Part shown: positions 1 to 64,000 of the stretch, piece by piece | How positions within the stretch are numbered: the stretch's first letter is position 1 | Layout of the letters: each line of letters starts with the position of its first letter | From: Litchfieldella anticariensis FP35 = DSM 16096 | Lineage (GTDB): Bacteria > Pseudomonadota > Gammaproteobacteria > Pseudomonadales > Halomonadaceae | Direction of reading: 5' to 3' | Assembly (NCBI RefSeq): GCF_000409775.1 | Contig: NZ_KE332392.1 | Location: 164,459-228,458, forward strand | Length of the DNA stretch: 64,000 nucleotides | Translations under genes and position numbers: made by a program | Notes under the pieces: model-generated | What the model was told of the DNA's origin: nothing | Seen by the model: the letters and a program-made list of their open reading frames with translations, nothing else | Database searches by the model: none

Positions 1-524
1 CAGCCTTGTGGATATTCCACGTGGATCTTGCGCAGTGTTCCGAGTTGCCCATTGCGCACCATCTCGCGTGCCTGCCAGACCATCGGATAGCCCAGATAGG
101 TATGAGCCAGGCCATACAGACGGCCACTGGCGTTGAGTGTATGCGACAGTCGCCGGGCTTCTGCCAGTGAGAGGGCGGCGGGTTTCTCGGACATCACGTG
201 GAAGCCAGCCTGGAGCGCCTCTTCTGCAATGGGTACATGCAGGTGATTTGGGGTCGCGATCACCAACATCTCCATCCGTTCTTCGTCAGGAAGGCGGCGT
301 TCGCCTTCGAGCAGGGCTTGCCAGTCGGGATAGATACGCGCCGATGCGAGCCCACATAAGGCACCGGTGCGCTGGTTGTTGTCTGCATCGCGGCTGAAGG
401 CGCCACAGACGAGCTCGATTTCACCGTCCAGGGCGGAGGCTAGACGGTGCACTTTGCCGATGAAGGCACCTTCGCCGCCGCCGACCATGCCCATGCGAAC
501 CCGGGGTGCGGGAAGTGGCGTCAT
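1..524 (-). CDS. Gfo/Idh/MocA family oxidoreductase (N-terminal part, cut by the window edge)
   Basis: An NAD(P)-dependent sugar or polyol dehydrogenase of the Gfo/Idh/MocA family; the visible 174 residues are the Rossmann half. The glycine-rich dinucleotide loop (VGGGEGAFIG) lies at residues 14-23, the strand VIATPNHLH near residue 90, and the family's EKP motif at residues 113-115, whose Lys is normally catalytic. The start at 524 has GGAG a few bases upstream. The C-terminal substrate-binding half lies outside the window, so the substrate cannot be read. The gene diverges from a LacI-type regulator, with a perfect palindromic operator 55 bp upstream of its start, so it is probably repressed by that regulator and may share a substrate with the DctPQM transporter beyond it. 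Confidence 0.9.
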   Translation of the reverse strand, partial: MTPLPAPRVRMGMVGGGEGAFIGKVHRLASALDGEIELVCGAFSRDADNNQRTGALCGLASARIYPDWQALLEGERRLPDEERMEMLVIATPNHLHVPIAEEALQAGFHVMSEKPAALSLAEARRLSHTLNASGRLYGLAHTYLGYPMVWQAREMVRNGQLGTLRKIHVEYPQG

Positions 525-578
525 GTCTTGAGCTCCAATCAAGTGAGGGAATATCGAGAAACATCAAGATCTGTCATG

Positions 579-594
579 ATGTAACCGGTTACAT
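579..594. promoter_or_regulatory. LacI-family operator, perfect 16-bp palindrome
   Basis: The sequence ATGTAACCGGTTACAT is a perfect palindrome with the central CG typical of LacI/GalR-family operators, and is close to the GntR/IdnR gluconate operator type (established knowledge). It lies between the divergent oxidoreductase (start 524) and LacI regulator (start 771) genes, where it could control both. A weaker, interrupted match lies at about 1784-1800, upstream of dctP. Confidence 0.8.
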
Positions 595-770
595 TTCAGG
601 TAAAAGTAGGTAGCGAACAGGAAGGCGTCAATCATACGAAGGTCCATGACGGCAAATGGGCTTGGCACTGAGTTCAACTACTGAATGGGGTAAGCTAGCG
701 TGCCGATGCCTCGTTGCCATCATGGGGTGAGACGAGCATGTGGTGGCACAAGCACTAAAAAAGGGAGTCC

Positions 771-1772
771 ATGACGAATATTCGCAAGGTTGCCGAGCTG
801 GCGGGCGTTTCCGTGGCAACGGTATCGCGCACGTTGAAGTCCCCGGATATCGTATCGCCCAGGACACGCGACAAGGTGCTCAAGGCGGTTAGGGAGGCGG
901 GCTATAAGCCCAATCTCATGGCGGTGCAATTTCGCTCGCGACGCACACGGAACTTGGTAGTGCTGGTGCCGACCATCGCCAATACGTTCTTTGCCCGGGT
1001 CATTAGCGGTATTCAGGAAGCGGCACAGCAACAGGGTTACAGCGTACTGCTCTGTAACACACTGGGGCGCGAAGAGTCGGAGGCGACCTATGCCAAGATG
1101 GTGACGACTCGGCAGGCGGATGGCGTCATCCAGCTACGGGCCTACAACCCGTTTCCGGCCGATGCTTTCGCTCCGGATACGCCGCTGCCAATGGTCAATG
1201 CTTGCGAGGTTCTCGACGAGGCTCCCTGTTCTAGCGTGAAACTCGACAACCGAGCGGCAGCGCGCGCTATCACCGAGCATCTGATTGGGCTGGGGCATCG
1301 GCGCATCGGCATGATCAAGGGGCCCAGGCGTAGCCCTCTGACGCGAGACCGTGTCGCAGGTTATTGCGATGCGTTGGAGGCTGCCGGTATCGCCCTCGAT
1401 GAAAGCCTGCTGTGCCCCGGCAAGTTCACTCCACACTCGGGATACGAGGCTGCCGGTATGCTGGTGGCTCGCGATGATCGTCCTTCCGCCATTTTCTGCG
1501 AGAGCGACGAGATGGCAATCGGGGCCATCCAGCGGATCAAGCAGGAAGGGCTGAGAGTCCCCGACGACATCTCGGTGGCAGGCTTCGATGATATCGCGTT
1601 TGCGTCATTCAGCGATCCTCCCTTGACCACTATCGCGCAACCGGCCGAGGCGTTTGGTCGAGAAGCCGTGGCCATGCTGATCGAGGTGCTGGAGGGCCGG
1701 GAGGAGGGGGCCAAGCAGCGCATTTTGCCCTATGAGCTGGTGATCCGTGGCAGCACAGCTGTCAAGCGCTGA
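771..1772 (+). CDS. LacI-family transcriptional regulator (CytR-like)
   Basis: A 333-residue LacI/GalR repressor. The N-terminal helix-turn-helix (IRKVAELAGVSVATVSR, residues 4-20) is followed by a hinge and a periplasmic-binding-protein-like effector domain; the end resembles CytR (PPLTTIAQP, then LVIRGST). The start at 771 has GGGAG six to ten bases upstream. It lies between a divergent sugar-type oxidoreductase and a DctPQM TRAP transporter, with a perfect LacI-type palindrome at 579-594, so it is most likely the local repressor of both. The operator resembles those for gluconate-type regulators, which hints at a sugar acid as inducer, but the effector cannot be read from sequence. Confidence 0.92.
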   Translation: MTNIRKVAELAGVSVATVSRTLKSPDIVSPRTRDKVLKAVREAGYKPNLMAVQFRSRRTRNLVVLVPTIANTFFARVISGIQEAAQQQGYSVLLCNTLGREESEATYAKMVTTRQADGVIQLRAYNPFPADAFAPDTPLPMVNACEVLDEAPCSSVKLDNRAAARAITEHLIGLGHRRIGMIKGPRRSPLTRDRVAGYCDALEAAGIALDESLLCPGKFTPHSGYEAAGMLVARDDRPSAIFCESDEMAIGAIQRIKQEGLRVPDDISVAGFDDIAFASFSDPPLTTIAQPAEAFGREAVAMLIEVLEGREEGAKQRILPYELVIRGSTAVKR

Positions 1773-1885
1773 ACTTCCTTTCAATGCTAATCGCTTTACA
1801 ATGTGATATGAATTCAAGTGCTTCTCTTCTATACCAATAACCGACCTGGATCGAGAATCCGGGCCAACGCATTCAAGGACACGCT

Positions 1886-2893
1886 ATGACTGCATTTCGC
1901 TGTTCTCGTCTGACCACCGTTGTGGTTGGTGCCGCTCTGCTGTGTACGGCCGTGACCGCTCAGGCGCGCGAATTTTCCGTTTCCACCGTGCTTTCCGATG
2001 CCTTCCCTTGGGGCCAAGCGGCTGAACGCTGGGCAGACCTGGTGGAGGAGCGCTCCGAAGGGCGTATCACCTTGCGCGTCTATCCCAATTCACAGTTGGT
2101 GGCCGGCGATCAGACTCGTGAATTCTCCGCCATGCGTCAGGGGCTGATCGACATGGCGATCGGCTCGACCATCAATTGGTCGCCGCAGGTGCCGGAACTC
2201 AATTTGTTCTCGCTGCCCTTCTTCATGCCCGATGAATCGGCAGTGGACGCCGTCACTGGTGGTGAAGCCGGTGAGATGATCTTCGACGCCATCGAATCGC
2301 GCGGTGTGGTGCCGCTGGCCTGGGGCGAGAATGGCTTCCGCCAACTCTCCAACTCCCAAGGGCCCATCGCTGAGCCGGGAGATCTGAACGGCCTGAAGAT
2401 CCGGGTGGTGGGCTCGCCGCTGTTCCAGGATACTTTCACGGCGCTGGGCGCTAACCCCACCCAGATGAGCTGGGCCGATGCCAAGCCAGCGTTGACCACC
2501 GGGGCGGTGGACGGTCAGGAGAATCCGTTGTCGGTGTTCGACGTGGCGCGTATCGACCAGGTCGGTCAGGAGCACCTGACGCTGTGGAACTACATGAACG
2601 ACCCATTGATCTTCGCCGTCAATGAACGCGTCTGGAGTTCGCTGCCAGAAGAGGACCAGGCGTTGTTGCGCCAGGCAGCCATCGATGCTGGCCAGTGGGA
2701 AATCGCCATGACCCGTGAACAGGAAAGCGAGCGTCTGGCGGCGATTCAGGAGCGTGGCGTGCAGGTCGTCGAGCTGAATGGCGAGCAGCACCAGGCCTTC
2801 GTCGAGGCAACTCAGAGCGTTTACGACAAGTGGGTGCCGCAGATTGGCGAGGACTTGGTCGAAACGGCACGTGATGGGATCGAGGCACGCTAA
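1886..2893 (+). CDS. dctP: TRAP transporter solute-binding protein, DctP family
   Basis: The periplasmic substrate-binding subunit of a TRAP (Na+-driven) transporter, 335 residues. A signal peptide covers residues 1-27, ending at AQA, followed by the DctP fold (FSVSTVLSDAFPWGQAAERW, later GLKIRVVGSPLFQDTF and GAVDGQENPLS). The conserved Arg of the family lies in GLKIRV, where it usually pairs with a substrate carboxylate. It is the first gene of dctPQM. The ligand is probably an organic or sugar acid, given the neighbouring LacI regulator and oxidoreductase, but this is inference. Confidence 0.93.
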   Translation: MTAFRCSRLTTVVVGAALLCTAVTAQAREFSVSTVLSDAFPWGQAAERWADLVEERSEGRITLRVYPNSQLVAGDQTREFSAMRQGLIDMAIGSTINWSPQVPELNLFSLPFFMPDESAVDAVTGGEAGEMIFDAIESRGVVPLAWGENGFRQLSNSQGPIAEPGDLNGLKIRVVGSPLFQDTFTALGANPTQMSWADAKPALTTGAVDGQENPLSVFDVARIDQVGQEHLTLWNYMNDPLIFAVNERVWSSLPEEDQALLRQAAIDAGQWEIAMTREQESERLAAIQERGVQVVELNGEQHQAFVEATQSVYDKWVPQIGEDLVETARDGIEAR

Positions 2894-2971
2894 ACGTAAC
2901 CTATTGCCTGATACCAAGTTATCAATGCCGATCCTGCCATGCAGGGTCGGCATCTTCATGAAGGGGGCCTC

Positions 2972-3451
2972 ATGCAAGTGCGACCCGACGCTCGGCTGGA
3001 ACGGATACTGGCGACGCTGGCGCTGGCGATCATTGCCTTGATCAGCCTGGCCAATGTCGTGGTGCGCTATGTCACCAATGCATCGTTCGCATTCACCGAA
3101 GAATTCTCCGTTTTCTTGCTGGTAGTGCTGACCTTTGCCGGTGCCTCGGTGGCACTACGCCGCAATGGGCACATTCGTATTGGACTGGTCGAACGAGCAC
3201 TGCCCAAGGGACCGCGCCTGGCACTGGTCCTCTTTCAGTGGCTGTGTGGAGCCACCGTTCTGGTATTGATCGTGTGGTTCGGTGGCAAGCTGACCTGGGA
3301 GGAATACCAGTGGGGCTCGTTATCGCCTGGGCTGGGCCTGCCGCAGTGGTGGTACCTTGCCTGGCTGCCACTGCTGTCGGCCTTGATGCTGCTGCGCCTG
3401 ACGCAACAGACTCTGGATCGCTTGCGCGGGAGACTCGACGATGAGCCCTGA
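2972..3451 (+). CDS. dctQ: TRAP transporter small permease, DctQ family
   Basis: The small membrane subunit of the TRAP transporter, 159 residues with four predicted membrane helices (for example ILATLALAIIALISLANVVV near the N-terminus and WYLAWLPLLSALMLL near the C-terminus). The ATG at 2972 is chosen over one at 2939 because a GGGGG ribosome-binding site precedes it and the extra 11 residues are polar and unlike the family. It follows dctP by 78 bp and overlaps dctM by 11 bp, which indicates translational coupling. Confidence 0.9.
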   Translation: MQVRPDARLERILATLALAIIALISLANVVVRYVTNASFAFTEEFSVFLLVVLTFAGASVALRRNGHIRIGLVERALPKGPRLALVLFQWLCGATVLVLIVWFGGKLTWEEYQWGSLSPGLGLPQWWYLAWLPLLSALMLLRLTQQTLDRLRGRLDDEP

Positions 3452-4736
3452 CTTATGGATGATCCTGAGTTTCCTGGGGCTGCTGACCGCTGGGGTACCG
3501 GTAGCCTTTTCCTTGGGGCTAGCCGGTGCCATGGGCATCGTTGCCGGCTTGCCGCCAGCGATGCTGGCTACGCTTGGCACCAACACCTACAACAGTATTG
3601 CCAAGTATCCACTGATCGCCATTCCGTTGTTCATCCTTACCGGCTTGATCTTTGAACGTGCTGGTGTGGCGGCGCGCCTGGTGCATTTCGCCCAAGCATT
3701 GATTGGCCCGCGTCACGGTGGCCTGGCGCTGGTGGCTGTGCTGGTATGCATGATCATGGGCGGCATGAGTGGCTCGGGGCCGGCAGATGCGGCGGCGGTG
3801 GCCATGGTGATGCTGCCGAGCATGACCAAGGCCGGTTATCCCAAGCCGTTTTCAGCGACCCTGATCGCGGCCTCAGCATCCACCGCTATTCTGATACCAC
3901 CTTCGGTAGCGCTGATTCTCTATTCCATCGTAGTGCCGGGGGTCGACCTGCGCGCGCTGTTCGCGGCCGGCCTGTTCCCCGGCATTCTTGCTGGCTTGGC
4001 ATTGCTGGTACCCGCTTTTTGGTTGTCTCGTCGTCACCGCTGGGAAGCGCCGGAGATCGTTGAACGGCCACCTCTCGGGGCGAGCTTCAAGCAAGCGTTG
4101 CCAGCACTGTTCGCCCCGGTACTGATTCTCGGCGGATTGCGTTCGGGGCTGTTCACATCTACCGAAGCAGCGGTCGCGGCGGTGGCTTACGGTGTGGTGG
4201 TGGGCATCTTCATCACCCGTGAGCTGGGGCTGCGCGATCTGTGGAAGCTGTTCGGCGAGGCGGCGGTGATCTCGGGGGTGGTCATGCTGATCATTGCATT
4301 GGCCGGGATCTTTGCCTGGGCCGGTACCATGTTGGGCACCTTCCGCGAATTGGCCGAGTGGATCATCGGCCTGTCCGACAATGGAACATTGTTGCTGGTG
4401 CTGATCATGTTGGCGGTGCTCGCCGCCGGCATGTTGCTGGATGCCATCTCCATCTATCTGATCATGATGCCGATTCTGATTCCGGTGATGCAGCACTTCG
4501 ACTGGAATCCGGTATGGTTCGGTATCCTGTTGGCGATGAATATTGCCATCGGCCAGTTCACGCCACCAGTGGCGGTCAACCTGATGGTGACCACCGAGGT
4601 GGCTAGGATTCGACTGGAACACACCATTGGCTGGGCACTGGTGTTCGTCGCGGCCATGGCGGGAGCATTGGCGTTGGTGGCTATCTTTCCGGAGATTGCG
4701 CTATGGCTGCCCAGCGTTCTTGGTTACAACGTTTAA
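3441..4736 (+). CDS. dctM: TRAP transporter large permease, DctM family
   Basis: The large permease of the TRAP transporter, 431 residues and entirely hydrophobic, with about 12 membrane segments. Family hallmarks are the GPADAAAVAMVMLP segment, the STAILIPPSVALILY loop and QFTPPVAVNLMVT near the C-terminus, which belong to the inverted-repeat Na+/substrate sites. It completes dctPQM and overlaps dctQ by 11 bp. The next gene starts 11 bp downstream. Confidence 0.94.
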   Translation: MSPDLWMILSFLGLLTAGVPVAFSLGLAGAMGIVAGLPPAMLATLGTNTYNSIAKYPLIAIPLFILTGLIFERAGVAARLVHFAQALIGPRHGGLALVAVLVCMIMGGMSGSGPADAAAVAMVMLPSMTKAGYPKPFSATLIAASASTAILIPPSVALILYSIVVPGVDLRALFAAGLFPGILAGLALLVPAFWLSRRHRWEAPEIVERPPLGASFKQALPALFAPVLILGGLRSGLFTSTEAAVAAVAYGVVVGIFITRELGLRDLWKLFGEAAVISGVVMLIIALAGIFAWAGTMLGTFRELAEWIIGLSDNGTLLLVLIMLAVLAAGMLLDAISIYLIMMPILIPVMQHFDWNPVWFGILLAMNIAIGQFTPPVAVNLMVTTEVARIRLEHTIGWALVFVAAMAGALALVAIFPEIALWLPSVLGYNV

Positions 4737-4747
4737 GGGCCACGTCG

Positions 4748-5152
4748 ATGAACCGGTACATGAAGAGGGTTGGTGTCATCCTGGCCTGCTGCCTGGGTGG
4801 CATGGCATGGGGCCAGGAGCCGCCTGATGTGCGGGATGACGCCAGGCGGCACGCGCGCGAACGCCCCCTACCTCCCGAGGTCGTGATCGAGCTCGACTTA
4901 GACGACTTCGCCCCCATCGAGCCGGGGGCGTCGCCTTATCGTCCATCCTCTCCCCCTGTGCCGAGCGAGCCGGCATCTCCTGCGCGCCCACCCAGCCCTG
5001 ACATGATTCGGTCGCCGAGTTGCGTCGCCATTGAGCGTCGTCTGGCGTATATCCAGCGAGAACTTCATGCCGGTCATGTTGACCCTCGCGGCAACCGGTT
5101 GCGCACCGAACGGCGCGAGTTGGAGCAACATTACCGCTTGACTTGCCACTAG
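4748..5152 (+). CDS. Small secreted proline-rich hypothetical protein
   Basis: I do not recognise this 134-residue protein. It has a signal-peptide-like start (KRVGVILACCLGGMAWGQ), an acidic patch (ELDLDDFAPIEPG) and a Pro/Ser-rich linker around residues 60-85. The C-terminal 45 residues contain two Cys (SPSCVAIERRL and RLTCH) that could form a disulfide, with a charged helical segment between them. The ATG at 4748 is chosen because it gives a clean signal peptide. It begins 11 bp after dctM and may ride on that transcript, and its stop overlaps that of the converging macro-domain gene by 4 bp. Confidence 0.6.
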   Translation: MNRYMKRVGVILACCLGGMAWGQEPPDVRDDARRHARERPLPPEVVIELDLDDFAPIEPGASPYRPSSPPVPSEPASPARPPSPDMIRSPSCVAIERRLAYIQRELHAGHVDPRGNRLRTERRELEQHYRLTCH

Positions 5153-5682
5153 CATGCTCGTTGCAGGCTTTCCAGCGTCTTGCGATGCAACTCGGTAGCC
5201 TTGTCGTCGAACAACACGAACCGCACCGACCGCAGGTATTGGCAGTTTTCACTGGCTTCCATCACCGTACTCAGAGCGATTCGTGTGGCTTCTCCCATGG
5301 GATAACCAAAGGCACCGGTGGACAGCGACGGAAACGCCACTGATTCCAGTTCGCGCTCGTCGGCCAGACTCAGAGCATTGCGGTAGCAGGCAGCGAGCAA
5401 TTCATCCGAGGGCTCGTCGATACCGTATACCGGTCCCAGACAATGAATCACGTAACGGTTGGGCAGGTCATGGGCGCCGGTTATCACCGCTTGCCCGGGC
5501 TTGATCGGCGCCAGAGGGCGGCATTCCTCTTCCAGACCAGGTCCGGCGGCACGGTGCAAGGCCCCAGCGACTCCGCCACCGATCTTCAGTTGAGCATTGG
5601 CGGCGTTGACGACGGCATCGATGTCGGGCTGCTGGGCGATATCGCCTTTGATGCATTCGATTGTGACGTGTTTCGTCGCCAT
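5149..5682 (-). CDS. Macro-domain protein, O-acetyl-ADP-ribose deacetylase (YmdB-like)
   Basis: A 177-residue single macro domain of the YmdB/MacroD type, which hydrolyses O-acetyl-ADP-ribose and can remove mono-ADP-ribose from proteins. The hallmarks are present: VVNAANAQLKIGGGVAGALH (ADP-ribose loop with catalytic-region Asn and the triple Gly) and PSLSTGAFGYP (phosphate loop). The length equals E. coli YmdB. The start at 5682 has an AGGAG-like site upstream (cctgtt..cat on the complement). It is a single gene, convergent with the small secreted protein and separated from the next gene by 457 bp. Confidence 0.92.
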   Translation of the reverse strand: MATKHVTIECIKGDIAQQPDIDAVVNAANAQLKIGGGVAGALHRAAGPGLEEECRPLAPIKPGQAVITGAHDLPNRYVIHCLGPVYGIDEPSDELLAACYRNALSLADERELESVAFPSLSTGAFGYPMGEATRIALSTVMEASENCQYLRSVRFVLFDDKATELHRKTLESLQRAC

Positions 5683-6139
5683 GATGATCTCCTGTTAAAC
5701 ACTCATGTCATTCGACAGTGTCGTGCAAGGGGCGATCCCATGCCTAATGAATGGCTTTATCACAAGATGAAAGTTAACGATTCGTAAACGCTTGTGACGA
5801 CTAGGATTAGCATTAAGTGAAAAGCACTCAAAAGGTGGTATGTTTTGCGCTAAAGTAGGACGTGGTGATATCCGCAGTCAGCCACGGTGATAGGACGTGT
5901 CATTGGCCCTGCATAGGGTTTGCGGCTATAACTCATCCAAGCCCTTCGGTTAGGGCGAAGGCTTGATTAGCATTGGCCGTGCGATGGGGAGACGAGACCT
6001 GTCGCCTGGACGAGGCTCGGGTACGTTACCAGTATGCCGTACGAGCCAGGCCAAACTTGGTCTGGTGAGATGACAAGTCAGGAAACAACGAGGCGGCAAG
6101 TCCGTCAGCAATGGTGCCAACAATTCAAGAGGTGTCTTC
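5683..6139. other. Intergenic region between macro-domain gene and TAXI-TRAP operon
   Basis: This 457-bp stretch separates divergent genes and must hold promoters for both. It contains a hairpin-forming inverted repeat at 5939-5964 (AAGCCCTTCG and CGAAGGCTT around a 7-base loop, with one bulged base). No convincing small gene, RNA gene or further operator was seen. Confidence 0.5.
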
Positions 6140-7120
6140 ATGAAACGCCACGCTTTCACCGCTGCAGCCTTTACGAGTGCGCTTCTCGGAGCGGCAATGG
6201 TCTCGTCACCGGCGGTTGCGCAGGAACGCTTCATCACAATCGGGACTGGCGGTCAGACAGGGGTTTACTATGTCGTCGGTCAGTCGGTCTGCCGTCTGGT
6301 CAACCGCGGCGCTGAAGAGCACAACATTCGTTGTAACGCTCCTTCGACCGGTGGTTCCGTGGCCAACGTCAATGGCATCAAGTCCGGCGAACTGGACATG
6401 GGGGTCGTTCAATCCGACGTTCAGTATCAGGCCTACAACGGCACCGGCAACTTCGAGGGAGAAGCCTACGAGGATCTTCGCGCCGTGTTCAAGATCCATG
6501 GTGAGCCGCTTACCGTGGTGGCGCGCACCGATTCAGGCATCGAAACCTTCGACGACCTCGAAGGCAAGCGTGTCAACATCGGCAATCCGGGCTCTGGTCA
6601 GCGCAACACCATGGAAGTGGTCATGGAGGCCAAGGGCTGGAACGTGGATACTTTCTCCCTGGCGTCACAGCTCGATGCTGCCGAGCAGGCTTCTGCCCTG
6701 GCGGATAACAACATCGATGCCATGGTGTATGTGGTCGGCCATCCCAACGGTTCCATCCAGGAGGCCACCACTACCGTCGATGCACGCCTGATTCCGGTAA
6801 CGGGTCCTGCGATCGATGGCCTGGTCGAGGAATACCCCTATTACGCCAAGTCGGTGATCCCGGGTGGTTTGTATCGTGGCAACGAAGAGGATGTCGATAC
6901 CTTTGGCGTGGCAGCTACTTTCGTGACCTCGGCCGATACCGATCCTGACATCGTCTATGAGACCGTCAAGGCGGTATTCGAGAACTTCGATCGCTTCAAG
7001 CGTCTGCATCCGGCCTTCGAAAACCTCAACGAGGAAGAGATGATCTCTCAAGGTCTGTCGGCGCCGCTGCATGAAGGTGCCAAGCGCTATTACGTAGAAC
7101 GTGGCTGGATCGAGGAATAA
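6140..7120 (+). CDS. TAXI-family TRAP solute-binding protein
   Basis: The periplasmic binding protein of a TRAP-associated extracytoplasmic immunogenic (TAXI) system, 326 residues. A signal peptide ends at AVAQ (about residue 29). The TAXI signature follows: FITIGTGGQTGVYYVVGQ, then a GGSVANVNGIKSGELDMG loop, and FDDLEGKRVNIGNPGSGQ. The start at 6140 has a GAGGTG site. The fused permease follows after 122 bp. Ligands of TAXI proteins are varied (for example glutamate, ketoglutarate) and cannot be assigned here. Confidence 0.92.
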   Translation: MKRHAFTAAAFTSALLGAAMVSSPAVAQERFITIGTGGQTGVYYVVGQSVCRLVNRGAEEHNIRCNAPSTGGSVANVNGIKSGELDMGVVQSDVQYQAYNGTGNFEGEAYEDLRAVFKIHGEPLTVVARTDSGIETFDDLEGKRVNIGNPGSGQRNTMEVVMEAKGWNVDTFSLASQLDAAEQASALADNNIDAMVYVVGHPNGSIQEATTTVDARLIPVTGPAIDGLVEEYPYYAKSVIPGGLYRGNEEDVDTFGVAATFVTSADTDPDIVYETVKAVFENFDRFKRLHPAFENLNEEEMISQGLSAPLHEGAKRYYVERGWIEE

Positions 7121-7242
7121 TCTAGTCTGTAAGGAGTGATAGGCTCCACGAATGATGCGCGGTCATCCGGTCGGAGGCCGCGCATTGTGGTTTCTGCACT
7201 TCATTCTTTCTTGTGTCGACTGATGGCGAGCAGGGCAAGCTT

Positions 7243-9837
7243 ATGAGCAATGACAAGAAGACATCCTCGAACACGGATGTGGATCTGGAGGACCTGGTTG
7301 CCTCCAGTGACTCCGGGGCGCGCAAGCCTCTGGGCACTCCTGGTAAATTATTGGTCGGTATCGCGGCGGCCTGGTCGTTGTTTCAGTTATGGATCGCTTC
7401 CCCACTCTCGTTCATGCTGGGCTTTGGCGTATTCAATGCTACTGAGGCCCGTTCGATACACTTGGCCTTCGCTCTCTTTCTGGCCTTCATGGCTTACCCG
7501 GCATTGAAGCGTTCGCCACGTGACAGGATTCCGTTTCAGGACTGGATCATGGCTGCGGCTGCGGCCTTCTGCGGCGCGTATATGTTCCTCTTCTACGAGG
7601 ATCTTGCCCAGCGTCCTGGTGCGCCTATCCTGCAGGATGTGATCGTTGGGGTGGCGGGGATTCTGCTGCTACTCGAAGCCACACGTCGCGCCCTTGGGCC
7701 GCCACTGATGATCGTGGCCTCGGTGTTCATCGTCTACTCACTGGCTGGCCCCTACATGCCAGGCATCCTGGCTCACCGTGGTGTCAGCCTGTATGGTTTG
7801 ATCAATCACCAGTGGCTGACCACCCAAGGGGTGTTCGGTATCGCCTTGGGGGTATCGACCAGCTTCGTGTTCCTGTTCGTGTTGTTCGGGGCTCTACTCG
7901 ACAAGGCTGGGGCAGGCAACTATTTCATCAAGGTCGCTTTCTCGTTGCTTGGCCATTATAAGGGCGGCCCGGCCAAGGCGGCGGTTGTCGCCTCGGGCAT
8001 GACCGGCCTGATCTCGGGCTCATCGATCGCTAACGTGGTGACCACGGGGACTTTCACCGTGCCGATGATGAAACGAGTCGGCTTCTCTGCGGAAAAGGCT
8101 GGGGCCGTGGAAGTGGCTTCCTCGGTGAATGGCCAGATCATGCCGCCGGTAATGGGGGCAGCCGCCTTCCTGATGGTCGAATACGTCGGTATTCCTTATA
8201 TCGAAGTCATCAAGCATGCCTTCCTGCCGGCACTGATTTCGTATATCGCACTGGTTTATATCGTTCACCTCGAAGCTCTCAAGGCCGATCTCAAGGGCTT
8301 GCCATCGAGCAACCCTGTCCGGCCGCTGCTCAACAAGGTAGTCGGCTTCCTGGCGGGGCTATTGCTGCTGATGGGGCTGTCGTTTGCCGTCTATTACGGA
8401 CTGGGGTGGCTGAAGCCGGTGCTGGGCGGTGCCACACCCTGGGTGGTGGCCGTGGTTCTGACAGTGGTGTATGTCGCCCTCCTCAAGCTAGGGGCTGGCT
8501 ACCCGGAGTTGGAACTCGATGACCCCGACTCGGAGATCGTCTCCTTGCCACAAACCCGGCCAACGGTGATGGTCGGATTGCACTATATCCTGCCAGTGAT
8601 CGTGCTGGTGTGGTGCCTGATGGTCGAACGTTTGTCTCCGGGCCTGTCGGCCTTCTGGGCCACGATGTTCATGATCTTCATCATCGTCACGCAGCGGCCG
8701 ATAATCGCCATTTTCCGCCACCGCAGCAAATTGGGTGAAGACATCAAGGAAGGCTTCGTCGATCTGTGGGACGGCTTGGTGACCGGTGCACGCAACATGA
8801 TCGGCATCGGTATCGCGACTGCCACTGCGGGCATCATCGTGGGGGCGGTATCGCAGACCGGGGTCGGCCTGGTGTTGGCCGATGTGGTCGAGATCCTTTC
8901 CATGGGCAACCTGCTGCTGATTCTGCTACTGACTGCGGTGCTGAGCCTGATCCTAGGCATGGGGCTGCCCACTACCGCCAACTATATCGTGGTATCGGCA
9001 TTGCTGGCGCCGGTAATCGTGCAGCTTGGGGAACAGAATGGCCTGCTCGTACCGCTGATCGCCGTGCACCTGTTCGTGTTCTATTTCGGCATCATGGCCG
9101 ATGTCACGCCCCCGGTAGGGTTGGCATCTTTCGCGGCAGCGGCCGTGTCGGGAGGCGATCCAATCCGTACCGGTTTCCAGGCGTTCTATTACAGCCTGCG
9201 TACCGCCGCCTTGCCGTTCCTGTTCATCTTCAATACCGATCTATTGCTGATCGACGTATCCTTCTTGCAAGGCATCGTGGTGTTCGTGGTGGCCACCATC
9301 GCCATGTTGATCTTCGCGGCAGCAACACAGGGGTTCATGCTGGCTCGCAGCCGCTGGTACGAAAGCATCCTGCTGCTACTGGTAGCCTTTACCCTGTTCC
9401 GGCCGGGGTTCTGGATGGACATGATTCACGATCCCTACCGTTCGATACCTCCCAGCCAATTCGTTGAAGCGTTGGGCAATGTCGACGAGGACAGCACGTT
9501 GCGCCTGCAAGTGCGCGGGGAAGATGCTTTCGGTGACCCATTGACGACTTACATGACCTTGCCGGTACCGGAGGGGGATAGTGGTGAGGAGCGTCTGCAG
9601 AATCTGGGGCTGGAACTGCTGATCGAGGATGATCGTGCCATTGTCGACATGGTGACGTTTGGAAGCCAAGCCGAGCAATTGGGCTTCGATTTCGATCAGG
9701 AAATCGTCGAGGTCCAGGCTCCGGTGGATCGCTGGACGAAGGAATGGATGTGGGTACCGGCATTCCTGGTCTTTGCGTTGATCGTCTTGTTGCAGCGACG
9801 TCGACGTAATGACCAAGCGTTGGCGGCAACCGCCTGA
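7243..9837 (+). CDS. TRAP transporter permease, 4TM/12TM fusion with C-terminal DUF3394 domain
   Basis: A single-chain TRAP permease of 864 residues in which the small and large subunits are fused, as is usual for TAXI systems. Features are an acidic hydrophilic N-terminus (about 40 residues), small-permease helices, then the DctM-like region with GLISGSSIANVVTTGTFTVP and GMGLPTTANYIVVSALLAP, and IMADVTPPVGLASFAAAA. The last 120 residues form the DUF3394 tail, a soluble stretch between two membrane segments ending in an Arg-rich tail. The ATG at 7243 is preferred over a GTG at 7213 on site spacing. It is followed within 11 bp by the UspA gene. Confidence 0.93.
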   Translation: MSNDKKTSSNTDVDLEDLVASSDSGARKPLGTPGKLLVGIAAAWSLFQLWIASPLSFMLGFGVFNATEARSIHLAFALFLAFMAYPALKRSPRDRIPFQDWIMAAAAAFCGAYMFLFYEDLAQRPGAPILQDVIVGVAGILLLLEATRRALGPPLMIVASVFIVYSLAGPYMPGILAHRGVSLYGLINHQWLTTQGVFGIALGVSTSFVFLFVLFGALLDKAGAGNYFIKVAFSLLGHYKGGPAKAAVVASGMTGLISGSSIANVVTTGTFTVPMMKRVGFSAEKAGAVEVASSVNGQIMPPVMGAAAFLMVEYVGIPYIEVIKHAFLPALISYIALVYIVHLEALKADLKGLPSSNPVRPLLNKVVGFLAGLLLLMGLSFAVYYGLGWLKPVLGGATPWVVAVVLTVVYVALLKLGAGYPELELDDPDSEIVSLPQTRPTVMVGLHYILPVIVLVWCLMVERLSPGLSAFWATMFMIFIIVTQRPIIAIFRHRSKLGEDIKEGFVDLWDGLVTGARNMIGIGIATATAGIIVGAVSQTGVGLVLADVVEILSMGNLLLILLLTAVLSLILGMGLPTTANYIVVSALLAPVIVQLGEQNGLLVPLIAVHLFVFYFGIMADVTPPVGLASFAAAAVSGGDPIRTGFQAFYYSLRTAALPFLFIFNTDLLLIDVSFLQGIVVFVVATIAMLIFAAATQGFMLARSRWYESILLLLVAFTLFRPGFWMDMIHDPYRSIPPSQFVEALGNVDEDSTLRLQVRGEDAFGDPLTTYMTLPVPEGDSGEERLQNLGLELLIEDDRAIVDMVTFGSQAEQLGFDFDQEIVEVQAPVDRWTKEWMWVPAFLVFALIVLLQRRRRNDQALAATA

Positions 9838-9848
9838 GGAGGGCAATC

Positions 9849-10277
9849 ATGTATACCAAGATATTGTTGCCGGTGGATCTCAACGAAGAGGCATCCTGGT
9901 CCAAGGCCTTGCCTACCGCGCTGACGTTATGCCAAACCTTCGGGGCATCGTTGCATGTGGTAACGGTACTGCCGGACTATCATATGCCGCTGGTTGGTTC
10001 TTACTTTCCCGAGGGCTTTTCCGAGAAAGTTCACCAGAGTGTGTCGGATGCACAACACGAGTTCGTCAAGCAGCATGTGCCCGACGATATTCCGGTTCAG
10101 TGCGTGATCGTCGATGGTTCGCCTTGGGAAGCGATCATCAAGACCGCCAAGAAACTCGAGGTCGACCTGATCGTGATGGCATCGCACAGCAATCGCAAGT
10201 TCGCCGACTACGTGCTGGGCCCCAATGCCGAGCACGTGGTGCATCACACCAAGATGTCGGTGATGATCGTGCGTTAG
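9849..10277 (+). CDS. Universal stress protein, TRAP-associated (TeaD-like)
   Basis: A 142-residue single UspA domain. It starts with the strand YTKILLPVDLN and ends with the ATP-binding-type segment GPNAEHVVHHTKMSVMIVR. UspA proteins encoded with TRAP transporters, such as TeaD beside the ectoine transporter TeaABC of Halomonas elongata, bind ATP and modulate transport (established knowledge). Here the gene is 11 bp after the permease with GAGG ahead of its ATG, so a regulatory role on the TAXI-TRAP system is the likely job. A hairpin terminator follows at 10313. Confidence 0.9.
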   Translation: MYTKILLPVDLNEEASWSKALPTALTLCQTFGASLHVVTVLPDYHMPLVGSYFPEGFSEKVHQSVSDAQHEFVKQHVPDDIPVQCVIVDGSPWEAIIKTAKKLEVDLIVMASHSNRKFADYVLGPNAEHVVHHTKMSVMIVR

Positions 10278-10312
10278 AAAACCACTCGATAGAGTCTGAG
10301 AACCTCCACACG

Positions 10313-10337
10313 AACGCCTCCGCCTGTCGGGGGCGTT
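10313..10337 (+). terminator. Hairpin terminator after the TAXI-TRAP operon
   Basis: A 10-bp stem (AACGCCTCCG pairing with CGGGGGCGTT, one G-T pair) with a 5-base loop, 36 bp after the UspA stop. The following T-run is short and interrupted (TTTGCGTT), so efficiency is uncertain. Confidence 0.6.
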
Positions 10338-10524
10338 TGCGTTGTCATGCTAGGCGTAATAATACCAAGCGGGCGTTGAAGTAGAGTTCCGGCGAAGCCA
10401 CTGGCAGTCGTCTACATTTAGGTTTAGCTAAGGCATCTTGCCTTGTAGTGGCCAATCCGCTCTCGGTGCCAATGGAACCGGCACGAGTGCGTTCGCTCTC
10501 CACTCGGGGGATAAGGGGTACGCC

Positions 10525-11340
10525 ATGAATGCTGCTGACACCAACAAGCACAAACAGCCGGATGCCAATGTGGTCACGATCGTGATCAACAAGGTGGGAA
10601 TGGATAAGCCACGAACCTGGTTGGTAGCTGGCTTTCACGACTTCCGCCAGGCCACGGCGGTGAGCTTGGCCTATGGAATGTTCTGGGTCGGGTTGAGCAT
10701 TGCAGTGACTGCTGGTGCCTTTGTCCTGGGGCTGTGGCATTGGCTGTTGCCGCTGGTGGCGGGGTTCATGTTCCTGGGACCACTGGTGGCAGTCGGCTCT
10801 TACGGCATTAGTCGCAAGCTCGAGGCTGGCAAAGTGCCGAACCTGGGAGATGCATTCGGTGCCTGGACCTCGCATACCGGTCAACTGGCGATGATGGGTG
10901 TGATGATGATGATCTTCTTTCTCGCCTGGATTCGATTGGCAACATTGTTGTTTGCCTTGTTCTTCGGTTTGGAGGCACCCGATCCTGCGACGGTCTATGC
11001 GTCGTTGCTGACGACTGTAGACGGACTGGGCATGTTGGCCGTCGGAACGGCAATCGGAGCCGTTCTGGCTTTTGGCGCTTTCTCGATCAGCGTGGTGGCC
11101 ATTCCGACCCTGATGGACCAGGACCTGACCTTCATGGAAGGCATTGAAGCCAGCATTCGCTCCGTGGCGAACAATTTCCGTCCCATGTTGTTGTGGGCGG
11201 TCATCCTGACTGGCTGTGTGCTGGTAGGGGTGATGACCTTCTATATAGGCCTGGCAGTGATCCTGCCAGTGCTCGGTCACGCAAGCTGGCATGCTTATGA
11301 GGACCTGGTACGTATCGAGGGAGGTAGCAGCTCGTCGTGA
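10525..11340 (+). CDS. DUF2189 family integral membrane protein
   Basis: A 271-residue inner-membrane protein with six or so membrane helices, matching the DUF2189 family: PRTWLVAGFHDFRQATAVSLAYGMFW at the N-terminal side, then GPLVAVGSYGISRKLE and FGAFSISVVAIPTLMDQD. Function in the family is not established. The ATG at 10525 has AAGGGG upstream; an upstream in-frame start at 10438 would add residues unlike the family. Single gene with its own terminator at 11377. Confidence 0.85.
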   Translation: MNAADTNKHKQPDANVVTIVINKVGMDKPRTWLVAGFHDFRQATAVSLAYGMFWVGLSIAVTAGAFVLGLWHWLLPLVAGFMFLGPLVAVGSYGISRKLEAGKVPNLGDAFGAWTSHTGQLAMMGVMMMIFFLAWIRLATLLFALFFGLEAPDPATVYASLLTTVDGLGMLAVGTAIGAVLAFGAFSISVVAIPTLMDQDLTFMEGIEASIRSVANNFRPMLLWAVILTGCVLVGVMTFYIGLAVILPVLGHASWHAYEDLVRIEGGSSSS

Positions 11341-11376
11341 GTTGGCTGGTCATCGATAAGGCAACCGGCTAGTCTG

Positions 11377-11399
11377 GGGGGCGATGACCGCCCCCTTTT
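11377..11399 (+). terminator. Rho-independent terminator after the DUF2189 gene
   Basis: The stem GGGGGCG / CGCCCCC with a 5-base loop is followed by TTTT, 36 bp after the DUF2189 stop. It overlaps an in-frame ATG (11384) upstream of the MOSC gene, which argues that the MOSC protein really starts at 11423. Confidence 0.8.
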
Positions 11400-11422
11400 C
11401 ATTACTGGCCAGGAACGCCCTC

Positions 11423-12226
11423 ATGACCGTTGATTCTCTGACTCTTTCGGGTCTCTACCGCTATCCCATCAAGTCCACCGCCGGTGAGTCCTTGCCACAA
11501 GCTTTGGTCAACGAGGAGGGATTACTGGGGGATCGTCGCTATATGGTGGTCAAGCCCGATGGCACCTTCATTACCGCGCGCTCTCATCCCCAATTGCAGC
11601 GGGTCAGTACCACCGTGCATGACGATGGCCTGGTATTGCACCATCCCGAATTGGCCGATTTTCCCTTGGAGCATGCGGCGTTCGAGGCCGCAGCCTTCTC
11701 GACTCATGTATGGGGCGACAGTTTTACTGGCCTGACGACTACGACGCGTGCCGATGAGTGGATCGGGCAGGCGGTAGGAGAAGCGGCGAAGCTGTTGTGG
11801 CTGGGGGAACGCTCTCCACGTTACCGCCAGGCCATTGGCAAGCGGGTCAGTTTCGCCGACGGTTATCCGCTGATGTTGATTGGTCAGGCATCACTGGACG
11901 ATCTCAATACACGACTCCCATCGCTACACCGGATGGCACAATTTCGGCCCAATCTGGTCGTGACGGGCAGCTTGCCCTATGCCGAAGATGAATGGAGGGT
12001 ACTACGCATCGGTGAGGTGGAATTGGCCGTGGACAAACCCTGTTCGCGTTGCGCGATGGTGACGGTGGACCCAGAGACGGGGCGCTTTATCCCTGAACGC
12101 GAGCCCTTGCGTACTCTGGCGGGCTATCGCCGGGGACCCGATGGTAAGGTGTATTTTGGCCAGAACCTGATCGTACTAAAGGGGGGAGTGCTCGAGGTCG
12201 GGAGTTCGGTAGAGCTCGTTGGTTGA
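11423..12226 (+). CDS. MOSC domain-containing protein (YcbX-like)
   Basis: A 267-residue protein with an N-terminal beta-barrel (LSGLYRYPIKSTAGES) and a C-terminal MOSC domain carrying the conserved Cys in DKPCSRCAMVTVD (about residue 205). This matches YcbX without its C-terminal ferredoxin domain. YcbX-type proteins bind molybdenum cofactor and reduce N-hydroxylated compounds (established for E. coli YcbX). With no ferredoxin domain, an external electron donor would be needed. The start at 11423 has AGGA upstream and lies after a terminator that covers the alternative start. Confidence 0.87.
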   Translation: MTVDSLTLSGLYRYPIKSTAGESLPQALVNEEGLLGDRRYMVVKPDGTFITARSHPQLQRVSTTVHDDGLVLHHPELADFPLEHAAFEAAAFSTHVWGDSFTGLTTTTRADEWIGQAVGEAAKLLWLGERSPRYRQAIGKRVSFADGYPLMLIGQASLDDLNTRLPSLHRMAQFRPNLVVTGSLPYAEDEWRVLRIGEVELAVDKPCSRCAMVTVDPETGRFIPEREPLRTLAGYRRGPDGKVYFGQNLIVLKGGVLEVGSSVELVG

Positions 12227-12252
12227 AGACCAAGAATAACAGGAGCGTACCC

Positions 12253-12765
12253 ATGAAATGCATATCGCTTCCGTGTCGTCACGTTCTGGCGGTCGGGGTT
12301 TTGGCTGGCTGGGTTCCGGCCATGCTCGTTCAGGCACAGGAAGCTGCCCCGGAGCCAGAGGCTAGCCACCCTATCGAACACAAGACCGATAGCTGCATGG
12401 AGGAGGGGGATTGGACGACCCAGGCAATGCATGAATGTGCCGCCCAGGCGCATGATGACTGGGAAGAGGAAATCCAACGCTTGACGATGATGTTGGAGCG
12501 GGTGTTGGGAAGTGAGGCGCGTGAGGCGCTGAGCGATGCCCAAGAGGCGTGGCGAAGCAGTCGCGATGCCGACTTCGCTTTCATCAGTGCCTATTATGCC
12601 CAGCTTTATCGTGCCGAGTTGAGTGGTGGGACGCTGGGACCACTGGCCGAGCAACTCTTTCGAAACGCCGTGTTGCAAGATCGTGCCAATCAGCTACAAC
12701 GCTACCTAGATGCACTCGAGGAGTTGCAAGCGCCATCCGGAGAGCTGGAAATGATACCTGAGTGA
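12253..12765 (+). CDS. LprI-like (DUF1311) periplasmic protein
   Basis: A 170-residue exported protein. The signal peptide ends near VQAQ (about residue 29). The rest is helical and contains the DUF1311/LprI pattern: paired Cys (DSCMEEGDWTTQAMHECA), then an ALSDAQEAWRSSRDADF segment. Members include the Mycobacterium lysozyme inhibitor LprI, but lysozyme inhibition is not general and is not claimed here. AGGAG sits six to seven bases before the ATG at 12253. It begins 26 bp after the MOSC gene and may share its transcript. Confidence 0.8.
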   Translation: MKCISLPCRHVLAVGVLAGWVPAMLVQAQEAAPEPEASHPIEHKTDSCMEEGDWTTQAMHECAAQAHDDWEEEIQRLTMMLERVLGSEAREALSDAQEAWRSSRDADFAFISAYYAQLYRAELSGGTLGPLAEQLFRNAVLQDRANQLQRYLDALEELQAPSGELEMIPE

Positions 12766-12940
12766 TACCCGCAGCCTCCGTAGGCGGTGGCAGGTGATTG
12801 AGTTTTGCTGGGGAGTGTAGCGATCTCACTAGCGTACCGAATCTTGGCTTCATCGTTTAAGCAGTATTGCCAGTCGGTACCTGACCTTATGGTGCGGATC
12901 GCGTAGTCTAGGCGGGCATCCCCGGTTCTGGATATCTATC

Positions 12941-13456
12941 ATGCCAAAGCGCTTCTGCCTTGCCGTTTTCCTGGCCTTGCTTGCATTGTTGGCAATGCCT
13001 GTCATGGCCGAACATCTTCCTGTCCCCAAGGGAGATGTCATTCTTACGATCTCTGGCAATATCGAACATACCAATGTCGGCGACGAAGCCCAATTCGATT
13101 ACGAGATGTTGATGGCGTTGACACCGCACGTGTTGGAAACCAGCACCCCTTGGACGGAGGGGGCGAGCATCTTCGAAGGCCCTCTGGCCAGGGCGGTGAT
13201 GGAAAAGGTGGGAGCCCAAGGTGAGATGTTACGTGTCAAGGCACTCAACAATTTCGCCGCCGATGTTCCTCTAGCGGATTTCTATGACTATGACGTGATC
13301 CTGGCGCTCAAGCGGGATGGCAAGCCTATGGAGATTCGTGATTTCGGTCCAATCTTCGTTCTCTATCCTTTTGATGATGCCCCGCAGGAACTGCTTAACG
13401 AAACCATCCGCTTTCGTTCGGTATGGCAAGTCGCAAACATCCATGTCTATGAATGA
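12941..13456 (+). CDS. Periplasmic molybdopterin-oxidoreductase-fold protein paired with a hybrid kinase
   Basis: A 171-residue exported protein with a signal peptide ending near VMA (about residue 22). The body resembles the oxidoreductase molybdopterin-binding fold (sulfite-oxidase type) in truncated form: TISGNIEHTN, then KALNNFAADVP, FGPIFVLYPFD and a final W.VANIHVYE strand. No cofactor Cys is visible in the mature part, so it probably does not bind molybdopterin and more likely serves as a periplasmic ligand-binding or sensing partner. It lies 36 bp before a hybrid histidine kinase that has a periplasmic loop. The fold assignment rests on motif resemblance only. Confidence 0.65.
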   Translation: MPKRFCLAVFLALLALLAMPVMAEHLPVPKGDVILTISGNIEHTNVGDEAQFDYEMLMALTPHVLETSTPWTEGASIFEGPLARAVMEKVGAQGEMLRVKALNNFAADVPLADFYDYDVILALKRDGKPMEIRDFGPIFVLYPFDDAPQELLNETIRFRSVWQVANIHVYE

Positions 13457-13492
13457 TGTCGCTGCACTTGCATTGAGGAGCCTGTTTTCGCC

Positions 13493-15682
13493 ATGTACCG
13501 CTACCCTTTACGCCTGAAGCTCGGTGCTTTCGCTGCGGTGTTCTTCTTCGCCGCCGCCATGGTGGTGGTGGGGTTGGTGCTGTGGCGTCAGGACAGCCTG
13601 GCCCAGAGTGTGGGGGGCGATGCCGCTTGGTTCGCCTACAAACTGGACCGCGAGGCGATCCTGCTGCGCAACCAGTTGGAGCAAGAGGGTACGACGAACT
13701 CCCTGGATCAGTTGCGCCTACGCTTTGACCTGATGTATAGCCGTGTCAACTTGTTGCAGCAGGGAGATCTCGCCGAACTATTCCGTACGATTCCTGCCAC
13801 GGCTGAACTGATGCCCAAGATCGTCACGCGAATCGAAGCGCTTGATGAGACCGTACGGAGCCTCGATTGGCTTGATGCGGAGATTCGCGACGACCTTAGC
13901 CGTCAACTCGAAGAGCTGGCCCCTTATACTGAACAATTGATCATCGCTATCAACGCGCATTTGGCCGATTCAGCGACCCAGGAACGGGAAACCTTGCAAT
14001 GGCTCTACCGCCTGTTGTTGGGGCTGATCCTTTCGATGAGTCTGGCGACTCTACTGGTGGTTGGCTTCCTGTTTCGCGAATCACGTGAAAATGTCAAAGC
14101 GCGCCAGTCCATGGAAGAATTGAGTAACGAACTGAAGGAAACGGCACGCGAAGCCGAGTCGGCAAGTCAGGCCAAGTCCGAGTTCCTGGCCACTGTCAGC
14201 CATGAGATTCGTACCCCACTCAATGGTGTGATCGGTATGAGTAATTTGTTGCTGGATCAGCCTCTCGATGACCAGTCGCAACGTTATGCTCGCACCATTC
14301 ACGACAGTGCCGGCCAGTTGTTGGAAATGATCAACGGTATCCTCGACTTCTCCAAGATCGAAGCTGGTCGCCTAGAGCTTGAACATACCCCATTTGCATT
14401 GCGTGAGTTGATGGATGCGGCAGTTGCCCTTTTCGCTCCGCGGGCCGCCGACAAGAAGCTTGCCCTGTCGCTCGAGATTGCCCCTGATCTGCATGACCGA
14501 CGCTTGGGAGATCCCGGGCGCTTGCGTCAAGTGATTCTCAATCTTCTTTCCAACGCCATAAAATTCACGGCGAAAGGTGAAGTGCGAATAGTCGCATTCT
14601 GGTCGTCATCGCAACGCTTACGCATCGAAGTCGTCGATAGTGGCTGTGGAATCCCGGCTACATACCGGAAGCATCTTTTCGAACCTTTTCGCCAGGGCGA
14701 TGCTTCCACGGCACGACAGTTCGGTGGTACCGGTTTGGGACTAGCCATTTGCAAGCGGTTGGTGGAGGCCATGGACGGCGAGATTGGTGTCGACAGTCGC
14801 GAGGGGCAGGGCACTCGATTCTGGTTCGAGATACCGTCACCTGCCCAGCCCCCGGTAATGCCATCTACCATGCAGCGTCTGACGGGGTCGGACTGCTATA
14901 CGGCTCGTCTGCTGCTAGTGGAGGACAACCTGGTCAACCAGCAGGTAGCCGTGGCGATGCTCGAGCGACTGGGCTGTCGAGTCGACGTGGCGACCAACGG
15001 GGCCGAGGCGCTGCGGATGGCGCCACGTGGTGACTATGCATTGATCTTCATGGATGTGCAGATGCCTGACATGGATGGCCTGGAGGTCACACGACGTCTG
15101 CGGGCCATTAGCGGTCGGATGGCCGAGATCCCGATCGTGGCGATGACGGCCGGTGCCATGGGCGGGGAGCGTGATCGTTGTCTGGCAGCCGGTATGCAGG
15201 ATTATTTGACCAAACCGTTGTTTCAAGACGCCTTGGCGAACGTGCTAGTGCACTATCTGGAAGGCGTTTCAATTCCTCGGACAACAGCTAACGTAACCCC
15301 CTCTACTGCACTCGAGGGAATGCCTGAGTTGCTGGATACCGATACCCTGGATGAACTGCAGCGCGCCCTGGGAGTGGTAGGCGTCGAGTCCCTGGCGGAA
15401 GTGTTCCGCCAGCAGTTGGTGGAAAGGCTAGAAGCATTGGATGCTGCCATGGCGGCACGTCGGCCTGCTGATGTCATGCAAGCGGCGCACTTGCTCAAGG
15501 GTGAAGCGTCGAGCTTGGGGCTGACGCAAATAGCCTCGCAGGCGAAAAAGCTGGAGCGGGCAGCTCACTACCAGGAAGTCGAGAATTGGCCCGCACTGCG
15601 AGAAGCGCTGGGCGAGAATCTCGAACCTTCCCTGGCCGCGTTGGAGGCTTGGGCAAGCCATTACCGTTCCGACACGGCATGA
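13493..15682 (+). CDS. Hybrid sensor histidine kinase (HisKA-HATPase-REC-HPt)
   Basis: A 729-residue membrane sensor that carries all phosphorelay modules. Two membrane helices (about residues 9-31 and 165-190) flank a helical periplasmic domain. Then come HisKA with His237 ([13 protein letters not shown]), an HATPase domain with DSGCGIP and GGTGLGLAI boxes, a receiver with phospho-acceptor Asp521 ([11 protein letters not shown]), and an HPt domain with His666 ([10 protein letters not shown]). No response regulator is adjacent, so the output partner is elsewhere. The preceding periplasmic protein is the likely sensory partner. Its 3' end overlaps the converging cra gene by 22 bp. Confidence 0.93.
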
Positions 15683-16668
15683 TGCTGAGGCCGGCGCTGT
15701 TTCAATGCACGCACGACCATTGTCTGGCCAGGATGGTACTCCCCGCGGGAAGCCGCCAGGGCTCGATCTAGGGTCAGTTCGGCGATGCGCTGATGATTCT
15801 GGGGCAGGGAATTGACAGCCAAGGGCAGGAAATCGAGCAATCTATCGTCGCCGAACGTTGCCAGTCGCAGGGACTCCGGTAAACCACCATTATTCAGCAA
15901 CACATCGAAGACGCCGTCGAGCAGGGTATAGGAGGCTGTGACCAATGCATCGGGAACGCCGTGTTCATCGAGCAATTCACGCATTAGACGAGCGCCTTCA
16001 GCGCGGTCGTAGCGAGTGGCGCTTTTCATGACCGCCTGTGCCGAACTGCCGGCAAGTGCGCGACGAAAACCGGCACGACGCTCGACGCTGATCGACAACT
16101 CCGGCACTGCATCGAACCAGACGATATTCCTGACATCATCTGACATCACAGAGCGTGTCAGTGCCTCGGCGGCAACTTGGTTGTTACTGACGACACTCAT
16201 GAATCGGCTTGGCTCGAGCGCACGGTCAATGGCGATCACCGGTAGCCCGGAGTCCATCATTTCCCCATAAAAGGGATCGTCCATGGCCAGACAACTGGCG
16301 ACGATCAATACTTCGCACCGCTGCGCGCGCAGCGCACGAGCCAGCTCTCGCTCGCTGCTCGGGTCGTCGTCGGAACCCACGATCAACAATTGGTAACCCC
16401 GTTCCCGGGCACCACGTTCAAGCAGTTTGGCCAGTCGTGCATAACTGGCGTTTTCCAGATCGGGAATGATCAGCCCCAGAGTACGGCTGGCACCACGGCG
16501 CAAAGCGGCCGCTTGGGCATCCACCCGGTAGTGGTGGCGCTCGACCACGGTCATCACCTTGTCGACCGTATCCTGACTGATACGGCGCTCACGGGCCTTG
16601 CCATTGATGACATAGCTGGCGGTAGTGCGTGAGACCCCGGCCAGTCGGGCGATTTCAGCGAGTGTCAT
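15661..16668 (-). CDS. cra: Catabolite repressor/activator Cra (FruR), LacI family
   Basis: A 335-residue LacI-family regulator with the Cra-type head: [30 protein letters not shown], where the longer turn and hinge (VINGKA) are typical of FruR/Cra. The effector domain ends with [11 protein letters not shown]-like residues and binds fructose 1-phosphate or fructose 1,6-bisphosphate in known homologues. The ATG at 16668 has AAGGA nine bases upstream, better than one 24 bp further out. It diverges from fruBKA, with a Cra-type operator at 16826, so it represses the operon until fructose 1-phosphate accumulates (known for E. coli and Pseudomonas). Confidence 0.93.
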
Positions 16669-16825
16669 GCGAAAATCCTTATACTGGTTCATTGCCGCAG
16701 GCGAGTATCGGCATGAGACTCAAACCATTCTACGCTAGCAGGTAAGGCACCTACCCCCTGCTAAGGTCGTAGGCGGCGCGACTTGATAAAAGTGCTGTCA
16801 CGATCCAGCATTGAGCTTAAATGTA

Positions 16826-16841
16826 GGTGACACGATTCAGC
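16826..16841 (+). promoter_or_regulatory. Cra (FruR) operator upstream of fruB
   Basis: The 16-mer GGTGACACGATTCAGC matches the ideal Cra palindrome GCTGAATCGATTCAGC at 13 of 16 positions, with a perfect right half-site. It is 42 bp upstream of the fruB start and in the divergent region with cra. Confidence 0.8.
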
Positions 16842-16882
16842 CAGAGTTTTGTCGTCGAAACCTGGCACAGGAGAACACTCAT

Positions 16883-19747
16883 ATGCTCACCCTCGGTCAC
16901 AATGACATCATGCTCGGCTGTCGTGCCAACGATTGGCACGCCGCGTTGGACCAGGCTGCTGCCGCGCTTGGCGAGGCGGGGCTGGTAGCACCCGGCTATC
17001 GCGATGGCCTGTACGATCGTGAGGCACAGTCCTCGACTTTCTTGGGTAATGCCATCGCCATTCCCCATGGCACACCGGAAAGCCGCGAGCACGTCAAGCG
17101 CACCGGGGTACGTGTGCTGCAGTTCCCGGAAGGGATCGAATGGCACGATGGCAACCGTGTTCATGTGTTGGTGACCATTGCTGCTCAGAGCGATGAGCAC
17201 CTCGATATCCTGCGTCAATTGACCCATGTGTTGGACCGTGAGGGGGTGGCCGACAAGCTGGCCGCTGCCGATTCGCGTACGGCCGTGGCTTCGCTATTGT
17301 CCAAGGCGCCGGTCGAGGCACGCCTGGATGCTGACACACTATGCTTGAAGTTTCCCGCTCGCGATCATCTCGAATTGGCGCTGGCCGGTGCGGCACGTCT
17401 GCGTCAGGCCGGTTGTGTCGATGCCACCTTCGTTGCCGCGGTGGCCGAGCAGACGCCTCGAGCCTTGGGGCAGGGCCTATGGTTCACCAGCAGTACGGTC
17501 GGCGTGAATACCCCGGCACTGTCGTTGGCAACCCCGGAGACCTCATTGGAAGGTCATCAGGAGCCAGTTCAGGGCGTCTTCTGCCTGGCGGCTCAGGGCG
17601 ATGCGCACCTTGGCCTGCTGGAGCGGCTGGCGGCGTTGCTCGATAGTGGTAGCGGCGAGGCATTGTTCAATGCCGATGTTGCCACCGTCTTGGCGCGCCT
17701 CTCCGGTGAGTCGGCCAGCGCTCAGACGGTACGTGCCCGCGTACTCAATGCTCACGGCTTGCATGCCCGGCCGGCCAAGCAACTGGTGCAGGTGGCACGT
17801 CAACAGACGATGCCGATCAAGGTGCGCCTACTCGAAGGTGGCGGTGAAGCCGTATCGGCTGCCAGCCTGACCAAGGTCATTGGTCTGGGTGCACGTCGTG
17901 GGCAGTTACTGGTGTTCTCCGCCGAGGGTGAGGGTGCCGACGCCGCATTGGAGGCGGTCGTTGGCGCCGTGGGCGAGGGTCTTGGCGAGAAAGTGCTGCC
18001 CTTCGAGGAAGGGCGCGATCATACCCAGGATACACCTCGCGAGATACCACTCGAGCCGTTGCCTGAGGATACCCCGCACCAGGCGGTAGCGGCTTCCCCG
18101 GGCTTGGCGATTGGGCCTGTCTTCGTGATGCGCACGCCGCGTTTTGAGTACGCCGAGCGAGCTGAAGATGCCGTACATGAAAAGCGGCGGCTGGAACGCG
18201 CTATCGAAGCGGGTATCGAGCAGCTCGAGGCACTGGTGCGCAGCGCTCCAGGTGGTGAGGTGTCGGAGATCCTGTCGATGCACGAGGAAATGCTCGACGA
18301 CCCGGAACTGCACCAGGCCGCGCGTGAGGGCATCGAAGAAGGCATGAGTGCTGAAGCCGCCTGGTGGGCCGCCATCGATACCGCCGCTCGTGCGCAGGAG
18401 ATGCTTGCCGACCGTCTGCTAGCGGAACGCGCTGCCGATCTGCGCGATGTGGGCCGCCGCGTGCTGGGTGTTCTGTGTGGTGTCGAGTTGCCGACTCCGC
18501 CGGACGAGCCCTATATCCTGGTGATGGACGACGTAGGACCGTCGGACGTTGCCCAGTTGGACACACAGAAGGTTCGCGGTCTGCTCACTGCGCGCGGCGG
18601 AGCGACTGCGCACAGCGCGATCCTGGCCCGTGCCTTGGGGATTCCCGCTGTGGTCGGTGCCGGTGAGCGTGTGCTGGGTCTGGAAAACGGTGTCGAGTTG
18701 ATCCTTGATGGCGAACGTGGCCGAGTCGTGCCGGCACCGTCCCTTGAACGTCGCCAACGCGCCGAGCTTAGCCTCAAGGAGCGCGAGCGGCTTGAGCGAG
18801 AGGCCTACGCCGCACGCTTCGAAGAGGGCCGTACTCGTGACGGCCATCGTGTCGAAGTTGCCGCCAACCTGGGCAATACCGCCCATACTGCCGATGCCGT
18901 CGAGCGCGGTGCCGAAGGTGTCGGTCTGCTGCGCACCGAATTCATCTTCATGGCTCACGCTCAGGCGCCTGATCTCGACACTCAGGTTGCTGAGTACCGC
19001 CAGGCCATCGAGGCACTGGATGGCCGCCCGTTGGTGGCGCGCACCCTCGACGTGGGTGGTGACAAGCCACTGCCCTATTGGCCGGTTCCCCAAGAGGACA
19101 ACCCGTTCCTTGGCCTGCGCGGCATTCGCCTGGCGCTGACCCAGCCGGAAGTGCTGGAAACCCAGTTTCGTGCGCTGCTCACTGCTGCCGTCGGCAAGCC
19201 GCTACGCATCATGCTGCCGATGGTCAAGGACATCGCCGAATTTCGTGCCGCCAAGTCCATCTTCGATCGCCTGTTGGCGGAGATTCCCGAGAATGAACGT
19301 GCCACTGACGTGCAGCTTGGGGTGATGATCGAAGTGCCGTCCTGCGCGCTGTTGGCGCCAAGTCTGGCCGCCGAAGTCGACTTCTTCTCGATTGGTACCA
19401 ACGATCTGACTCAGTACACCTTAGCCATCGACCGCGGTCATCCGGAGCTTTCGGCGCAGGCCGATGGCTTGCACCCGGCGGTGCTGCGCCTGATCCAGAT
19501 GACCGTCGACGCTGCCCATGCCCAAGGCAAGTGGGTTGGTGTGTGCGGTGAACTCGGTAGCGATGCGCAAGCGGTACCGGTACTGGTGGGTCTGGGGGTC
19601 GACGAGCTGTCAGTGGCTGCGCGTCAGATACCGTTGGTCAAGGCACGCCTACGCGAATTCGATCTCGCCGAGGCTCGTCGCCAGGCGGAACTGGCCCTGG
19701 CTCAATCCACCAGTGAAGCGGTACGCGACGCCCTGGAGAGATGCTGA
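16883..19747 (+). CDS. fruB: Multiphosphoryl transfer protein FruB (EIIA-M-HPr-EI)
   Basis: A 954-residue soluble protein holding all general fructose PTS phosphocarriers. Domains: EIIA-Fru with His62 (IAIPHGTP); a central linker domain (about 150-285); HPr with His294 (NAHGLHARPAKQL); Enzyme I with His577 (GGATAHSAILARALGIPAVVG) and the C-terminal PEP-binding domain (GLLRTEFIFM, GTNDLTQYTLAIDR). Phosphate passes from PEP through EI, HPr and EIIA to FruA. This all-in-one form is that of Pseudomonas and allied genera rather than enterics. The start at 16883 has AGGAG. Its stop overlaps the fruK start (TGATG). Confidence 0.96.
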   Translation: MLTLGHNDIMLGCRANDWHAALDQAAAALGEAGLVAPGYRDGLYDREAQSSTFLGNAIAIPHGTPESREHVKRTGVRVLQFPEGIEWHDGNRVHVLVTIAAQSDEHLDILRQLTHVLDREGVADKLAAADSRTAVASLLSKAPVEARLDADTLCLKFPARDHLELALAGAARLRQAGCVDATFVAAVAEQTPRALGQGLWFTSSTVGVNTPALSLATPETSLEGHQEPVQGVFCLAAQGDAHLGLLERLAALLDSGSGEALFNADVATVLARLSGESASAQTVRARVLNAHGLHARPAKQLVQVARQQTMPIKVRLLEGGGEAVSAASLTKVIGLGARRGQLLVFSAEGEGADAALEAVVGAVGEGLGEKVLPFEEGRDHTQDTPREIPLEPLPEDTPHQAVAASPGLAIGPVFVMRTPRFEYAERAEDAVHEKRRLERAIEAGIEQLEALVRSAPGGEVSEILSMHEEMLDDPELHQAAREGIEEGMSAEAAWWAAIDTAARAQEMLADRLLAERAADLRDVGRRVLGVLCGVELPTPPDEPYILVMDDVGPSDVAQLDTQKVRGLLTARGGATAHSAILARALGIPAVVGAGERVLGLENGVELILDGERGRVVPAPSLERRQRAELSLKERERLEREAYAARFEEGRTRDGHRVEVAANLGNTAHTADAVERGAEGVGLLRTEFIFMAHAQAPDLDTQVAEYRQAIEALDGRPLVARTLDVGGDKPLPYWPVPQEDNPFLGLRGIRLALTQPEVLETQFRALLTAAVGKPLRIMLPMVKDIAEFRAAKSIFDRLLAEIPENERATDVQLGVMIEVPSCALLAPSLAAEVDFFSIGTNDLTQYTLAIDRGHPELSAQADGLHPAVLRLIQMTVDAAHAQGKWVGVCGELGSDAQAVPVLVGLGVDELSVAARQIPLVKARLREFDLAEARRQAELALAQSTSEAVRDALERC

Positions 19748-20721
19748 TGGCCCATGTATTGACGCTTAGCCTCAACCCCGCACTGGACCTGGCGATTCGA
19801 CTTCCGCATCTGGCTCTGGGAGTGGTCAACCGCACTGACGAGACGCACCTCGAGGCGGCAGGCAAGGGAGTCAATGTGGCTCGGGTACTGGTATCGCTCG
19901 GTCACCGGGTAACGGTGTCGGGATTCCTGGGCGCCGCCAACGATGGGCTCTTCCTTCGCACCTTCGAGGCGCTGGGAGTGAGTGATGCTTTCATCCGCGT
20001 TCCTGGCGAAACGCGTATCAACGCCAAGGTCGCTGAGGGGGACGGTCGGGTCACCGATATCAACGGTCCCGGCTTGGCCATTGCCACCGAGGCTTGGGCA
20101 CGATTGATCGGTTGGCTCGATGAGATCGCCGCCGACACCGAGCGACGCCCCGACGCGGTGGTGATAGCCGGCAGCCTGCCACCGGGCATTTCGGCCGACG
20201 ACCAAGCTGCGCTGATTCAGCGTCTGCGCAAGCATGAATTGCCGGTATGGGTCGATACCAGCGGCCTGGCCCTGGCGTCTGCCATCGATGCCCTGCCCAC
20301 AGCGGTCAAGCCCAATGAGCATGAATTGGCCGATTGGGCCGGTAGTGTATTGGACAACGATGCTCAGCGTCTCGCGGCGGCGCTACGCCTGCATGGTGCC
20401 GGAGTCGAGGAGGCCATGATCTCGGCCGGGCCGCACGGTGTGCTGTGGGTCAGCCGTCGCGGTGCCTGGTTGGCCACACCGCCCGAGATGACCGTAGAGA
20501 GTACAGTCGGTGCCGGCGATACGCTGGTGGCCGGCATGCTGCATGGTGTGCTCGAAGGCCATTCGGCTGAACGGACGCTGGGCTTTGCCACGGCGCTATC
20601 CGCCGAGTCCGTCCGTCACGTTGGCGTGGGGAACCCCCATGCCGAAGATTTCACCAAACTCCAACAACAGACTCGCGTACGTCGTCTCGATGACGTCGAC
20701 GCAGAGGGAGCGCTTGCATGA
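19747..20721 (+). CDS. fruK: 1-phosphofructokinase FruK
   Basis: A 324-residue PfkB-family kinase that converts fructose 1-phosphate, the product of FruA, to fructose 1,6-bisphosphate with ATP. Visible are SLNPALDLAIRL at the N-terminus, AAGKGVNVARVL (sugar-binding signature 1), the anion-hole motif GAGDT with catalytic Asp258 and the KPNEHELADW segment. Start 19747 overlaps the fruB stop as TGATG, with GGAGAG as ribosome-binding site; an ATG two codons earlier is possible. It overlaps fruA by 4 bp. Confidence 0.95.
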   Translation: MAHVLTLSLNPALDLAIRLPHLALGVVNRTDETHLEAAGKGVNVARVLVSLGHRVTVSGFLGAANDGLFLRTFEALGVSDAFIRVPGETRINAKVAEGDGRVTDINGPGLAIATEAWARLIGWLDEIAADTERRPDAVVIAGSLPPGISADDQAALIQRLRKHELPVWVDTSGLALASAIDALPTAVKPNEHELADWAGSVLDNDAQRLAAALRLHGAGVEEAMISAGPHGVLWVSRRGAWLATPPEMTVESTVGAGDTLVAGMLHGVLEGHSAERTLGFATALSAESVRHVGVGNPHAEDFTKLQQQTRVRRLDDVDAEGALA

Positions 20722-22466
20722 ACATCATCCTGATCACCGCCTGCCCGAGTGGTATGGCCACTACCTTCCTTGCCGCTCGTCGTCTGGAGCAGGCCGCCCG
20801 TCGTCGTGGCTGGCAGGTCAGCGTGGAAATGCACGGTGAGCTGGAGCCGCTTACCCCGGTATCCGCCGAGGCCATTGAGGCCGCTGATCTGGTGGTCGTT
20901 GCCGCTGATCACGTACCGGCACCTCAGCGCTTCAAGGATAAGCGCCTGTTCCAGGCCTCCATCGATCAGGCGCTGCCGAACCCGGACGCCTTTCTCGAGC
21001 GTGCCAGTCGCGAAGCCGAGTCCTACCAACCAGGCGACGAATCACCGGCTATCGCGACTCCAGTCGCGGCTTCCGGTGCACACAAGATCGTCGCTGTGAC
21101 CGCCTGCCCAACCGGGGTGGCCCACACCTTCATGGCCGCCGAGGCACTGGCCGAGGCGGGCCGGGCACTGGGATATCAGGTGCGTGTCGAGACCCAAGGT
21201 TCTGTGGGGGCGCAGGACAAGCTTACCGAGGAGGAGATTCGTGACGCTGACCTGGTGATCCTGGCTTGCGATATCGAGGTCGACCCGACCCGCTTTGCCG
21301 GTAAGCGAGTGTGGTATACCTCTACCGGCAATGCCTTGAAAAAGCCGCGGCCGACCATCGAGGAAGCCCTGCAAAAAGCCGAGGTATTCGAAGCTGAGTC
21401 AGGCAAGCCTAGTGGCGAGCGTAAACAGAGCTTCAAGGAGAAAGGTGTCTACAAGCACCTGCTGACCGGGGTTTCCTTCATGCTGCCGATGGTAGTGGCA
21501 GGAGGGCTGCTGATTGCACTGTCATTCGTGTTCGGCATCGAAGCCTTCAAGGAAGAGGGGACGCTTGCCGCGGCGCTGATGCAGATCGGTGGCGGTACTG
21601 CCTTTGCCTTGATGGTCCCGGTATTGGCTGGTTATATCGCCTATTCGATCGCTGATCGGCCTGGGATCGCGCCGGGCATGATCGGCGGCATGCTCGCCTC
21701 CGAGATCGGTGCCGGTTTCATCGGTGGGATTCTTGCTGGCTTCCTGGCTGGCTACGTGGCCAAGGCCGTGGCCCAGAACGTCAAGCTGCCGTCGAGCATC
21801 GAATCGCTCAAGCCGATCTTGATCATCCCCCTGGTGGCCAGCCTAATCACCGGCTTGGTGATGATCTATATCGTCGGCGAGCCAGTTGCCGGGATTCTCT
21901 CGGCATTGACCGCTTTCCTCGAGAATATGGGATCGGCCAATGCCGTACTGCTGGGGATTCTGCTGGGTGCCATGATGTGCTTCGACCTGGGTGGACCGGT
22001 CAACAAGGCTGCTTATACCTTCGGTGTCGGCCTGTTGGCATCCGAGACCTACGCCCCTATGGCGGCAATCATGGCCGCTGGTATGGTGCCGGCAATCGGC
22101 ATGGGGATTGCCAGCTTCGTGGCCAAGTCGAAGTTTTCCGAACCCGAGCGTGAAGCTGGCAAGGCATCCTTTGTGCTGGGCTTGTGTTTCATTAGTGAAG
22201 GCGCCATTCCCTTTGCCGCCAAGGACCCGCTGCGGGTGATCCCCGTGTGCATGGTCGGTGGCGCGATCACCGGTGCCATTTCCATGTTGGTCGGCGCTAA
22301 GCTGATGGCTCCCCACGGCGGTATCTTCGTGCTGCTGATCCCCAACGCTATCACTCCGGTGCTGCTTTATCTGGCGGCCATTATCATCGGCTCGCTGGTC
22401 ACCGGCCTGGGTTACGCGGCGATCAAGCGTGGCGGCCAGGAAGTCGCTGTCGGCGCCAGCGCCTGA
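20718..22466 (+). CDS. fruA: PTS fructose-specific EIIB'BC component FruA
   Basis: A 582-residue membrane permease that takes up fructose and phosphorylates it to fructose 1-phosphate. Domains: a duplicated IIB' (Cys9 in TACPSGMATTF), the active IIB with phosphocysteine Cys130 (TACPTGVAHTFMAAEAL), then IIC from about residue 245 with eight to ten membrane helices and GAMMCFDLGGPVNKAAY and ISEGAIPFAAKDPLRVIP motifs. Starts inside the fruK stop. A long perfect hairpin follows the stop. Confidence 0.96.
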   Translation: MNIILITACPSGMATTFLAARRLEQAARRRGWQVSVEMHGELEPLTPVSAEAIEAADLVVVAADHVPAPQRFKDKRLFQASIDQALPNPDAFLERASREAESYQPGDESPAIATPVAASGAHKIVAVTACPTGVAHTFMAAEALAEAGRALGYQVRVETQGSVGAQDKLTEEEIRDADLVILACDIEVDPTRFAGKRVWYTSTGNALKKPRPTIEEALQKAEVFEAESGKPSGERKQSFKEKGVYKHLLTGVSFMLPMVVAGGLLIALSFVFGIEAFKEEGTLAAALMQIGGGTAFALMVPVLAGYIAYSIADRPGIAPGMIGGMLASEIGAGFIGGILAGFLAGYVAKAVAQNVKLPSSIESLKPILIIPLVASLITGLVMIYIVGEPVAGILSALTAFLENMGSANAVLLGILLGAMMCFDLGGPVNKAAYTFGVGLLASETYAPMAAIMAAGMVPAIGMGIASFVAKSKFSEPEREAGKASFVLGLCFISEGAIPFAAKDPLRVIPVCMVGGAITGAISMLVGAKLMAPHGGIFVLLIPNAITPVLLYLAAIIIGSLVTGLGYAAIKRGGQEVAVGASA

Positions 22467-22487
22467 ACACGTATCTCGTAAAGCCAA

Positions 22488-22527
22488 CAGGATGCCACCG
22501 GATCGGTCACGATCCGGTGGCATCCTG
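22488..22527 (+). terminator. 17-bp perfect hairpin after fruA
   Basis: Two 17-base arms (CAGGATGCCACCGGATC and its complement) around a 6-base loop, starting 21 bp after the fruA stop. There is no T-run on either side, so it is either a factor-assisted terminator or an mRNA 3'-end stabilising hairpin for the fru transcript. Confidence 0.6.
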
Positions 22528-22682
22528 CATTGGATCGGCTGCCGCAAGGAGAGCTTTCCCAAGGCGTTGAGCTACTACTTTGGTATCTATTTTGGGCGCC
22601 AAGGACGGCACCCAAAGTGGAATATCCACGCGGTAAAGCGCTTCCTAGACTGCTAGATAAGCCCACCGCGCGAGACACCTTC

Positions 22683-23870
22683 ATGGACATCGACCTTCCA
22701 TTCCCGCTTGCCGATACCGCCACTCGCCAGGAAACCGTGCAGATCGCCCACTCTCGTTCTCGCGATCCCGACATGGCGGCACAGGATCTGGCCAGTTGTC
22801 TTCTGCATCCATGGCTAGGAGGGGTGCTGTTCTTCTGTTCGGCCGAGTACGACTTGGAGGCTCTGGGCCTGGCACTGGAACAGCATTTCGGTGGCGTGAG
22901 ACTGTGTGGTTGTACCACCGCTGGTGAAATCACCGACGAAGGCTACGGTCGTGGCGGCGTCACCGCCATTGGATTCGATCATCGCGATTTTGCGCTCGAC
23001 TATGCGGTGATCGACGATCTCGACGACTTTTCACTACTGGCCGCTCAACAGTTGAGTGACCGTCTGCTCGACCAGTGTCGGCAGGTGGGTATCGCACCGA
23101 TCAAGGGACACACCTTTGCCTTGACCCTGCTCGATGGTCTGTCGGCCAGCGAGGAGCGGGTATTGGCAACGCTCAACGCGGCGCTGGGCAGTATCCCGCA
23201 TTTTGGTGGCAGTGCTGGCGACGACAATCGTCTGGCCGGAACCCACGTATATGGCAATGGGCGTTTTCGCACCGGTGCTGCGGTGGTGGTGATGATTAAC
23301 ACCGTACTCGATTTCGAGGTCTTCACCACCCACCACTTGCGACCGCTCGACGACAAGTTGGTGGTTACTGCCGCCGATCGCGAGCATCGCCGGGTCATTG
23401 AGCTCAATGCCGAGACCGCCGCTGAAGAGTATGCACGATTGGTGGGCTGTCGGGTCGAGGAGCTCGATGACGAGACCTTTGCCCGCCATCCGTTGGCGGT
23501 GCGCCTGCACGACCATGCCTATGTACGCTCGATTCAACGTGTCAACGAGGATCTCAGCCTGAGCTTCTACTGCGCGGTGGAAAACGGCATCGTGCTCACC
23601 GCCATGCATGCTGCGCCGATCCTCGACGACCTGCGTGATACGCTCGACGATATCGTTGCCCGACTAGGGCCGCCGCGAGTGGTGATCGGCTGCGATTGTT
23701 TCCTGCGCCGCCTTGAGATCGAAGCGGACGGTCTCAGCACCGAGGCTTCGCAACTGCTGCGTGATTACCGCGTGGTGGGCTTCAACACCTATGGAGAGCA
23801 GTGCAACGGCATGCACCTCAACCAAACCTTCACGGGGGTCGTCATTGGCCAGTCACGACGTGGAGGTTGA
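22683..23870 (+). CDS. FIST domain sensory protein
   Basis: A 395-residue cytoplasmic protein with FIST N and FIST C domains, which are predicted to bind small ligands such as amino acids and feed signalling proteins. Hallmarks: LFFCSAEYDLEAL, RLCGCTTAGEITDEG, FGGSAGDDNRL and the C-terminal VVGFNTYGEQCNGMHLNQTF. In Pseudomonas aeruginosa a comparable gene lies beside the ErcS' kinase in the ethanol-oxidation region. Here it is directly coupled to such a kinase (11-bp overlap), so it probably delivers the ligand signal. The start at 22683 has only a weak ribosome-binding site; upstream in-frame extension would run into the fruA hairpin region. Confidence 0.88.
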   Translation: MDIDLPFPLADTATRQETVQIAHSRSRDPDMAAQDLASCLLHPWLGGVLFFCSAEYDLEALGLALEQHFGGVRLCGCTTAGEITDEGYGRGGVTAIGFDHRDFALDYAVIDDLDDFSLLAAQQLSDRLLDQCRQVGIAPIKGHTFALTLLDGLSASEERVLATLNAALGSIPHFGGSAGDDNRLAGTHVYGNGRFRTGAAVVVMINTVLDFEVFTTHHLRPLDDKLVVTAADREHRRVIELNAETAAEEYARLVGCRVEELDDETFARHPLAVRLHDHAYVRSIQRVNEDLSLSFYCAVENGIVLTAMHAAPILDDLRDTLDDIVARLGPPRVVIGCDCFLRRLEIEADGLSTEASQLLRDYRVVGFNTYGEQCNGMHLNQTFTGVVIGQSRRGG

Positions 23871-26418
23871 TGGCAGCGAACGCGAGCGACTGCTCGAACG
23901 CGAAATCGCCAAGCTCAAGCGCATCAATGCCGCCCTCATCGAACGGGTCGAGGCCAGCAACTTGCCGCGCAGTGCTCCCTACGCGGCTTTCGAGCATGCC
24001 GTGCTGCTTGCCGAGCAGGTGCGAGAACGCACCCAGGCGCTCAACCAGACCACACACGAGTTGCGTGCCAGCAATCGCTTGCTGGCCGAAGCCCGAGAAC
24101 GAGCGGAAACGGCCGGCCAGCACCTGGTCGATGCCATCGAAAGCATTACCGATGCCTTCGTGCTGTTCGATGCCGACCAACGCATCCAGCGCTTCAACAG
24201 CCGTTTCGCTGAGTTCTGGCGTCCGGCGGGGATTCGTATTCGCCAGGGAATGCGTCTTGAGGAGTTACGCCATCTGGCGTTGAGCTCGGGGCTGGTGATC
24301 AGTGAACAACTGGGACGTCGAGACAGGCGCACCATTTACCAGTTGCATGACGATCGTTGGGTACAGGTGCACCAGCGTCCCACTCGTGGTGGTGGACGCG
24401 TGATCCTGTATGTCGATATCACCGAACTGAAGCGATATGAGCATGCTCAGCGCGAACATGCCTTGGCGCAGAAGACACAATTGCTGCAGGCCACTGTGGA
24501 TAGTTTGTCCCAAGGCGTTGCAGTGGTCACCGCTAGCGGCATGCTGGAGATGTGCAATCAGCGTTTTCGCGACCTCACCGGGCTCGACGTGCTCGAAGTA
24601 CCGCATGACCTGGCAGCGCTATGCCATCACAGCGAATTGATCGAAGCCGGAGATGCCCAGGGGGTGACGGCTGCCTGTGAACGGCACCTCGCTGATGGTC
24701 GGATAGTGGAAGTGCGTGGCCATGCCATGCCCGGTGGGGGCCAGGTACTGACCTTTACCGATGTGACCGAACGTATTCGTCATGCTGAGACATTGCGTGA
24801 ACGCGAGCACTGGATTCGTACTATCACCGATGAACTGCCGGCGATGATCGCCTATCTGGATCGAGACCTGCGTTACGTGTTCACCAACCGCGTCTACGAA
24901 GAGTGGTACGGCTGGCCACGCGATCTGTTATTGGGCGGTGAGCTGGAAGCGTTACACAGCGCCGAGCATTGTACCCGGTTGCGCCCTTACCTGACCCGGG
25001 CCTTGGCAGGGGAGAGCGTGTCCTTCGAATTCCCGGAAAGCAGCGCTAGTGGCGAGCAGCGGGTACTGTTACGAGCCTATGTGCCGCATTACGACAATGA
25101 CGGCGAAGTGATCGGTTTGTTCGTGCTGATCCGTGATATCACCGAACGACGGCGCACTGCCGAGGCGTTGCACCAGGCCTATCAGAATCTGGAGCAACGA
25201 GTACGCGAGCGTACTGCGGAGCTGACCCACGTCAATCGCCAGCTACGCGAAGAGATCGCTGAACGTGCCGCCGTCGAGCAACGCTTGCGTGAGGCCAAGG
25301 CCGAGGCCGAGGCAGCCAACCTGTCGAAGACCAAGTTCCTGGCTGCGGTCAGCCATGACCTGCTGCAGCCGCTCAATGCCGCGCGGTTGTTCACCGGTGC
25401 TCTCAGCGAGCAGGATGTAGCGCCTGGCAGTCATGAGTTGATCGACCAGATCGGCCGCTCGCTCAAGGACGTCGAGACCCTGCTTGGCACCCTGGTGGAT
25501 ATCTCCAAGCTGGATGCCGGAGTGGTGACGCCGGATGTCGATGCCTTCCCGGTGGCCGAACTGCTTGATGGCCTGGCCCGAGAGTATCGCCAGGTGGCGG
25601 CCAGCGAGGGGTTGGATTTCCACTACGTCCCATGCAGTGCCGTGGTGCGCAGCGATATCCAGTTGCTGACCCGGGTGATACGCAATTTCCTGACCAATGC
25701 AATTCGTTACACCGGAGAGGGGCATATCCTGCTTGGTTGCCGGCGTCGCCATGACGGCCTGGAGATCGTAGTCGGTGATACCGGTATGGGCATAGAGACC
25801 GAAGAGCTGGGGGTAATCTTCCAGGAGTTTCGCCGTTCTCATGCCGCTGGGCGTCGTCAGGATCGCGGCCTGGGGCTGGGACTGGCGATCGCTGACAAGA
25901 TTTCGCGAATGCTCGATCATCCGCTCGGAGTGGCCTCGGTGGCTGGGCGAGGCTCATTGTTTAGCGTGCGTCTGCCCTACGGAGAACTGACGCCCCGCAG
26001 TCAACTCTCGACGACGCCGTCAGTGGCGACAGGCGAGGCGATCCTGGAAGGCAAACGCATCTGGGTGGTCGACAACGACACTGATATCTGTGAAGCGATG
26101 CGTGTGTTAATGACGCGCTGGGGATGCGACGTTTGCGTGGCCGATAGTGAAGCATCGCTGGCGGCTCAGGTGGCGTTGGCGTCGGATCCGGCTGATGTAC
26201 TGATCGTCGACTACCACCTTGACGAGGGAGATAATGGGCTGGCACTCGCCGAGCGTGTCAACGCCCAGCGCCAGGAGCCGGTACCGGTGATGGCGATCAC
26301 CGCCAATCACAGTATCGAACTCAAGCAGCGCATGCGCGAGCTGGGTTACCTGCTGTTGCACAAGCCGGTCAAGCCGCTCAAATTGAGGATGGCGCTTTCG
26401 CGGCTGGTAACGAAGTGA
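23860..26418 (+). CDS. PAS-domain hybrid histidine kinase, ErcS'/NahK type
   Basis: A soluble kinase of about 852 residues: an N-terminal coiled coil (RERLLEREIAKLKRINAALIE), three PAS-type domains (for example VDAIESITDAFVLFDAD and DELPAMIAYLDRDLRYVFTN), a long coiled coil, HisKA with His499 (AAVSHDLLQPLNAAR), HATPase (GDTGMGIE, RGLGLGLAIADKI) and a C-terminal receiver with Asp784 (LIVDYHLDE). The order and HDLLQPLNAAR box match ErcS' and NahK of Pseudomonas. The start is uncertain: GTG 23860 is chosen because it overlaps the FIST stop; an ATG at 23713 would overlap FIST by 158 bp. It probably acts in the regulatory chain that leads to the ErbR-like regulator. Confidence 0.9.
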   Translation: MEVDGSERERLLEREIAKLKRINAALIERVEASNLPRSAPYAAFEHAVLLAEQVRERTQALNQTTHELRASNRLLAEARERAETAGQHLVDAIESITDAFVLFDADQRIQRFNSRFAEFWRPAGIRIRQGMRLEELRHLALSSGLVISEQLGRRDRRTIYQLHDDRWVQVHQRPTRGGGRVILYVDITELKRYEHAQREHALAQKTQLLQATVDSLSQGVAVVTASGMLEMCNQRFRDLTGLDVLEVPHDLAALCHHSELIEAGDAQGVTAACERHLADGRIVEVRGHAMPGGGQVLTFTDVTERIRHAETLREREHWIRTITDELPAMIAYLDRDLRYVFTNRVYEEWYGWPRDLLLGGELEALHSAEHCTRLRPYLTRALAGESVSFEFPESSASGEQRVLLRAYVPHYDNDGEVIGLFVLIRDITERRRTAEALHQAYQNLEQRVRERTAELTHVNRQLREEIAERAAVEQRLREAKAEAEAANLSKTKFLAAVSHDLLQPLNAARLFTGALSEQDVAPGSHELIDQIGRSLKDVETLLGTLVDISKLDAGVVTPDVDAFPVAELLDGLAREYRQVAASEGLDFHYVPCSAVVRSDIQLLTRVIRNFLTNAIRYTGEGHILLGCRRRHDGLEIVVGDTGMGIETEELGVIFQEFRRSHAAGRRQDRGLGLGLAIADKISRMLDHPLGVASVAGRGSLFSVRLPYGELTPRSQLSTTPSVATGEAILEGKRIWVVDNDTDICEAMRVLMTRWGCDVCVADSEASLAAQVALASDPADVLIVDYHLDEGDNGLALAERVNAQRQEPVPVMAITANHSIELKQRMRELGYLLLHKPVKPLKLRMALSRLVTK

Positions 26419-26439
26419 ACGGCTCTGTGGACCATGATG

Positions 26440-26465
26440 GCTCCCCGCCCGAGTGGGTGGGGAGC
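26440..26465 (+). terminator. Hairpin terminator after the FIST-kinase operon
   Basis: Arms GCTCCCCGCCC and GGGTGGGGAGC (11 bp, one G-T pair) with a 4-base loop, 21 bp after the kinase stop. A TTTTT run follows 7 bases later. Confidence 0.6.
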
Positions 26466-26551
26466 ACACGGATTTTTGCTGAGGTGTGCAGTTCAGCAGT
26501 GATACCTGAGAAAACCCGTGAAGAGATACCTCCGCTGCGTGCTCGATTACA

Positions 26552-26899
26552 TCAGCCGAGCGGCCAGTTGAGTATCGCTACGGTGTCGTTGTAATCGTTG
26601 TCGGTACTATCCTCTGATCCGAGAGCCACGACATTCAACCTGTTGGCCAGGATAAGTTGCGCAGAAGTCAGACTGGACTGCTGACCATTCACTGACACGG
26701 TGATCTGGACATCACCACTTCCCGAATTGAGCACCTGACTACCGATGACTTCGTTGCTGGTGCTCTGCCCCTCGAATTGCGCAGCGGTCTTCCCGTCGAC
26801 CAGCACAGTGACGATCTGCTTCCCGGACGAGTTGACAAGGGCGGTAATGCCGAATCGGATGTTGGCGGGGAGGGTAAAAGTTCCTTGTTGATAAGCCAT
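26552..26899 (-). CDS. lecB: LecB-type (PA-IIL) calcium-dependent fucose/mannose-binding lectin
   Basis: A 115-residue protein without signal peptide, co-linear with Pseudomonas aeruginosa LecB. Recognisable stretches are GTFTLPANIRFGITA, VLNSGSGDVQ and the end ILNWPLG. The two-calcium site is complete: Asn23, Glu96, Asp100, Asp102, Asn104, Asp105 and the C-terminal Gly115, whose carboxylate comes from the neighbouring subunit in LecB. The specificity loop reads Ser24-Ser25-Gly26, as in LecB, which prefers fucose. The start at 26899 has a very strong AAGGAG site. It lies between the ErcS'-like kinase and the ErbR-like regulator, an unusual place for a lectin; the role (surface adhesion or aggregation) is inferred from LecB only. 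Confidence 0.93.
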   Translation of the reverse strand: MAYQQGTFTLPANIRFGITALVNSSGKQIVTVLVDGKTAAQFEGQSTSNEVIGSQVLNSGSGDVQITVSVNGQQSSLTSAQLILANRLNVVALGSEDSTDNDYNDTVAILNWPLG

Positions 26900-27159
26900 G
26901 ATGTATCTCCTTAGGCTGGGTCTGTCGTCTCACACACCGCCAGACGAGCGGAGGAGCAGCATGCTCCTGGCGGAGTGGCAGGGCGTAGGCAGGGGACGCC
27001 TTGCCTGGATAACCCTAGACCGCTACCGAGTGCCCGAAACTGTCAATTCTAATAGGCTGGAGGAATTTCCCTCGTTCATGAAGGCGCCCCGCGCGGCATG
27101 TGTGTTGCTTTCATTGTCTATTTCGGGCCGTGGAAATATCTGGCCGGCAACCGCCCTGA

Positions 27160-27229
27160 CGGTCAGCCGGCTGAAGGCATACCACAGCGTATGGGGGCAA
27201 AGGGCTTGAGCCTGACTATTGGCGATCAC
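27160..27229 (-). pseudogene. Relic of the PQQ-associated ABC ATPase gene (3' portion)
   Basis: Read on the minus strand this stretch encodes VIANSQAQALC, then HTL..AF.RLT, matching the C-terminal part of the intact ATPase at about 28921-28998 (VIANSQAQALCTHTGTHTLQ, then EAFGRLT) apart from a 12-base deletion and scattered substitutions. No start or upstream ATPase sequence remains. It is a decayed partial duplicate. Confidence 0.75.
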
Positions 27230-27254
27230 TGCCAATCACAGCGTCGAGCTCAAG
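27219..27254 (+). pseudogene. Relic of the ErcS'-like kinase gene (receiver-domain segment)
   Basis: These 36 bases match kinase positions 26290-26325 at 31 of 36 positions, and four of the five differences are at third codon positions or silent-type sites, preserving AITANHS.ELK. The match stops exactly where the regulator's stop codon (27255) begins on the other strand. It looks like the remains of an older kinase gene end that once converged on the regulator gene. Confidence 0.7.
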
Positions 27255-27926
27255 TTAGTGCTTGCGGAGGTAGGCGCTGAAGTCGATATCGCTGGCCGAA
27301 AGAATCGCCTGTACCCGGTTATGCACCCCGAGCTTGCGAAGAATTGCCGAGACATGTGCTTTGACGGTGGTTTCGGCGATATCGAGGTGATAAGCAATCA
27401 TCTTGTTGGACTCGCCACGGGTCATGTGCTCGAGGACTTGGAGCTGCTTGCGGGTCAGCATCTCGAGCTGCTGCGCTGTAACAGTGTGTTCATCGCGAGA
27501 AGTGGACCGCGAAGAACTGTTACCGCTGGCGCGAATGATGTCCGAAGGCAGGTAGATATTGCCGTCGAGGATTTGAGCGATGGCCTTGGTCATCTGCTCA
27601 CGGGGTGACGACTTGGTGATGAAGCCCACCGCTCCGTAGGTCACTGCTTGCAGGATCACCTGCTTTTCTTCTTCGGCGGAGATGATCACTACCGGAATGG
27701 TCGGTGCCTCGTTACGTAGTTGGATCAGTCCCGCCAGGCCGTTCATGCCCGGCATGTTGAGATCCAACAGGATCAGGTCTAGGTCTTCGTGCTGCTGGGT
27801 GAGAGCCAGCGTCGAGTCGAGATCCTGGGTTTCGAGGAGTACGGCATCCTCGAAGCCGTCACGAATCACGCGGCCGATGGCCTCGCGAAAGAGAGGATGA
27901 TCGTCGGCGATCAGCAGCTTGTACAT
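27255..27926 (-). CDS. erbR: LuxR/NarL-family response regulator, ErbR (AgmR/ExaE) type
   Basis: A 223-residue regulator: receiver domain with Asp8, Asp9, phospho-acceptor Asp55 ([12 protein letters not shown]) and Lys105 ([11 protein letters not shown]), then a LuxR helix-turn-helix ([29 protein letters not shown]). It is very similar along its length to Pseudomonas ErbR/AgmR, which activates PQQ alcohol dehydrogenase and related genes. The start at 27926 (MYKLLIADD) matches that family; an ATG at 27971 with a distant AGGAGGAGG site would add 15 residues. It lies at the head of the alcohol-oxidation cluster and is the best candidate to bind the shared 10-mer upstream of the cytochrome and dehydrogenase genes. 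Confidence 0.93.
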
Positions 27927-28065
27927 GGCAGTGCCCTGGTGGTTGTCGAGTTCGGCGGTCGGAGTTGTCATTGTATTGTGGTGCCTCCTCCTGCTCGGCG
28001 CCCTTATTATCATCGCGCCAAACGATGTGAGGTTAACTGCGACTTAGGTCGCGTCTTTGTTAATT

Positions 28066-28881
28066 TCAGGTGGCATTGGCGGAAGCAGGTGATTTCATTC
28101 GGACTCCTCGCCGTAGATCGAAGGTCAACACCGCGATCAGGCCGAATGCTCCGGTTAAGCCCAGGCACCATAGCAAGGGGGCCGCCGCCAGTTGCTCATA
28201 GAGTGCGAAACGCACCAGTTCCACACCATGGGTAAAGGGGTTATAGGAGCAAAGCCAATACAGCCATGGTCCTGCTTCCTGCATTTTCCATAGGGGGTAG
28301 AGTGCCGAAGACAGGAAGAACAGCGGAAAAATGACGAAGTTCATCACACCGGCAAAGTTCTCCAGTCGGTGAATGGCGTTGGCCAGCACCAGCCCTAGGG
28401 TGCTGAGCATCATCGCCACTAGCAGCAGTGCCGGCAATGCTGTCACCAGGCCAAATGCCGGTGGCTGGATGCCGTACCACCACGCAATGCCGAGGAAAGC
28501 GTAGACCTGCACCAACGACACCAACGAGATCGCCAACACCTTACTCAGTAGCAAGAAGGGGCGCGATAGCGGGCTCATCAGCAATACTTTCATGCTGCCC
28601 ATCTCGCGGTCGTAGACCATCGACAGTGAGCCTTGCATGCCATTGAATAGCAGGATCATGCAGCACAGTCCTGGGGTGATGTAGACCTCATAGACGATAT
28701 AGGTGCCGTAGGGCGCCATGATCGAGATACCTAGCACGGCGCGAAAGCCGGCAGCGAATACCACCAGCCATAGTAATGGGCGCACCAGGGCGCTGAAGAA
28801 GCGTGTGCGCTGCTGGACGAAGCGCCGCCATTCACGGCCGCTGACACCCAGGAAGCAATGCAGGTAGGCATTTGCGCTCAT
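28066..28881 (-). CDS. ABC transporter permease, PQQ-dependent alcohol dehydrogenase system
   Basis: A 271-residue ABC-2 type permease with six membrane helices, preceded by a short amphipathic N-terminus (LGVSGREWRRFVQQRTRFFSALVRP). Typical motifs are YITPGLCCMILLFNGMQGSLSMVYDREMGSM and NFVIFPLFFLSSALYPL. Orthologues occur next to quinoprotein alcohol dehydrogenases in Pseudomonas (ped cluster), probably exporting or handling a compound tied to that pathway. Start 28881 overlaps the ATPase stop by 4 bp (ATGA). Confidence 0.9.
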   Translation of the reverse strand: MSANAYLHCFLGVSGREWRRFVQQRTRFFSALVRPLLWLVVFAAGFRAVLGISIMAPYGTYIVYEVYITPGLCCMILLFNGMQGSLSMVYDREMGSMKVLLMSPLSRPFLLLSKVLAISLVSLVQVYAFLGIAWWYGIQPPAFGLVTALPALLLVAMMLSTLGLVLANAIHRLENFAGVMNFVIFPLFFLSSALYPLWKMQEAGPWLYWLCSYNPFTHGVELVRFALYEQLAAAPLLWCLGLTGAFGLIAVLTFDLRRGVRMKSPASANAT

Positions 28882-29663
28882 GACCGACCCTCCATGACGG
28901 TGTCGCCAGGCTTGGCGGTAAGACGACCGAAGGCCTCCTGTAGCGTATGGGTACCGGTGTGAGTGCACAGGGCCTGCGCCTGGCTGTTGGCAATCACTCG
29001 TCCGGTGCACAGCACTACCACAGGATCCTGGGGCGCGATCTCGTCGAGCAGATGGGTCGTCCACAGCACCGTCATGCCACGCTCCCGGCACAGGATGCGG
29101 ACATGTTCGTTGAGCGCTTGGCGGCTGGCGGTATCCAGCCCCACGCTGGCTTCATCCAGAATCAGCAACTCGGGTTCGTGGAGCAGAGCCCGTGCGATCT
29201 CCAGGCGGCGCCGATGTCCGCCATTGAGCTGACGCACCTTATCGTTGGCGCGGGCCTCGAGGTGTTGGCGCGCCAACTCCCACTCGCAACGCTCGCGGGC
29301 CTGGCGTCGCCCCAGTCCGTGTAGCGACGCATGGTAGAGCAGGTTCTGGCGCACGCTGAGATCGAGATCCAGCGTCGGCTGCTGGAAGACCACGCCCAAA
29401 TGTCGCCGCACCTCTCGCGGTTGCCGTGACAATGAGTGACCGGCGACACGGATCTCACCGCTCTGGCTGCGCAGCAGGCCAGTGATCAACGCGATCAGGG
29501 TGCTCTTACCGGCGCCATTGGGACCCAGCAAGGAATGAAAGCCGCCCTTCGTCAGGGAGAGGCTCACTCGCTCGAGCGCTTGATGCGCTCCATAGCGATG
29601 GCTGATGTCGGCGACCTCGAGCATGGGGGTGGTATCGCGAGCGGGGTGGGCGAGGCTAATCAT
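28878..29663 (-). CDS. ABC transporter ATP-binding protein, PQQ-dependent alcohol dehydrogenase system
   Basis: A 261-residue ABC ATPase with Walker A (GPNGAGKST), Q-loop (VVFQQPTLDLDL), signature and Walker B (LLILDEASVGLD) and the switch His (TTHLLDE). The signature is LNGGH in place of the usual LSGGQ. It partners the permease and overlaps it by 4 bp, and overlaps the beta-propeller gene upstream by 4 bp, so the three genes are co-translated. A decayed partial copy of its 3' end lies at 27160-27229. Confidence 0.92.
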   Translation of the reverse strand: MISLAHPARDTTPMLEVADISHRYGAHQALERVSLSLTKGGFHSLLGPNGAGKSTLIALITGLLRSQSGEIRVAGHSLSRQPREVRRHLGVVFQQPTLDLDLSVRQNLLYHASLHGLGRRQARERCEWELARQHLEARANDKVRQLNGGHRRRLEIARALLHEPELLILDEASVGLDTASRQALNEHVRILCRERGMTVLWTTHLLDEIAPQDPVVVLCTGRVIANSQAQALCTHTGTHTLQEAFGRLTAKPGDTVMEGRS

Positions 29664-30628
29664 GGCGTCACGACCACACCCCAGGGGTAGCGGCCGACCT
29701 CGATGGATTTGGTGACTTTGAGGTTTTCGACATCGATGACGGATACGTCCCCGCTGACGCCATTAGTGGTCAGCAGCAGGCTCTCGTCCTCATTCAAGGC
29801 CAGTTGCCACACCCGCCGGCCGACCAGCAGGTAGTCGAGGATTTCATAGGTCTGCGCATCGACGACAGCGACATGGTTGGCGGGACCCAGTGCGACGAAG
29901 GCATAGCGACCGTCGGACGTCAGCTCGATACCCACTGGCTGGACCTTGTCCTGGTGGACGCCACGGATCGCGAAATCCAGCGTGGTGATCTCTTCCAGTG
30001 TCTCCACATCGATGATATGAACCGTGCCGCCTATTTCCGCGGAGGCCCAGGCGATTTTGCCGTCTTGGCTGAACTCGACGTGGCGGGGGCGCTGGCCGAC
30101 CACCATGTTCTTCTTGATTTCAAAGCTTTCGGTATCGATCCAGTGAAGCATGCTGGAGGTTTCACTGGTATTGACCGCCCACCTGCCATCGGGGCTGACG
30201 GCCATGCCTTCCGGCTCGACGCCTACATCGATCTGGGCCAGTACGTCTTTGCTTTGAACGTCGACTACGGTCACGATGGCATCGTCTTCATTGGCAATGA
30301 ATAGCCATCGATCGTTGGGATGTAATGCGAACTGTTCCGGATCTTCGCCTGAGGGGAGGGTATCGATAATTCTGCGAGTTTCCAGGTCCATTATCTGCAC
30401 GGTGTCATCGTCACTGGCGCAGATATAGAGCTTGGTATGATCCTTGGAAAGTAAAATGCCCCTTGGGCGCTTTCCAACGGCTATTGTTTCGATAACCTGC
30501 ATCGTCTCGGTATCGAGTATGGATATGCTGTCATCTTTTTCATTGGAAACGTAGGCTATGTTGGCTAGTGAAGAAGCAGAAAAGCCAAGCAAGACAGCCA
30601 GGATGGAAGCGCAGAATATTTTTTCCAT
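29660..30628 (-). CDS. PQQ-catabolism-associated YVTN beta-propeller protein
   Basis: A 322-residue exported protein: signal peptide (EKIFCASILAVLLGFSASSLA), then seven or so YVTN-type repeats, each with a D-x-E-T-x-V-type strand and V-G-x-x-P-x-G or S-x-D-G turn (IAYVSNEKDDSISILDTET, VGKRPRGILLSKD, PDGRWAVNTSE, ALNEDESLLLTTNGVSGDV). This is the family found next to the PQQ alcohol dehydrogenase ABC genes. Its biochemical role is unknown; a periplasmic scaffold or ligand carrier is plausible. It overlaps the ATPase gene downstream. Confidence 0.9.
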   Translation of the reverse strand: MEKIFCASILAVLLGFSASSLANIAYVSNEKDDSISILDTETMQVIETIAVGKRPRGILLSKDHTKLYICASDDDTVQIMDLETRRIIDTLPSGEDPEQFALHPNDRWLFIANEDDAIVTVVDVQSKDVLAQIDVGVEPEGMAVSPDGRWAVNTSETSSMLHWIDTESFEIKKNMVVGQRPRHVEFSQDGKIAWASAEIGGTVHIIDVETLEEITTLDFAIRGVHQDKVQPVGIELTSDGRYAFVALGPANHVAVVDAQTYEILDYLLVGRRVWQLALNEDESLLLTTNGVSGDVSVIDVENLKVTKSIEVGRYPWGVVVTP

Positions 30629-30673
30629 GATGGTATTCCTTCAACGTTTTTGTGAGGGGGCGTCTCTGGCTGG

Positions 30674-31846
30674 CTAGGAGTTGATACGACACTCACTTTC
30701 CGCTTCGTCAAATCCTAAGGAGTCGAGATCGGTTATTGGGTGAAGAAAACCTTCGATCGGTGTTGTGGAAACGAGTCCTCGGGGATGAACCAATGGTATG
30801 GGCTGGCGAAGCTGGCCATTCCATGGACGGTAACTGAGCTTGCGACCTTTGAAAGCCGCCAATTGGAAGTCTTCAGAAAACAGGAAGTCACGAATGCGCT
30901 CGGCATTAGCCACATCAAGCTGTGTCACGGCGGTTCCCAGGGAGCGAATAGCGGCCCAAGCGGCATAGTCATCACCATTCATGTCGCGCCCAGCCAACTC
31001 GCGAAAGCGGTTTTGCAGCTGGGCCGCTCCCCAGCTTTCCACGACTCGGTGCCAAGCTACCGGTGACATACCTTGCGTACCGACAACCGGCCGAGGTAGC
31101 CAGGTATTGAATGGCACGTATTCCCCAAAATCCCCTCGTGTATCGGCCACTACCACAGCATCGTAATCGTTCGCTTGGGTGAACAGTGGTAGTTCCTGTG
31201 ATGCCGTACGCCGCAGATCAGCATCGAAAGTCCAGGGTTTGTCAGCAACGATGTTCAGGCCGAAGCGAGTGGCCGAGCGGCGAAAGGCGTCTGCCCATGC
31301 TCGATCACTATCGGTTGGCCCGGTAATCATGAAAAGCGTCTTCCAGCGTCGCTGATTGAGCCACTGAGCGAGACCATCCGTCAGCATGGCGTAACTGGGC
31401 TGAGTATGCAGGACATGGGGTTGACATCCGCCAAGGCGCAGTTCGTCTTCTTTTGCACCAGCATTGAAGACCAAGGCTTTTCCAGCCGTTTTATCCGCCA
31501 TGGTCTTTAGAGTGGGTGCTGGCACCCGGAGTATGAAAAGCTCGATGCCTTGGCGCATCATGCTCTCCAGAACTTCCTGAGCCTGTTCTTCGGATTTTGC
31601 TATTCGAGATTCCAGGAGGTAATGATGACCCAGGAAGCCTCCAGTGGTGTTGTTATCTTCAATCGCTAACTCGGCACCACGCAGCCCGGTGTCTTCCGGT
31701 TCGGGGATAACGTTCGAAAGGACAGGTCCCTGATCAGGAGTCCATTGGATATAGCCGATGCGGATATCCATTCCCAAGGCAGTCAGAGGCGCTGACAGAA
31801 AACACGCGAATAACGTGGCCATGAGGGCTTTGGGGATAATACGCAT
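30674..31846 (-). CDS. ABC substrate-binding protein, PQQ-dependent alcohol dehydrogenase system
   Basis: A 390-residue exported protein of the branched-chain-amino-acid-type periplasmic binding fold. The signal peptide covers about residues 1-25 (LFACFLSAPLTALG). The mature part begins with DIRIGYIQWTPDQGP and has LRGAELAIEDNNTTGGFLGH and TLFMITGPTDSDRAWADAFR. It belongs to the set of binding proteins linked to PQQ alcohol dehydrogenases. The ATG at 31846 has GAGAGG upstream and is preferred over one 30 bp earlier. It is the first gene of the minus-strand operon that runs to the ErbR-like regulator. Confidence 0.9.
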   Translation of the reverse strand: MRIIPKALMATLFACFLSAPLTALGMDIRIGYIQWTPDQGPVLSNVIPEPEDTGLRGAELAIEDNNTTGGFLGHHYLLESRIAKSEEQAQEVLESMMRQGIELFILRVPAPTLKTMADKTAGKALVFNAGAKEDELRLGGCQPHVLHTQPSYAMLTDGLAQWLNQRRWKTLFMITGPTDSDRAWADAFRRSATRFGLNIVADKPWTFDADLRRTASQELPLFTQANDYDAVVVADTRGDFGEYVPFNTWLPRPVVGTQGMSPVAWHRVVESWGAAQLQNRFRELAGRDMNGDDYAAWAAIRSLGTAVTQLDVANAERIRDFLFSEDFQLAAFKGRKLSYRPWNGQLRQPIPLVHPRGLVSTTPIEGFLHPITDLDSLGFDEAESECRINS

Positions 31847-32180
31847 GGGAGCCTCTCTACTTGTCGTTATGACCACGAGCTTAGATAAGGGTTGGGGGGG
31901 CTGAAATATTCAGAAAGTCGCAATACACCTGTACGAAAGAACTATTTCCTACGTCCAATGCGCTGTTAATAGGCATAAAGTTGTCGTCAACGGATCAGTC
32001 ATCGATTGCCTTCCTGCTTTAGCGTTTCTTCCTCGAGACTACTACCAAGGAACAAGTTTGGAGGCCTGAAAGTGGCATTCTGAGAAGGAGAGAGGATTTC
32101 TAGACTCGAGGACAAGATGCCGACCATTCCATTGATAAAGATAGGGCGGCCCTCTGATAACCAACGCAAAGGTAATCGGT
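31847..32180. promoter_or_regulatory. Divergent control region of the ABC and cytochrome operons
   Basis: A 334-bp non-coding region between two divergent alcohol-oxidation transcripts. It contains the 10-mer TACTACCAAG at 32040-32049, 141 bp upstream of the cytochrome start. An AT-rich stretch at about 31905-31975 probably contains the promoter for the ABC operon. No gene is seen. Confidence 0.6.
32040..32049 (+). promoter_or_regulatory. Candidate ErbR box upstream of cytochrome c-550 gene
   Basis: TACTACCAAG, identical to the element at 33741-33750 and at nearly the same distance from the start codon (141 against 138 bp). Assignment to ErbR is inferred from context. Confidence 0.5.
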
Positions 32181-32603
32181 ATGACAGTTTCTACTCCACT
32201 CAAAGCATGTGTTGCTGCCAGCCTGTTTGGGTGGGCAGCGCTGGTCATGGGCCACGGTGACGTGACGCCACAACCGGTGGATACCGGTAATCTGCCTGAG
32301 CTGGGCACCGAACCGTTGTCGGAAAACCCTTTTCGGGAAGGTAACGAGCACGGCGAGTACAACGAACAGGCCATCAAGGTCGGGGAAAGTGGTTATGCCG
32401 GTAATTGTGCGGGTTGCCATGGTATCCAGGCCATGTCGGGAGGCCTGACACCCGATTTGCGCGAACTTGAAGAGTGGGACGACGAATACTTCATCGGTCG
32501 AGTCCGCAATGGAACCGACAGGGGAATGCCTTCTTTCAAGAATAACTTGGACCAGAACGCTATCTGGGCGATCAAGACTTATATCGAATCCGTCAAGGAG
32601 TGA
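32181..32603 (+). CDS. pedF: Cytochrome c-550 PedF, electron acceptor of the PQQ alcohol dehydrogenase
   Basis: A 140-residue exported single-heme cytochrome. A signal peptide covers about residues 1-24 (AASLFGWAALVMG). The heme site is Cys76-x-x-Cys79-His80 (NCAGCHG), and Met116 (RGMPSF) is the probable sixth ligand. Length and order match the PedF/ExaB type, which takes electrons from the quinoprotein alcohol dehydrogenase and passes them to the oxidase. It is the first gene of a two-gene operon with the MoxJ-like protein. Confidence 0.92.
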   Translation: MTVSTPLKACVAASLFGWAALVMGHGDVTPQPVDTGNLPELGTEPLSENPFREGNEHGEYNEQAIKVGESGYAGNCAGCHGIQAMSGGLTPDLRELEEWDDEYFIGRVRNGTDRGMPSFKNNLDQNAIWAIKTYIESVKE

Positions 32604-32642
32604 CGCGCTAGTTCAATGAGAACGAGGGAAGGGGAAAATGCC

Positions 32643-33587
32643 ATGTGGCCGACCCGATGTTTCGCAGTCCTGACATTGATGCTGGTTTCATTAGTACTAA
32701 GCACCTTCGTCAATGCAAACGAGTCGATCCTCGACCGTGCCCCTGAACGGACCTATGACATCGTCATCGAGTCGGGCTTCCTGAATGTCGGGGTCTATCG
32801 TGACTTTCCCCCTTATTCCTATGAGAAAGATGGAGAGCCGTTTGGTGTCGATGTCGATATCGGCAAGAAGATTGCAGAGGGGCTAGGGGTAGAGTTCCGT
32901 GTGCATTGGATTACACCTGATGAAACACTGGAGGACGATCTTCGAAACAATGTCTGGAAAGGACATTATCTGGCAAAGCGCCGTATTGCCGATGTCATGA
33001 TGCGGGTACCGTATGACAAGAAGTACGCCTATATGCGGGATTCCACTGGCGAGGTCATCAATGAGCAGGTGGTGATGTTTGGCCCCTATCAACAAGAGCA
33101 GTGGCAGATCGCTTATGACTCGGATGCCGTCGATTCGGTAGGAACGGTGGCGGTGTTTCAATACCACCCTATCGGTGTGGAAATTGACACCTTGCCAGCA
33201 ACCTACCTGACGTCCGCCTTCGGCGGCAGGCTTCGAGACAAGACTCACCACTTTTCCAACATCGGCCAGGCTTTCCAGGCGATGGCAGAGAGAGAGGTGA
33301 GTGCGGTCATGGGGATGCGTGCCGAAATCGACTACGAACTGGGTGTCCATCCCAACCGAGGCTTTGCTGTGGCAGATAATGGATTCCCGGGAATGGGAAA
33401 GCAGGTTTGGGATGTCGGTATGGCGGTCAAGAACACGCATCGGCAACTGGGATATGCCATCGAGGAGATCGTAGACCGCATGGTTCGGGAAGGTGAAATG
33501 GCAGAAATCTTCGAGCGACATGGGCTTCGCTACAGTATGCCGGCCTTCTATGAAGAGGTGCTGGTGACTAGCGATGGAGAGGCATAG
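32643..33587 (+). CDS. Quinoprotein-dehydrogenase-associated binding protein (MoxJ-like)
   Basis: A 314-residue exported protein of the bacterial solute-binding family 3 fold. The signal peptide covers about residues 1-25 (FAVLTLMLVSLVLSTFVNA); the mature body has LNVGVYRDFPPYSYEKDGEPFGVDVD and ADVMMRVPYDKKYAYM. Such proteins (MxaJ/MoxJ, XoxJ) assist the maturation or electron transfer of quinoprotein dehydrogenases; XoxJ is linked to lanthanide-dependent enzymes. ATG 32643 is chosen because AGGGAAGGGG lies just upstream. It follows pedF by 39 bp and ends before a strong terminator. Confidence 0.9.
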   Translation: MWPTRCFAVLTLMLVSLVLSTFVNANESILDRAPERTYDIVIESGFLNVGVYRDFPPYSYEKDGEPFGVDVDIGKKIAEGLGVEFRVHWITPDETLEDDLRNNVWKGHYLAKRRIADVMMRVPYDKKYAYMRDSTGEVINEQVVMFGPYQQEQWQIAYDSDAVDSVGTVAVFQYHPIGVEIDTLPATYLTSAFGGRLRDKTHHFSNIGQAFQAMAEREVSAVMGMRAEIDYELGVHPNRGFAVADNGFPGMGKQVWDVGMAVKNTHRQLGYAIEEIVDRMVREGEMAEIFERHGLRYSMPAFYEEVLVTSDGEA

Positions 33588-33690
33588 TTGTGAGGATGGT
33601 GGGTGGTTAACTTGGCATTGATGAGTAAAGCGATGAAAAGTTGGCACTTGTTTTGTTATCTGAATAGCCGGTAGAAATCACTACACCATC

Positions 33691-33731
33691 GCAAGAAACC
33701 CGTGGAGCGTATCCACGGGTTTCTTGCTTTT
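33691..33731 (+). terminator. Strong rho-independent terminator after the pedF operon
   Basis: Perfect 16-bp stem (GCAAGAAACCCGTGGA and complement) with a 5-base loop and TTTT, about 100 bp after the MoxJ-like stop. It separates that operon from the dehydrogenase gene. Confidence 0.9.
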
Positions 33732-33740
33732 GAAAGGTCT

Positions 33741-33750
33741 TACTACCAAG
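33741..33750 (+). promoter_or_regulatory. Candidate ErbR box upstream of the PQQ alcohol dehydrogenase
   Basis: TACTACCAAG inside a longer dyad (TTACT at 33740 and AGTAA nine to thirteen bases later), 138 bp before the dehydrogenase start and identical to the 10-mer before pedF. Confidence 0.5.
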
Positions 33751-33878
33751 TGAGTAAAGAAGTCGTTCCGGGGTTTAATTGTTGCCTGATGTGTTGCCAA
33801 CAACAATCACCCTAGAGGCGGGAAGAGTTCCCGGTTCGCTGCAGAAACTTGACAACAAGAGAGTGGGAGCGAGCAACC

Positions 33879-35663
33879 ATGAGATCGAACCCTATCGGTA
33901 GACAGTTTGCTGTCAGTACCATTGCGCTGGCTGTTTCTTTCGGTGCTCATGCAGTCACCGATGAAGATATCCTGAACGATCATAATACCGCCGATGATGT
34001 GGTCAGTTACGGAATGGGGGTTCAAGGACAGCGATTCAGTACCCTTGATATTCTGAATACGGACAACGTCAAGTCCCTGCAGCCGGTCTGGGCATTTTCC
34101 TTCGGTGGTGAAAAGATGCGTGGCCAGGAGTCCCAGCCTTTGATAAAGGATGGGGTGATGTACGTGACGGCATCTTACTCACGTGCTTACGCGATCGATG
34201 CCAAGACTGGGGAAGAGGTTTGGCAGTACGAGGCACGCCTCCCGGATGGGATCATGCCGTGTTGTGACGTGATCAATCGTGGCGGGGCGTTGTATGAAGA
34301 TCTGTTCATCTTCGCGACCCTCGATGCCAAGCTCGTTGCCTTGAACAAGGATACCGGTAAGGTGGTATGGATCAAGGAGGTGGCAGATTATCAGGAAGGG
34401 TACTCTATTACTGCCGCTCCTATTATCGTGAAGGGCAAACTGATCACCGGCGTATCCGGCGGCGAGTTCGGTATCGTCGGCAAGATTGAGGCATACGACC
34501 CGACCAGTGGTGACAAGTTGTGGACTCGCCCGACCGTCGAGGGCCATATGGGCTATGTCTACCAGGATGGAGAGGCCATCGAGAATGGCATCTCTGGCGG
34601 AGAAGCCGGCAAGACCTGGCCTGGCGACATGTGGAAGACCGGCGGCGCTGCCACCTGGTTAGGGGGGACCTACGATCCGGAAACCGATACGTTGTTCTTC
34701 GGTACCGGCAACCCTGCGCCCTGGAACTCTCATCTGCGCCCTGGGGATAACCTGTTTTCTTCATCGCGACTGGCGATAGATCCCGACGACGGAAGCATCA
34801 AGTGGCACTTCCAGACCACGCCCAATGATGGCTGGGATTATGATGGCGTCAACGAACTGATCTCCTTCGATTACGAAGAAAACGGTGAGGTCATCAAGGC
34901 AGCTGCCACCGCCGACCGTAATGGTTTCTTTTATGTGCTCGATCGCACCAACGGTAGCTTCATCCGTGGCTTCCCCTTCGTCGATGAGATCTCTTGGGCC
35001 GAAGGGCTCGACGAGAATGGCCGACCGATCTACACCGATGACGGTCGCCCGGGTAACCCGGCCGATGTCGATAGTGAGAAGGGAGAACCGGTAGTGGCTC
35101 AGCCGGCATTCCTGGGTGGTAAGAACTGGATGCCCATGGCCTACAATCAGGATACGGAGTTGTTCTATGTTCCCTCCAATGAGTGGGCCATGGATATCTG
35201 GAATGAGCCCGTCTCCTACAAGAAGGGAGCAGCCTATCTTGGGGCCGGCTTCACCATCAAACCTGCCAACGATGAATATATCGGTGTTCTCAGAGCCATC
35301 GATCCTAAGACGGGCGAGGAAGTCTGGCGCTACGAGAACCGTGCTCCCCTGTGGGGCGGTGTCATGACCACGTCAGGCAATCTGGTCTTTACCGGTACCC
35401 CGGAAGGCTATCTAAAAGCGTTCGATGCGACGACCGGCGAGGAATTGTATCGCTTCAATACCGGTTCCGGCGTCGTTGGCACGCCTATCACCTGGAGCAT
35501 GGATGGCGAACAATATGTCTCCATCACCTCAGGTTGGGGTGGTGCCGTACCGCTGTGGGGTGGTGAGGTTGCCAAGGTCGTCAAGAACTTCAACCAGGGC
35601 GGCATGCTATGGACCTTCAAGTTGCCGAAGGAGGCCGCGAGCCAGGATGTGGCCAGTCGCTGA
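33879..35663 (+). CDS. PQQ-dependent alcohol dehydrogenase with lanthanide-type (DYD) active site
   Basis: A 594-residue periplasmic quinoprotein; signal peptide about residues 1-25 (ending GAHA). Eight-bladed propeller with the adjacent-Cys disulfide Cys128-Cys129 (MPCCDV), metal-site Glu196 (VSGGEFG), Asn283 (PAPWN) and catalytic Asp320 followed by Tyr321-Asp322. An Asp two residues after the catalytic Asp marks lanthanide-dependent enzymes (XoxF, PedH); calcium enzymes such as ExaA have Ser or Ala there (established knowledge). It oxidises alcohols to aldehydes, passing electrons to cytochrome c-550. ATG 33879 has GGGAG; an upstream TTG at 33849 is rejected. It is monocistronic, between terminators at 33691 and 35672. 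Closest named relative by motif is PedH; symbol left blank because overall identity was not measured. Confidence 0.94.
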
Positions 35664-35671
35664 GTGATGTA

Positions 35672-35698
35672 TGGCCCGGAACGTTTCGGGCCACTTTT
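35672..35698 (+). terminator. Terminator after the alcohol dehydrogenase gene
   Basis: Stem TGGCCCG / CGGGCCA, extendable through GAA/TTT pairs, followed by ACTTTT, 9 bp after the stop codon. Confidence 0.8.
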
Positions 35699-35710
35699 GC
35701 AAGAACTGAC

Positions 35711-35750
35711 GAAAGAACGGCTGCCGTGGTGCCATGGCAGCCGTTCTTTC
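35711..35750. terminator. Second, bidirectional-looking hairpin
   Basis: Perfect 15-bp arms (GAAAGAACGGCTGCC and complement) around a 10-base loop. The arms begin and end with A- and T-rich sequence, so it could serve either strand, including a minus-strand gene ending at 35801. Confidence 0.65.
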
Positions 35751-35800
35751 GTATGCCCCGATGGGACGAGATCCACGGCATTCCGATTACGGCCGTCATA

Positions 35801-36073
35801 TTAGATGAGCCAGGCCGAGCGTTTCCTTTTCATGCTGCAAACAATCACTGAACGGGTCTCCACTTCGATGACAGTGTCAGGGCGGAACATGCACAGTGCC
35901 AGCATCAAGGCTTGGGCAGGAGTACGGGTAAGGGGGAATCTGGACATGCTGAGGTGCTCCCATTCAGTAGCGAACCCTGCATCCTGCATGATTGTCCTGG
36001 TATTGCTGTTAGAGCGCTCAATGCGCATCGACTCATGGAGATAGCTTAGGCATGAGAGGGAATTTTCCGACAT
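35801..36073 (-). CDS. Doubtful small hypothetical protein
   Basis: A 90-residue open frame, or 62 residues if it starts at the ATG at 35989, which has AGGA five to six bases upstream. The conserved-looking core is SRFPLTRTPAQALMLALCMF, an amphipathic helix, followed by RPDTVIEVETRSVIVC. The frame lies in an otherwise gene-free region and ends just before a hairpin (35711-35750) that could terminate it. I do not recognise a family and cannot exclude chance. Confidence 0.3.
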   Translation of the reverse strand: MSENSLSCLSYLHESMRIERSNSNTRTIMQDAGFATEWEHLSMSRFPLTRTPAQALMLALCMFRPDTVIEVETRSVIVCSMKRKRSAWLI

Positions 36074-36457
36074 ATGACGATGGTCGCGGCTGACTACTAC
36101 TTGAGGCTCGCGATGAGGGTGGTATTCCGCATGACGAGCGGCTTGTACCTTGACTCCATGCTTGCAGGCATGGGGGGGCAGTGTCCCTTCTCGGTGGCAT
36201 CTTCACGCTTCTAAACTCCTTGGAATTGCGACCAAGGGAGGAGGGAAATTGCACCTAGAGTGTTGTTGAGGAGGAGGCTGAGTTCACCAAGACTGAATGG
36301 ACCGCGTAGGCAGCATTTGGTGCGCGACTGTGAGTCTACGACCAAAGAACGCTGTCGTTTCCCCCTAGGCAGCATGGGGCGGCAGTCAGACTTCGCTACG
36401 CTCTAAACCAGGTCCATTCATCGGACCCCATGATTCTAACAGGCAGGAGTGCACGTC

Positions 36458-37978
36458 ATGATCTACGCCAACCCCGGTAGTGCAGGATCGGTCGTTTCCT
36501 TCGACAAGCGCTATGGCAACTATATCGGTGGCGAGTTCGTCGCCCCGGTCAAGGGTCAGTATTTCGATAACGTCAGCCCCGTCAACGGCGAGGTATTCTG
36601 CGAGATCCCACGTTCCACGGCGGAAGACATCGAACTCGCGCTTGACGCAGCCCATGAGGCCGCTCCCGCCTGGGGCAAGACCTCAGCGACCGAGCGCAGC
36701 AACATCCTGCTCAAGATTGCCGATCGTCTCGAACAGAACCTGGAAATGCTCGCCGTGGCCGAGACCTGGGACAACGGCAAGGCGGTACGTGAGACGCTCA
36801 ACGCCGACCTCCCGCTGGCAGTCGATCACTTCCGCTATTTCGCCGGTTGTATCCGCGCCCAGGAAGGCACAGTGGCGGACATCGACGCCAACACCGTCTC
36901 CTACCACTTCCACGAGCCGCTAGGCGTGGTGGGGCAGATCATTCCCTGGAACTTCCCGATCCTGATGGCCGTCTGGAAGCTCGGCCCGGCGCTGGCCGCC
37001 GGAAACTGTGTGGTACTGAAGCCCGCCGAGCAGACCCCGGTATCCATCCTCAAGGTGATGGAACTGATCGGCGACCTGCTTCCCCCGGGCGTGGTCAACA
37101 TCGTCAACGGCTACGGCGCCGAAGCCGGCCAGGCACTGGCCACCAGCAAGCGTATCGCCAAGATCGCCTTCACCGGTTCGACCCCAGTCGGCTCGCACAT
37201 CCTCAAGTGTGCCGCCGAGAACATAATTCCCTCCACCGTGGAACTGGGCGGCAAGTCGCCGAACATCTACTTCGCCGACATCATGGACGCCGAGCCGGAG
37301 TTCATCGACAAGGCGGCCGAAGGTCTGGTACTGGCCTTCTTCAACCAAGGTGAGGTATGTACCTGCCCGTCACGGGCGTTGATCCAGGAAAGCATCTACG
37401 AGCCGTTCATGGCCCGGGTCATGGAGCGGGTCAAGACCATCAAGCGTGGTAACCCGCTGGATACTGACGTCCAGGTCGGCGCCCAGGCGTCCCAGGAGCA
37501 GTTCGACAAGATCATGTCCTACATGGACATCGCCCGGGAGGAGGGTGCCGAGTTCCTCACCGGTGGCGACAAGGAGAGCTTCGATCCGGCGTACGACAAG
37601 GGGTATTACATCCAGCCAACATTGCTCAAGGGCAACAACAAGATGCGCGTGTTCCAAGAGGAGATCTTCGGTCCGGTGGTGGCGGTGACCACCTTCAAAG
37701 ACGAAGCGGAAGCGCTGGCGATCGCCAACGACACCGAGTTCGGTCTCGGTGCCGGCGTATGGAGTCGTGACATGAACATCGCCTTCCGCATGGGGCGCAG
37801 CATCCAGGCCGGCCGGGTGTGGACCAACTGTTACCACCAGTATCCGGCACATGCCGCCTTCGGTGGCTACAAGAAGTCCGGTGTGGGCCGTGAAACTCAC
37901 AAGGTGGCGCTGGAACACTACCAGCAAACCAAGAATTTGTTGGTGAGTTATGACACCAACCCTCTCGGCTTCTTTTAA
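36458..37978 (+). CDS. exaC: NAD-dependent aldehyde dehydrogenase ExaC
   Basis: A 506-residue aldehyde dehydrogenase that converts acetaldehyde and other aldehydes to acids, the step after the periplasmic alcohol dehydrogenase. The active-site pieces are visible: [20 protein letters not shown] (with the catalytic-site Asn), ELGGKSPNI (general-base Glu), and [13 protein letters not shown] with the nucleophile Cys. It closely resembles Pseudomonas ExaC/AcoD. AGGAG lies eight bases before the ATG at 36458. Monocistronic, with a terminator at 38033. Confidence 0.95.
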
Positions 37979-38032
37979 CGCAAACGTGACTCTCTCGTGA
38001 AGGCAGCAGTGTGGTGTTGACAGTGAGAGCTT

Positions 38033-38063
38033 GGGGCGTCGACTGCGGTCGCGCCCTTTTTTT
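38033..38063 (+). terminator. Rho-independent terminator after exaC
   Basis: GC-rich stem (GGGCG.CGAC / GTCGCGCCC with one bulge) followed by seven T, 55 bp after the exaC stop and just before the converging SulP gene end. Confidence 0.85.
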
Positions 38064-38072
38064 GCAGTGCGT

Positions 38073-39809
38073 TCAGTGATGGATTGCCAGCCATTTCGAT
38101 GCCAGTCGCTTGGCATGTCCGGCTTCGCGTACCCAGGCCAGCCGTCCTACCTCACGTTTTATGCCGTCGCGTTTGAGTTTCATCAGCAGCCGCGCTGGCA
38201 GGCCAACCAGGATAAGGCCGATTCGCTGGGCGTGGAGCTCGTCGACCAGGGTATGCAGGGCGACGATGGCGGTGGAATCGAGACTCGGGACATCCCGCAT
38301 GTCGAGTATGATCACACGTACCTCGCGGTCGACCATACGTAGCGAGGCCACCGCCTTCTCGGCGGCTCCGAAGAACAGCGGGCCGTTGACATCGTAGACT
38401 GCCACCTGGTGAGGCAGGTCACGTGCCAGATCATGCTCGTCGGCGGTGAGTCGTCGGGTGTGAGTGAGCTTGGCCATGCGACGAATGAACAACGCGGCGG
38501 CGAGCCCTACGCCAACCGCTACTGCCAATACCATGTCGAATATCACGGTGAGGGAGAAGCAGATCACCAGGATGGCCACATCGCTACCGGGCGCACTCTT
38601 CAAGGTATGCACGAAGTGACGCGCTTCGCTCATATTCCAGGCGATGATGAACAGCAGTGCGGCCAGTGCCGCCATTGGGACCAAGCCCAGGATGCCTGCC
38701 AGTGCCACCACGGTCAGGAGTACCACCAATGAGTGCACTATCGCAGCGATTGGCGAACGGGCGCCGCTGCGGATATTGGTGGCGGTGCGTGCCAGGGCGG
38801 CGGTGGCAGTGATGCCGCCGAAGAAGGGGACCACCATGTTGCCGATACCTTGGCCGATCAGTTCAGCATTGGGGTCGTGGCGGGTACGGGTCAGGCCGTC
38901 GGCGACCACGGCGCATAGCAGCGATTCGATGGCGGCCAGCATAGCGATGGCGAAAGCGGGCCCCAGCAGTTCACGGATCAGTGCAAAATCGATCGTGAGT
39001 GGGGTGCCGTCTGCGTCGGGCAATTGCCAGGGCCAGGTCAAGGTAGGAGGAAGAGGTGGAATGCCGTTGCCCGATTGGCCCAGGTATTCCCAATGGAAAC
39101 GTGAGGCGATGGTGTCCACCTCGAGGCCGAATTGGGTCGCGGCAAGTGCCACCAAGGTGCCCACAGCCAGACCAACCAGTGGGGCGGGAACCGGCAGTTT
39201 CAGCTGTGGCCACAGAATCAGGGTTGCCAAGGTCACCAAGCCGATGCCGAGCTCAGCAGGAGCTAGACTGGGTAGCGCGCGGATGATGGCAAAGAGGTTA
39301 TCCAGCGTGCTTTCACCCAGAGTGACACCTGCCAGGCCAAAGAAATCGGGAAGTTGCAGTAGGGCGATGACCACGCCAATGCCGGCGGTGAAACCCAGCA
39401 CGACTGGGTAAGGAATGAACTGGATCAGGTTGCCCAAGCGCGAGAGTCCCAGCGCCACCAGGATCATACCCGCCATCAGGGTGGCAATCAGAAGTCCGCC
39501 AATACCGTGATTGGCGACGATAGGGAAAAGGATGACCACGAAAGCGGCAGTGGGGCCGGAGATATTGAAGCGCGAACCGCCAGTCAGGGCGATGATGGCG
39601 CCGGCAACAATAGCCGTATAGAGACCGTGCTGTGGGGGAACACCAGTAGCAATGGCCAGTGCCATGGACAGCGGCACCGCGATGATACCGATGGTCAGGC
39701 CTGCCAGGAGGTCATGCCGCAGGTCGGCGAGTCCATATCCCTCGCGCCAGGTATGGAACAAGGCCACACCAGGTCTGGGGAACGGGGAAGAGGAGGAAGG
39801 CTTGGCCAT
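38073..39809 (-). CDS. dauA: SulP/SLC26 anion transporter, DauA-like
   Basis: A 578-residue membrane transporter with about 14 helices (residues 25-430) and a C-terminal cytosolic STAS domain (about 450-550, VIILDMRDVPSLDSTAIVAL). It is nearly co-linear with E. coli DauA (YchM), a C4-dicarboxylate/succinate transporter: LLAGLTIGIIAVPLSMALAIA, GGSRFNISGPTAAFVVIL, AIESLLCAVVADGLTRTRHD, ELIGQGIGNMVVPFFGGIT. Other SulP proteins move sulfate or bicarbonate, so substrate is less sure than family. Single gene, convergent with exaC. Confidence 0.9.
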   Translation of the reverse strand: MAKPSSSSPFPRPGVALFHTWREGYGLADLRHDLLAGLTIGIIAVPLSMALAIATGVPPQHGLYTAIVAGAIIALTGGSRFNISGPTAAFVVILFPIVANHGIGGLLIATLMAGMILVALGLSRLGNLIQFIPYPVVLGFTAGIGVVIALLQLPDFFGLAGVTLGESTLDNLFAIIRALPSLAPAELGIGLVTLATLILWPQLKLPVPAPLVGLAVGTLVALAATQFGLEVDTIASRFHWEYLGQSGNGIPPLPPTLTWPWQLPDADGTPLTIDFALIRELLGPAFAIAMLAAIESLLCAVVADGLTRTRHDPNAELIGQGIGNMVVPFFGGITATAALARTATNIRSGARSPIAAIVHSLVVLLTVVALAGILGLVPMAALAALLFIIAWNMSEARHFVHTLKSAPGSDVAILVICFSLTVIFDMVLAVAVGVGLAAALFIRRMAKLTHTRRLTADEHDLARDLPHQVAVYDVNGPLFFGAAEKAVASLRMVDREVRVIILDMRDVPSLDSTAIVALHTLVDELHAQRIGLILVGLPARLLMKLKRDGIKREVGRLAWVREAGHAKRLASKWLAIHH

Positions 39810-39900
39810 GGCGGGTGAGTCCTGCGACGATGAAACGAGATGTTACGTTAATCCCGAATATTGCGGCGCCGCAAGCCCACCCTTCTAACTAGCTTGACGT

Positions 39901-40671
39901 TCAGAACATCAGCCTGACGCCGGCAACGACGCCCGTATCTTCTGTAGGATCGCCCTGCACTTGGGCCAGGTCGGCAGTGCCGCTATAGCGCTTTTCCCAG
40001 TAACCGCCGATATAGGGCGCGAACTTGCGGGTGATCTCATAACGCAATCGCAGGCCGGCGCGTATCGAATTGAGGCCTTCCCCGACACCGAACTCTTCGA
40101 CCTCACTGCCAGCGACGACAAGCTCTGTACGCGGTTGCAGGAAGAGCCGTTGGGTTAGGCGAAGGTCATGTTCGGCCTCGAAGCTCGCCGAGACATCGCC
40201 TTCATCGCTTACACGCAGGGCAATATCGGTTTCGATCCGGTAGGGGGCCAAGCCCTGCAGGGCAATCACACCGAAATAGCGCTCGGGGTGATCGTCCGAG
40301 GCAATGCCGCCTTGATAACCGATGCCGCCCTGGAGCTCCCAGAAGTCGTTGATCAGCCGGCTGTAGAGCAGGTCGAGTGATTCGAACTCGGCATCCTCGC
40401 CATCGCCCTGCACGTTCTCGCCTTCGCTCTTGAGATATAGCCGGTTGATGTCGCCGCCATACCACGCCTGGAAGTCCCATACCAAGGCCTTTTCGCCCTT
40501 GTCGGGGACGGCATACTCGAGACGGTCGATGAGCACCGACCCCAGAAGATGCTCCTCCATCGGTGAAGGCCAGTCGTCCGGAGCATCGTAGCCATCCTCG
40601 GCATAAACTCCTGTCATCGTCAGCATGGTCAAGAAGGAGCAAGTCACCATCAGTACGTTCCTGGTATTCAT
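39901..40671 (-). CDS. copB: Copper resistance outer-membrane protein CopB
   Basis: A 256-residue exported protein with signal peptide (about residues 1-24, ending GVYA) and a predicted outer-membrane beta-barrel. CopB/PcoB hallmarks: DRLEYAVPDKGEKALVWDFQAWYGGDINRLYLKSEGE, SLDLLYSRLINDFWELQGGIGYQ, and the terminal VVAGVRLMF with C-terminal Phe. The Met/His-rich N-terminal copper region of longer CopB proteins is absent, so this is the short form. It follows the CopA oxidase by 9 bp and completes the operon. Confidence 0.93.
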   Translation of the reverse strand: MNTRNVLMVTCSFLTMLTMTGVYAEDGYDAPDDWPSPMEEHLLGSVLIDRLEYAVPDKGEKALVWDFQAWYGGDINRLYLKSEGENVQGDGEDAEFESLDLLYSRLINDFWELQGGIGYQGGIASDDHPERYFGVIALQGLAPYRIETDIALRVSDEGDVSASFEAEHDLRLTQRLFLQPRTELVVAGSEVEEFGVGEGLNSIRAGLRLRYEITRKFAPYIGGYWEKRYSGTADLAQVQGDPTEDTGVVAGVRLMF

Positions 40672-40680
40672 GAAGACTCC

Positions 40681-42456
40681 TTACGAAACCTTGACGACTC
40701 GGAACATGCCGGCGTCCATGTGATAGAGAAGATGACAGTGGAAGGCCCAGCTACCTTCGGCATCAGCAGTGATCAGGGCCGAGATGCGCTCTCCCGGCTT
40801 GACGTTGATAGTGTGCTTGCGAGGAATCAGTTCACCGGCACCGTTTTCCAGTTCCATCCACATGCCATGCAGATGGATGGGATGCTCCATCATGGTGTCG
40901 TTGATCAGGATCAGCCGCAGGCGCTCGTCCTTGCGGAAGTGGATGGGACCGGAGACCTCGCTGAACTTCTTACCGTCGAAGGACCACATATAGCGTTCCA
41001 TGTTGCCGGTCAGGTGTAATTCCAGCTCGCGCTCGGGCTCACGACGGTCAGGCCATGGCAAGAAGGACTTGAGGTCGCTGTAGAGCAGCACGCGGCGCTC
41101 GCCAGGATCGAAGCCGATACCGGCATGATCGTACTGGGAGCCGGGCTGGGCGGCCCCGGCGGGAAGCATTGCTCCCGCTTCTGCTCCAGAAGACGATGCT
41201 TCGCCCATGTCCGCCATGGTGGAGTGATCCATCCTGCTCATACCGGAGTGGTCCATGTCGCTCATGCTGGAGTGGTTCATGCCACCCATATTCGCGTGGT
41301 CCATACCACCGTGTGCCCCCATTGCTTCCATGCCGCGATCGGCGATCCGCCGGCGCTCCGGGATGGATGCCACCATGCCCAGGCGTGGTGCCAGGGTGCC
41401 ACGGGCGTAGCCGCTGCGGTCCATGGCTTCGGCAAATAGCGTGTAGGCGGTATCGGCTTCGGGGGCGACGAGCACGTCGTAGGTTTCGGCGACGCCAATG
41501 CGGAACTCGTCGACGGGCACGGGCTGTACCGGTTGGCCATCGGCAGCCACCACGGTCATTTTCAGGCCAGGAATGCGTACGTCGAAGTAGCTCATCGCCG
41601 AACCATTGATTACTCGCAGGCGGATCCGCTCGCCGGGCTTGAACAGGGCAGTCCAGTTCTCGCCCGGAGCATGGCCGTTGAGCAGGTAGGTATAGGTGCT
41701 GCCGGTGACGTCGGCAATATCGCGGGAACTCATTCGCATCTGGGCCCACATGGCACGCATCTGCGCGGTTTCCTTGAAGCCGTTCTCGCGCACGTCGGCC
41801 AGGAAATCGGCAATGGTGCGCTCCTGGTAGTTGTAATAGCCCTCGCCAGTCTTCAGGTTGCGGAAGATACTGGCAGGATCTTCGAAGCTCCAGTCGGTAA
41901 GTAGCAGCACGTGCTCGCGGTCATAGCGGAAGGGTTCCCGCTCTGCAGCATCGATGATCAGTGGGCCGGCATGGCCGAGCTGTTCCTGCAGCCCCGAGTG
42001 GCTGTGATACCAGTAGGTACCGTGCTGGCAGACCGGGAAGCGGTAGGTGAAGGTTTCGCCTGGGCCGATGCCGGCGAAGCTGATACCCGGTACGCCATCC
42101 ATCTCTGTCGGCAGGATCAAGCCATGCCAATGAATGGAGGTCGGTTCGTCGAGTAGGTTGGTGACCCGCAGTACCGCGTCCTGTCCTTCCTTGAGGCGAA
42201 GCAAAGGGCCGGGACTGGTGCCATTGATGCAGATCGGACGAGCCTCCCGCCCATTGATGGGCAGATTTCGTCGACGAATATCCAGGGCGATCTCGGGTCC
42301 ATCGACTACGCCTTGTGGGTAGAGGTTGCTCTGACCCCAAGGGTTGGCCCAGGCTGGAGTCAGCCCCGAGGCGGCGGAACCCAGTCCCAGAGCGGCACCG
42401 CCTTTGAGAATCTGGCGACGTGTTAAAGAAAGCGAAGGGGGGGGCGAGGTTGCCAT
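40681..42456 (-). CDS. copA: Multicopper oxidase CopA (periplasmic copper resistance)
   Basis: A 591-residue periplasmic multicopper oxidase of the CopA/PcoA type. A twin-arginine signal (TRRQILKGGAALGLG) starts near residue 9. Copper ligands: IHWHG (about 107), YWYHSHSG (about 149), HPIHLHG (about 525) and HCHLLYHMDAGM (about 577). A Met/His-rich insert (MDHANMGGMNHSSM and repeats) at about 390-430 resembles the copper-binding insert of PcoA/CopA. It probably oxidises Cu(I) to Cu(II). The ATG at 42456 has AGGA upstream. A candidate CopR box lies 53 bp before the start (42509-42528). Confidence 0.95.
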   Translation of the reverse strand: MATSPPPSLSLTRRQILKGGAALGLGSAASGLTPAWANPWGQSNLYPQGVVDGPEIALDIRRRNLPINGREARPICINGTSPGPLLRLKEGQDAVLRVTNLLDEPTSIHWHGLILPTEMDGVPGISFAGIGPGETFTYRFPVCQHGTYWYHSHSGLQEQLGHAGPLIIDAAEREPFRYDREHVLLLTDWSFEDPASIFRNLKTGEGYYNYQERTIADFLADVRENGFKETAQMRAMWAQMRMSSRDIADVTGSTYTYLLNGHAPGENWTALFKPGERIRLRVINGSAMSYFDVRIPGLKMTVVAADGQPVQPVPVDEFRIGVAETYDVLVAPEADTAYTLFAEAMDRSGYARGTLAPRLGMVASIPERRRIADRGMEAMGAHGGMDHANMGGMNHSSMSDMDHSGMSRMDHSTMADMGEASSSGAEAGAMLPAGAAQPGSQYDHAGIGFDPGERRVLLYSDLKSFLPWPDRREPERELELHLTGNMERYMWSFDGKKFSEVSGPIHFRKDERLRLILINDTMMEHPIHLHGMWMELENGAGELIPRKHTINVKPGERISALITADAEGSWAFHCHLLYHMDAGMFRVVKVS

Positions 42457-42508
42457 GCGCGATTCCTGTCCAAACCTGACATTTTGGAATCGATATTGGC
42501 CTGGCAAG

Positions 42509-42528
42509 CTGAAAGCAGGCTGAAAGTG
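42509..42528 (-). promoter_or_regulatory. Candidate CopR tandem box before copA
   Basis: CTGAAAGCAGGCTGAAAGTG on the plus strand: CTGAAA repeated with an 11-bp period, the usual arrangement for OmpR-family regulators. A near-identical element precedes the cupredoxin gene at the same 53-bp distance. Confidence 0.65.
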
Positions 42529-42540
42529 GAGGTAGAAAGA

Positions 42541-43857
42541 TCAAGCTTCGGGCAAGGTGATCACGACACGCAGCCCACCCAAGGACGAGGCCTGAAAGTG
42601 CAGGCTGCCGGTATACTGGCCGACCAGTTGGCGCAGAATGGACAGACCCAGCCCATGGCCGGGACGGCCTTCGTCAAGTCTCATGCCACGCCTGCCGAGT
42701 TGAGGGATCTCATCCGGCGGGACACCAGGGCCATCGTCTTCGACGGTGATGGTCAACGATGCCGCCATCTCGAGACAGCAGCGCACATCACGCTTGGACC
42801 ACTTGCCAGCATTGTCGAGTACGATGCCCAGCATCTCGGTGAAATCCAGGCGTTCGACGTTCACGCTGGTTTCCACCATCGGCGCGACTTCGAGGTGGAA
42901 GGACTTGTCGGGATACAGGGCGTCGAACATGTCGATCAACTGCTCGGTCTCGCGCCGGATGACGGTTCGCTGACCGGCGTAGGGGCCAGCGATACGCGAA
43001 CGGCGCAATTCGGCTTCGAGCTGGGAGTGCATGTCTTCCAGGCGATGCAGCATTTTTATGCGACGTTCGCTATCGATGGGTCGGGAGCCCCGCAATACCT
43101 GGGTGACGGCGGCCAGAGGGGTCTTGAGGGCATGTGACAGATTGGCGAGAGATTCACGGGAGCGTCTGAGCCGTTTGTCATGATCATCCATGAAGCGGTT
43201 GAGCTGCGCTACCAAGTCATCGAGCTCGGAGGGAGTGCCGAGGTGGAGTCGCTCGCGGTTCCCCGACTGCAGCTCGTCAAGCTGCCGTTGCAGCCAGGAC
43301 AATGGCCGCAAGCCACGGTTGACGGCAACCAGATTGAGTGTGGCCAGCAGCGCCAGCAGCAGACCGGCGATGCCTCCCACCCACCAGTGAAGCGTTGCCA
43401 GCCCTGCTTCCACTTGAGCGAAATCCTCACCAATCAACAGTACGCCCGTGTGGCCACCGAAGGAGAATGTCCGGCGATAGACCAGTAACCGCTGATCCCC
43501 CCACTCTACGTCGACGAGGGTGTCGTCGTCTCCGTTCAGGTAAGGTTTCAGGGGCGCCAACCAACGGGGATGCGAGGTGGTGATGTCACCATCCAGCTCG
43601 ACGACATAGAGATGATGGAATACCTGCGATGCCGGATTGCTCGAATCCAGCCACGTGGGAGGTAAGAGTTGACCCTGGCGAAGACGCTGCAGCGTATGCT
43701 CCGCTTCCTGGCGCAAGCGGTCGCCGAGAAAGTCCCGGGCAAGGTCATGGAGCAGGATTCCGTGCAATAACCAAGTGATTCCGACCACGATCAAGGCCAC
43801 ACCACCCAGCCAGGTAAGCAGGCGGAAGCGCAGGCTGCGCCGATCAATGCGAAACAA
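42541..43857 (-). CDS. copS: Copper-responsive sensor histidine kinase (CopS/PcoS type)
   Basis: A sensor kinase of about 438 residues: membrane helix near residue 12-35, periplasmic sensing region, second helix, then HAMP-like linker, HisKA (LANLSHALKTPLAAVTQ, His near residue 242) and HATPase (DNAGKWSK, DDGPGVPPDE, GHGLGLSILRQLV). The start is inferred as TTG 43857, which overlaps the regulator stop and has AGGGG upstream; the first ATG further out would overlap the regulator by 113 bp. Copper specificity is taken from position between copA and copR. Confidence 0.87.
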   Translation of the reverse strand: MFRIDRRSLRFRLLTWLGGVALIVVGITWLLHGILLHDLARDFLGDRLRQEAEHTLQRLRQGQLLPPTWLDSSNPASQVFHHLYVVELDGDITTSHPRWLAPLKPYLNGDDDTLVDVEWGDQRLLVYRRTFSFGGHTGVLLIGEDFAQVEAGLATLHWWVGGIAGLLLALLATLNLVAVNRGLRPLSWLQRQLDELQSGNRERLHLGTPSELDDLVAQLNRFMDDHDKRLRRSRESLANLSHALKTPLAAVTQVLRGSRPIDSERRIKMLHRLEDMHSQLEAELRRSRIAGPYAGQRTVIRRETEQLIDMFDALYPDKSFHLEVAPMVETSVNVERLDFTEMLGIVLDNAGKWSKRDVRCCLEMAASLTITVEDDGPGVPPDEIPQLGRRGMRLDEGRPGHGLGLSILRQLVGQYTGSLHFQASSLGGLRVVITLPEA

Positions 43858-44509
43858 GCACGTACCCCTGGCCGCGCCGCGTCTGGATGATGTGCTTGCC
43901 AAGTCTCCGGCGTAGGCGACCGATATAGACTTCCACCAGATTCGGTGCGGCAGCATCCTGTTCTAGCGCATAGAGTTGGTCGAGCAGTTGCGATTTAGAG
44001 TGCACGCGGTCGGGATGATGCATCAGGTAACGCAGCAGCCGATACTCGGTGGCCGTCAGGACCTGCCAGGTAGCGCCATCGATACTGACCTGCTGCGTAT
44101 GTTCGTCTAACTGGACCCCATTGACAGTCAATATCTGGGCCAAGGAGCCCGATTGTCGCCTAAGCAGGGCGTGCAATCTGGCGAGCAATTCGGCTTCGTG
44201 AAACGGCTTGGTCAGGTAGTCGTCGGCGCCGCGACGCAGACCGATGACTTTGTCTTCCCAGGTGTCGCGGGCGGTGAGCGCCAGGATGGGCAAGCGGTGC
44301 CCCCGTTCGCGCCAGCGCTGCAACAGATCGAGGCCCGAACCATCGGGCAAGCCGAGATCGAGGATGGCTAGAGCATACTCCTCCGTCGCCATCAACGACT
44401 CGGCCACGCGGATGCTGGAGGCCGAATCGACGCTATAACCCGAGTCTTCCAAGGTTTCCGTCAGGCTCTCGGCCAGCAAATCGTCGTCTTCGAGAAGCAA
44501 CAGCTTCAT
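43844..44509 (-). CDS. copR: OmpR-family response regulator (CopR type)
   Basis: A 221-residue regulator with receiver (Asp8, Asp9, phospho-acceptor Asp51 in ILDLGLPDGSG, TAR-Asp and Lys near residue 101) and an OmpR-type winged helix (LTATEYRLLRYLMHHPDRVHSKSQLL, IGRLRRRLGKHIIQTRRGQGYVL). It is probably the copper-responsive activator of the surrounding genes and the ligand of the repeated boxes at 42509 and 45054. It follows the cupredoxin gene by 6 bp. Confidence 0.9.
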   Translation of the reverse strand: MKLLLLEDDDLLAESLTETLEDSGYSVDSASSIRVAESLMATEEYALAILDLGLPDGSGLDLLQRWRERGHRLPILALTARDTWEDKVIGLRRGADDYLTKPFHEAELLARLHALLRRQSGSLAQILTVNGVQLDEHTQQVSIDGATWQVLTATEYRLLRYLMHHPDRVHSKSQLLDQLYALEQDAAAPNLVEVYIGRLRRRLGKHIIQTRRGQGYVLVSH

Positions 44510-44515
44510 GGGGGA

Positions 44516-45001
44516 TCAGCTCTGGATATTGATGTCTCCCGACATGCCCGATTCGTAGTGACCGGGAATGTTGCAGGCGAATTCCAGATTATCGACGTTT
44601 TCGGGCGCGGTCCACACCAGCGTCTCGGTTTCGCCCGGTGCGATGGTCACGGCGGGCATCTGGCCTCCATGATCGCCTTCCGCCATGTCATGACTACCAT
44701 GACCGCCGTGTCCACCTGATCCCATCTCCTGCATCATCTTACGATGCTCCTCTTGAGCTTGCGCATCGCCGATGACGAACTCGTGTTCCAGGTTGCCGGT
44801 ATTGGTGATCTCGAATTTCACCGTCTCGCCCGGTTGGACGTCCAGCTTGCCGGGCGTGAACCACATGTCCCCGGCTTCGAAACTGATGGTGCGGTCGATT
44901 TGGGCATTGCTCATCTCTCCATGGCCACCTTCATGTTCACCCGCACCCAAGGCAGCAGTGGAGAACACGCCAATGGCCATCGCCAACAGTATCTTACGCA
45001 T
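44516..45001 (-). CDS. Exported cupredoxin (CopI-like)
   Basis: A 161-residue periplasmic blue-copper-type protein with signal peptide (about residues 1-20, ending ALGA). Type-1 copper ligands fit His73 (NLEHEFVIGD), Cys143, His148 and Met153 (FACNIPGHYESGM). A His/Met-rich loop (residues 85-115) precedes the ligand-bearing strand, as in CopI proteins that protect against periplasmic copper. The first gene of the copI-copRS-copAB transcript unit, with a candidate CopR box 53 bp upstream. Confidence 0.88.
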   Translation of the reverse strand: MRKILLAMAIGVFSTAALGAGEHEGGHGEMSNAQIDRTISFEAGDMWFTPGKLDVQPGETVKFEITNTGNLEHEFVIGDAQAQEEHRKMMQEMGSGGHGGHGSHDMAEGDHGGQMPAVTIAPGETETLVWTAPENVDNLEFACNIPGHYESGMSGDINIQS

Positions 45002-45053
45002 AGGAACCTCTCATGGTTTCGGCAGTGGGGTTCTCCTTTTATAAGTGGCAACC

Positions 45054-45073
45054 CTGAAACGAGGCTGAAAGTG
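45054..45073 (-). promoter_or_regulatory. Candidate CopR tandem box before the cupredoxin gene
   Basis: CTGAAACGAGGCTGAAAGTG on the plus strand, 18 of 20 positions identical to the box before copA and at exactly the same distance (53 bp) from the start codon. Confidence 0.65.
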
Positions 45074-45098
45074 AACTGACCCCCAATAGTTGGACGGT

Positions 45099-46772
45099 TC
45101 ATTCAACCGTGCTGTGTCGCATGACGCAGTCATGGGTCATATCACGCTCGGTTTGAATCACTTTACTCTTTACACCGAGTACGCCCAAAACACTGTGAAA
45201 GATGTTGTCGTGGCTTAGTGGCAGGTCGGCGCGGGCCTCCAGGCATTCATGATCCAGACCGACAGATCGGTCGAAGGATGGGGAGGACCACCATATCATC
45301 GGCACCCTGGTCTGCTCTGAGGGGGCAATCGAATAAGGTATTCCATGCAGATAGAGGCCATGTTCTCCGAGAGATTCGCCGTGGTCGGAGGCATAGATCA
45401 GTGCTGTATCATGATGCTGATGGCTGGCGAGGTAGGCGATGATGCCATCCAGCAAGGCATCGGTATACAGGATCGCATCGTCGTAGCTGTTCACAATCGA
45501 CTGCCGGGAACATTGGTTCAAGTCGGCGTTGTCACAGGTTGGGGTAAAGGCGCGGAACGTATCGGGATAGCGTCGGTAGTAACTGGGGCCATGGTTGCCT
45601 AGCTGGTGCAGTACGATCACGGTATTTCCCGTGAGGTTGTCGGCCTGCTTTTCCACTTCCTCGAGCAGTGCGCCGTCCAGACAGTGTCCATCCGGACATA
45701 GCCCGGGGTAGTCCTTGGGCGAGGGCGATAGACTCTTCACTCCATCGCACACCCCCTTGCAGCCGGATTGATTATCCACCCACACGACCTGGAAGCCGGC
45801 ATGCTTCAGGACATCCAGCAGCGATTCATGGCTCTGGATATAGCGCTTGTCATAGTCGCTCTTGCCTACCGGTGAGAACATGCAGGGCACCGATACCGCG
45901 GTACTGGTGCCGCAACTGCTGACATCGGAAAAGTTGATGACACCACTTCGAGCGGCCAGGCGTGGCGTGGTCTGACGTTCGTAGCCGTCGAGTCCCCAGT
46001 TGGCGGCACGAGCGCTTTCGCCTACCACCATGACCAGCAACAGCGGCTTGCTGCCCAGGTGCGGGGTTGGTGTCGCATCTTCCCCAATGGTCAGACGCTC
46101 GTTGAGGGGTGGGTCGTTGGCCGCTAGGACTTGTCCCATCGATACCAGATAATTGCCAGGCGTTACCAGGAAGCGCAGTTCCTTATTGTTGCGCATCAAC
46201 GATGACAGGCTTTGGTAGGACACCATCAGCGATATGGCCAGTACGACAATGCCTCCGGCCAGATAGGCGAGTCGGCGACCGATAGCCCTTTTCCAACCAT
46301 TCTCGGCCAAGCGCACACGCCACAGCAGTAGAGTGGGCGCGATGGCAAAAGCCAGCATGTGGGCCAGGAATCGTGGGGTCAATAACTCACTGGCTTCCTG
46401 CCTATCCGTCTGCAGGATGTTTACGATCATGTCGGTATTGAAATAGGTCCCGTAGTAATAGGTGAAAAAGCTCACCGAAGCGGCGATCCACACCAGTACC
46501 GTCAGCACCACCTTGACGCTCAAACGATTGATGAACAGCACGAAGACGAGGAACTGCAGGCTGGTCAGCACCAGGGCATAGCCAGCCAATTGCCCCCAGA
46601 TGGCCGGCGTCAGGAGCGACCGGTCGCCGACTACGCCATGCCAGAACGCCAGGTTATAGAACAGGGTGAAGGCCAGGCAGACCAGTAAGGTCAGGGCTTC
46701 CGGCGACAAGGTAAGGGAGAAACGGCAATGTCGTGCCAGCCAGTGGTTGGAGGCAAAGAAACGATTAGACAT
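45099..46772 (-). CDS. eptA: Lipid A phosphoethanolamine transferase (EptA family)
   Basis: A 557-residue inner-membrane enzyme: five N-terminal membrane helices (about residues 25-195), then a periplasmic sulfatase-like catalytic domain. Motifs: VMVVGESARAANWGLDGYERQTTP (zinc Glu), the nucleophile Thr in SSCGTSTAVSVPC (about residue 290), HQLGNHGPSYYRRYP, and YASDHGESLGEHGLYLHG (zinc Asp/His). Five or six Cys pairs fit the usual disulfides. It transfers phosphoethanolamine to lipid A, lowering cationic-peptide binding. Last gene of dgkA-pap2-eptA; 8-bp overlap with pap2. Confidence 0.94.
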   Translation of the reverse strand: MSNRFFASNHWLARHCRFSLTLSPEALTLLVCLAFTLFYNLAFWHGVVGDRSLLTPAIWGQLAGYALVLTSLQFLVFVLFINRLSVKVVLTVLVWIAASVSFFTYYYGTYFNTDMIVNILQTDRQEASELLTPRFLAHMLAFAIAPTLLLWRVRLAENGWKRAIGRRLAYLAGGIVVLAISLMVSYQSLSSLMRNNKELRFLVTPGNYLVSMGQVLAANDPPLNERLTIGEDATPTPHLGSKPLLLVMVVGESARAANWGLDGYERQTTPRLAARSGVINFSDVSSCGTSTAVSVPCMFSPVGKSDYDKRYIQSHESLLDVLKHAGFQVVWVDNQSGCKGVCDGVKSLSPSPKDYPGLCPDGHCLDGALLEEVEKQADNLTGNTVIVLHQLGNHGPSYYRRYPDTFRAFTPTCDNADLNQCSRQSIVNSYDDAILYTDALLDGIIAYLASHQHHDTALIYASDHGESLGEHGLYLHGIPYSIAPSEQTRVPMIWWSSPSFDRSVGLDHECLEARADLPLSHDNIFHSVLGVLGVKSKVIQTERDMTHDCVMRHSTVE

Positions 46773-47511
46773 GTGGAGAACCTTTGAGAGAGACACGCTG
46801 CGCGCCAGTGAATGCGGGGAACGGCGGGGAAGCCGGAAGCATCAGTCTTGCCAGGATGAAGCTGATCGACAGGCACAGCATCAGAGTCCAGAGGTCGTGG
46901 GACAGGAAATGGGCACCACGCAATTGCTGAGTGATACCGAATACCAGACCCATGACGGTGCCTAGCCCGAGTCCGGCCCAACGCCAGCGGGGTATGGTGG
47001 CGTCAAGGAAGAAATACAGTGCTAGCCAGGCATACCCGGCGCTGGCATGGCCGGCGGGAAAGCAGGCTGTGTCCGGCATCGTGGTCGGGCGAGGATCGAA
47101 CAAGCCGATGAAGGGAGTGTCACCGCCATAGCGGACGAGATCCCAAGGGCATTCCATGCTCACCAGGTGCTTGATAACCGATACGGTCAGTGTCGATGCC
47201 GTCACTGCCAGGAATAGATAGGTCAACGGTCGGCGCCAGGTGCGTAGTGAGGGAAGCAGAAAACTGCCGATCAGGGCCATGATGACGCCGCCACCCATGA
47301 ATTGACTCATGAGTCGGCCGCCACGATGAAGGATGTTTTCAGTAAGGAAAGCATCGCGCAGGGCCCAGTGATCTCCCTGCAAGTGATAGAGTGCATCGGC
47401 CAGGTGGAAGTCCACGTCGAGCCAGCGTCCTGCCAGCATCACCGCGAGGAAACCGCACAGCATCCAGAGCACTGCCGAGAGGTTGTGTGGTGTCAGCTCA
47501 GCAAGACGCAT
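46765..47511 (-). CDS. PAP2-family membrane phosphatase
   Basis: A 248-residue membrane protein with six helices and the PAP2 motifs KHLVSMECP (first motif, atypical), CFPAGHASAGYAW (PSGH variant) and RGAHFLSHDLWT (third motif). Such enzymes dephosphorylate undecaprenyl diphosphate, phosphatidic acid or lipid A; a pap2 gene next to a phosphoethanolamine transferase is familiar from the mcr-1 segment. Position between dgkA and eptA suggests a lipid A or lipid-recycling role. ATG 47511 is chosen with GGAGG upstream; it overlaps dgkA by 19 bp and eptA by 8 bp. Confidence 0.9.
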   Translation of the reverse strand: MRLAELTPHNLSAVLWMLCGFLAVMLAGRWLDVDFHLADALYHLQGDHWALRDAFLTENILHRGGRLMSQFMGGGVIMALIGSFLLPSLRTWRRPLTYLFLAVTASTLTVSVIKHLVSMECPWDLVRYGGDTPFIGLFDPRPTTMPDTACFPAGHASAGYAWLALYFFLDATIPRWRWAGLGLGTVMGLVFGITQQLRGAHFLSHDLWTLMLCLSISFILARLMLPASPPFPAFTGAQRVSLKGSPHV

Positions 47512-47876
47512 GCCCAACTCCCTCCCGACAGCAGCAGGCTGACCATTACCGCCGCCGAGCCCAAGTCCTTGGCACGCCCGCTTAACGGGTGATGTTCCAT
47601 ACCTATACGGTCGACCGTTGCTTCGATAGCGGAGTTGAGTAACTCAACGACGATCACCAACAGCATGGAGGCCCACAGCAAGGCACGTTCAACCCCTTCC
47701 AGGTCGAGCACCATGGTGATGGGGAACAGGCATGACAGCGCAACGAGTTCCTGACGAATGGCCGCTTCGTAACGCCATGCGGCCAAGAGACCGGCCCATG
47801 AATGTCTGACGGCATGAAACAGGCGTGTAAGGCCTGTTCTCTTGTGCGTCTGTATGGAGGGATCGAGTGATGACAT
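47493..47876 (-). CDS. dgkA: Diacylglycerol kinase DgkA
   Basis: A 127-residue three-helix membrane kinase that recycles diacylglycerol to phosphatidic acid. The signature ELLNSAIEATVDRI (with both catalytic Glu) and HPLSGRAKDLGSAAV are intact. Phosphoethanolamine transferases use phosphatidylethanolamine and release diacylglycerol, so co-transcription with eptA makes metabolic sense. A PmrA-like box lies 48 bp upstream. Confidence 0.93.
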   Translation of the reverse strand: MSSLDPSIQTHKRTGLTRLFHAVRHSWAGLLAAWRYEAAIRQELVALSCLFPITMVLDLEGVERALLWASMLLVIVVELLNSAIEATVDRIGMEHHPLSGRAKDLGSAAVMVSLLLSGGSWACVLLS

Positions 47877-47923
47877 GCCTGGTAACTCCTCTTGGGTCAG
47901 GCATGCCAGTGTCGATAGTTAGG

Positions 47924-47940
47924 CTTAAGTGCTGCTTAAC
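47924..47940 (-). promoter_or_regulatory. PmrA-like box before dgkA-pap2-eptA
   Basis: CTTAAG, 5 bases, CTTAAC on the plus strand: two hexamers with 11-bp period, matching the known PmrA pattern (YTTAAK-N5-YTTAAK) except the last base. It starts 48 bp before dgkA. No pmrAB genes are in the window. Confidence 0.6.
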
Positions 47941-47953
47941 GCGGGGAAAATGC

Positions 47954-48429
47954 TTACAGCGCCTTCCAATTCCTGCCGCCGTTCTCGCTCATGAGAACCC
48001 TGCTGCGTTGGTCCACCCCAACGAGCCGTTCCCCATCGTTGGGGGCGATGGCGAGGTGCAACAGATAGTCTTCCCCCAGTCGTCGCTAAGCACCTGCCAG
48101 TCGCGCGATTCCTCAGTGGTGTGCAGCAGGCCTAGCCCAGGCATGAAGGCATAGAGATCGCCTCCGGCAGTGGCGGTAACCACGCTGGTGGGGCGACGTT
48201 CGGGGTTTGCCTGGCGCCAGTGTTTGCCACCGTCGGGGCTCATCAGCAGTCCTGTCTGAGTGGCGGCATAGAGATGATCCGCGTTGCGTGAGGAAGCCGC
48301 CAGACCGATCAGGCCTTCCGGGGTCGGGCCCTGGATCTCCCATACATGACCACCATCGCGGCTGACCTGCAAACAACCGTGATAGGCGCCACAGCATCGT
48401 ATCTTGATGCAGGTCAAGCGACGGATCAT
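47954..48429 (-). pseudogene. Broken beta-propeller (F510_1955-type, BNR-like) protein fragment
   Basis: Minus-strand frame encoding GLIGLAASSRNADHLYAATQ, GLLMSPDGGKHW and LYAFMPGLGLLHTTEES, i.e. propeller repeats of the type in F510_1955-family proteins. Near the C-terminus the frame breaks at a run of five C/G (48073-48077): shifting by one base restores EDYLLHLAIAPNDGERL and a final LMSENGGRNWKAL ending at 47954. The N-terminal half expected of the family is missing and there is no ribosome-binding site. It is a truncated, frameshifted relic (family name from resemblance). Confidence 0.65.
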
Positions 48430-48479
48430 GTCCGTGGACTATCGTCATGACAGGTTCTTCGCTCACCAGGAGAGTCATC

Positions 48480-49025
48480 ATGAGCATTCGTCGACACAAG
48501 ATCGCACTGGGGCTGATAGTGGCATTGGGTGTAGGCACTACAGGGCTTGCCGTTGCCCAAGGCATGACCGGAGACACAATGGGCCCCAGCATGATGGGCG
48601 GCCAGCAAGGCATGGGCCCGGGGATGATGATGGGGCCGGGCATGATGGGCGGCATGATGCCGTGCCCGATGATGGGCGGTGCCGGCATGAGCACGTCTGG
48701 TGGTGCCATGCCAAACGATCTAACGCCCAAGCAACACGAGGAAATGCGTCGGCTCATGCATGAGCACCGGCCTGCACAGTTCGAGCGCATGGGAGAAATG
48801 ATGAACCTGCGCGATGACCTGATGGCCCGGATGAGTGAGCCCCGCCCCGATCCAGAAGAAATTCGGGCCTTGCACGATCGCGTGGCCGACCTGCAAGGCG
48901 AGATGTTGAGCGAGCGGATGCGACTTCACAATGCCATGCATGACCTGTTGACCGAAGCGCAGCGCGAGCGCTTGCAGGAAGCCCCGGTGCCGCCGGCCGG
49001 TGACGGCCATTCCGAGCATCACTGA
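48480..49025 (+). CDS. Met-rich periplasmic metal-binding protein (Spy/CnrX-like)
   Basis: A 181-residue exported protein: signal peptide (about residues 1-27, ending AVAQ), a Met/Gly-rich stretch (MMGGQQGMGPGMMMGPGMMG and more, about residues 30-70), then a helical Spy-like hairpin (LTPKQHEEMRRLMHEHRPAQ, RLHNAMHDLLTEAQRERL). The Met-rich part suits Cu(I) or Ag(I) binding. AGGAGAG precedes the ATG at 48480. It lies 71 bp before the copper P-type ATPase, so periplasmic copper capture or sensing is likely. Confidence 0.82.
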   Translation: MSIRRHKIALGLIVALGVGTTGLAVAQGMTGDTMGPSMMGGQQGMGPGMMMGPGMMGGMMPCPMMGGAGMSTSGGAMPNDLTPKQHEEMRRLMHEHRPAQFERMGEMMNLRDDLMARMSEPRPDPEEIRALHDRVADLQGEMLSERMRLHNAMHDLLTEAQRERLQEAPVPPAGDGHSEHH

Positions 49026-49044
49026 CGTCGAGCGTTGTTGTCGT

Positions 49045-49067
49045 GGCGGCGGGCAAAGCCTGCCGCC
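49045..49067 (+). terminator. GC-rich hairpin between the Met-rich protein and ATPase genes
   Basis: Arms GGCGGCGGGC and GCCTGCCGCC (10 bp, one G-T pair) with a 3-base loop, 20 bp after the stop. It lacks a clear T-run and may attenuate rather than end transcription. Confidence 0.5.
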
Positions 49068-49096
49068 GCTTTCCTGTTGATGAGGAGCGCCGCCAG

Positions 49097-51388
49097 ATGG
49101 CAACCGCAGCAGATCCCCAAGAATTTGAGCTGACGGTACCTGGCATGGGGAGCGATCACTGTGCGGGTATCGTGCGACAGACCCTTAAACGTCTTCCCGG
49201 CATAGGCGATATTCATACCAATATCGCTAGCCATCGTGTCTCGGTAACCGTCCAGCCGGGCGGGCCTGATGTCGATGCCTTGCGTCGAGCGGTGGAGGGT
49301 GCCGGCTATGATGTGGCGGCAGTTCGCGGTGCCGAAGAGGCGGAGGATACCGACTCAGATGTAAAGGTCGAGGAGACTTACCTAGCCACAGCGCGTAAGC
49401 GGCTGTGGATCGCCGGTGTCCCCACGGCACTGATCATGGTCTTGATGATGCCTCACATGTTTTGGCAGCCGATTCCGGGTTACTTGGCAATCATCGCCAT
49501 CCTCGCTTTCCCGGTGGTGTTCCTTTACGGTGGGGCGGCGACCCACAAGGCTTCATGGCGGTCGCTGACCAACCGTACCTTCAACATGGATGTGTTGATC
49601 TCCCTAGGAAGCTTGCCACCCTATCTGATCGGCTTGGTCGGCTTCGTCTACCCGATGACCTCGTTCATCGAGATGGCCGCCACCATCATGACCTTCCACC
49701 TGCTCGGGCGTTACCTCGAGGCTCTGGCCAAGGGACGTGCCTCCCAGGCCATTCGCCGCCTACTGACTCTGGGTGCCAAGACGGCGCGGGTGGAGCGTGA
49801 CGGTGAGGAGGTCGAGATAGCAGTCAAGGAACTCGCTCCCGGCGACATTATGATCGTGCGCCCCGGCGACAAGGTACCTACCGACGGCGAAGTGATCGAG
49901 GGGGAAAGCCATCTCGATGAATCGATCGCCACCGGTGAGTCGGTGCCGGTGTACAAGGGCGTCGGTGACAGCGTGATCGGTGCGACCATCAACAAGGAGG
50001 GCAGGCTACGGGTCAAGGCTACCCGGGTCGGTGGCGAGACATTCCTTGCCCAGGTGGTGCGTCTGATCGATCAGGCCCAAGGTTCGCGGGTACCGATCCA
50101 GGAGTTCGCAGACCGCATGACCGGGCGTTTCGTGCCGCTGGTGATCTTGATTTCCCTCGCCAGCTTGATGGGTTGGCTGATCGTGCCAGATGCTCTGCGC
50201 CCGATCCTCGACTGGGGCGCCACCTTCCTACCCTGGGTGAACCCCGAGGCGGCCGTACCGGTACTGGCGATACTCGCCGCGATTGCCGTACTGGTCATTG
50301 CCTGCCCCTGTGCCTTGGGCCTGGCTACGCCGACAGCGCTGATGGTTGGCTCGGGCATAGGCGCCGAGCACGGTATCCTGATTCGATCTGGCGAAGCGAT
50401 CCAGACCTTCAAGGACGTCAAGGTGATGGTGCTCGACAAGACCGGCACCATCACTCGTGGAGAACCGAAACTGACGGACGTCGTGCCTGCAGAGGGTATC
50501 GACGAGTCAAGGCTGTTGACGCTGGCGGCAAGCGTGGAAAATGCCTCGGAGCATCCTATTGCCCGTGCCATTGTCGAGGGGGCAAGGGCACACGGTATTC
50601 GTCCCATCGAGGTGAGTGAGTTCCGCTCCACCGGGGCGCGTGGCGTCGTCGGCCTGGTGGAGGGCGAGCGTGTGCTGATTGGTAATCGCCGCCTGCTGGA
50701 GGAAGACGGTGTCACCGGCCTGGAGGCGCTGGAGGACAAGCTGCAGCGTCTCGAGTCGCGTGGGCGCACCGCCGTGATCGTGTCGTCCTCTGGTCGTGCG
50801 CAGGGCATCGTGGCCGTGGCCGATACCCTCAAGGAAGAGTCAATGGAGGCAATTCGTGGCATGCACGCGCTGGGCCTGCATGTGGTGATGATCACCGGCG
50901 ACAACGAGCGTGCCGCACGCGCGGTGGCCGATGAAGTTGGCATCGACGAAGTGCAGGCTGGCGTGCTGCCCGAGGGCAAGATCGACGCCATCCGTGCCTT
51001 GCAGGAGAGGTATGGCCCCCATGTGGCCATGGTCGGCGATGGCATCAACGACGCCCCGGCGCTGAAACAAGCCAATGTCGGCATCGCCATTGGTGCAGGG
51101 GCTGACGTCGCCATCGAGGCGGCGGACGTGACCCTGGTACGCGGCGAGCTGACCGGCGTAGTGGATGCCATGCACCTCTCCCGTGCCACCTTCAGCAAGA
51201 TCGTGCAGAACCTGCTCTGGGCCAGTGCCTACAACGTGGCGGCGATTCCCATTGCCGCTGTTGGCTTGTTGCATCCAATGATTGGGGTCATCGCCATGAC
51301 TACCAGCTCGCTGTCGGTGATCGGCAACTCGTTGCTGCTCAAACGGCGCTATGCTCGCCTACAGCCCAGAGGAGGAAGAGCCTCATGA
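49097..51388 (+). CDS. Copper-exporting P1B-type ATPase
   Basis: A 763-residue heavy-metal P-type ATPase exporting Cu(I) or Ag(I) from the cytoplasm. One N-terminal HMA-like domain has the degenerate motif GMGSDHC, with a single Cys, instead of GMTCxxC. Then follow about eight helices, TGES phosphatase loop (ATGESVPV), the CPC metal site (Cys403-Pro-Cys405), phosphorylated Asp447 (DKTGTIT), GDGINDAP hinge and the C-terminal copper signature YNVAAIPIAA and MTTSSLSVIGNSL. ATG 49097 has GAGGAG ten bases upstream. It overlaps the DUF2933 gene by 4 bp. CopA/CtpA type; symbol withheld to avoid confusion with the oxidase copA. Confidence 0.93.
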   Translation: MATAADPQEFELTVPGMGSDHCAGIVRQTLKRLPGIGDIHTNIASHRVSVTVQPGGPDVDALRRAVEGAGYDVAAVRGAEEAEDTDSDVKVEETYLATARKRLWIAGVPTALIMVLMMPHMFWQPIPGYLAIIAILAFPVVFLYGGAATHKASWRSLTNRTFNMDVLISLGSLPPYLIGLVGFVYPMTSFIEMAATIMTFHLLGRYLEALAKGRASQAIRRLLTLGAKTARVERDGEEVEIAVKELAPGDIMIVRPGDKVPTDGEVIEGESHLDESIATGESVPVYKGVGDSVIGATINKEGRLRVKATRVGGETFLAQVVRLIDQAQGSRVPIQEFADRMTGRFVPLVILISLASLMGWLIVPDALRPILDWGATFLPWVNPEAAVPVLAILAAIAVLVIACPCALGLATPTALMVGSGIGAEHGILIRSGEAIQTFKDVKVMVLDKTGTITRGEPKLTDVVPAEGIDESRLLTLAASVENASEHPIARAIVEGARAHGIRPIEVSEFRSTGARGVVGLVEGERVLIGNRRLLEEDGVTGLEALEDKLQRLESRGRTAVIVSSSGRAQGIVAVADTLKEESMEAIRGMHALGLHVVMITGDNERAARAVADEVGIDEVQAGVLPEGKIDAIRALQERYGPHVAMVGDGINDAPALKQANVGIAIGAGADVAIEAADVTLVRGELTGVVDAMHLSRATFSKIVQNLLWASAYNVAAIPIAAVGLLHPMIGVIAMTTSSLSVIGNSLLLKRRYARLQPRGGRAS

Positions 51389-51633
51389 GTCGACATCATT
51401 CTCCAGATAGCTCGTCTACGAATGGCGGGTCACCGAAGGGCCCACATGGAGGGTTCTGGCATTCGACCATGGGGATCGTCTGCCTGGTACTCATGAGCGG
51501 TGCTGTCGCACTGCTGATGTGGCGAAGTCATACGTCGCTCACCAATAGTTGGTGGCTGCTGCTGCCATTGGTATTGTGTGTCGGCATGCATCTATTGATG
51601 CACCGTGGGCATGGCCATCGCAAGGAGGATTGA
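51385..51633 (+). CDS. DUF2933 family small membrane protein
   Basis: An 82-residue protein with two membrane helices (MGIVCLVLMSGAVALLMW and WLLLPLVLCVGMHLLMH) and a His-rich C-terminus (HRGHGHRKED), the DUF2933 pattern. It starts in the ATPase stop (ATGA), so the two are co-translated. DUF2933 genes commonly accompany copper and other metal-resistance genes, but function is unknown. Confidence 0.88.
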   Translation: MSRHHSPDSSSTNGGSPKGPHGGFWHSTMGIVCLVLMSGAVALLMWRSHTSLTNSWWLLLPLVLCVGMHLLMHRGHGHRKED

Positions 51634-51667
51634 GGCTCATGCAACGGTAGGATCGATGCCGTGCAGC

Positions 51668-52918
51668 TCAATGTTTTGCCAAGTTCGGGGGAGACGCGGT
51701 GGGCTTGAGACCTAACACCCGAGCCTCTTGGCGCCGCCGTCGATATAGGTCCCAGCCGGTGGCGGCGACCAGCAGCAGGAAGCCGACCAGTTCGATCAGA
51801 ATGTGGTAGTCGACGAACAAGGTATATAGCAGGATGCCCGTGGCAATGACGCCCACCACGGTCGGGCCAAGGCTTCGGTGGCGGCGCATGCCGGCGGTGA
51901 TCGCTGCCAGCGTAAGCAGCACGAAAAGCGCAATGGCAGTGGCCCAGGCACCTTCGTTCAGGCTCAAGCCGAGACCCAGCAAGGGCAGCAGCGCCACCAC
52001 GGCCAAGGTGCCATAGCAGGTCAGCAGAGCCATGAGCAAGGCGGCCATACCCGCCAGGCTACGACGATGGATAGCTGCCAGCCAGCGTCGCGGGTCGAGG
52101 TGTCGCAACCAGCGCTTTAGCGGTGGTGGTGCTACCGGGCTGCGGCGCATGCTGAGTTCGATGGAGTGAGCGCCGAAGCTAGCGGCAATTTCCTGGGTTT
52201 GCGCGCTGGGGCTGTGGGCGAAATAGTCGAGTGTGCGCAGTATCCGGATGTCCTCGAATCCAGCGTCATGGAACAGCGTTAGCAGATCCTCTTTTACCGT
52301 GGCGCCGACCACGCATTCGACCCATAGGCGTGGGTCGTCATGGCAGTCCACCGAGACTGGGCGATGGATGACCACATCGGCGAGTTGCAGCCGTCCCTTA
52401 GGGCGCAGTACCCGGAACATCTCGGCCACCGCACGGCGCTTGTCCGGCACCAGGTTCAAGGCGCCGTTGCTAGTGATGCTGTCCACGCTGGCGTCGGCCA
52501 GCGGCAAGCGCTCCGCTGAAGCCTGGATAACACTGATGTTGTCGATGCTGTGCTCATCGATGCTGGCCTTTAACTTGCGGGCCATGGCATGTGTCAGATC
52601 CAGGGCAATCACATGCCCCTTAGGGCCGACTAGCCGACTGGCGATCAGGCTATCGATGCCGGCGCCGGACCCGATATCCAGGACCCTGTCGCCCTGCTGT
52701 ATCGCTTCGGCACGAAAGGGATAGCCGACCCCGGCGAAGGATTCCACGAGCGACTTGGGAAGGTCGTCGATACGTTCCGGCGGATAGCCCAGCAAGCGAC
52801 ACGCCGAACCACCGACGGGAAAGTGGAAGGGCGAGGTGGGCGAGTCGGCCACGGCGGTGTACATTCCTTGGACCGCCGCGAAGATCTGCTGCCGGGAATA
52901 GCCGAGTATGGCGACCAT
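51668..52918 (-). CDS. ArsM-like methyltransferase fused to a MerC-like membrane domain
   Basis: A 416-residue two-part protein. Residues 1-250: SAM-dependent methyltransferase (motif I VLDIGSGAGID, about residue 80; LPLADASVDSITSNGALNLV; VLRPKGRLQLADVV) most like arsenite methyltransferases in layout. The Cys normally found in the SNC segment is Gly; Cys remain in VDCHDDPRLWVECV. Residues 285-395: four membrane helices resembling MerC (GMAALLMALLTCYG and following), with only one Cys. Third gene of the sigma/anti-sigma operon, 17 bp after the anti-sigma stop. A paralogue sits across the divergent promoters. Substrate unknown. Confidence 0.8.
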   Translation of the reverse strand: MVAILGYSRQQIFAAVQGMYTAVADSPTSPFHFPVGGSACRLLGYPPERIDDLPKSLVESFAGVGYPFRAEAIQQGDRVLDIGSGAGIDSLIASRLVGPKGHVIALDLTHAMARKLKASIDEHSIDNISVIQASAERLPLADASVDSITSNGALNLVPDKRRAVAEMFRVLRPKGRLQLADVVIHRPVSVDCHDDPRLWVECVVGATVKEDLLTLFHDAGFEDIRILRTLDYFAHSPSAQTQEIAASFGAHSIELSMRRSPVAPPPLKRWLRHLDPRRWLAAIHRRSLAGMAALLMALLTCYGTLAVVALLPLLGLGLSLNEGAWATAIALFVLLTLAAITAGMRRHRSLGPTVVGVIATGILLYTLFVDYHILIELVGFLLLVAATGWDLYRRRRQEARVLGLKPTASPPNLAKH

Positions 52919-52935
52919 GCACGTCTCCTCGTCGG

Positions 52936-53199
52936 TCAGTTCGTGGAATTCGTTTCGTCGGTGTCGAATCGGTCGAGCAGATCCTTGACCCGCCGACGTA
53001 AACGCTGCGGGGCTTGCACACTGACGGATTTCTCGACCTTGGCCCGCAAGCGCTTTTCGAACTCCGCACGGGAGAAGCAGTCACGGCAGCGCTCGAGGTG
53101 GCGCTCGATATCGGCCCTATGCTGGCTGCTCACTTCTCGATCGAGGTAATCGAAAAGCTGCTCGATGACTTCCTCGCAGGTCAGTTCTCTTCTGGTCAT
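52936..53199 (-). CDS. Zinc-finger anti-sigma factor (zf-HC2)
   Basis: An 87-residue soluble protein with the zinc-binding anti-sigma motif His34-x3-Cys38-x2-Cys41 (HLERCRDC), preceded by EVIEQLFDYLDRE and followed by a basic helix. There is no membrane helix, so the signal is read in the cytoplasm, as in ZAS proteins that respond to oxidants or metals through the Cys pair. It overlaps the sigma gene by 4 bp (ATGA), the usual sigma/anti-sigma coupling. Confidence 0.9.
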   Translation of the reverse strand: MTRRELTCEEVIEQLFDYLDREVSSQHRADIERHLERCRDCFSRAEFEKRLRAKVEKSVSVQAPQRLRRRVKDLLDRFDTDETNSTN

Positions 53200-53846
53200 G
53201 ATGGCTTTCCCTCCGTGCCACGGCAGTCGACCGTGAAGCCGGCTTCCCTGGCCTGCTTCCAGAGCACCTTCTGCAGCATCGCTCGGCCCCGGCTCAAGCG
53301 GGAACGTACCGTACCCAGCGGTATCCCGAGCAATTCGGCCACTTCACCGTACGTACAGCCCTGCACCTCCACGAACACAACGATCACTCGATACGGATCC
53401 GGCAGGGCATCCAGTGCCTGCTGCAAGTCATCTTGCAGGAGTTCGTTGAGAAAACGGTCTTCGGTGCTGCCCCACCACAACAGAAACGGTTGGTGAAGTT
53501 GCTGGAATAGCGAGAAATGGGTCGCATCGAGATCGTCCGGCTCGCAGTTATCAGGGTCGTCTGCCAGCTTCGGCCTACATTGCCGACGGCGCCATTCGTT
53601 GATGAACGTATTGTTCAGGATATGGAACAGCCAGCCCTCGAAGCGCTCGGGATCGCGCAGTTCGTCCAACTTTGTCCAGGCCTTGCCGATCGACTCGGCA
53701 ACGATGTCCTCGGCATCGTCGGGGTGGCGTGTCAGGCGCAGTGCCGTGCCGTAGAGGCGATCCATCAGGCGTTCGATCTCATGCTCGAACCACTGACGCC
53801 GGCGTTGCCGGGATAGGCCATCGCCCGAAGAAGAAGATGCAGACAT
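53196..53846 (-). CDS. ECF sigma-70-family RNA polymerase sigma factor
   Basis: A sigma factor of about 216 residues: region 2 (LYGTALRLTRHPDDAEDIVAES, then GWLFHILNNTFINEWRRR) and region 4 (LDALPDPYRVIVVFVEVQGCTYGEVAELLGIPLGTVRSRLSRGRA). The start is uncertain: 53846 has GAGGG close by, while an ATG at 53942 would add 32 Arg-rich residues. It probably drives its own operon and the divergent methyltransferase from the two twin promoters at 54011-54043 and 54064-54096, and is held by the anti-sigma factor. Confidence 0.92.
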   Translation of the reverse strand: MSASSSSGDGLSRQRRRQWFEHEIERLMDRLYGTALRLTRHPDDAEDIVAESIGKAWTKLDELRDPERFEGWLFHILNNTFINEWRRRQCRPKLADDPDNCEPDDLDATHFSLFQQLHQPFLLWWGSTEDRFLNELLQDDLQQALDALPDPYRVIVVFVEVQGCTYGEVAELLGIPLGTVRSRLSRGRAMLQKVLWKQAREAGFTVDCRGTEGKPS

Positions 53847-54010
53847 CGTCGCCCTCGAATCGCCTGGCTGAGGATCCCGGTCTGTGCCGGGTGAAGACAG
53901 CCTATGGTTCCTGAAAGAAACCAACGCTTCCTTATTGAGCATGGGTCATCCCCGTGTGGTGGGCAATTCGGGACATGTAGACGTCCTGGCCCGAAGAAGC
54001 CGCCCTCCAT

Positions 54011-54043
54011 CGCCAGGACGCAGCCGGGAGCGAAATGGTTCCC
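54011..54043 (-). promoter_or_regulatory. ECF-type promoter towards the sigma factor operon
   Basis: On the minus strand: GGGAAC, 17-base spacer, CGTCCTGGCG. The same two blocks with the same spacing occur divergently at 54064-54096. GGAAC and CGTC are typical ECF -35 and -10 elements. Confidence 0.75.
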
Positions 54044-54063
54044 GGTGCGCCCGCGAAAAAATC

Positions 54064-54096
54064 GGGAACATTTGTGACTCGCCGCGCGTCCTGGCG
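54064..54096 (+). promoter_or_regulatory. ECF-type promoter towards the second methyltransferase
   Basis: Plus strand GGGAAC, 17-base spacer, CGTCCTGGCG, mirror partner of 54011-54043. The -10 block lies 60 bp before the methyltransferase start. Confidence 0.75.
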
Positions 54097-54155
54097 GCAC
54101 ACGGTTCCGGTACACCGTGAAAAACCACGAACAAGCAGAGAAGGAGGACAGACCC

Positions 54156-54947
54156 ATGGCTATTGCAGCACGTGAACAGGATTCGGCGCTGGACCGTTTG
54201 GACCTCGAGCGTCAGGTCAAGGAGATGTATCGGCAGGTCGCGGAGCAGCCGAGAGGAGAATTTCATTTCGAGATGGGGCGTGGCCTGGCCGAGCGGCTAG
54301 GGTATTCGCCCAAGGACCTGGACCGGATTCCCGCCGAGGCGATCGACTCTTTCGCCGGAGTGGGGAATTTCTTCGACCTGGCGGCCATTGTCCCAGGCGA
54401 AGTGGTGTTGGACCTGGGCAGTGGCTCAGGAATGGATACTTTCCTCGCCGCGCTCAAGGTGGGCCCCGAAGGACATGTTTTGGGCTTGGACATGACCGAA
54501 GCCCAACGCCTCAAGGCCCAGCGCCTGGCCAGGGAGTCGGGATTCGAGACGGCCGAGTTCCATGCCGGCTACATCGAAGAGTTGCCTTTCAAGGATGCCA
54601 GCGTCGATGTGGTGATCAGCAACGGCGTGATCAATCTCTCGGCAGACAAGCCGCGTGTCTTCCACGAGGTGGCTCGGGTGTTGCGCGCCGGTGGGAGGCT
54701 AGCAATCGCCGATATCGTCACCGAATCACCCTTGCCCGAGCAGGTAAAGTGCAATGCTACCCTGTGGGCGGCCTGCATCGGTGGTGCCATCCAGCAGGAC
54801 GACTATCGCGCGGCGATCGAAAGCGCGGGGTTGCGTGTCCAGACCGTTCGCGAACACCCGGAATACCGCTTCCTGACCGAGTCGGCCCAAGGGGCCAGCC
54901 GCACCTACGGCGTCAAGAGCATTTCCCTGCTGGCGATTAAGTCTTAG
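54156..54947 (+). CDS. ArsM-like SAM-dependent methyltransferase
   Basis: A 263-residue cytosolic methyltransferase with motif I VLDLGSGSGMD, LPFKDASVDVVISNGVINLS and VLRAGGRLAIADIV. It is arsenite-methyltransferase-like but the Cys of the SNC segment is Gly; two Cys lie 8 residues apart (Cys199 and Cys207 in KCNATLWAACIGGA), of which the second matches the conserved C-terminal ArsM Cys. It is similar to the N-terminal half of the MerC-fusion protein (both share LGY.P, SFAGVG.F). AAGGAGG is an ideal ribosome-binding site. It is driven by an ECF-type promoter. Confidence 0.85.
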   Translation: MAIAAREQDSALDRLDLERQVKEMYRQVAEQPRGEFHFEMGRGLAERLGYSPKDLDRIPAEAIDSFAGVGNFFDLAAIVPGEVVLDLGSGSGMDTFLAALKVGPEGHVLGLDMTEAQRLKAQRLARESGFETAEFHAGYIEELPFKDASVDVVISNGVINLSADKPRVFHEVARVLRAGGRLAIADIVTESPLPEQVKCNATLWAACIGGAIQQDDYRAAIESAGLRVQTVREHPEYRFLTESAQGASRTYGVKSISLLAIKS

Positions 54948-54988
54948 ACCCCCAACGATCCAGGTCACTGAAAGGAGCATGAACGACA

Positions 54989-55014
54989 ACGGCGGCCCCT
55001 GTCAGGGCCGCCGT
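54989..55014 (+). terminator. Terminator after the methyltransferase gene
   Basis: 10-bp stem ACGGCGGCCC / GGGCCGCCGT with a 6-base loop, 42 bp after the stop and just before the converging betT end. The T-run is weak on the plus strand. Confidence 0.7.
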
Positions 55015-55040
55015 CGTATTTGAGGATCATAGCGCTTGAA

Positions 55041-57089
55041 TCAGGAAGGTGTGCCGAGTGCTTCCGCTTCGCCAATGGAGCCGGGCATGGCATGCACCGC
55101 GCCGTTCTGGGTGCTTAGTGCCAGGAAGTGAATGTGGCGTTCGTACTCGGCTAGTACGTCACTGATCACCTGGCCACGGGTGTAGCCGTTGAGATCCTGA
55201 CCGAGTCCGCCCTCGGTGAGATAGACATCCAAGCGCAAGTAGTAATCGTCGTTCATCGGCAAGAAGCTCGGTGCACGCATGCGATGCGGGCGCACCTGGT
55301 AAACGAAGTTCTGGGCATTGTCGAACTCCACCTGCAGCGTCAGGCGTGGCAGCGGCTCGCCTTCGACCTGCTCCTCGCTGACGTTGGCCGTCTGGCCACG
55401 GCTTTCGAGTTCCTCGGCGAACTGGGTCAGGGCCGGACGAATCGAGTGCTCAATGACGGCGGCAGCCCCGGCACGGCTGGAGGTATCCAGTGCGCGGTCG
55501 AGGCGTTCGCGCCAGTCGCCACCCGGTGCGGTGCCAGTGATCCGGCGACGGGCGTTGGCCTTATCGTCTTCCATACGCAAGGCACGATAGGTGCCGGCCA
55601 TGATAGCGAAGATCACCACTGAGAACGGCAGTGCAGTGATGACCACCGCACTTTGCAAGGCGGATAGGCCGCCGGCCATCAGCAGCGCGATGGTGACCAA
55701 GCCGATCACTGCCGACCAGAAGATACGCAGCCTGATCGGTGCGTCATGATTGACGTCGGAAAGGATCGAAGTGAAGTTGGCCAGTACCAGCGCGCCAGAA
55801 TCCGCCGACGTCACGAAGAACACGATACCCAGGATGGTAACCACGCCTGCAGTGGCGATGGCCCAGGGGTAGTGTTCGAGCAGGGTGTACATGGTGGTCT
55901 GGGGCGTGTTCAGGGCCTGTTGACCGAGTTCGATGACACCCTGGTTGGCGACCAGTTCGATGCCGCTGTTACCGAACACCGACATCCAGATCATCATGAA
56001 AGCCAACGGGATGCCCAAGGCACCAGCGACGAATTCGCGGATGGTACGGCCACGTGAAATACGTGCCAGGAACAGGCCGACGAACGGGGTCCAGGCGATC
56101 CACCAGCCCCAGAAGAAGATGGTCCACCACCCCTTCCATTCATTGGCTTCGGCGCCGGCATAGGCATAGGTGTCGAAGCTCTTGGCGATGAAGCCCGAGA
56201 AATAGTCGCCGATGTTATTGACCGCCATGTCGAGCAGCTTCAGGGTCTGGCCCTGGAACAGCACGAACAGCAGCAATGCCACAGCCAGCAGCATGTTGAA
56301 TTCCGACAGGCGACGAATGCCTTTGTCGACACCACTGACCACCGAGATGGTGGCGATTACCATGACCAGAGCGATAAGGATGATCTGGACCGACAAGCTC
56401 TCAGGCACGTCGAACATGTAGTTCAGCCCGTAGTTGAGCTGCATGACCCCGATGCCCAAGCTGGTGGCGATACCGAACACGGTGGAGACAACCGCGGTGA
56501 TGTCCACGGTGTGCCCGATCGGGCCGTAGATGCGCTTACCCAGCAGTGGATAGAGTGCACTGCGGATCGACAGTGGCAGGCGATGGCGATAGCTGAAGTA
56601 GGCCAGTGCCATACCCATCAGCACATAGAGCCCCCAGCCGGACAGCCCCCAGTGAAAGAACGTTTGAACCACTGCAGCGCGCATTGCTGCCTGGCTTTCC
56701 GGCACGAGGTCCGGCGGTGCCAGATAGTGAGAGAGTGGCTCGGCGACACTGAAAAATAGCAGGTCGATGCCGATACCTGCGGCGAACAGCATCGCCGACC
56801 ATGAGAGCAAGGAGAACTCTGGCCGTGAATGATCCGGGCCGAGGCGGATACTACCGAAACGTGACATGCCAATGGCGATGACGAAGACCAGGTATGCCAC
56901 CACCGCCAGCATGTAATACCAGCCAAAGGTTTCGCTGACCCAAGCCAGGGCGGCATCGAAGAAGGCGCCGGCCTGCTCGGTGAAGGTCATGGTGATTACG
57001 AGAAAAACGAGAATGCCGGCAACCGAGCCGTGGAATACGGCAGGATTGAGTCGATCTCGTCTTGTAGGCACAGCATTGTCATGCGCCAT
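55041..57089 (-). CDS. betT: BCCT-family choline transporter BetT
   Basis: A 682-residue transporter with 12 membrane helices (residues 20-510) and a long cytosolic C-terminal domain of about 165 residues. BCCT signature: FFWGWWIAWTPFVGLFLARISRGRTIREF; choline/betaine aromatic box (TFFHWGLSGWGLYVLMG). The long tail is the hyperosmotic sensing part of BetT-type choline importers; choline uptake feeds glycine-betaine synthesis. Start 57089 has GGGAG; longer start 57146 is unlikely. A 13-bp inverted repeat at 57217 is a BetI-like operator. No betIBA genes are in the window. Confidence 0.93.
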   Translation of the reverse strand: MAHDNAVPTRRDRLNPAVFHGSVAGILVFLVITMTFTEQAGAFFDAALAWVSETFGWYYMLAVVAYLVFVIAIGMSRFGSIRLGPDHSRPEFSLLSWSAMLFAAGIGIDLLFFSVAEPLSHYLAPPDLVPESQAAMRAAVVQTFFHWGLSGWGLYVLMGMALAYFSYRHRLPLSIRSALYPLLGKRIYGPIGHTVDITAVVSTVFGIATSLGIGVMQLNYGLNYMFDVPESLSVQIILIALVMVIATISVVSGVDKGIRRLSEFNMLLAVALLLFVLFQGQTLKLLDMAVNNIGDYFSGFIAKSFDTYAYAGAEANEWKGWWTIFFWGWWIAWTPFVGLFLARISRGRTIREFVAGALGIPLAFMMIWMSVFGNSGIELVANQGVIELGQQALNTPQTTMYTLLEHYPWAIATAGVVTILGIVFFVTSADSGALVLANFTSILSDVNHDAPIRLRIFWSAVIGLVTIALLMAGGLSALQSAVVITALPFSVVIFAIMAGTYRALRMEDDKANARRRITGTAPGGDWRERLDRALDTSSRAGAAAVIEHSIRPALTQFAEELESRGQTANVSEEQVEGEPLPRLTLQVEFDNAQNFVYQVRPHRMRAPSFLPMNDDYYLRLDVYLTEGGLGQDLNGYTRGQVISDVLAEYERHIHFLALSTQNGAVHAMPGSIGEAEALGTPS

Positions 57090-57216
57090 GGGGTTGACTC
57101 CCTTGTGTTGTTGATATTCGTTTCGCGCCTCGGGGCGGTGCGACATATCGGGCTGCCCGCATGAGACGGGGAGCGCCGAGAAGTGAGGGCGTCCTGAGTG
57201 TCACTCGTTAGTTGCT

Positions 57217-57248
57217 GTTATTTTGATTGAATGAGCAATCAAAATAAC
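57217..57248. promoter_or_regulatory. Perfect 13-bp-arm inverted repeat, BetI-like operator
   Basis: Arms GTTATTTTGATTG and CAATCAAAATAAC separated by AATGAG, 128 bp before betT. The core with TTGATTG and CAATCAA resembles operators of the choline-responsive TetR-type repressor BetI. Confidence 0.65.
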
Positions 57249-57492
57249 GTCAACGGCAACCCTTGCCTAGGCCCTGGTGAAGGGATGTCGCAATAAGACA
57301 CGAAACACGGATTCGATACCTGGGGTATCTTGATGACGGTGGCATCATACTGGTCAGGCTTGCCTGGGAGCGGCATTGCCATGGAGTGTATTGTCACCGT
57401 ATAAGTAATTTTTATTAATTAATCGTTCAAGTAAAATACGCACTTCTTGATCGAAGTTCAACTGTGGCTTGCCAACGAACCGTCGAGGCATG

Positions 57493-57518
57493 AAAAAGCC
57501 CGGCTTCCAGAGCCGGGC
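57493..57518 (-). terminator. Rho-independent terminator of the baeSR-spy unit
   Basis: On the minus strand: 8-bp stem GCCCGGCT / AGCCGGGC with a 5-base loop and a TTTTT run, 56 bp past the spy-like stop. Confidence 0.85.
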
Positions 57519-57574
57519 AAACAGGGTGCGACAGGGACGAGCTCGGCAGCGTATTTCACTGCCGAAGCCAACTA

Positions 57575-58240
57575 TCAGGCGTCGTCGTCATGCTGGCTGG
57601 GGCCATGCTTGTCATGCGGCATTCCATGGTGGCCCACGCGAGGATGGCCGTGGTGCGGCCGCATGGTGTCGCGAAGCTCGGCCATCTGCTCGTCGCTGAG
57701 GATCTCGGACAGGGCGGCGCGGTGCTCGTCACGCAGCTCCAGCCAAGCGGCGCGCTTGTCTTCACGGTTGTCGAATTCCTGTTCGTGGAGTTCGCGAGCG
57801 TCGACCAACATCGCTTCACGGGCGTCATGCAGTGCCTGCCGTTCGGCTTCATCGAGCCCCCAATTATCAACCAAAGCATCCAAGCGTTCCTGCATCGCCT
57901 GACGACGTTCGGCATGGCGCTCCTCGTGCATCTCGCGCTTGGCGGTGTGCAGGGCCTGTTGCTGCTCTTCGCTAAGGATATCGTTCATTCGTTCGCGATG
58001 CTGTTCGCGCAACTGGTGCTGGGCTTCACGATGCTCGACATGGGCCTCTTCCAGAGCGGTGCGAGTGGCGTCATCGAGACCCGCACGATCATAGAGTGCC
58101 TGGCGTTGTTCCTGATGGCGTTCACTCCATGGATGACGCGGGCCTTCGTCGGGGGCGGCAATGGCGGCAAGGGTCAGTGGTGCGATAGCAACCGCCAGCA
58201 GGGCCGGCATCAGCAATTTGCGTGTACTCAGTCGGATCAT
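57575..58240 (-). CDS. Spy/CpxP-like periplasmic chaperone-type protein
   Basis: A 221-residue exported protein with signal peptide (about residues 1-30, ending AIAA), then a long helical, charged, His-rich body containing two LTxxQ-like motifs (LSEEQQQAL and LSDEQMAEL) and an extended His-rich tail (HHGHPRVGHHGMPHDKHGP). Spy and CpxP are envelope-stress chaperones controlled by Bae and Cpx. It is transcribed after baeSR, with AAGGAG before the ATG at 58240 and a tandem-repeat box upstream, so it is probably a BaeR target. Confidence 0.85.
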   Translation of the reverse strand: MIRLSTRKLLMPALLAVAIAPLTLAAIAAPDEGPRHPWSERHQEQRQALYDRAGLDDATRTALEEAHVEHREAQHQLREQHRERMNDILSEEQQQALHTAKREMHEERHAERRQAMQERLDALVDNWGLDEAERQALHDAREAMLVDARELHEQEFDNREDKRAAWLELRDEHRAALSEILSDEQMAELRDTMRPHHGHPRVGHHGMPHDKHGPSQHDDDA

Positions 58241-58338
58241 GGCAAGACGCTCCTTGTGGTCTCTGTGTCGAGGCTTGCAGTCTCGCCAAGTCTTGTGCAT
58301 CGAGGATGCATAGAGCGTGCAACCACTAGGTAAACGTG

Positions 58339-58358
58339 TGCACGTTCCCTGCACGTTC
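58339..58358 (-). promoter_or_regulatory. Tandem repeat, candidate BaeR box before the spy-like gene
   Basis: TGCACGTTC repeated at an 11-bp period (58339 and 58350), 99 bp before the spy-like start, at the end of the baeR gene. OmpR-family regulators bind such direct repeats. Confidence 0.5.
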
Positions 58359-58362
58359 GAGT

Positions 58363-59067
58363 TCACTCCTCCGGCTGGTACTTGTAGCCCACGCCGTAGA
58401 CCGAGCGGATGATCTCTCGCTCAGGCCAAACATCGCTGATCTTTCTGCGCAGTTTCTTGATATGGCTGTCGACGGTGCGCTCGGAGACGATGCGGTGATC
58501 GCGATACATATGATCCATCAACTGGTCGCGCGAGAAAATGCGCCCTGGTGCACTCATCATCACCTTGAGGAGTTGGAATTCCACAGCCGTTAGCCCTAGG
58601 TCGTGGCCGTCGGCCAGCGCTCGCCAACCGTCCTCATCTAGCACCAGGGGAGCCCCGGCATCAGGAACACTCTCACCGTTGAGGGCACGGCTGCGGCGTA
58701 ACACCGTCTTGACCCGGGCGACGACTTCACGGGGGCTGAATGGTTTGCAGATGTAGTCATCGGCCCCCAGTTCCAGACCCAACAGACGGTCTACCTCCTC
58801 GACCCGTGCAGTGAGCATGATCACCGGCAGTCGTGGCCAACGCTCGCGAATCAGACGGCAGAGTGTCAGGCCATCGGTACCGGGCAGCATCAAGTCGAGT
58901 AGCACCAGCTCGGGACGTTGCTCGTCCAACCAGGGCATGACGTCGTCGCCATGCTCCAGATGGTGGGATCGAAAGCCGCTGCCGGTCAGATAATCGGCCA
59001 CCAGTCGGGCTATCTTGGGCTCGTCCTCGACGATCAGGATGATGCCATCGGTATCGTTGCCGCTCAT
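58363..59067 (-). CDS. baeR: Response regulator BaeR
   Basis: A 234-residue OmpR-family regulator, co-linear with E. coli BaeR: receiver with Asp14, Glu15, phospho-acceptor Asp58 (LVLLDLMLPGTDGLTLC) and Lys108 (GADDYICKPFSPREV); winged helix with EFQLLKVMMSAPGRIFSRDQLMDHMYRDHR. It activates envelope-stress genes. Start 59067 lies in the baeS stop (ATGA), with GGGAG upstream. Confidence 0.92.
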   Translation of the reverse strand: MSGNDTDGIILIVEDEPKIARLVADYLTGSGFRSHHLEHGDDVMPWLDEQRPELVLLDLMLPGTDGLTLCRLIRERWPRLPVIMLTARVEEVDRLLGLELGADDYICKPFSPREVVARVKTVLRRSRALNGESVPDAGAPLVLDEDGWRALADGHDLGLTAVEFQLLKVMMSAPGRIFSRDQLMDHMYRDHRIVSERTVDSHIKKLRRKISDVWPEREIIRSVYGVGYKYQPEE

Positions 59068-60494
59068 GCCATATTCTCCCTGGCCAATGGAAACTCGAGT
59101 GTCCAGCATAACCCGCCCAGCGACGAGTGTGACGGTCGCATACGCCCGCTATGGGCCTTGACCAGTGCAGTGGCAATGGAAAGCCCCAAGCCGCTGCCGC
59201 CGCTTCTGCGATTGCGTGAGCCTTCGACTCGGTATAGTCGTTCAGTGAGATGAGGGAGTCCTCTGCTGGGAACGCCGGGCGCGCTGTCCTCCCAGATGAT
59301 TCGAACATGCTGGTTATCGAGTTCAAGACGGACCTTCAGATAGCCTGGAGCATCGGTGTAGGCGCAGGTATTGTCGAGCAGGATATTCCATAGCTGGCGT
59401 AGGCGCTGGGTATCGCCGCGTATCGGTGCCGATGGCGGGATATCCATCTCCAATGCGATATCGCTGTCGCGCAACCAACCTTTGGCATCATCCAGTCGCC
59501 CGCGCAGCGACTCGGCCAGGTTCAGCGGGGCCAGCGACACTTCCAGGGCGCCAGCATCGCTCTGTGCCAGCAGCCGCAGGTCGGCGACCAAGCGTTCAAG
59601 CTGGCCGACCTCTTGAGATAGCGAATGCAAGTTATCTTCGTTCATGGGGCGAATGCCATCTTGCATGGCTTCGATCTCACCACGTAGCACCGCCAATGGC
59701 GTGCGCAGTTCGTGTGCGATATCCGATACCCAGCGTTGGCGTGCCTCGCGATTGGCTTCCAGGGTCGCGGCCAGCACATTGAAATCGTAGGACAACCGCG
59801 ACAGTTCATCCTGTCCATGCTCGGCCAGGCGAATGCTGTAATCACCTTCGGTAAGGCGTCGGGTGGCCAATGCCATACTCTGGGTACGACGGCCCAACCA
59901 CCAGGACAGTCCGCCGGCGAGCAGCAACGATGCCAGTGCTAGCGAGCCGACGATGATGGAGAGGTTGCGCTGTTGACGGGCCAGGAAGATACGATCCATA
60001 CGTGCCATCAACTGTTGAGGGGGGCGGTAGCCCAAGGCACCGACCTGCTGGCCGTTACTGATGATGGGTAGCCAATTCAACTCAGGCGGCTCCTGGCCAT
60101 CCTCGGGCAGTATCGGTGGTGGCAGCCCGATCACCGGCAGGCCATCGGCATCGTGCAGCACAAAGTCGCTGGGGTCGCCGAGACGACGATCGATGCCTTC
60201 GGGGGGAGGCCCCTCTCCTGGCCACAGTTGTTGGCGTACCAGCCGATGCCACTCCCGCCTTGATTCACGCAACCACTGCCAGTCGCCGCGCCGCTGCCAT
60301 TCCTCGCCGAGCCCCTCGGCCAGCGTCTTGGCGCGGTTGATCTGAGTCGTTTCAAGATAGTCGATGAAACCCTGGTCGAGACTACGCGACACCCCCAGGA
60401 ACACCAATCCCGAGATCACGACATTAACCACCAGAATGATCAGGAACAGCTTGATGCCCAAGCGGGATATGGCCAGGTGAGACAAGTGCTTCAT
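59064..60494 (-). CDS. baeS: Sensor histidine kinase BaeS
   Basis: A 476-residue membrane kinase: N-terminal helix (LFLIILVVNVVISGLVFLG), periplasmic domain with a Pro-rich loop, second helix (VGSLALASLLLAGGLSWWLG), HAMP, HisKA with His near residue 260 (DIAHELRTPLAVLRGE), and HATPase (LLDNTCAYTD, DSAPGVP, GGSGLGLSI). It matches BaeS in architecture and partner; the inducer is envelope damage in E. coli. Confidence 0.9.
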   Translation of the reverse strand: MKHLSHLAISRLGIKLFLIILVVNVVISGLVFLGVSRSLDQGFIDYLETTQINRAKTLAEGLGEEWQRRGDWQWLRESRREWHRLVRQQLWPGEGPPPEGIDRRLGDPSDFVLHDADGLPVIGLPPPILPEDGQEPPELNWLPIISNGQQVGALGYRPPQQLMARMDRIFLARQQRNLSIIVGSLALASLLLAGGLSWWLGRRTQSMALATRRLTEGDYSIRLAEHGQDELSRLSYDFNVLAATLEANREARQRWVSDIAHELRTPLAVLRGEIEAMQDGIRPMNEDNLHSLSQEVGQLERLVADLRLLAQSDAGALEVSLAPLNLAESLRGRLDDAKGWLRDSDIALEMDIPPSAPIRGDTQRLRQLWNILLDNTCAYTDAPGYLKVRLELDNQHVRIIWEDSAPGVPSRGLPHLTERLYRVEGSRNRRSGGSGLGLSIATALVKAHSGRMRPSHSSLGGLCWTLEFPLARENMA

Positions 60495-60657
60495 GGTGTC
60501 TCCATGGTAAGGGAAATATCGCTAGCCGGGACAGGCGCAGAGACTCCTGCACAGCTTCCTCCTTGGGGATGCAGGCATTGGTCATGAAACGTGCAAGAAC
60601 GGTGCAACTCAGAGGTCGGAGAAACACGGGCAAGTGCAGTCAGTTTTCAGTCAGAAC

Positions 60658-61725
60658 CTAAGGACAGCTTTCGCCGATTAACAACTCAGTAGTCAACAGT
60701 TTCTGCTCACGAGACGCCAGACCAAGAATCATCTTGGCGGCGAGACGTCCCTTTTCCACGCTGTCCTGGCGCACCGTGGTCAGGCGGGGGGCACGGTACT
60801 GGCCTTCGGCAATGCCGTCGAAACCCGTCAGACGGAGATCCCCGGGGACACGCAGTCCTCGCTGCTCGGCCAGGGTGAGGGCAGTCAAGGCAATACGATC
60901 AGACATGCACAACAGCAAGTCAGGTCGTTCGTCGTCGGGCAGGTCGAGAATCTCCTCGATGACTGGGGCACATACCTCATGGGTATTCTCTTCGACATTC
61001 CATATCGGCACCTGGGCGGGGTCAATGCCGTGCTCCTCGAAGGCTCGATAAAAGCCAGCCAGTCGTGAGCGGGTGATGGAACGCTCGGCCGGCAACAGTT
61101 CATATTTTTCGGTGATGGGCCCGTTACACGGTTGTTTGGTAAGACGCAGGCTGATCACCGCCGGACGTTGGGGTGGGGTCTTGAGGGCATGGCAGGCAAT
61201 GGCATAACTAGCCGGTTCATTGTCGATATGCACCGTAGGGTAGCCTTCGGGAGTGAAGTCCACCGCCACCAAAGGACGCTGGGCAGGCAGGTCGGCGAGC
61301 AACATCATGTTCGGTGGCATCAGACCGTAGGCAATGAAACCGTCGGCCATACTCGAAGAACCGGGTGCCTGAGAGATGTGCTGTCGGCCCGACAGCAACA
61401 GCAAGGTATGGCCGTGGACGTCGAGTACTTCGGCGATGCCGGAAAGCAGCTCGCTGGCCACTGCATCATTCAAGCTGTAGGTCAGGCTTTCGGCGAGCAC
61501 CACGGCAATGATTCGCGAACGCCCGGTGCGCAGACTGCGAGCCTTGGCGTCGGGGCCGGTATAACCCAGACGCCTGGCTTCGCTGAGAATACGCTCGCGC
61601 AGTTTGGGCGAGAGCTGGTCAGGCCGATTGAAGGCGTTGGAGATGCTGGCGGTGGATACACCAAGCTCGGCAGCCAGATCCTTGAGCGTGATGCGGCGTG
61701 GCGGTGGGGTCACGTTCGTTTCCAT
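60658..61725 (-). CDS. LacI-family regulator of the sugar ABC transporter
   Basis: A 355-residue repressor: helix-turn-helix (ITLKDLAAELGVSTASISNAFNRPDQLS), then a periplasmic-binding-like domain (AVVLAESLTYSLND, LLLCMSDRIALTALTLAEQRGLRVPGDLRLTGFDGI). Start 61725 matches family layout but the ribosome-binding site is weak; an in-frame ATG at 61749 with GGAG is an alternative. It lies 55 bp after the sugar-binding protein gene in the same direction, so it probably represses that transporter in response to its sugar. No clear operator was found. Confidence 0.9.
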   Translation of the reverse strand: METNVTPPPRRITLKDLAAELGVSTASISNAFNRPDQLSPKLRERILSEARRLGYTGPDAKARSLRTGRSRIIAVVLAESLTYSLNDAVASELLSGIAEVLDVHGHTLLLLSGRQHISQAPGSSSMADGFIAYGLMPPNMMLLADLPAQRPLVAVDFTPEGYPTVHIDNEPASYAIACHALKTPPQRPAVISLRLTKQPCNGPITEKYELLPAERSITRSRLAGFYRAFEEHGIDPAQVPIWNVEENTHEVCAPVIEEILDLPDDERPDLLLCMSDRIALTALTLAEQRGLRVPGDLRLTGFDGIAEGQYRAPRLTTVRQDSVEKGRLAAKMILGLASREQKLLTTELLIGESCP

Positions 61726-61780
61726 GCTAAGCAATCCAGCATCAAGCATACCGCTCCGGCTGCCGGGGCGATAGGGCGAT

Positions 61781-63085
61781 TTACCAACCGCGACGGCCGA
61801 GACGCTTGAGTTCCGAATCCAGTTGCCGAACTGCACTGGCAGCATCGATGTCGCCAGAGAGGACTTGGTGGGTGCGGTTGAAGAAGGCGTTGGAGACCCG
61901 CGCATAGGCGTCTCCGGTAACCGAAGCGGGGCGCGGCACGCCATTAGCCAGGGTTTCGTAGAGGCCTCTCATGGAGGGGTTGCTGGCTAGCACTTCCTCG
62001 TCTTGGTAGAGCGATTCAATGGTCGGGTTCATGCCCATAACGATGGCATGTGCCTTCTGCTGCGGCTTGGCAGTCATGTAGGCGACCAGGTCGGCGGCCA
62101 GTTCAGGATGCTCGGAATAGCGCGACACGGCAAAGTTCCAGCCGCCCAGGGTCGAGCGCGATTCGCCGTCGGGGCCGTGCGGCAGTGTCGCCATGCCGAC
62201 CTTGCCACGCACCGAGCTGCCTTCACTCTGGGCCAACGACCAGACATAGGGCCAGTTACGCAGGAACAGGGCATTGCCGGACTGGAAGACGCCACGGGTC
62301 TCTTCCTCGGTGTGGTTGAGAGTGCCTTCCGGCGAGATGTCGCCGATCCACGAGGCGGCAAGCTCCAAGGCGGCGATGGCCTTGGGATTGTCGATGGTGA
62401 CTTCCCCCTCGGCATCGACGAGGGTGCCGCCGCCATGACTTGCCACCCATTCCAAGGCATTGCAGGTCAGGCCTTCATAGGCACGACCTTGGAATATATA
62501 ACCCCAGAAGTCGTTGTTGCCTGCTGCGCGTTCAGCGGCCTGGATCTCGCGGGCAACCTCGGTCAGCTGCTGCCAGGTTTCGGGCACCTCATGGCCGTAC
62601 TTCTCGAGTAGGTCCTTACGGTAATAAAGCAATCCGGCATCAGTGTACCAGGGCATGGCCACCAGACGTCCGTCGATGGTGTTGTTGTCGACCAATGCTG
62701 GGAAGAAACCGTCGGTGGCATCCTCGGGTAGGTAGTCGCCCAGATCCACCAAGTGGTCGTCGAGCAGGCCGGGCCAGACGATATCGATCATCAGCACATC
62801 GACGTCGCTGGATTGACTGCTGAGCAGTTGCTGATAGAGCGACAGCTTCTCGGTGGTGGCGTTGGGGGTGGAGATGACGTTGACCTGATGGCCGGTCTGT
62901 TCGGCCCATTGTCGGGCGAGCACCGGGCAGTAGTCGGCTGCATCACCGGATCCGCAGGCGATGGAGATTTCTTCAGCCTGAACCCCATGGACCATGAGCA
63001 CCGAGCTAGTTAGAAGAAACGTGCTGGCGCCACCCTTGAGCAGACGGCGAGTGGCCGATAAGGAGCGAGTCGATACAAGAGGCAT
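61781..63085 (-). CDS. Sugar ABC transporter substrate-binding protein (family 1)
   Basis: A 434-residue periplasmic binding protein of the maltose/trehalose/alpha-glucoside class. A twin-Arg-like N-terminus (TRRLLKGG) precedes the signal peptide ending VQA. Body features: DVDVLMIDIVWPGLLDDH, AMPWYTDAGLLYYRKDLLEKYG, FLRNWPYVWSLAQSEGS, TLGGWNFAVSRYSEHP. It lies 43 bp after the ATPase gene; the permeases must be beyond the right edge. Ligand type (probably a disaccharide) is inferred. Confidence 0.9.
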   Translation of the reverse strand: MPLVSTRSLSATRRLLKGGASTFLLTSSVLMVHGVQAEEISIACGSGDAADYCPVLARQWAEQTGHQVNVISTPNATTEKLSLYQQLLSSQSSDVDVLMIDIVWPGLLDDHLVDLGDYLPEDATDGFFPALVDNNTIDGRLVAMPWYTDAGLLYYRKDLLEKYGHEVPETWQQLTEVAREIQAAERAAGNNDFWGYIFQGRAYEGLTCNALEWVASHGGGTLVDAEGEVTIDNPKAIAALELAASWIGDISPEGTLNHTEEETRGVFQSGNALFLRNWPYVWSLAQSEGSSVRGKVGMATLPHGPDGESRSTLGGWNFAVSRYSEHPELAADLVAYMTAKPQQKAHAIVMGMNPTIESLYQDEEVLASNPSMRGLYETLANGVPRPASVTGDAYARVSNAFFNRTHQVLSGDIDAASAVRQLDSELKRLGRRGW

Positions 63086-63128
63086 TGGCGAATTCCCTCT
63101 ATTGTGATTGTTGGAGAGCTGGGTGCTT

Positions 63129-64000
63129 TTAGGCGGCCTGGCTTTGCTTGGCGAGCGCTAGGGCCTTGTCGTTGCCATCGAACAGATGAACGTGTTCGAG
63201 CTCCGGCACCAGGGCTACGCGCTGGCCGACCTTCCAGCGACTCGGTGCCTCACTGCGGTGGATCAACAGGGTGTCGCCTGCCTTGGGCTCGAGATAGACG
63301 TATACCTCGTTGCCCAGATACTCGACGTTGACGATCTCGAAGCTATTATTGCCCTCCGCTTCGGCCAGGCGCAGATGCTCGGGACGCACACCCAGGGTCA
63401 AACCGGCGCCAGGACGTTGATCGTCACCGCTTTGGGGCAGGGCCAATTCACCGAGGCCCGGCGCGCGCACCTGGCAGCCGCTGGCTGAGCCTTCCATCAA
63501 CTCAGCCGGCATGAAATTCATGGTCGGTGAGCCGATGAAACCGGCAACGAATTTGGTCGCAGGCTGCTGATAGAGCGTATGAGGGCTGCCGACTTGCTCG
63601 ACGCGACCGTCGCGCAGCACCACGATCTTGTCGGCCAGTGTCATGGCCTCGACCTGGTCGTGGGTGACATAGACCATGGTGGAGCCCAGGCGATGGTGCA
63701 GGCGGGCGATCTCGTTGCGCATTTGTACACGCAGTGAGGCGTCAAGGTTGGAAAGGGGCTCGTCGAACAGCAGGATACGTGGTTCACGGGCCATGGCGCG
63801 GCCCATGGCGACACGTTGACGCTGGCCACCGGAGAGTTCCTTGGGCTTGCGATGCAACAGTTCCTCTAGCTGCAGGATACGCGCCGTTGCCATCACCCGT
63901 TCATCGATGGTTTCCTTGGCGGTCTTGGCCAGTTTGAGGCCGAAGGCCATGTTCTCGTAGACCGTCATGTGCGGGTAGAGAGCATAGGACTGGAACACCA
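63129..64000 (-). CDS. Sugar ABC transporter ATPase, UgpC/MalK type (partial)
   Basis: The visible 290 residues begin after Walker A, which is outside the window. They include the Q-loop (VFQSYALYPHMTVYENMAFGLKL), signature LSGGQRQRVAMGRA, Walker B ILLFDEPLSNLDA, switch His VTHDQVEAMTLAD, and the C-terminal TOBE-type regulatory domain (GVRPEHLRLAE). This is the MalK/UgpC type that powers sugar ABC importers and can bind regulators. The 5' end is cut by the right edge. Confidence 0.93.
   Translation of the reverse strand, partial: VFQSYALYPHMTVYENMAFGLKLAKTAKETIDERVMATARILQLEELLHRKPKELSGGQRQRVAMGRAMAREPRILLFDEPLSNLDASLRVQMRNEIARLHHRLGSTMVYVTHDQVEAMTLADKIVVLRDGRVEQVGSPHTLYQQPATKFVAGFIGSPTMNFMPAELMEGSASGCQVRAPGLGELALPQSGDDQRPGAGLTLGVRPEHLRLAEAEGNNSFEIVNVEYLGNEVYVYLEPKAGDTLLIHRSEAPSRWKVGQRVALVPELEHVHLFDGNDKALALAKQSQAA

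Follow-up and report, generated by a model that had tools for sequence, protein, structure and literature searches.

The closest described counterparts of the system reported here are the SigR-RsrA and SigH-RshA pairs of Actinobacteria (ECF12), in which adjacent and apparently autoregulated genes encode a sigma factor and an anti-sigma factor with the zinc ligands C + H-x3-C-x2-C; they serve in thiol-oxidative stress, RsrA gives up zinc and sigma under disulfide stress, and SigR promoters have the form GGAAT-N18-GTT. SigR is described as controlling thioredoxin and mycothiol genes (PMC4360819), and the RsrA mechanism given in the same account underlies the sensor proposal made below. As presented in the relevant part of a published survey, RsrA-group anti-sigma factors are confined to Actinobacteria, ECF12 members from elsewhere have no such neighbouring gene, and zinc anti-sigma domains may be structural instead of sensory (PMC7406223). 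A zinc anti-sigma domain is also found in the RpoE-ChrR system of Rhodobacter (ECF11, singlet oxygen), where ChrR is reported to contain a cupin-like domain (PMC8999054). On the side of the enzymes, ArsM is described as usually under ArsR/SmtB control (PMC8649762). MddH, a SAM enzyme of the UbiE family, is cytoplasmic and occurs widely among marine Gammaproteobacteria. Transcription of mddA and mddH goes up with H2S and/or MeSH; the available part of that description mentions no controlling ECF pair, unlike the module presented here (PMC12904073).

The locus of Litchfieldella anticariensis was analysed in a window of 64 kb, by which we mean the whole stretch of DNA under study. It shares with SigR-RsrA and SigH-RshA the zinc ligands, the adjacent sigma and anti-sigma genes and the apparent autoregulation. 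It differs from SigR-RsrA in that the module occurs mostly in Proteobacteria, that its promoter is GGGAAC-N16-GCGTCC, and that ArsM-like methyltransferases, cupins and DsrE form its predicted output. We found no published description of the module in the literature searched, which lay mostly outside subscription journals. The features are as follows.

51668–52918, minus strand: methyltransferase 1, an ArsM-like domain with a C-terminal MerC-like four-helix domain (Pfam Methyltransf_31 and MerC)
52936–53199, minus strand: soluble zinc-type anti-sigma factor, RsrA-like, 87 aa (zf-HC2)
53196–53942, minus strand: ECF sigma factor, SigH/SigR-like (Pfam Sigma70_r2 and r4_2), start uncertain
54011–54043, minus strand: ECF-type promoter CGGGAAC-N16-GCGTCCTGGCG, exact sequence, predicted driver of sigma, anti-sigma and methyltransferase 1
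54064–54096, plus strand: ECF-type promoter CGGGAAC-N16-GCGTCCTGGCG, exact sequence, predicted driver of methyltransferase 2
54156–54947, plus strand: methyltransferase 2, ArsM-like and SAM-dependent, reading frame open from 54117

This gene content is that given in the earlier note, with corrections to the starts only. The start of the sigma factor is uncertain because the onset of homology varies between residues 4 and 49, depending on the relative; for methyltransferase 2, the conserved start in relatives makes 54156 the most likely. The best family match of the sigma factor was TIGR02947 (SigH_actino), at 144.2 bits and thus short of the curated cutoff of 251.55. Its closest solved relatives were a SigH-containing chimera (6jcy, E 1.3e-32) and SigH (5zx2, E 2.1e-32), with the structures of SigE, SigW and RpoE ranking behind. 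The protein may carry a group number in the main ECF reclassification. The anti-sigma gene shares 4 bases with the end of the sigma gene, and its product narrowly missed the cutoff of the RsrA family (TIGR03988, 60 bits, cutoff 62.5) and matched the RsrA structure 5frf (E 6.2e-6). The zinc ligands C8, H34, C38 and C41 were kept in 75 of 75 relatives, in which no cysteine was found at aligned positions beyond the ligands. Inspection of the 87 residues by eye revealed no hydrophobic stretch that could serve as a membrane helix. Comparison supports the soluble, zinc-type anti-sigma factor that the earlier note had described as cytosolic.

The twin motifs proposed before were confirmed to the letter. 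The minus-strand site reads GGGAACCATTTCGCTCCCGGCTGCGTCCTGGCG from 54043 to 54011 and the plus-strand site GGGAACATTTGTGACTCGCCGCGCGTCCTGGCG from 54064 to 54096, both of the form GGGAAC-N17-CGTCCTGGCG. No further exact copy of GGGAAC-N17-CGTCC occurs in the window. When up to 2 mismatches were allowed, 27 matches were obtained against 24.5 expected, so that exact or near-exact matches alone are informative. A genome-wide search of the kind proposed in the earlier note, with GGGAAC-N16..18-CGTCC, gave 4 matches (25 for the backwards control), with N17 at the twin sites only. The longer form CGGGAAC-N16-GCGTCCT, with at most 1 mismatch, matched twice in 5.07 Mb, both times at the twin sites (10 matches for the backwards control). 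The other two GGGAAC/CGTCC sites of the genome have the N16 form. One (L001) lies within a 730-aa reading frame on the opposite strand; the other (L002, minus strand, 1501–1527) ends 60 bases ahead of a same-strand 255-aa reading frame and has the form GGGAAC-N15-ACGTCC, which the wide-set pattern accepts and the paired family sites do not contain. On this basis the L002 site is possibly a weak candidate for an extra regulon member. A search of the locus for sigma-70-type promoters found none, which carries no information, as shuffles averaged 0.7.

An adjacent divergent pair was found in 17 of 20 loci of the family (Halomonadaceae), and a hand count placed a site ahead of sigma in 19 of the 20, L040 being the exception. 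In two genomes (L034 and L036) methyltransferase 2 sits 1.6–1.7 kb from the sigma promoter and has kept its own copy of the motif. The pattern GGGAAC-N16-GCGTCYT matched 37 times in the 22 sigma-bearing family genomes, 33 times at this locus (9 matches in all for the backwards pattern). Four matches lie off the locus, the one in L. qijiaojingensis at a globin. A wider comparison drew on named genomes, most of them of Proteobacteria, and covered 80 loci, 74 of which have sigma. A same-strand motif was found within −500..+100 of 52 of 73 sigma genes (0 of 73 for the backwards pattern), and the strict motif was missing from the near upstream region of the remaining 21. It stood ahead of at least one module gene in 63 of the 74 sigma-bearing loci, on both divergent sides in 38, and ahead of none in 11, most of which are distant relatives. 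Two of these 11 (L121 and L134) are at contig ends. Among 49 non-redundant loci, GGGAAC was the top enriched 6-mer ahead of sigma (29 against 3.75 expected), and GCGTCC was found 29 times against 6.47 expected. Comparison among relatives establishes, at the level of sequence, the motifs and their attachment to module genes, as well as which genes make up the set and which residues bind zinc; the predicted coupling of promoters to genes is well supported. The earlier note had claimed that the twin promoters are divergent, that the sigma operon is autoregulated and that the second methyltransferase is coupled to it, and these claims gain support from the comparisons. Its small, self-contained regulon stands in part: the strict motif is restricted to the locus in this genome, but the looser N15 site at L002 exists and the regulon appears wider in relatives, where exported cupins, DsrE and an exported truncated haemoglobin are added.

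The AlphaFold2 model of methyltransferase 2 (pLDDT 90.5) had CrArsM, ArsM and human AS3MT as closest solved folds; that of methyltransferase 1 (pLDDT 86.7) placed the C-terminal helices within residues 289–401. Both enzymes share with ArsM/AS3MT the fold, the SAM-binding motif and the equivalent of Cys224. They differ in the predicted ECF promoter, in the MerC fusion of methyltransferase 1, and in having Val and Gly throughout at the equivalents of Cys72 and Cys174. The latter we take to be the third arsenite cysteine; positions were taken from PDB alignments, with Cys72 and Cys224 named in PDB titles. The Val/Gly/Cys arrangement was present in 33 of 33 sequences of methyltransferase 2 and in 45 of 45 of methyltransferase 1, the Val and Cys columns of the latter being partly selected by the scan patterns (FAGVG[YC]PF and DPRLWVEC). 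A plain ArsM identity fails this cysteine test. The MerC part of methyltransferase 1 scored 48.2 bits against Pfam MerC (cutoff 27.6). MerC mercury transporters use paired cysteines for Hg(II); here a single conserved cysteine (C301, 20/20) and no conserved CxxC were found in 20 sequences. A mercury function of the MerC part was rejected on these cysteines, which leaves Hg, one of the agents suggested earlier, unsupported.

Sigma and this methyltransferase family were found in the same 22 of 201 family genomes, scoring the best 13 candidates at most per genome. Cupin A was found in 13 family genomes, all among the sigma-bearing 22 and always at this locus; the L. anticariensis genome contains neither cupin A nor the globin. 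The cupin of the relatives' module weakly matched the ChrR cupin (Cupin_7, 26.2 bits, cutoff 27), which together with the zinc anti-sigma domain recalls RpoE-ChrR, but here the anti-sigma factor lacks a cupin domain and the cupin is a protein of its own that is apparently exported. Cupins are suspected of a part in the reactive chlorine response (PMC9751292, as described there). Four sigma-bearing genomes contain a close copy of the exported truncated haemoglobin, and in 2 of them it carries the motif. A DsrE-like gene was present at 11 of the 80 loci, within 200 bases of methyltransferase 2 in 7 of the 11; at L129 the cupin, DsrE, methyltransferase 2, sigma, anti-sigma and methyltransferase 1 share one direction. 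A survey of flanks covered 112 reading frames, of which 107 were hand-picked from 249 (mainly short ones that do not belong to Halomonadaceae) and five came from L142 and L153. DsrE, with 9 of the 112, was the commonest of the 102 Pfam families, not an unbiased rate since some of these genes were known before the count. No DsrE gene was found in the window or in the DNA examined around any Halomonadaceae locus, so the hint of sulfur rests on distant lineages. BetT was a frequent neighbour in family loci and was treated as synteny. At E 1e-60, the class sample gave at least 7 of 369 genomes (best 5 candidates per genome scored) and the phylum sample at least 4 of 398 (best 4 scored), own genome included in each, indicating a patchy distribution.

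Three other explanations were weighed. The methyl group might go to a carbon or a nitrogen, in a lipid, quinone or small metabolite, the sulfur genes being incidental neighbours. The fold is common to many small-molecule methyltransferases and the modelled MerC-like domain could put methyltransferase 1 at the membrane; we nevertheless consider this unlikely, as the cysteine at the Cys224 position is invariant in both enzymes, the DsrE linkage recurs and the sensor is RsrA-like. We are likewise disinclined to believe, though with the same regulation, that a metalloid (arsenite, selenite or tellurite) is methylated at a cysteine-poor ArsM-type site. ArsM/AS3MT are the closest solved sequences and folds, and the retained Cys224 equivalent is accompanied by a second cysteine 10 or 8 residues ahead of it in 33 of 45 (methyltransferase 1) and 29 of 33 sequences (methyltransferase 2); the reading is kept because a functional one-cysteine ArsM is reported in Thermus (PMC8649762, as described). 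It is weakened by the loss of two of the three arsenite cysteines in every sequence examined, by scores below the curated ArsM cutoff (PRK11873, cutoff 263; 234.5 bits for methyltransferase 2 and 180.2 for methyltransferase 1) and, among the matches listed, below those of further ArsM-named models, and by the absence of arsenic-resistance families from the 25 commonest of the 102 flanking families. A single palindromic operator or hairpin bound by a repressor, with no promoters, is most improbable: the arms are near-complementary and the single-strand fold (z = −2.8) beats 200 of 200 shuffles, but the 17 family loci differ in the width of the gap (2–41 bp), copies stand 1.6–1.7 kb apart in two genomes or singly ahead of single genes (L130, L145, L148 and L179), and the spacer within each half is 17 in 34 of 34 paired family sites although 15–18 was permitted.

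We hold with high confidence to a regulatory circuit of sigma, anti-sigma, two promoters and two methyltransferases. In this circuit a cytosolic SigH/SigR-like sigma factor would be held by an RsrA-like anti-sigma factor whose sole cysteines are the zinc ligands. Thiol-active stress (oxidation, an electrophile or reactive sulfur) would damage the zinc site and free the sigma factor, and response to a thiol-type signal is probable. The freed sigma factor would read the twin motifs and start transcription there, firing back-to-back promoters of its own type; the minus-strand promoter would yield more sigma, anti-sigma and methyltransferase 1, a feedback, and the plus-strand promoter more methyltransferase 2. 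The ArsM-derived enzymes, one with a membrane domain, would then methylate a soft nucleophile, most likely sulfide, a thiol or a persulfide; that the substrate is a sulfur compound is put forward tentatively. The likeness to the sulfide and methanethiol S-methyltransferases MddH, MddM and MddA is one of proposed function, drawn by analogy from their descriptions. The DsrE-type sulfur-relay protein, the exported cupins and the exported truncated haemoglobin at some loci speak for a regulon that answers to thiol or reactive-sulfur stress. Of the metalloid or thiol-reactive agent guessed at earlier, the metalloid has lost ground on the cysteines and flanking families and the thiol-reactive agent is the better half.

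Overall, a self-contained stress regulon with a thiol-type signal and a sulfur-type substrate is the explanation that we lean towards. It is doubtful, if conceivable, that the full picture is a widespread non-actinobacterial regulon in which an RsrA-type thiol sensor lets go of its sigma factor and so induces two ArsM-derived enzymes that have lost the arsenic site and S-methylate toxic sulfide or persulfide to volatiles; a DsrE sulfur carrier and, as exported proteins, cupins and a truncated haemoglobin would lend help in some lineages. A sharply defined promoter travels across phyla in company with a sensor and a handful of genes, which makes the signal and the substrate of this cysteine-depleted ArsM branch directly testable. 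If the proposal is true, RsrA-type sensing would reach outside Actinobacteria, its range as given in the survey (PMC7406223). Should the enzymes prove to methylate sulfide, methanethiol or a persulfide, a redox-sensing sigma circuit would be tied to the production of volatile sulfur in halophilic bacteria.

Both ECF-type sites proposed in the earlier note were found with coordinates, strands and sequence exactly as claimed, as was the gene set: an operon of sigma, anti-sigma and MerC-fused methyltransferase, with a second methyltransferase opposite.

Features of the module in the window (coordinates, strand, description).
51668-52918, minus strand: methyltransferase 1 with C-terminal MerC-like domain, same operon as sigma and anti-sigma
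52936-53199, minus strand: anti-sigma factor, zf-HC2, 87 residues, four-base overlap with the sigma end
53196-53942, minus strand: ECF sigma factor, first gene of the minus-strand operon
54011-54043, minus strand: ECF-type site, GGGAAC, 17 bases, CGTCCTGGCG
54064-54096, plus strand: ECF-type site, GGGAAC, 17 bases, CGTCCTGGCG
54117-54947, plus strand: methyltransferase 2 (ORF; conserved start 54156), divergent from the sigma operon

Just past the sigma operon, and convergent with methyltransferase 1, 48447-51633 encodes a Metal_resist/LTXXQ protein, a copper-type P1B ATPase and a DUF2933 protein. A BetT-type choline BCCT transporter is encoded at 55041-57146 and often adjoins the module in Halomonadaceae loci.

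The exact pattern GGGAAC-N17-CGTCC occurs in the 64-kb window only at 54011-54043 and 54064-54096; at two mismatches, 27 matches against 24.5 expected are at chance level. The genome search suggested in the earlier note was performed on all 5,070,590 bases (21 contigs): the looser GGGAAC-N16..18-CGTCC gave 4 matches, 2 of them at the twin-site locus (25 for the control motif read backwards), and CGGGAAC-N16-GCGTCCT with at most one mismatch gave only the twin sites (backwards pattern, 10). The latter search found no site before the genes at 48447-51633. A looser site, GGGAAC-N15-ACGTCC, stands in promoter position in the same genome (locus L002, 673-1527), 60 bases 5' of a 255-aa ORF whose N-terminus is signal-like, and is a possible weak extra target of sigma.

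The sigma gene was found in 22 of the 201 Halomonadaceae genomes, and 20 of these loci were taken with wide flanks for promoter comparison. By hand count, 19 of the 20 had two sites, one on the sigma side and one before another module gene; the remaining locus (L040) had only the latter. The same promoter pair is present in Litchfieldella qijiaojingensis (G005; NZ_BMXS01000004.1). In 17 of the 20 loci the sites form adjacent divergent pairs, 2 to 41 bp apart; the spacer was 17 in all 34 paired sites in a search that permitted 15-18. The twin sites could be read as a single palindromic operator; however, in two loci (L034 and L036) methyltransferase 2 has been relocated 1.6-1.7 kb away and keeps its own site, starting 82 bases upstream, which speaks against this reading. 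Across the 22 carrier genomes, GGGAAC-N16-GCGTCYT had 37 matches, of which 33 lie at the module locus (backwards pattern, 9).

A scan of named genomes for methyltransferase 1 yielded 154 stretches and 121 relatives, and the best 80 of the 121 were analyzed. Their hosts are Halomonadaceae, Marinobacter, Thioalkalivibrio, Ectothiorhodospiraceae, Aquisalimonas, Saccharospirillum, other Proteobacteria (many of them MAGs), Nitrospirae and Gemmatimonadetes MAGs, and one actinobacterium. The set also includes a methyltransferase 1-like protein on a 5-kb contig of a euryarchaeotal MAG (L155), on which no sigma gene was found and which may be contamination. The 80 loci contain close relatives, and 74 carry the sigma gene; the motif precedes at least one module gene in 63 of the 74 and both divergent sides in 38, the strict site being absent before any module gene in 11. 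Upstream DNA was long enough for 73 sigma genes: the motif was found within −500 to +100 in 52 of them (backwards pattern, 0), and 21 lacked a strict site there; within −500 to 0 the motif was found in 47, versus 9 of 14,600 mononucleotide shuffles. In a non-redundant subset of 49 loci (<80% identity in methyltransferase 1), an unbiased 6-mer count before sigma ranked GGGAAC first (29 loci, 3.75 expected), and GCGTCC was found in 29 (6.47 expected). The consensus is CGGGAAC-N16-GCGTCC-T/C-T-G, with an N15 variant in several distant lineages. In a Muproteobacteria MAG (L153:4231-5053) the motif occurs three times in 0.9 kb, close to where a DsrE gene, a DUF1858 gene and sigma begin. Three comparisons (the 20 family loci, the 22-genome search and the wider set) indicate that the twin promoters are real.

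Within the family, the methyltransferase family (E 1e-30, at most 13 candidates scored per genome) is confined to the same 22 of 201 genomes as sigma, methyltransferase 1 being present in all 22 and methyltransferase 2 in 15. Cupin A, a cupin that looks secreted, was found in 13 genomes, all within the 22 and always at the module locus; the window genome lacks it. In the seven carriers lacking methyltransferase 2 the divergent promoter precedes cupin A (L029, L032, L037, L038, L041 and L042), and in the seventh (L045) an N-terminal remnant of methyltransferase 2 continues into this exported cupin. There, the minus-strand ORF 3' of the site at 5811 indicates a deletion that spared promoter and cupin. 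In 11 of the 80 wider-set loci, all in distant lineages, the module is joined by a DsrE-family protein of ∼122 residues that has a CxxC motif; none of the Halomonadaceae loci has it. In 7 of the 11 its gene is at most 200 bases from methyltransferase 2. Six genes point the same way in L129: cupin, DsrE, methyltransferase 2, sigma, anti-sigma and methyltransferase 1. L. qijiaojingensis has a third exact site, before an apparently exported truncated haemoglobin (L179:920-1530) that had no match in the window genome at E 1e-10. Close globin copies occur in seven family genomes, four with sigma; the site precedes the globin in two of these (G005 and G020), not in G118 and G174, and in none of the three without sigma. 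In L145, a gammaproteobacterial MAG, a site likewise precedes an exported globin, which belongs to the same Pfam family. In our reading, the same sigma factor controls cupin, DsrE and globin as accessory outputs. What comparison of the loci shows is a module that travels as a unit and has two promoter-like sites of the same type, one attached to sigma and the other to methyltransferase 2 or cupin.

The closest solved proteins of both methyltransferases are ArsM/AS3MT, which are also the nearest folds of the AlphaFold2 model of methyltransferase 2 (pLDDT 90.5). Unlike ArsM, however, both have Val and Gly in place of Cys72 and Cys174 (45/45 for methyltransferase 1, a partly selected result since that set was gathered by the patterns FAGVG[YC]PF and DPRLWVEC; 33/33 for methyltransferase 2, gathered without them), whereas the Cys224 equivalent is always kept (45/45 and 33/33). 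Neither reaches a curated ArsM cutoff. The metalloid target, one of two possibilities raised in the earlier note, is weakened by these differences; as a Thermus enzyme is reported to methylate arsenite with one cysteine (PMC8649762), a role in arsenic methylation seems weakened rather than lost. The model of methyltransferase 1 (pLDDT 86.7) has four C-terminal helices, and the MerC-like part has one conserved cysteine. In ten distant loci the methyltransferase 1 ORF is only 260–281 residues, too short for this part, and in one of them (L139:6630-7193) a separate MerC-like gene (Pfam MerC 20.4 bits, under cutoff) directly follows. Fusion or fission has thus occurred. These features of the MerC-like part fit a membrane anchor better than mercury uptake.

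Sigma is nearest to SigH/SigR (TIGR02947, 144.2 bits, under the cutoff of 251.55), its best solved relatives being SigH structures, and the anti-sigma is nearest to RsrA (60 bits, under the cutoff of 62.5; solved RsrA, E 6.2e-6). Zinc ligands C8, H34, C38 and C41 are conserved in 75/75 anti-sigma matches, with no further cysteine at any aligned position. In the RsrA paradigm, disulfide stress oxidises the zinc-site cysteines and sigma is freed (PMC4360819); RsrA-type release may apply to the module's anti-sigma, although a zinc motif may instead be structural (PMC7406223). In that source, RsrA-group anti-sigmas are reported in Actinobacteria only, other ECF12s having no such gene nearby; the pairs described here would therefore represent either an unreported extension or a different ECF group of that scheme.

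The separate parts of the module are each of a known kind; among the literature matches listed, its gene combination, promoter and distribution were not found described. We infer that the module's sigma reads both twin sites, that thiol-type stress would free it from the anti-sigma, and that the methyltransferases would have a soft nucleophile as their substrate, with sulfur the likeliest. Methyltransferases of H2S and methanethiol are proposed to detoxify those gases, to which their genes respond (PMC12904073). This analogy, the linkage to DsrE, the sensor's likeness to RsrA and the cysteine that both enzymes retain make sulfur a moderate bet as the substrate.
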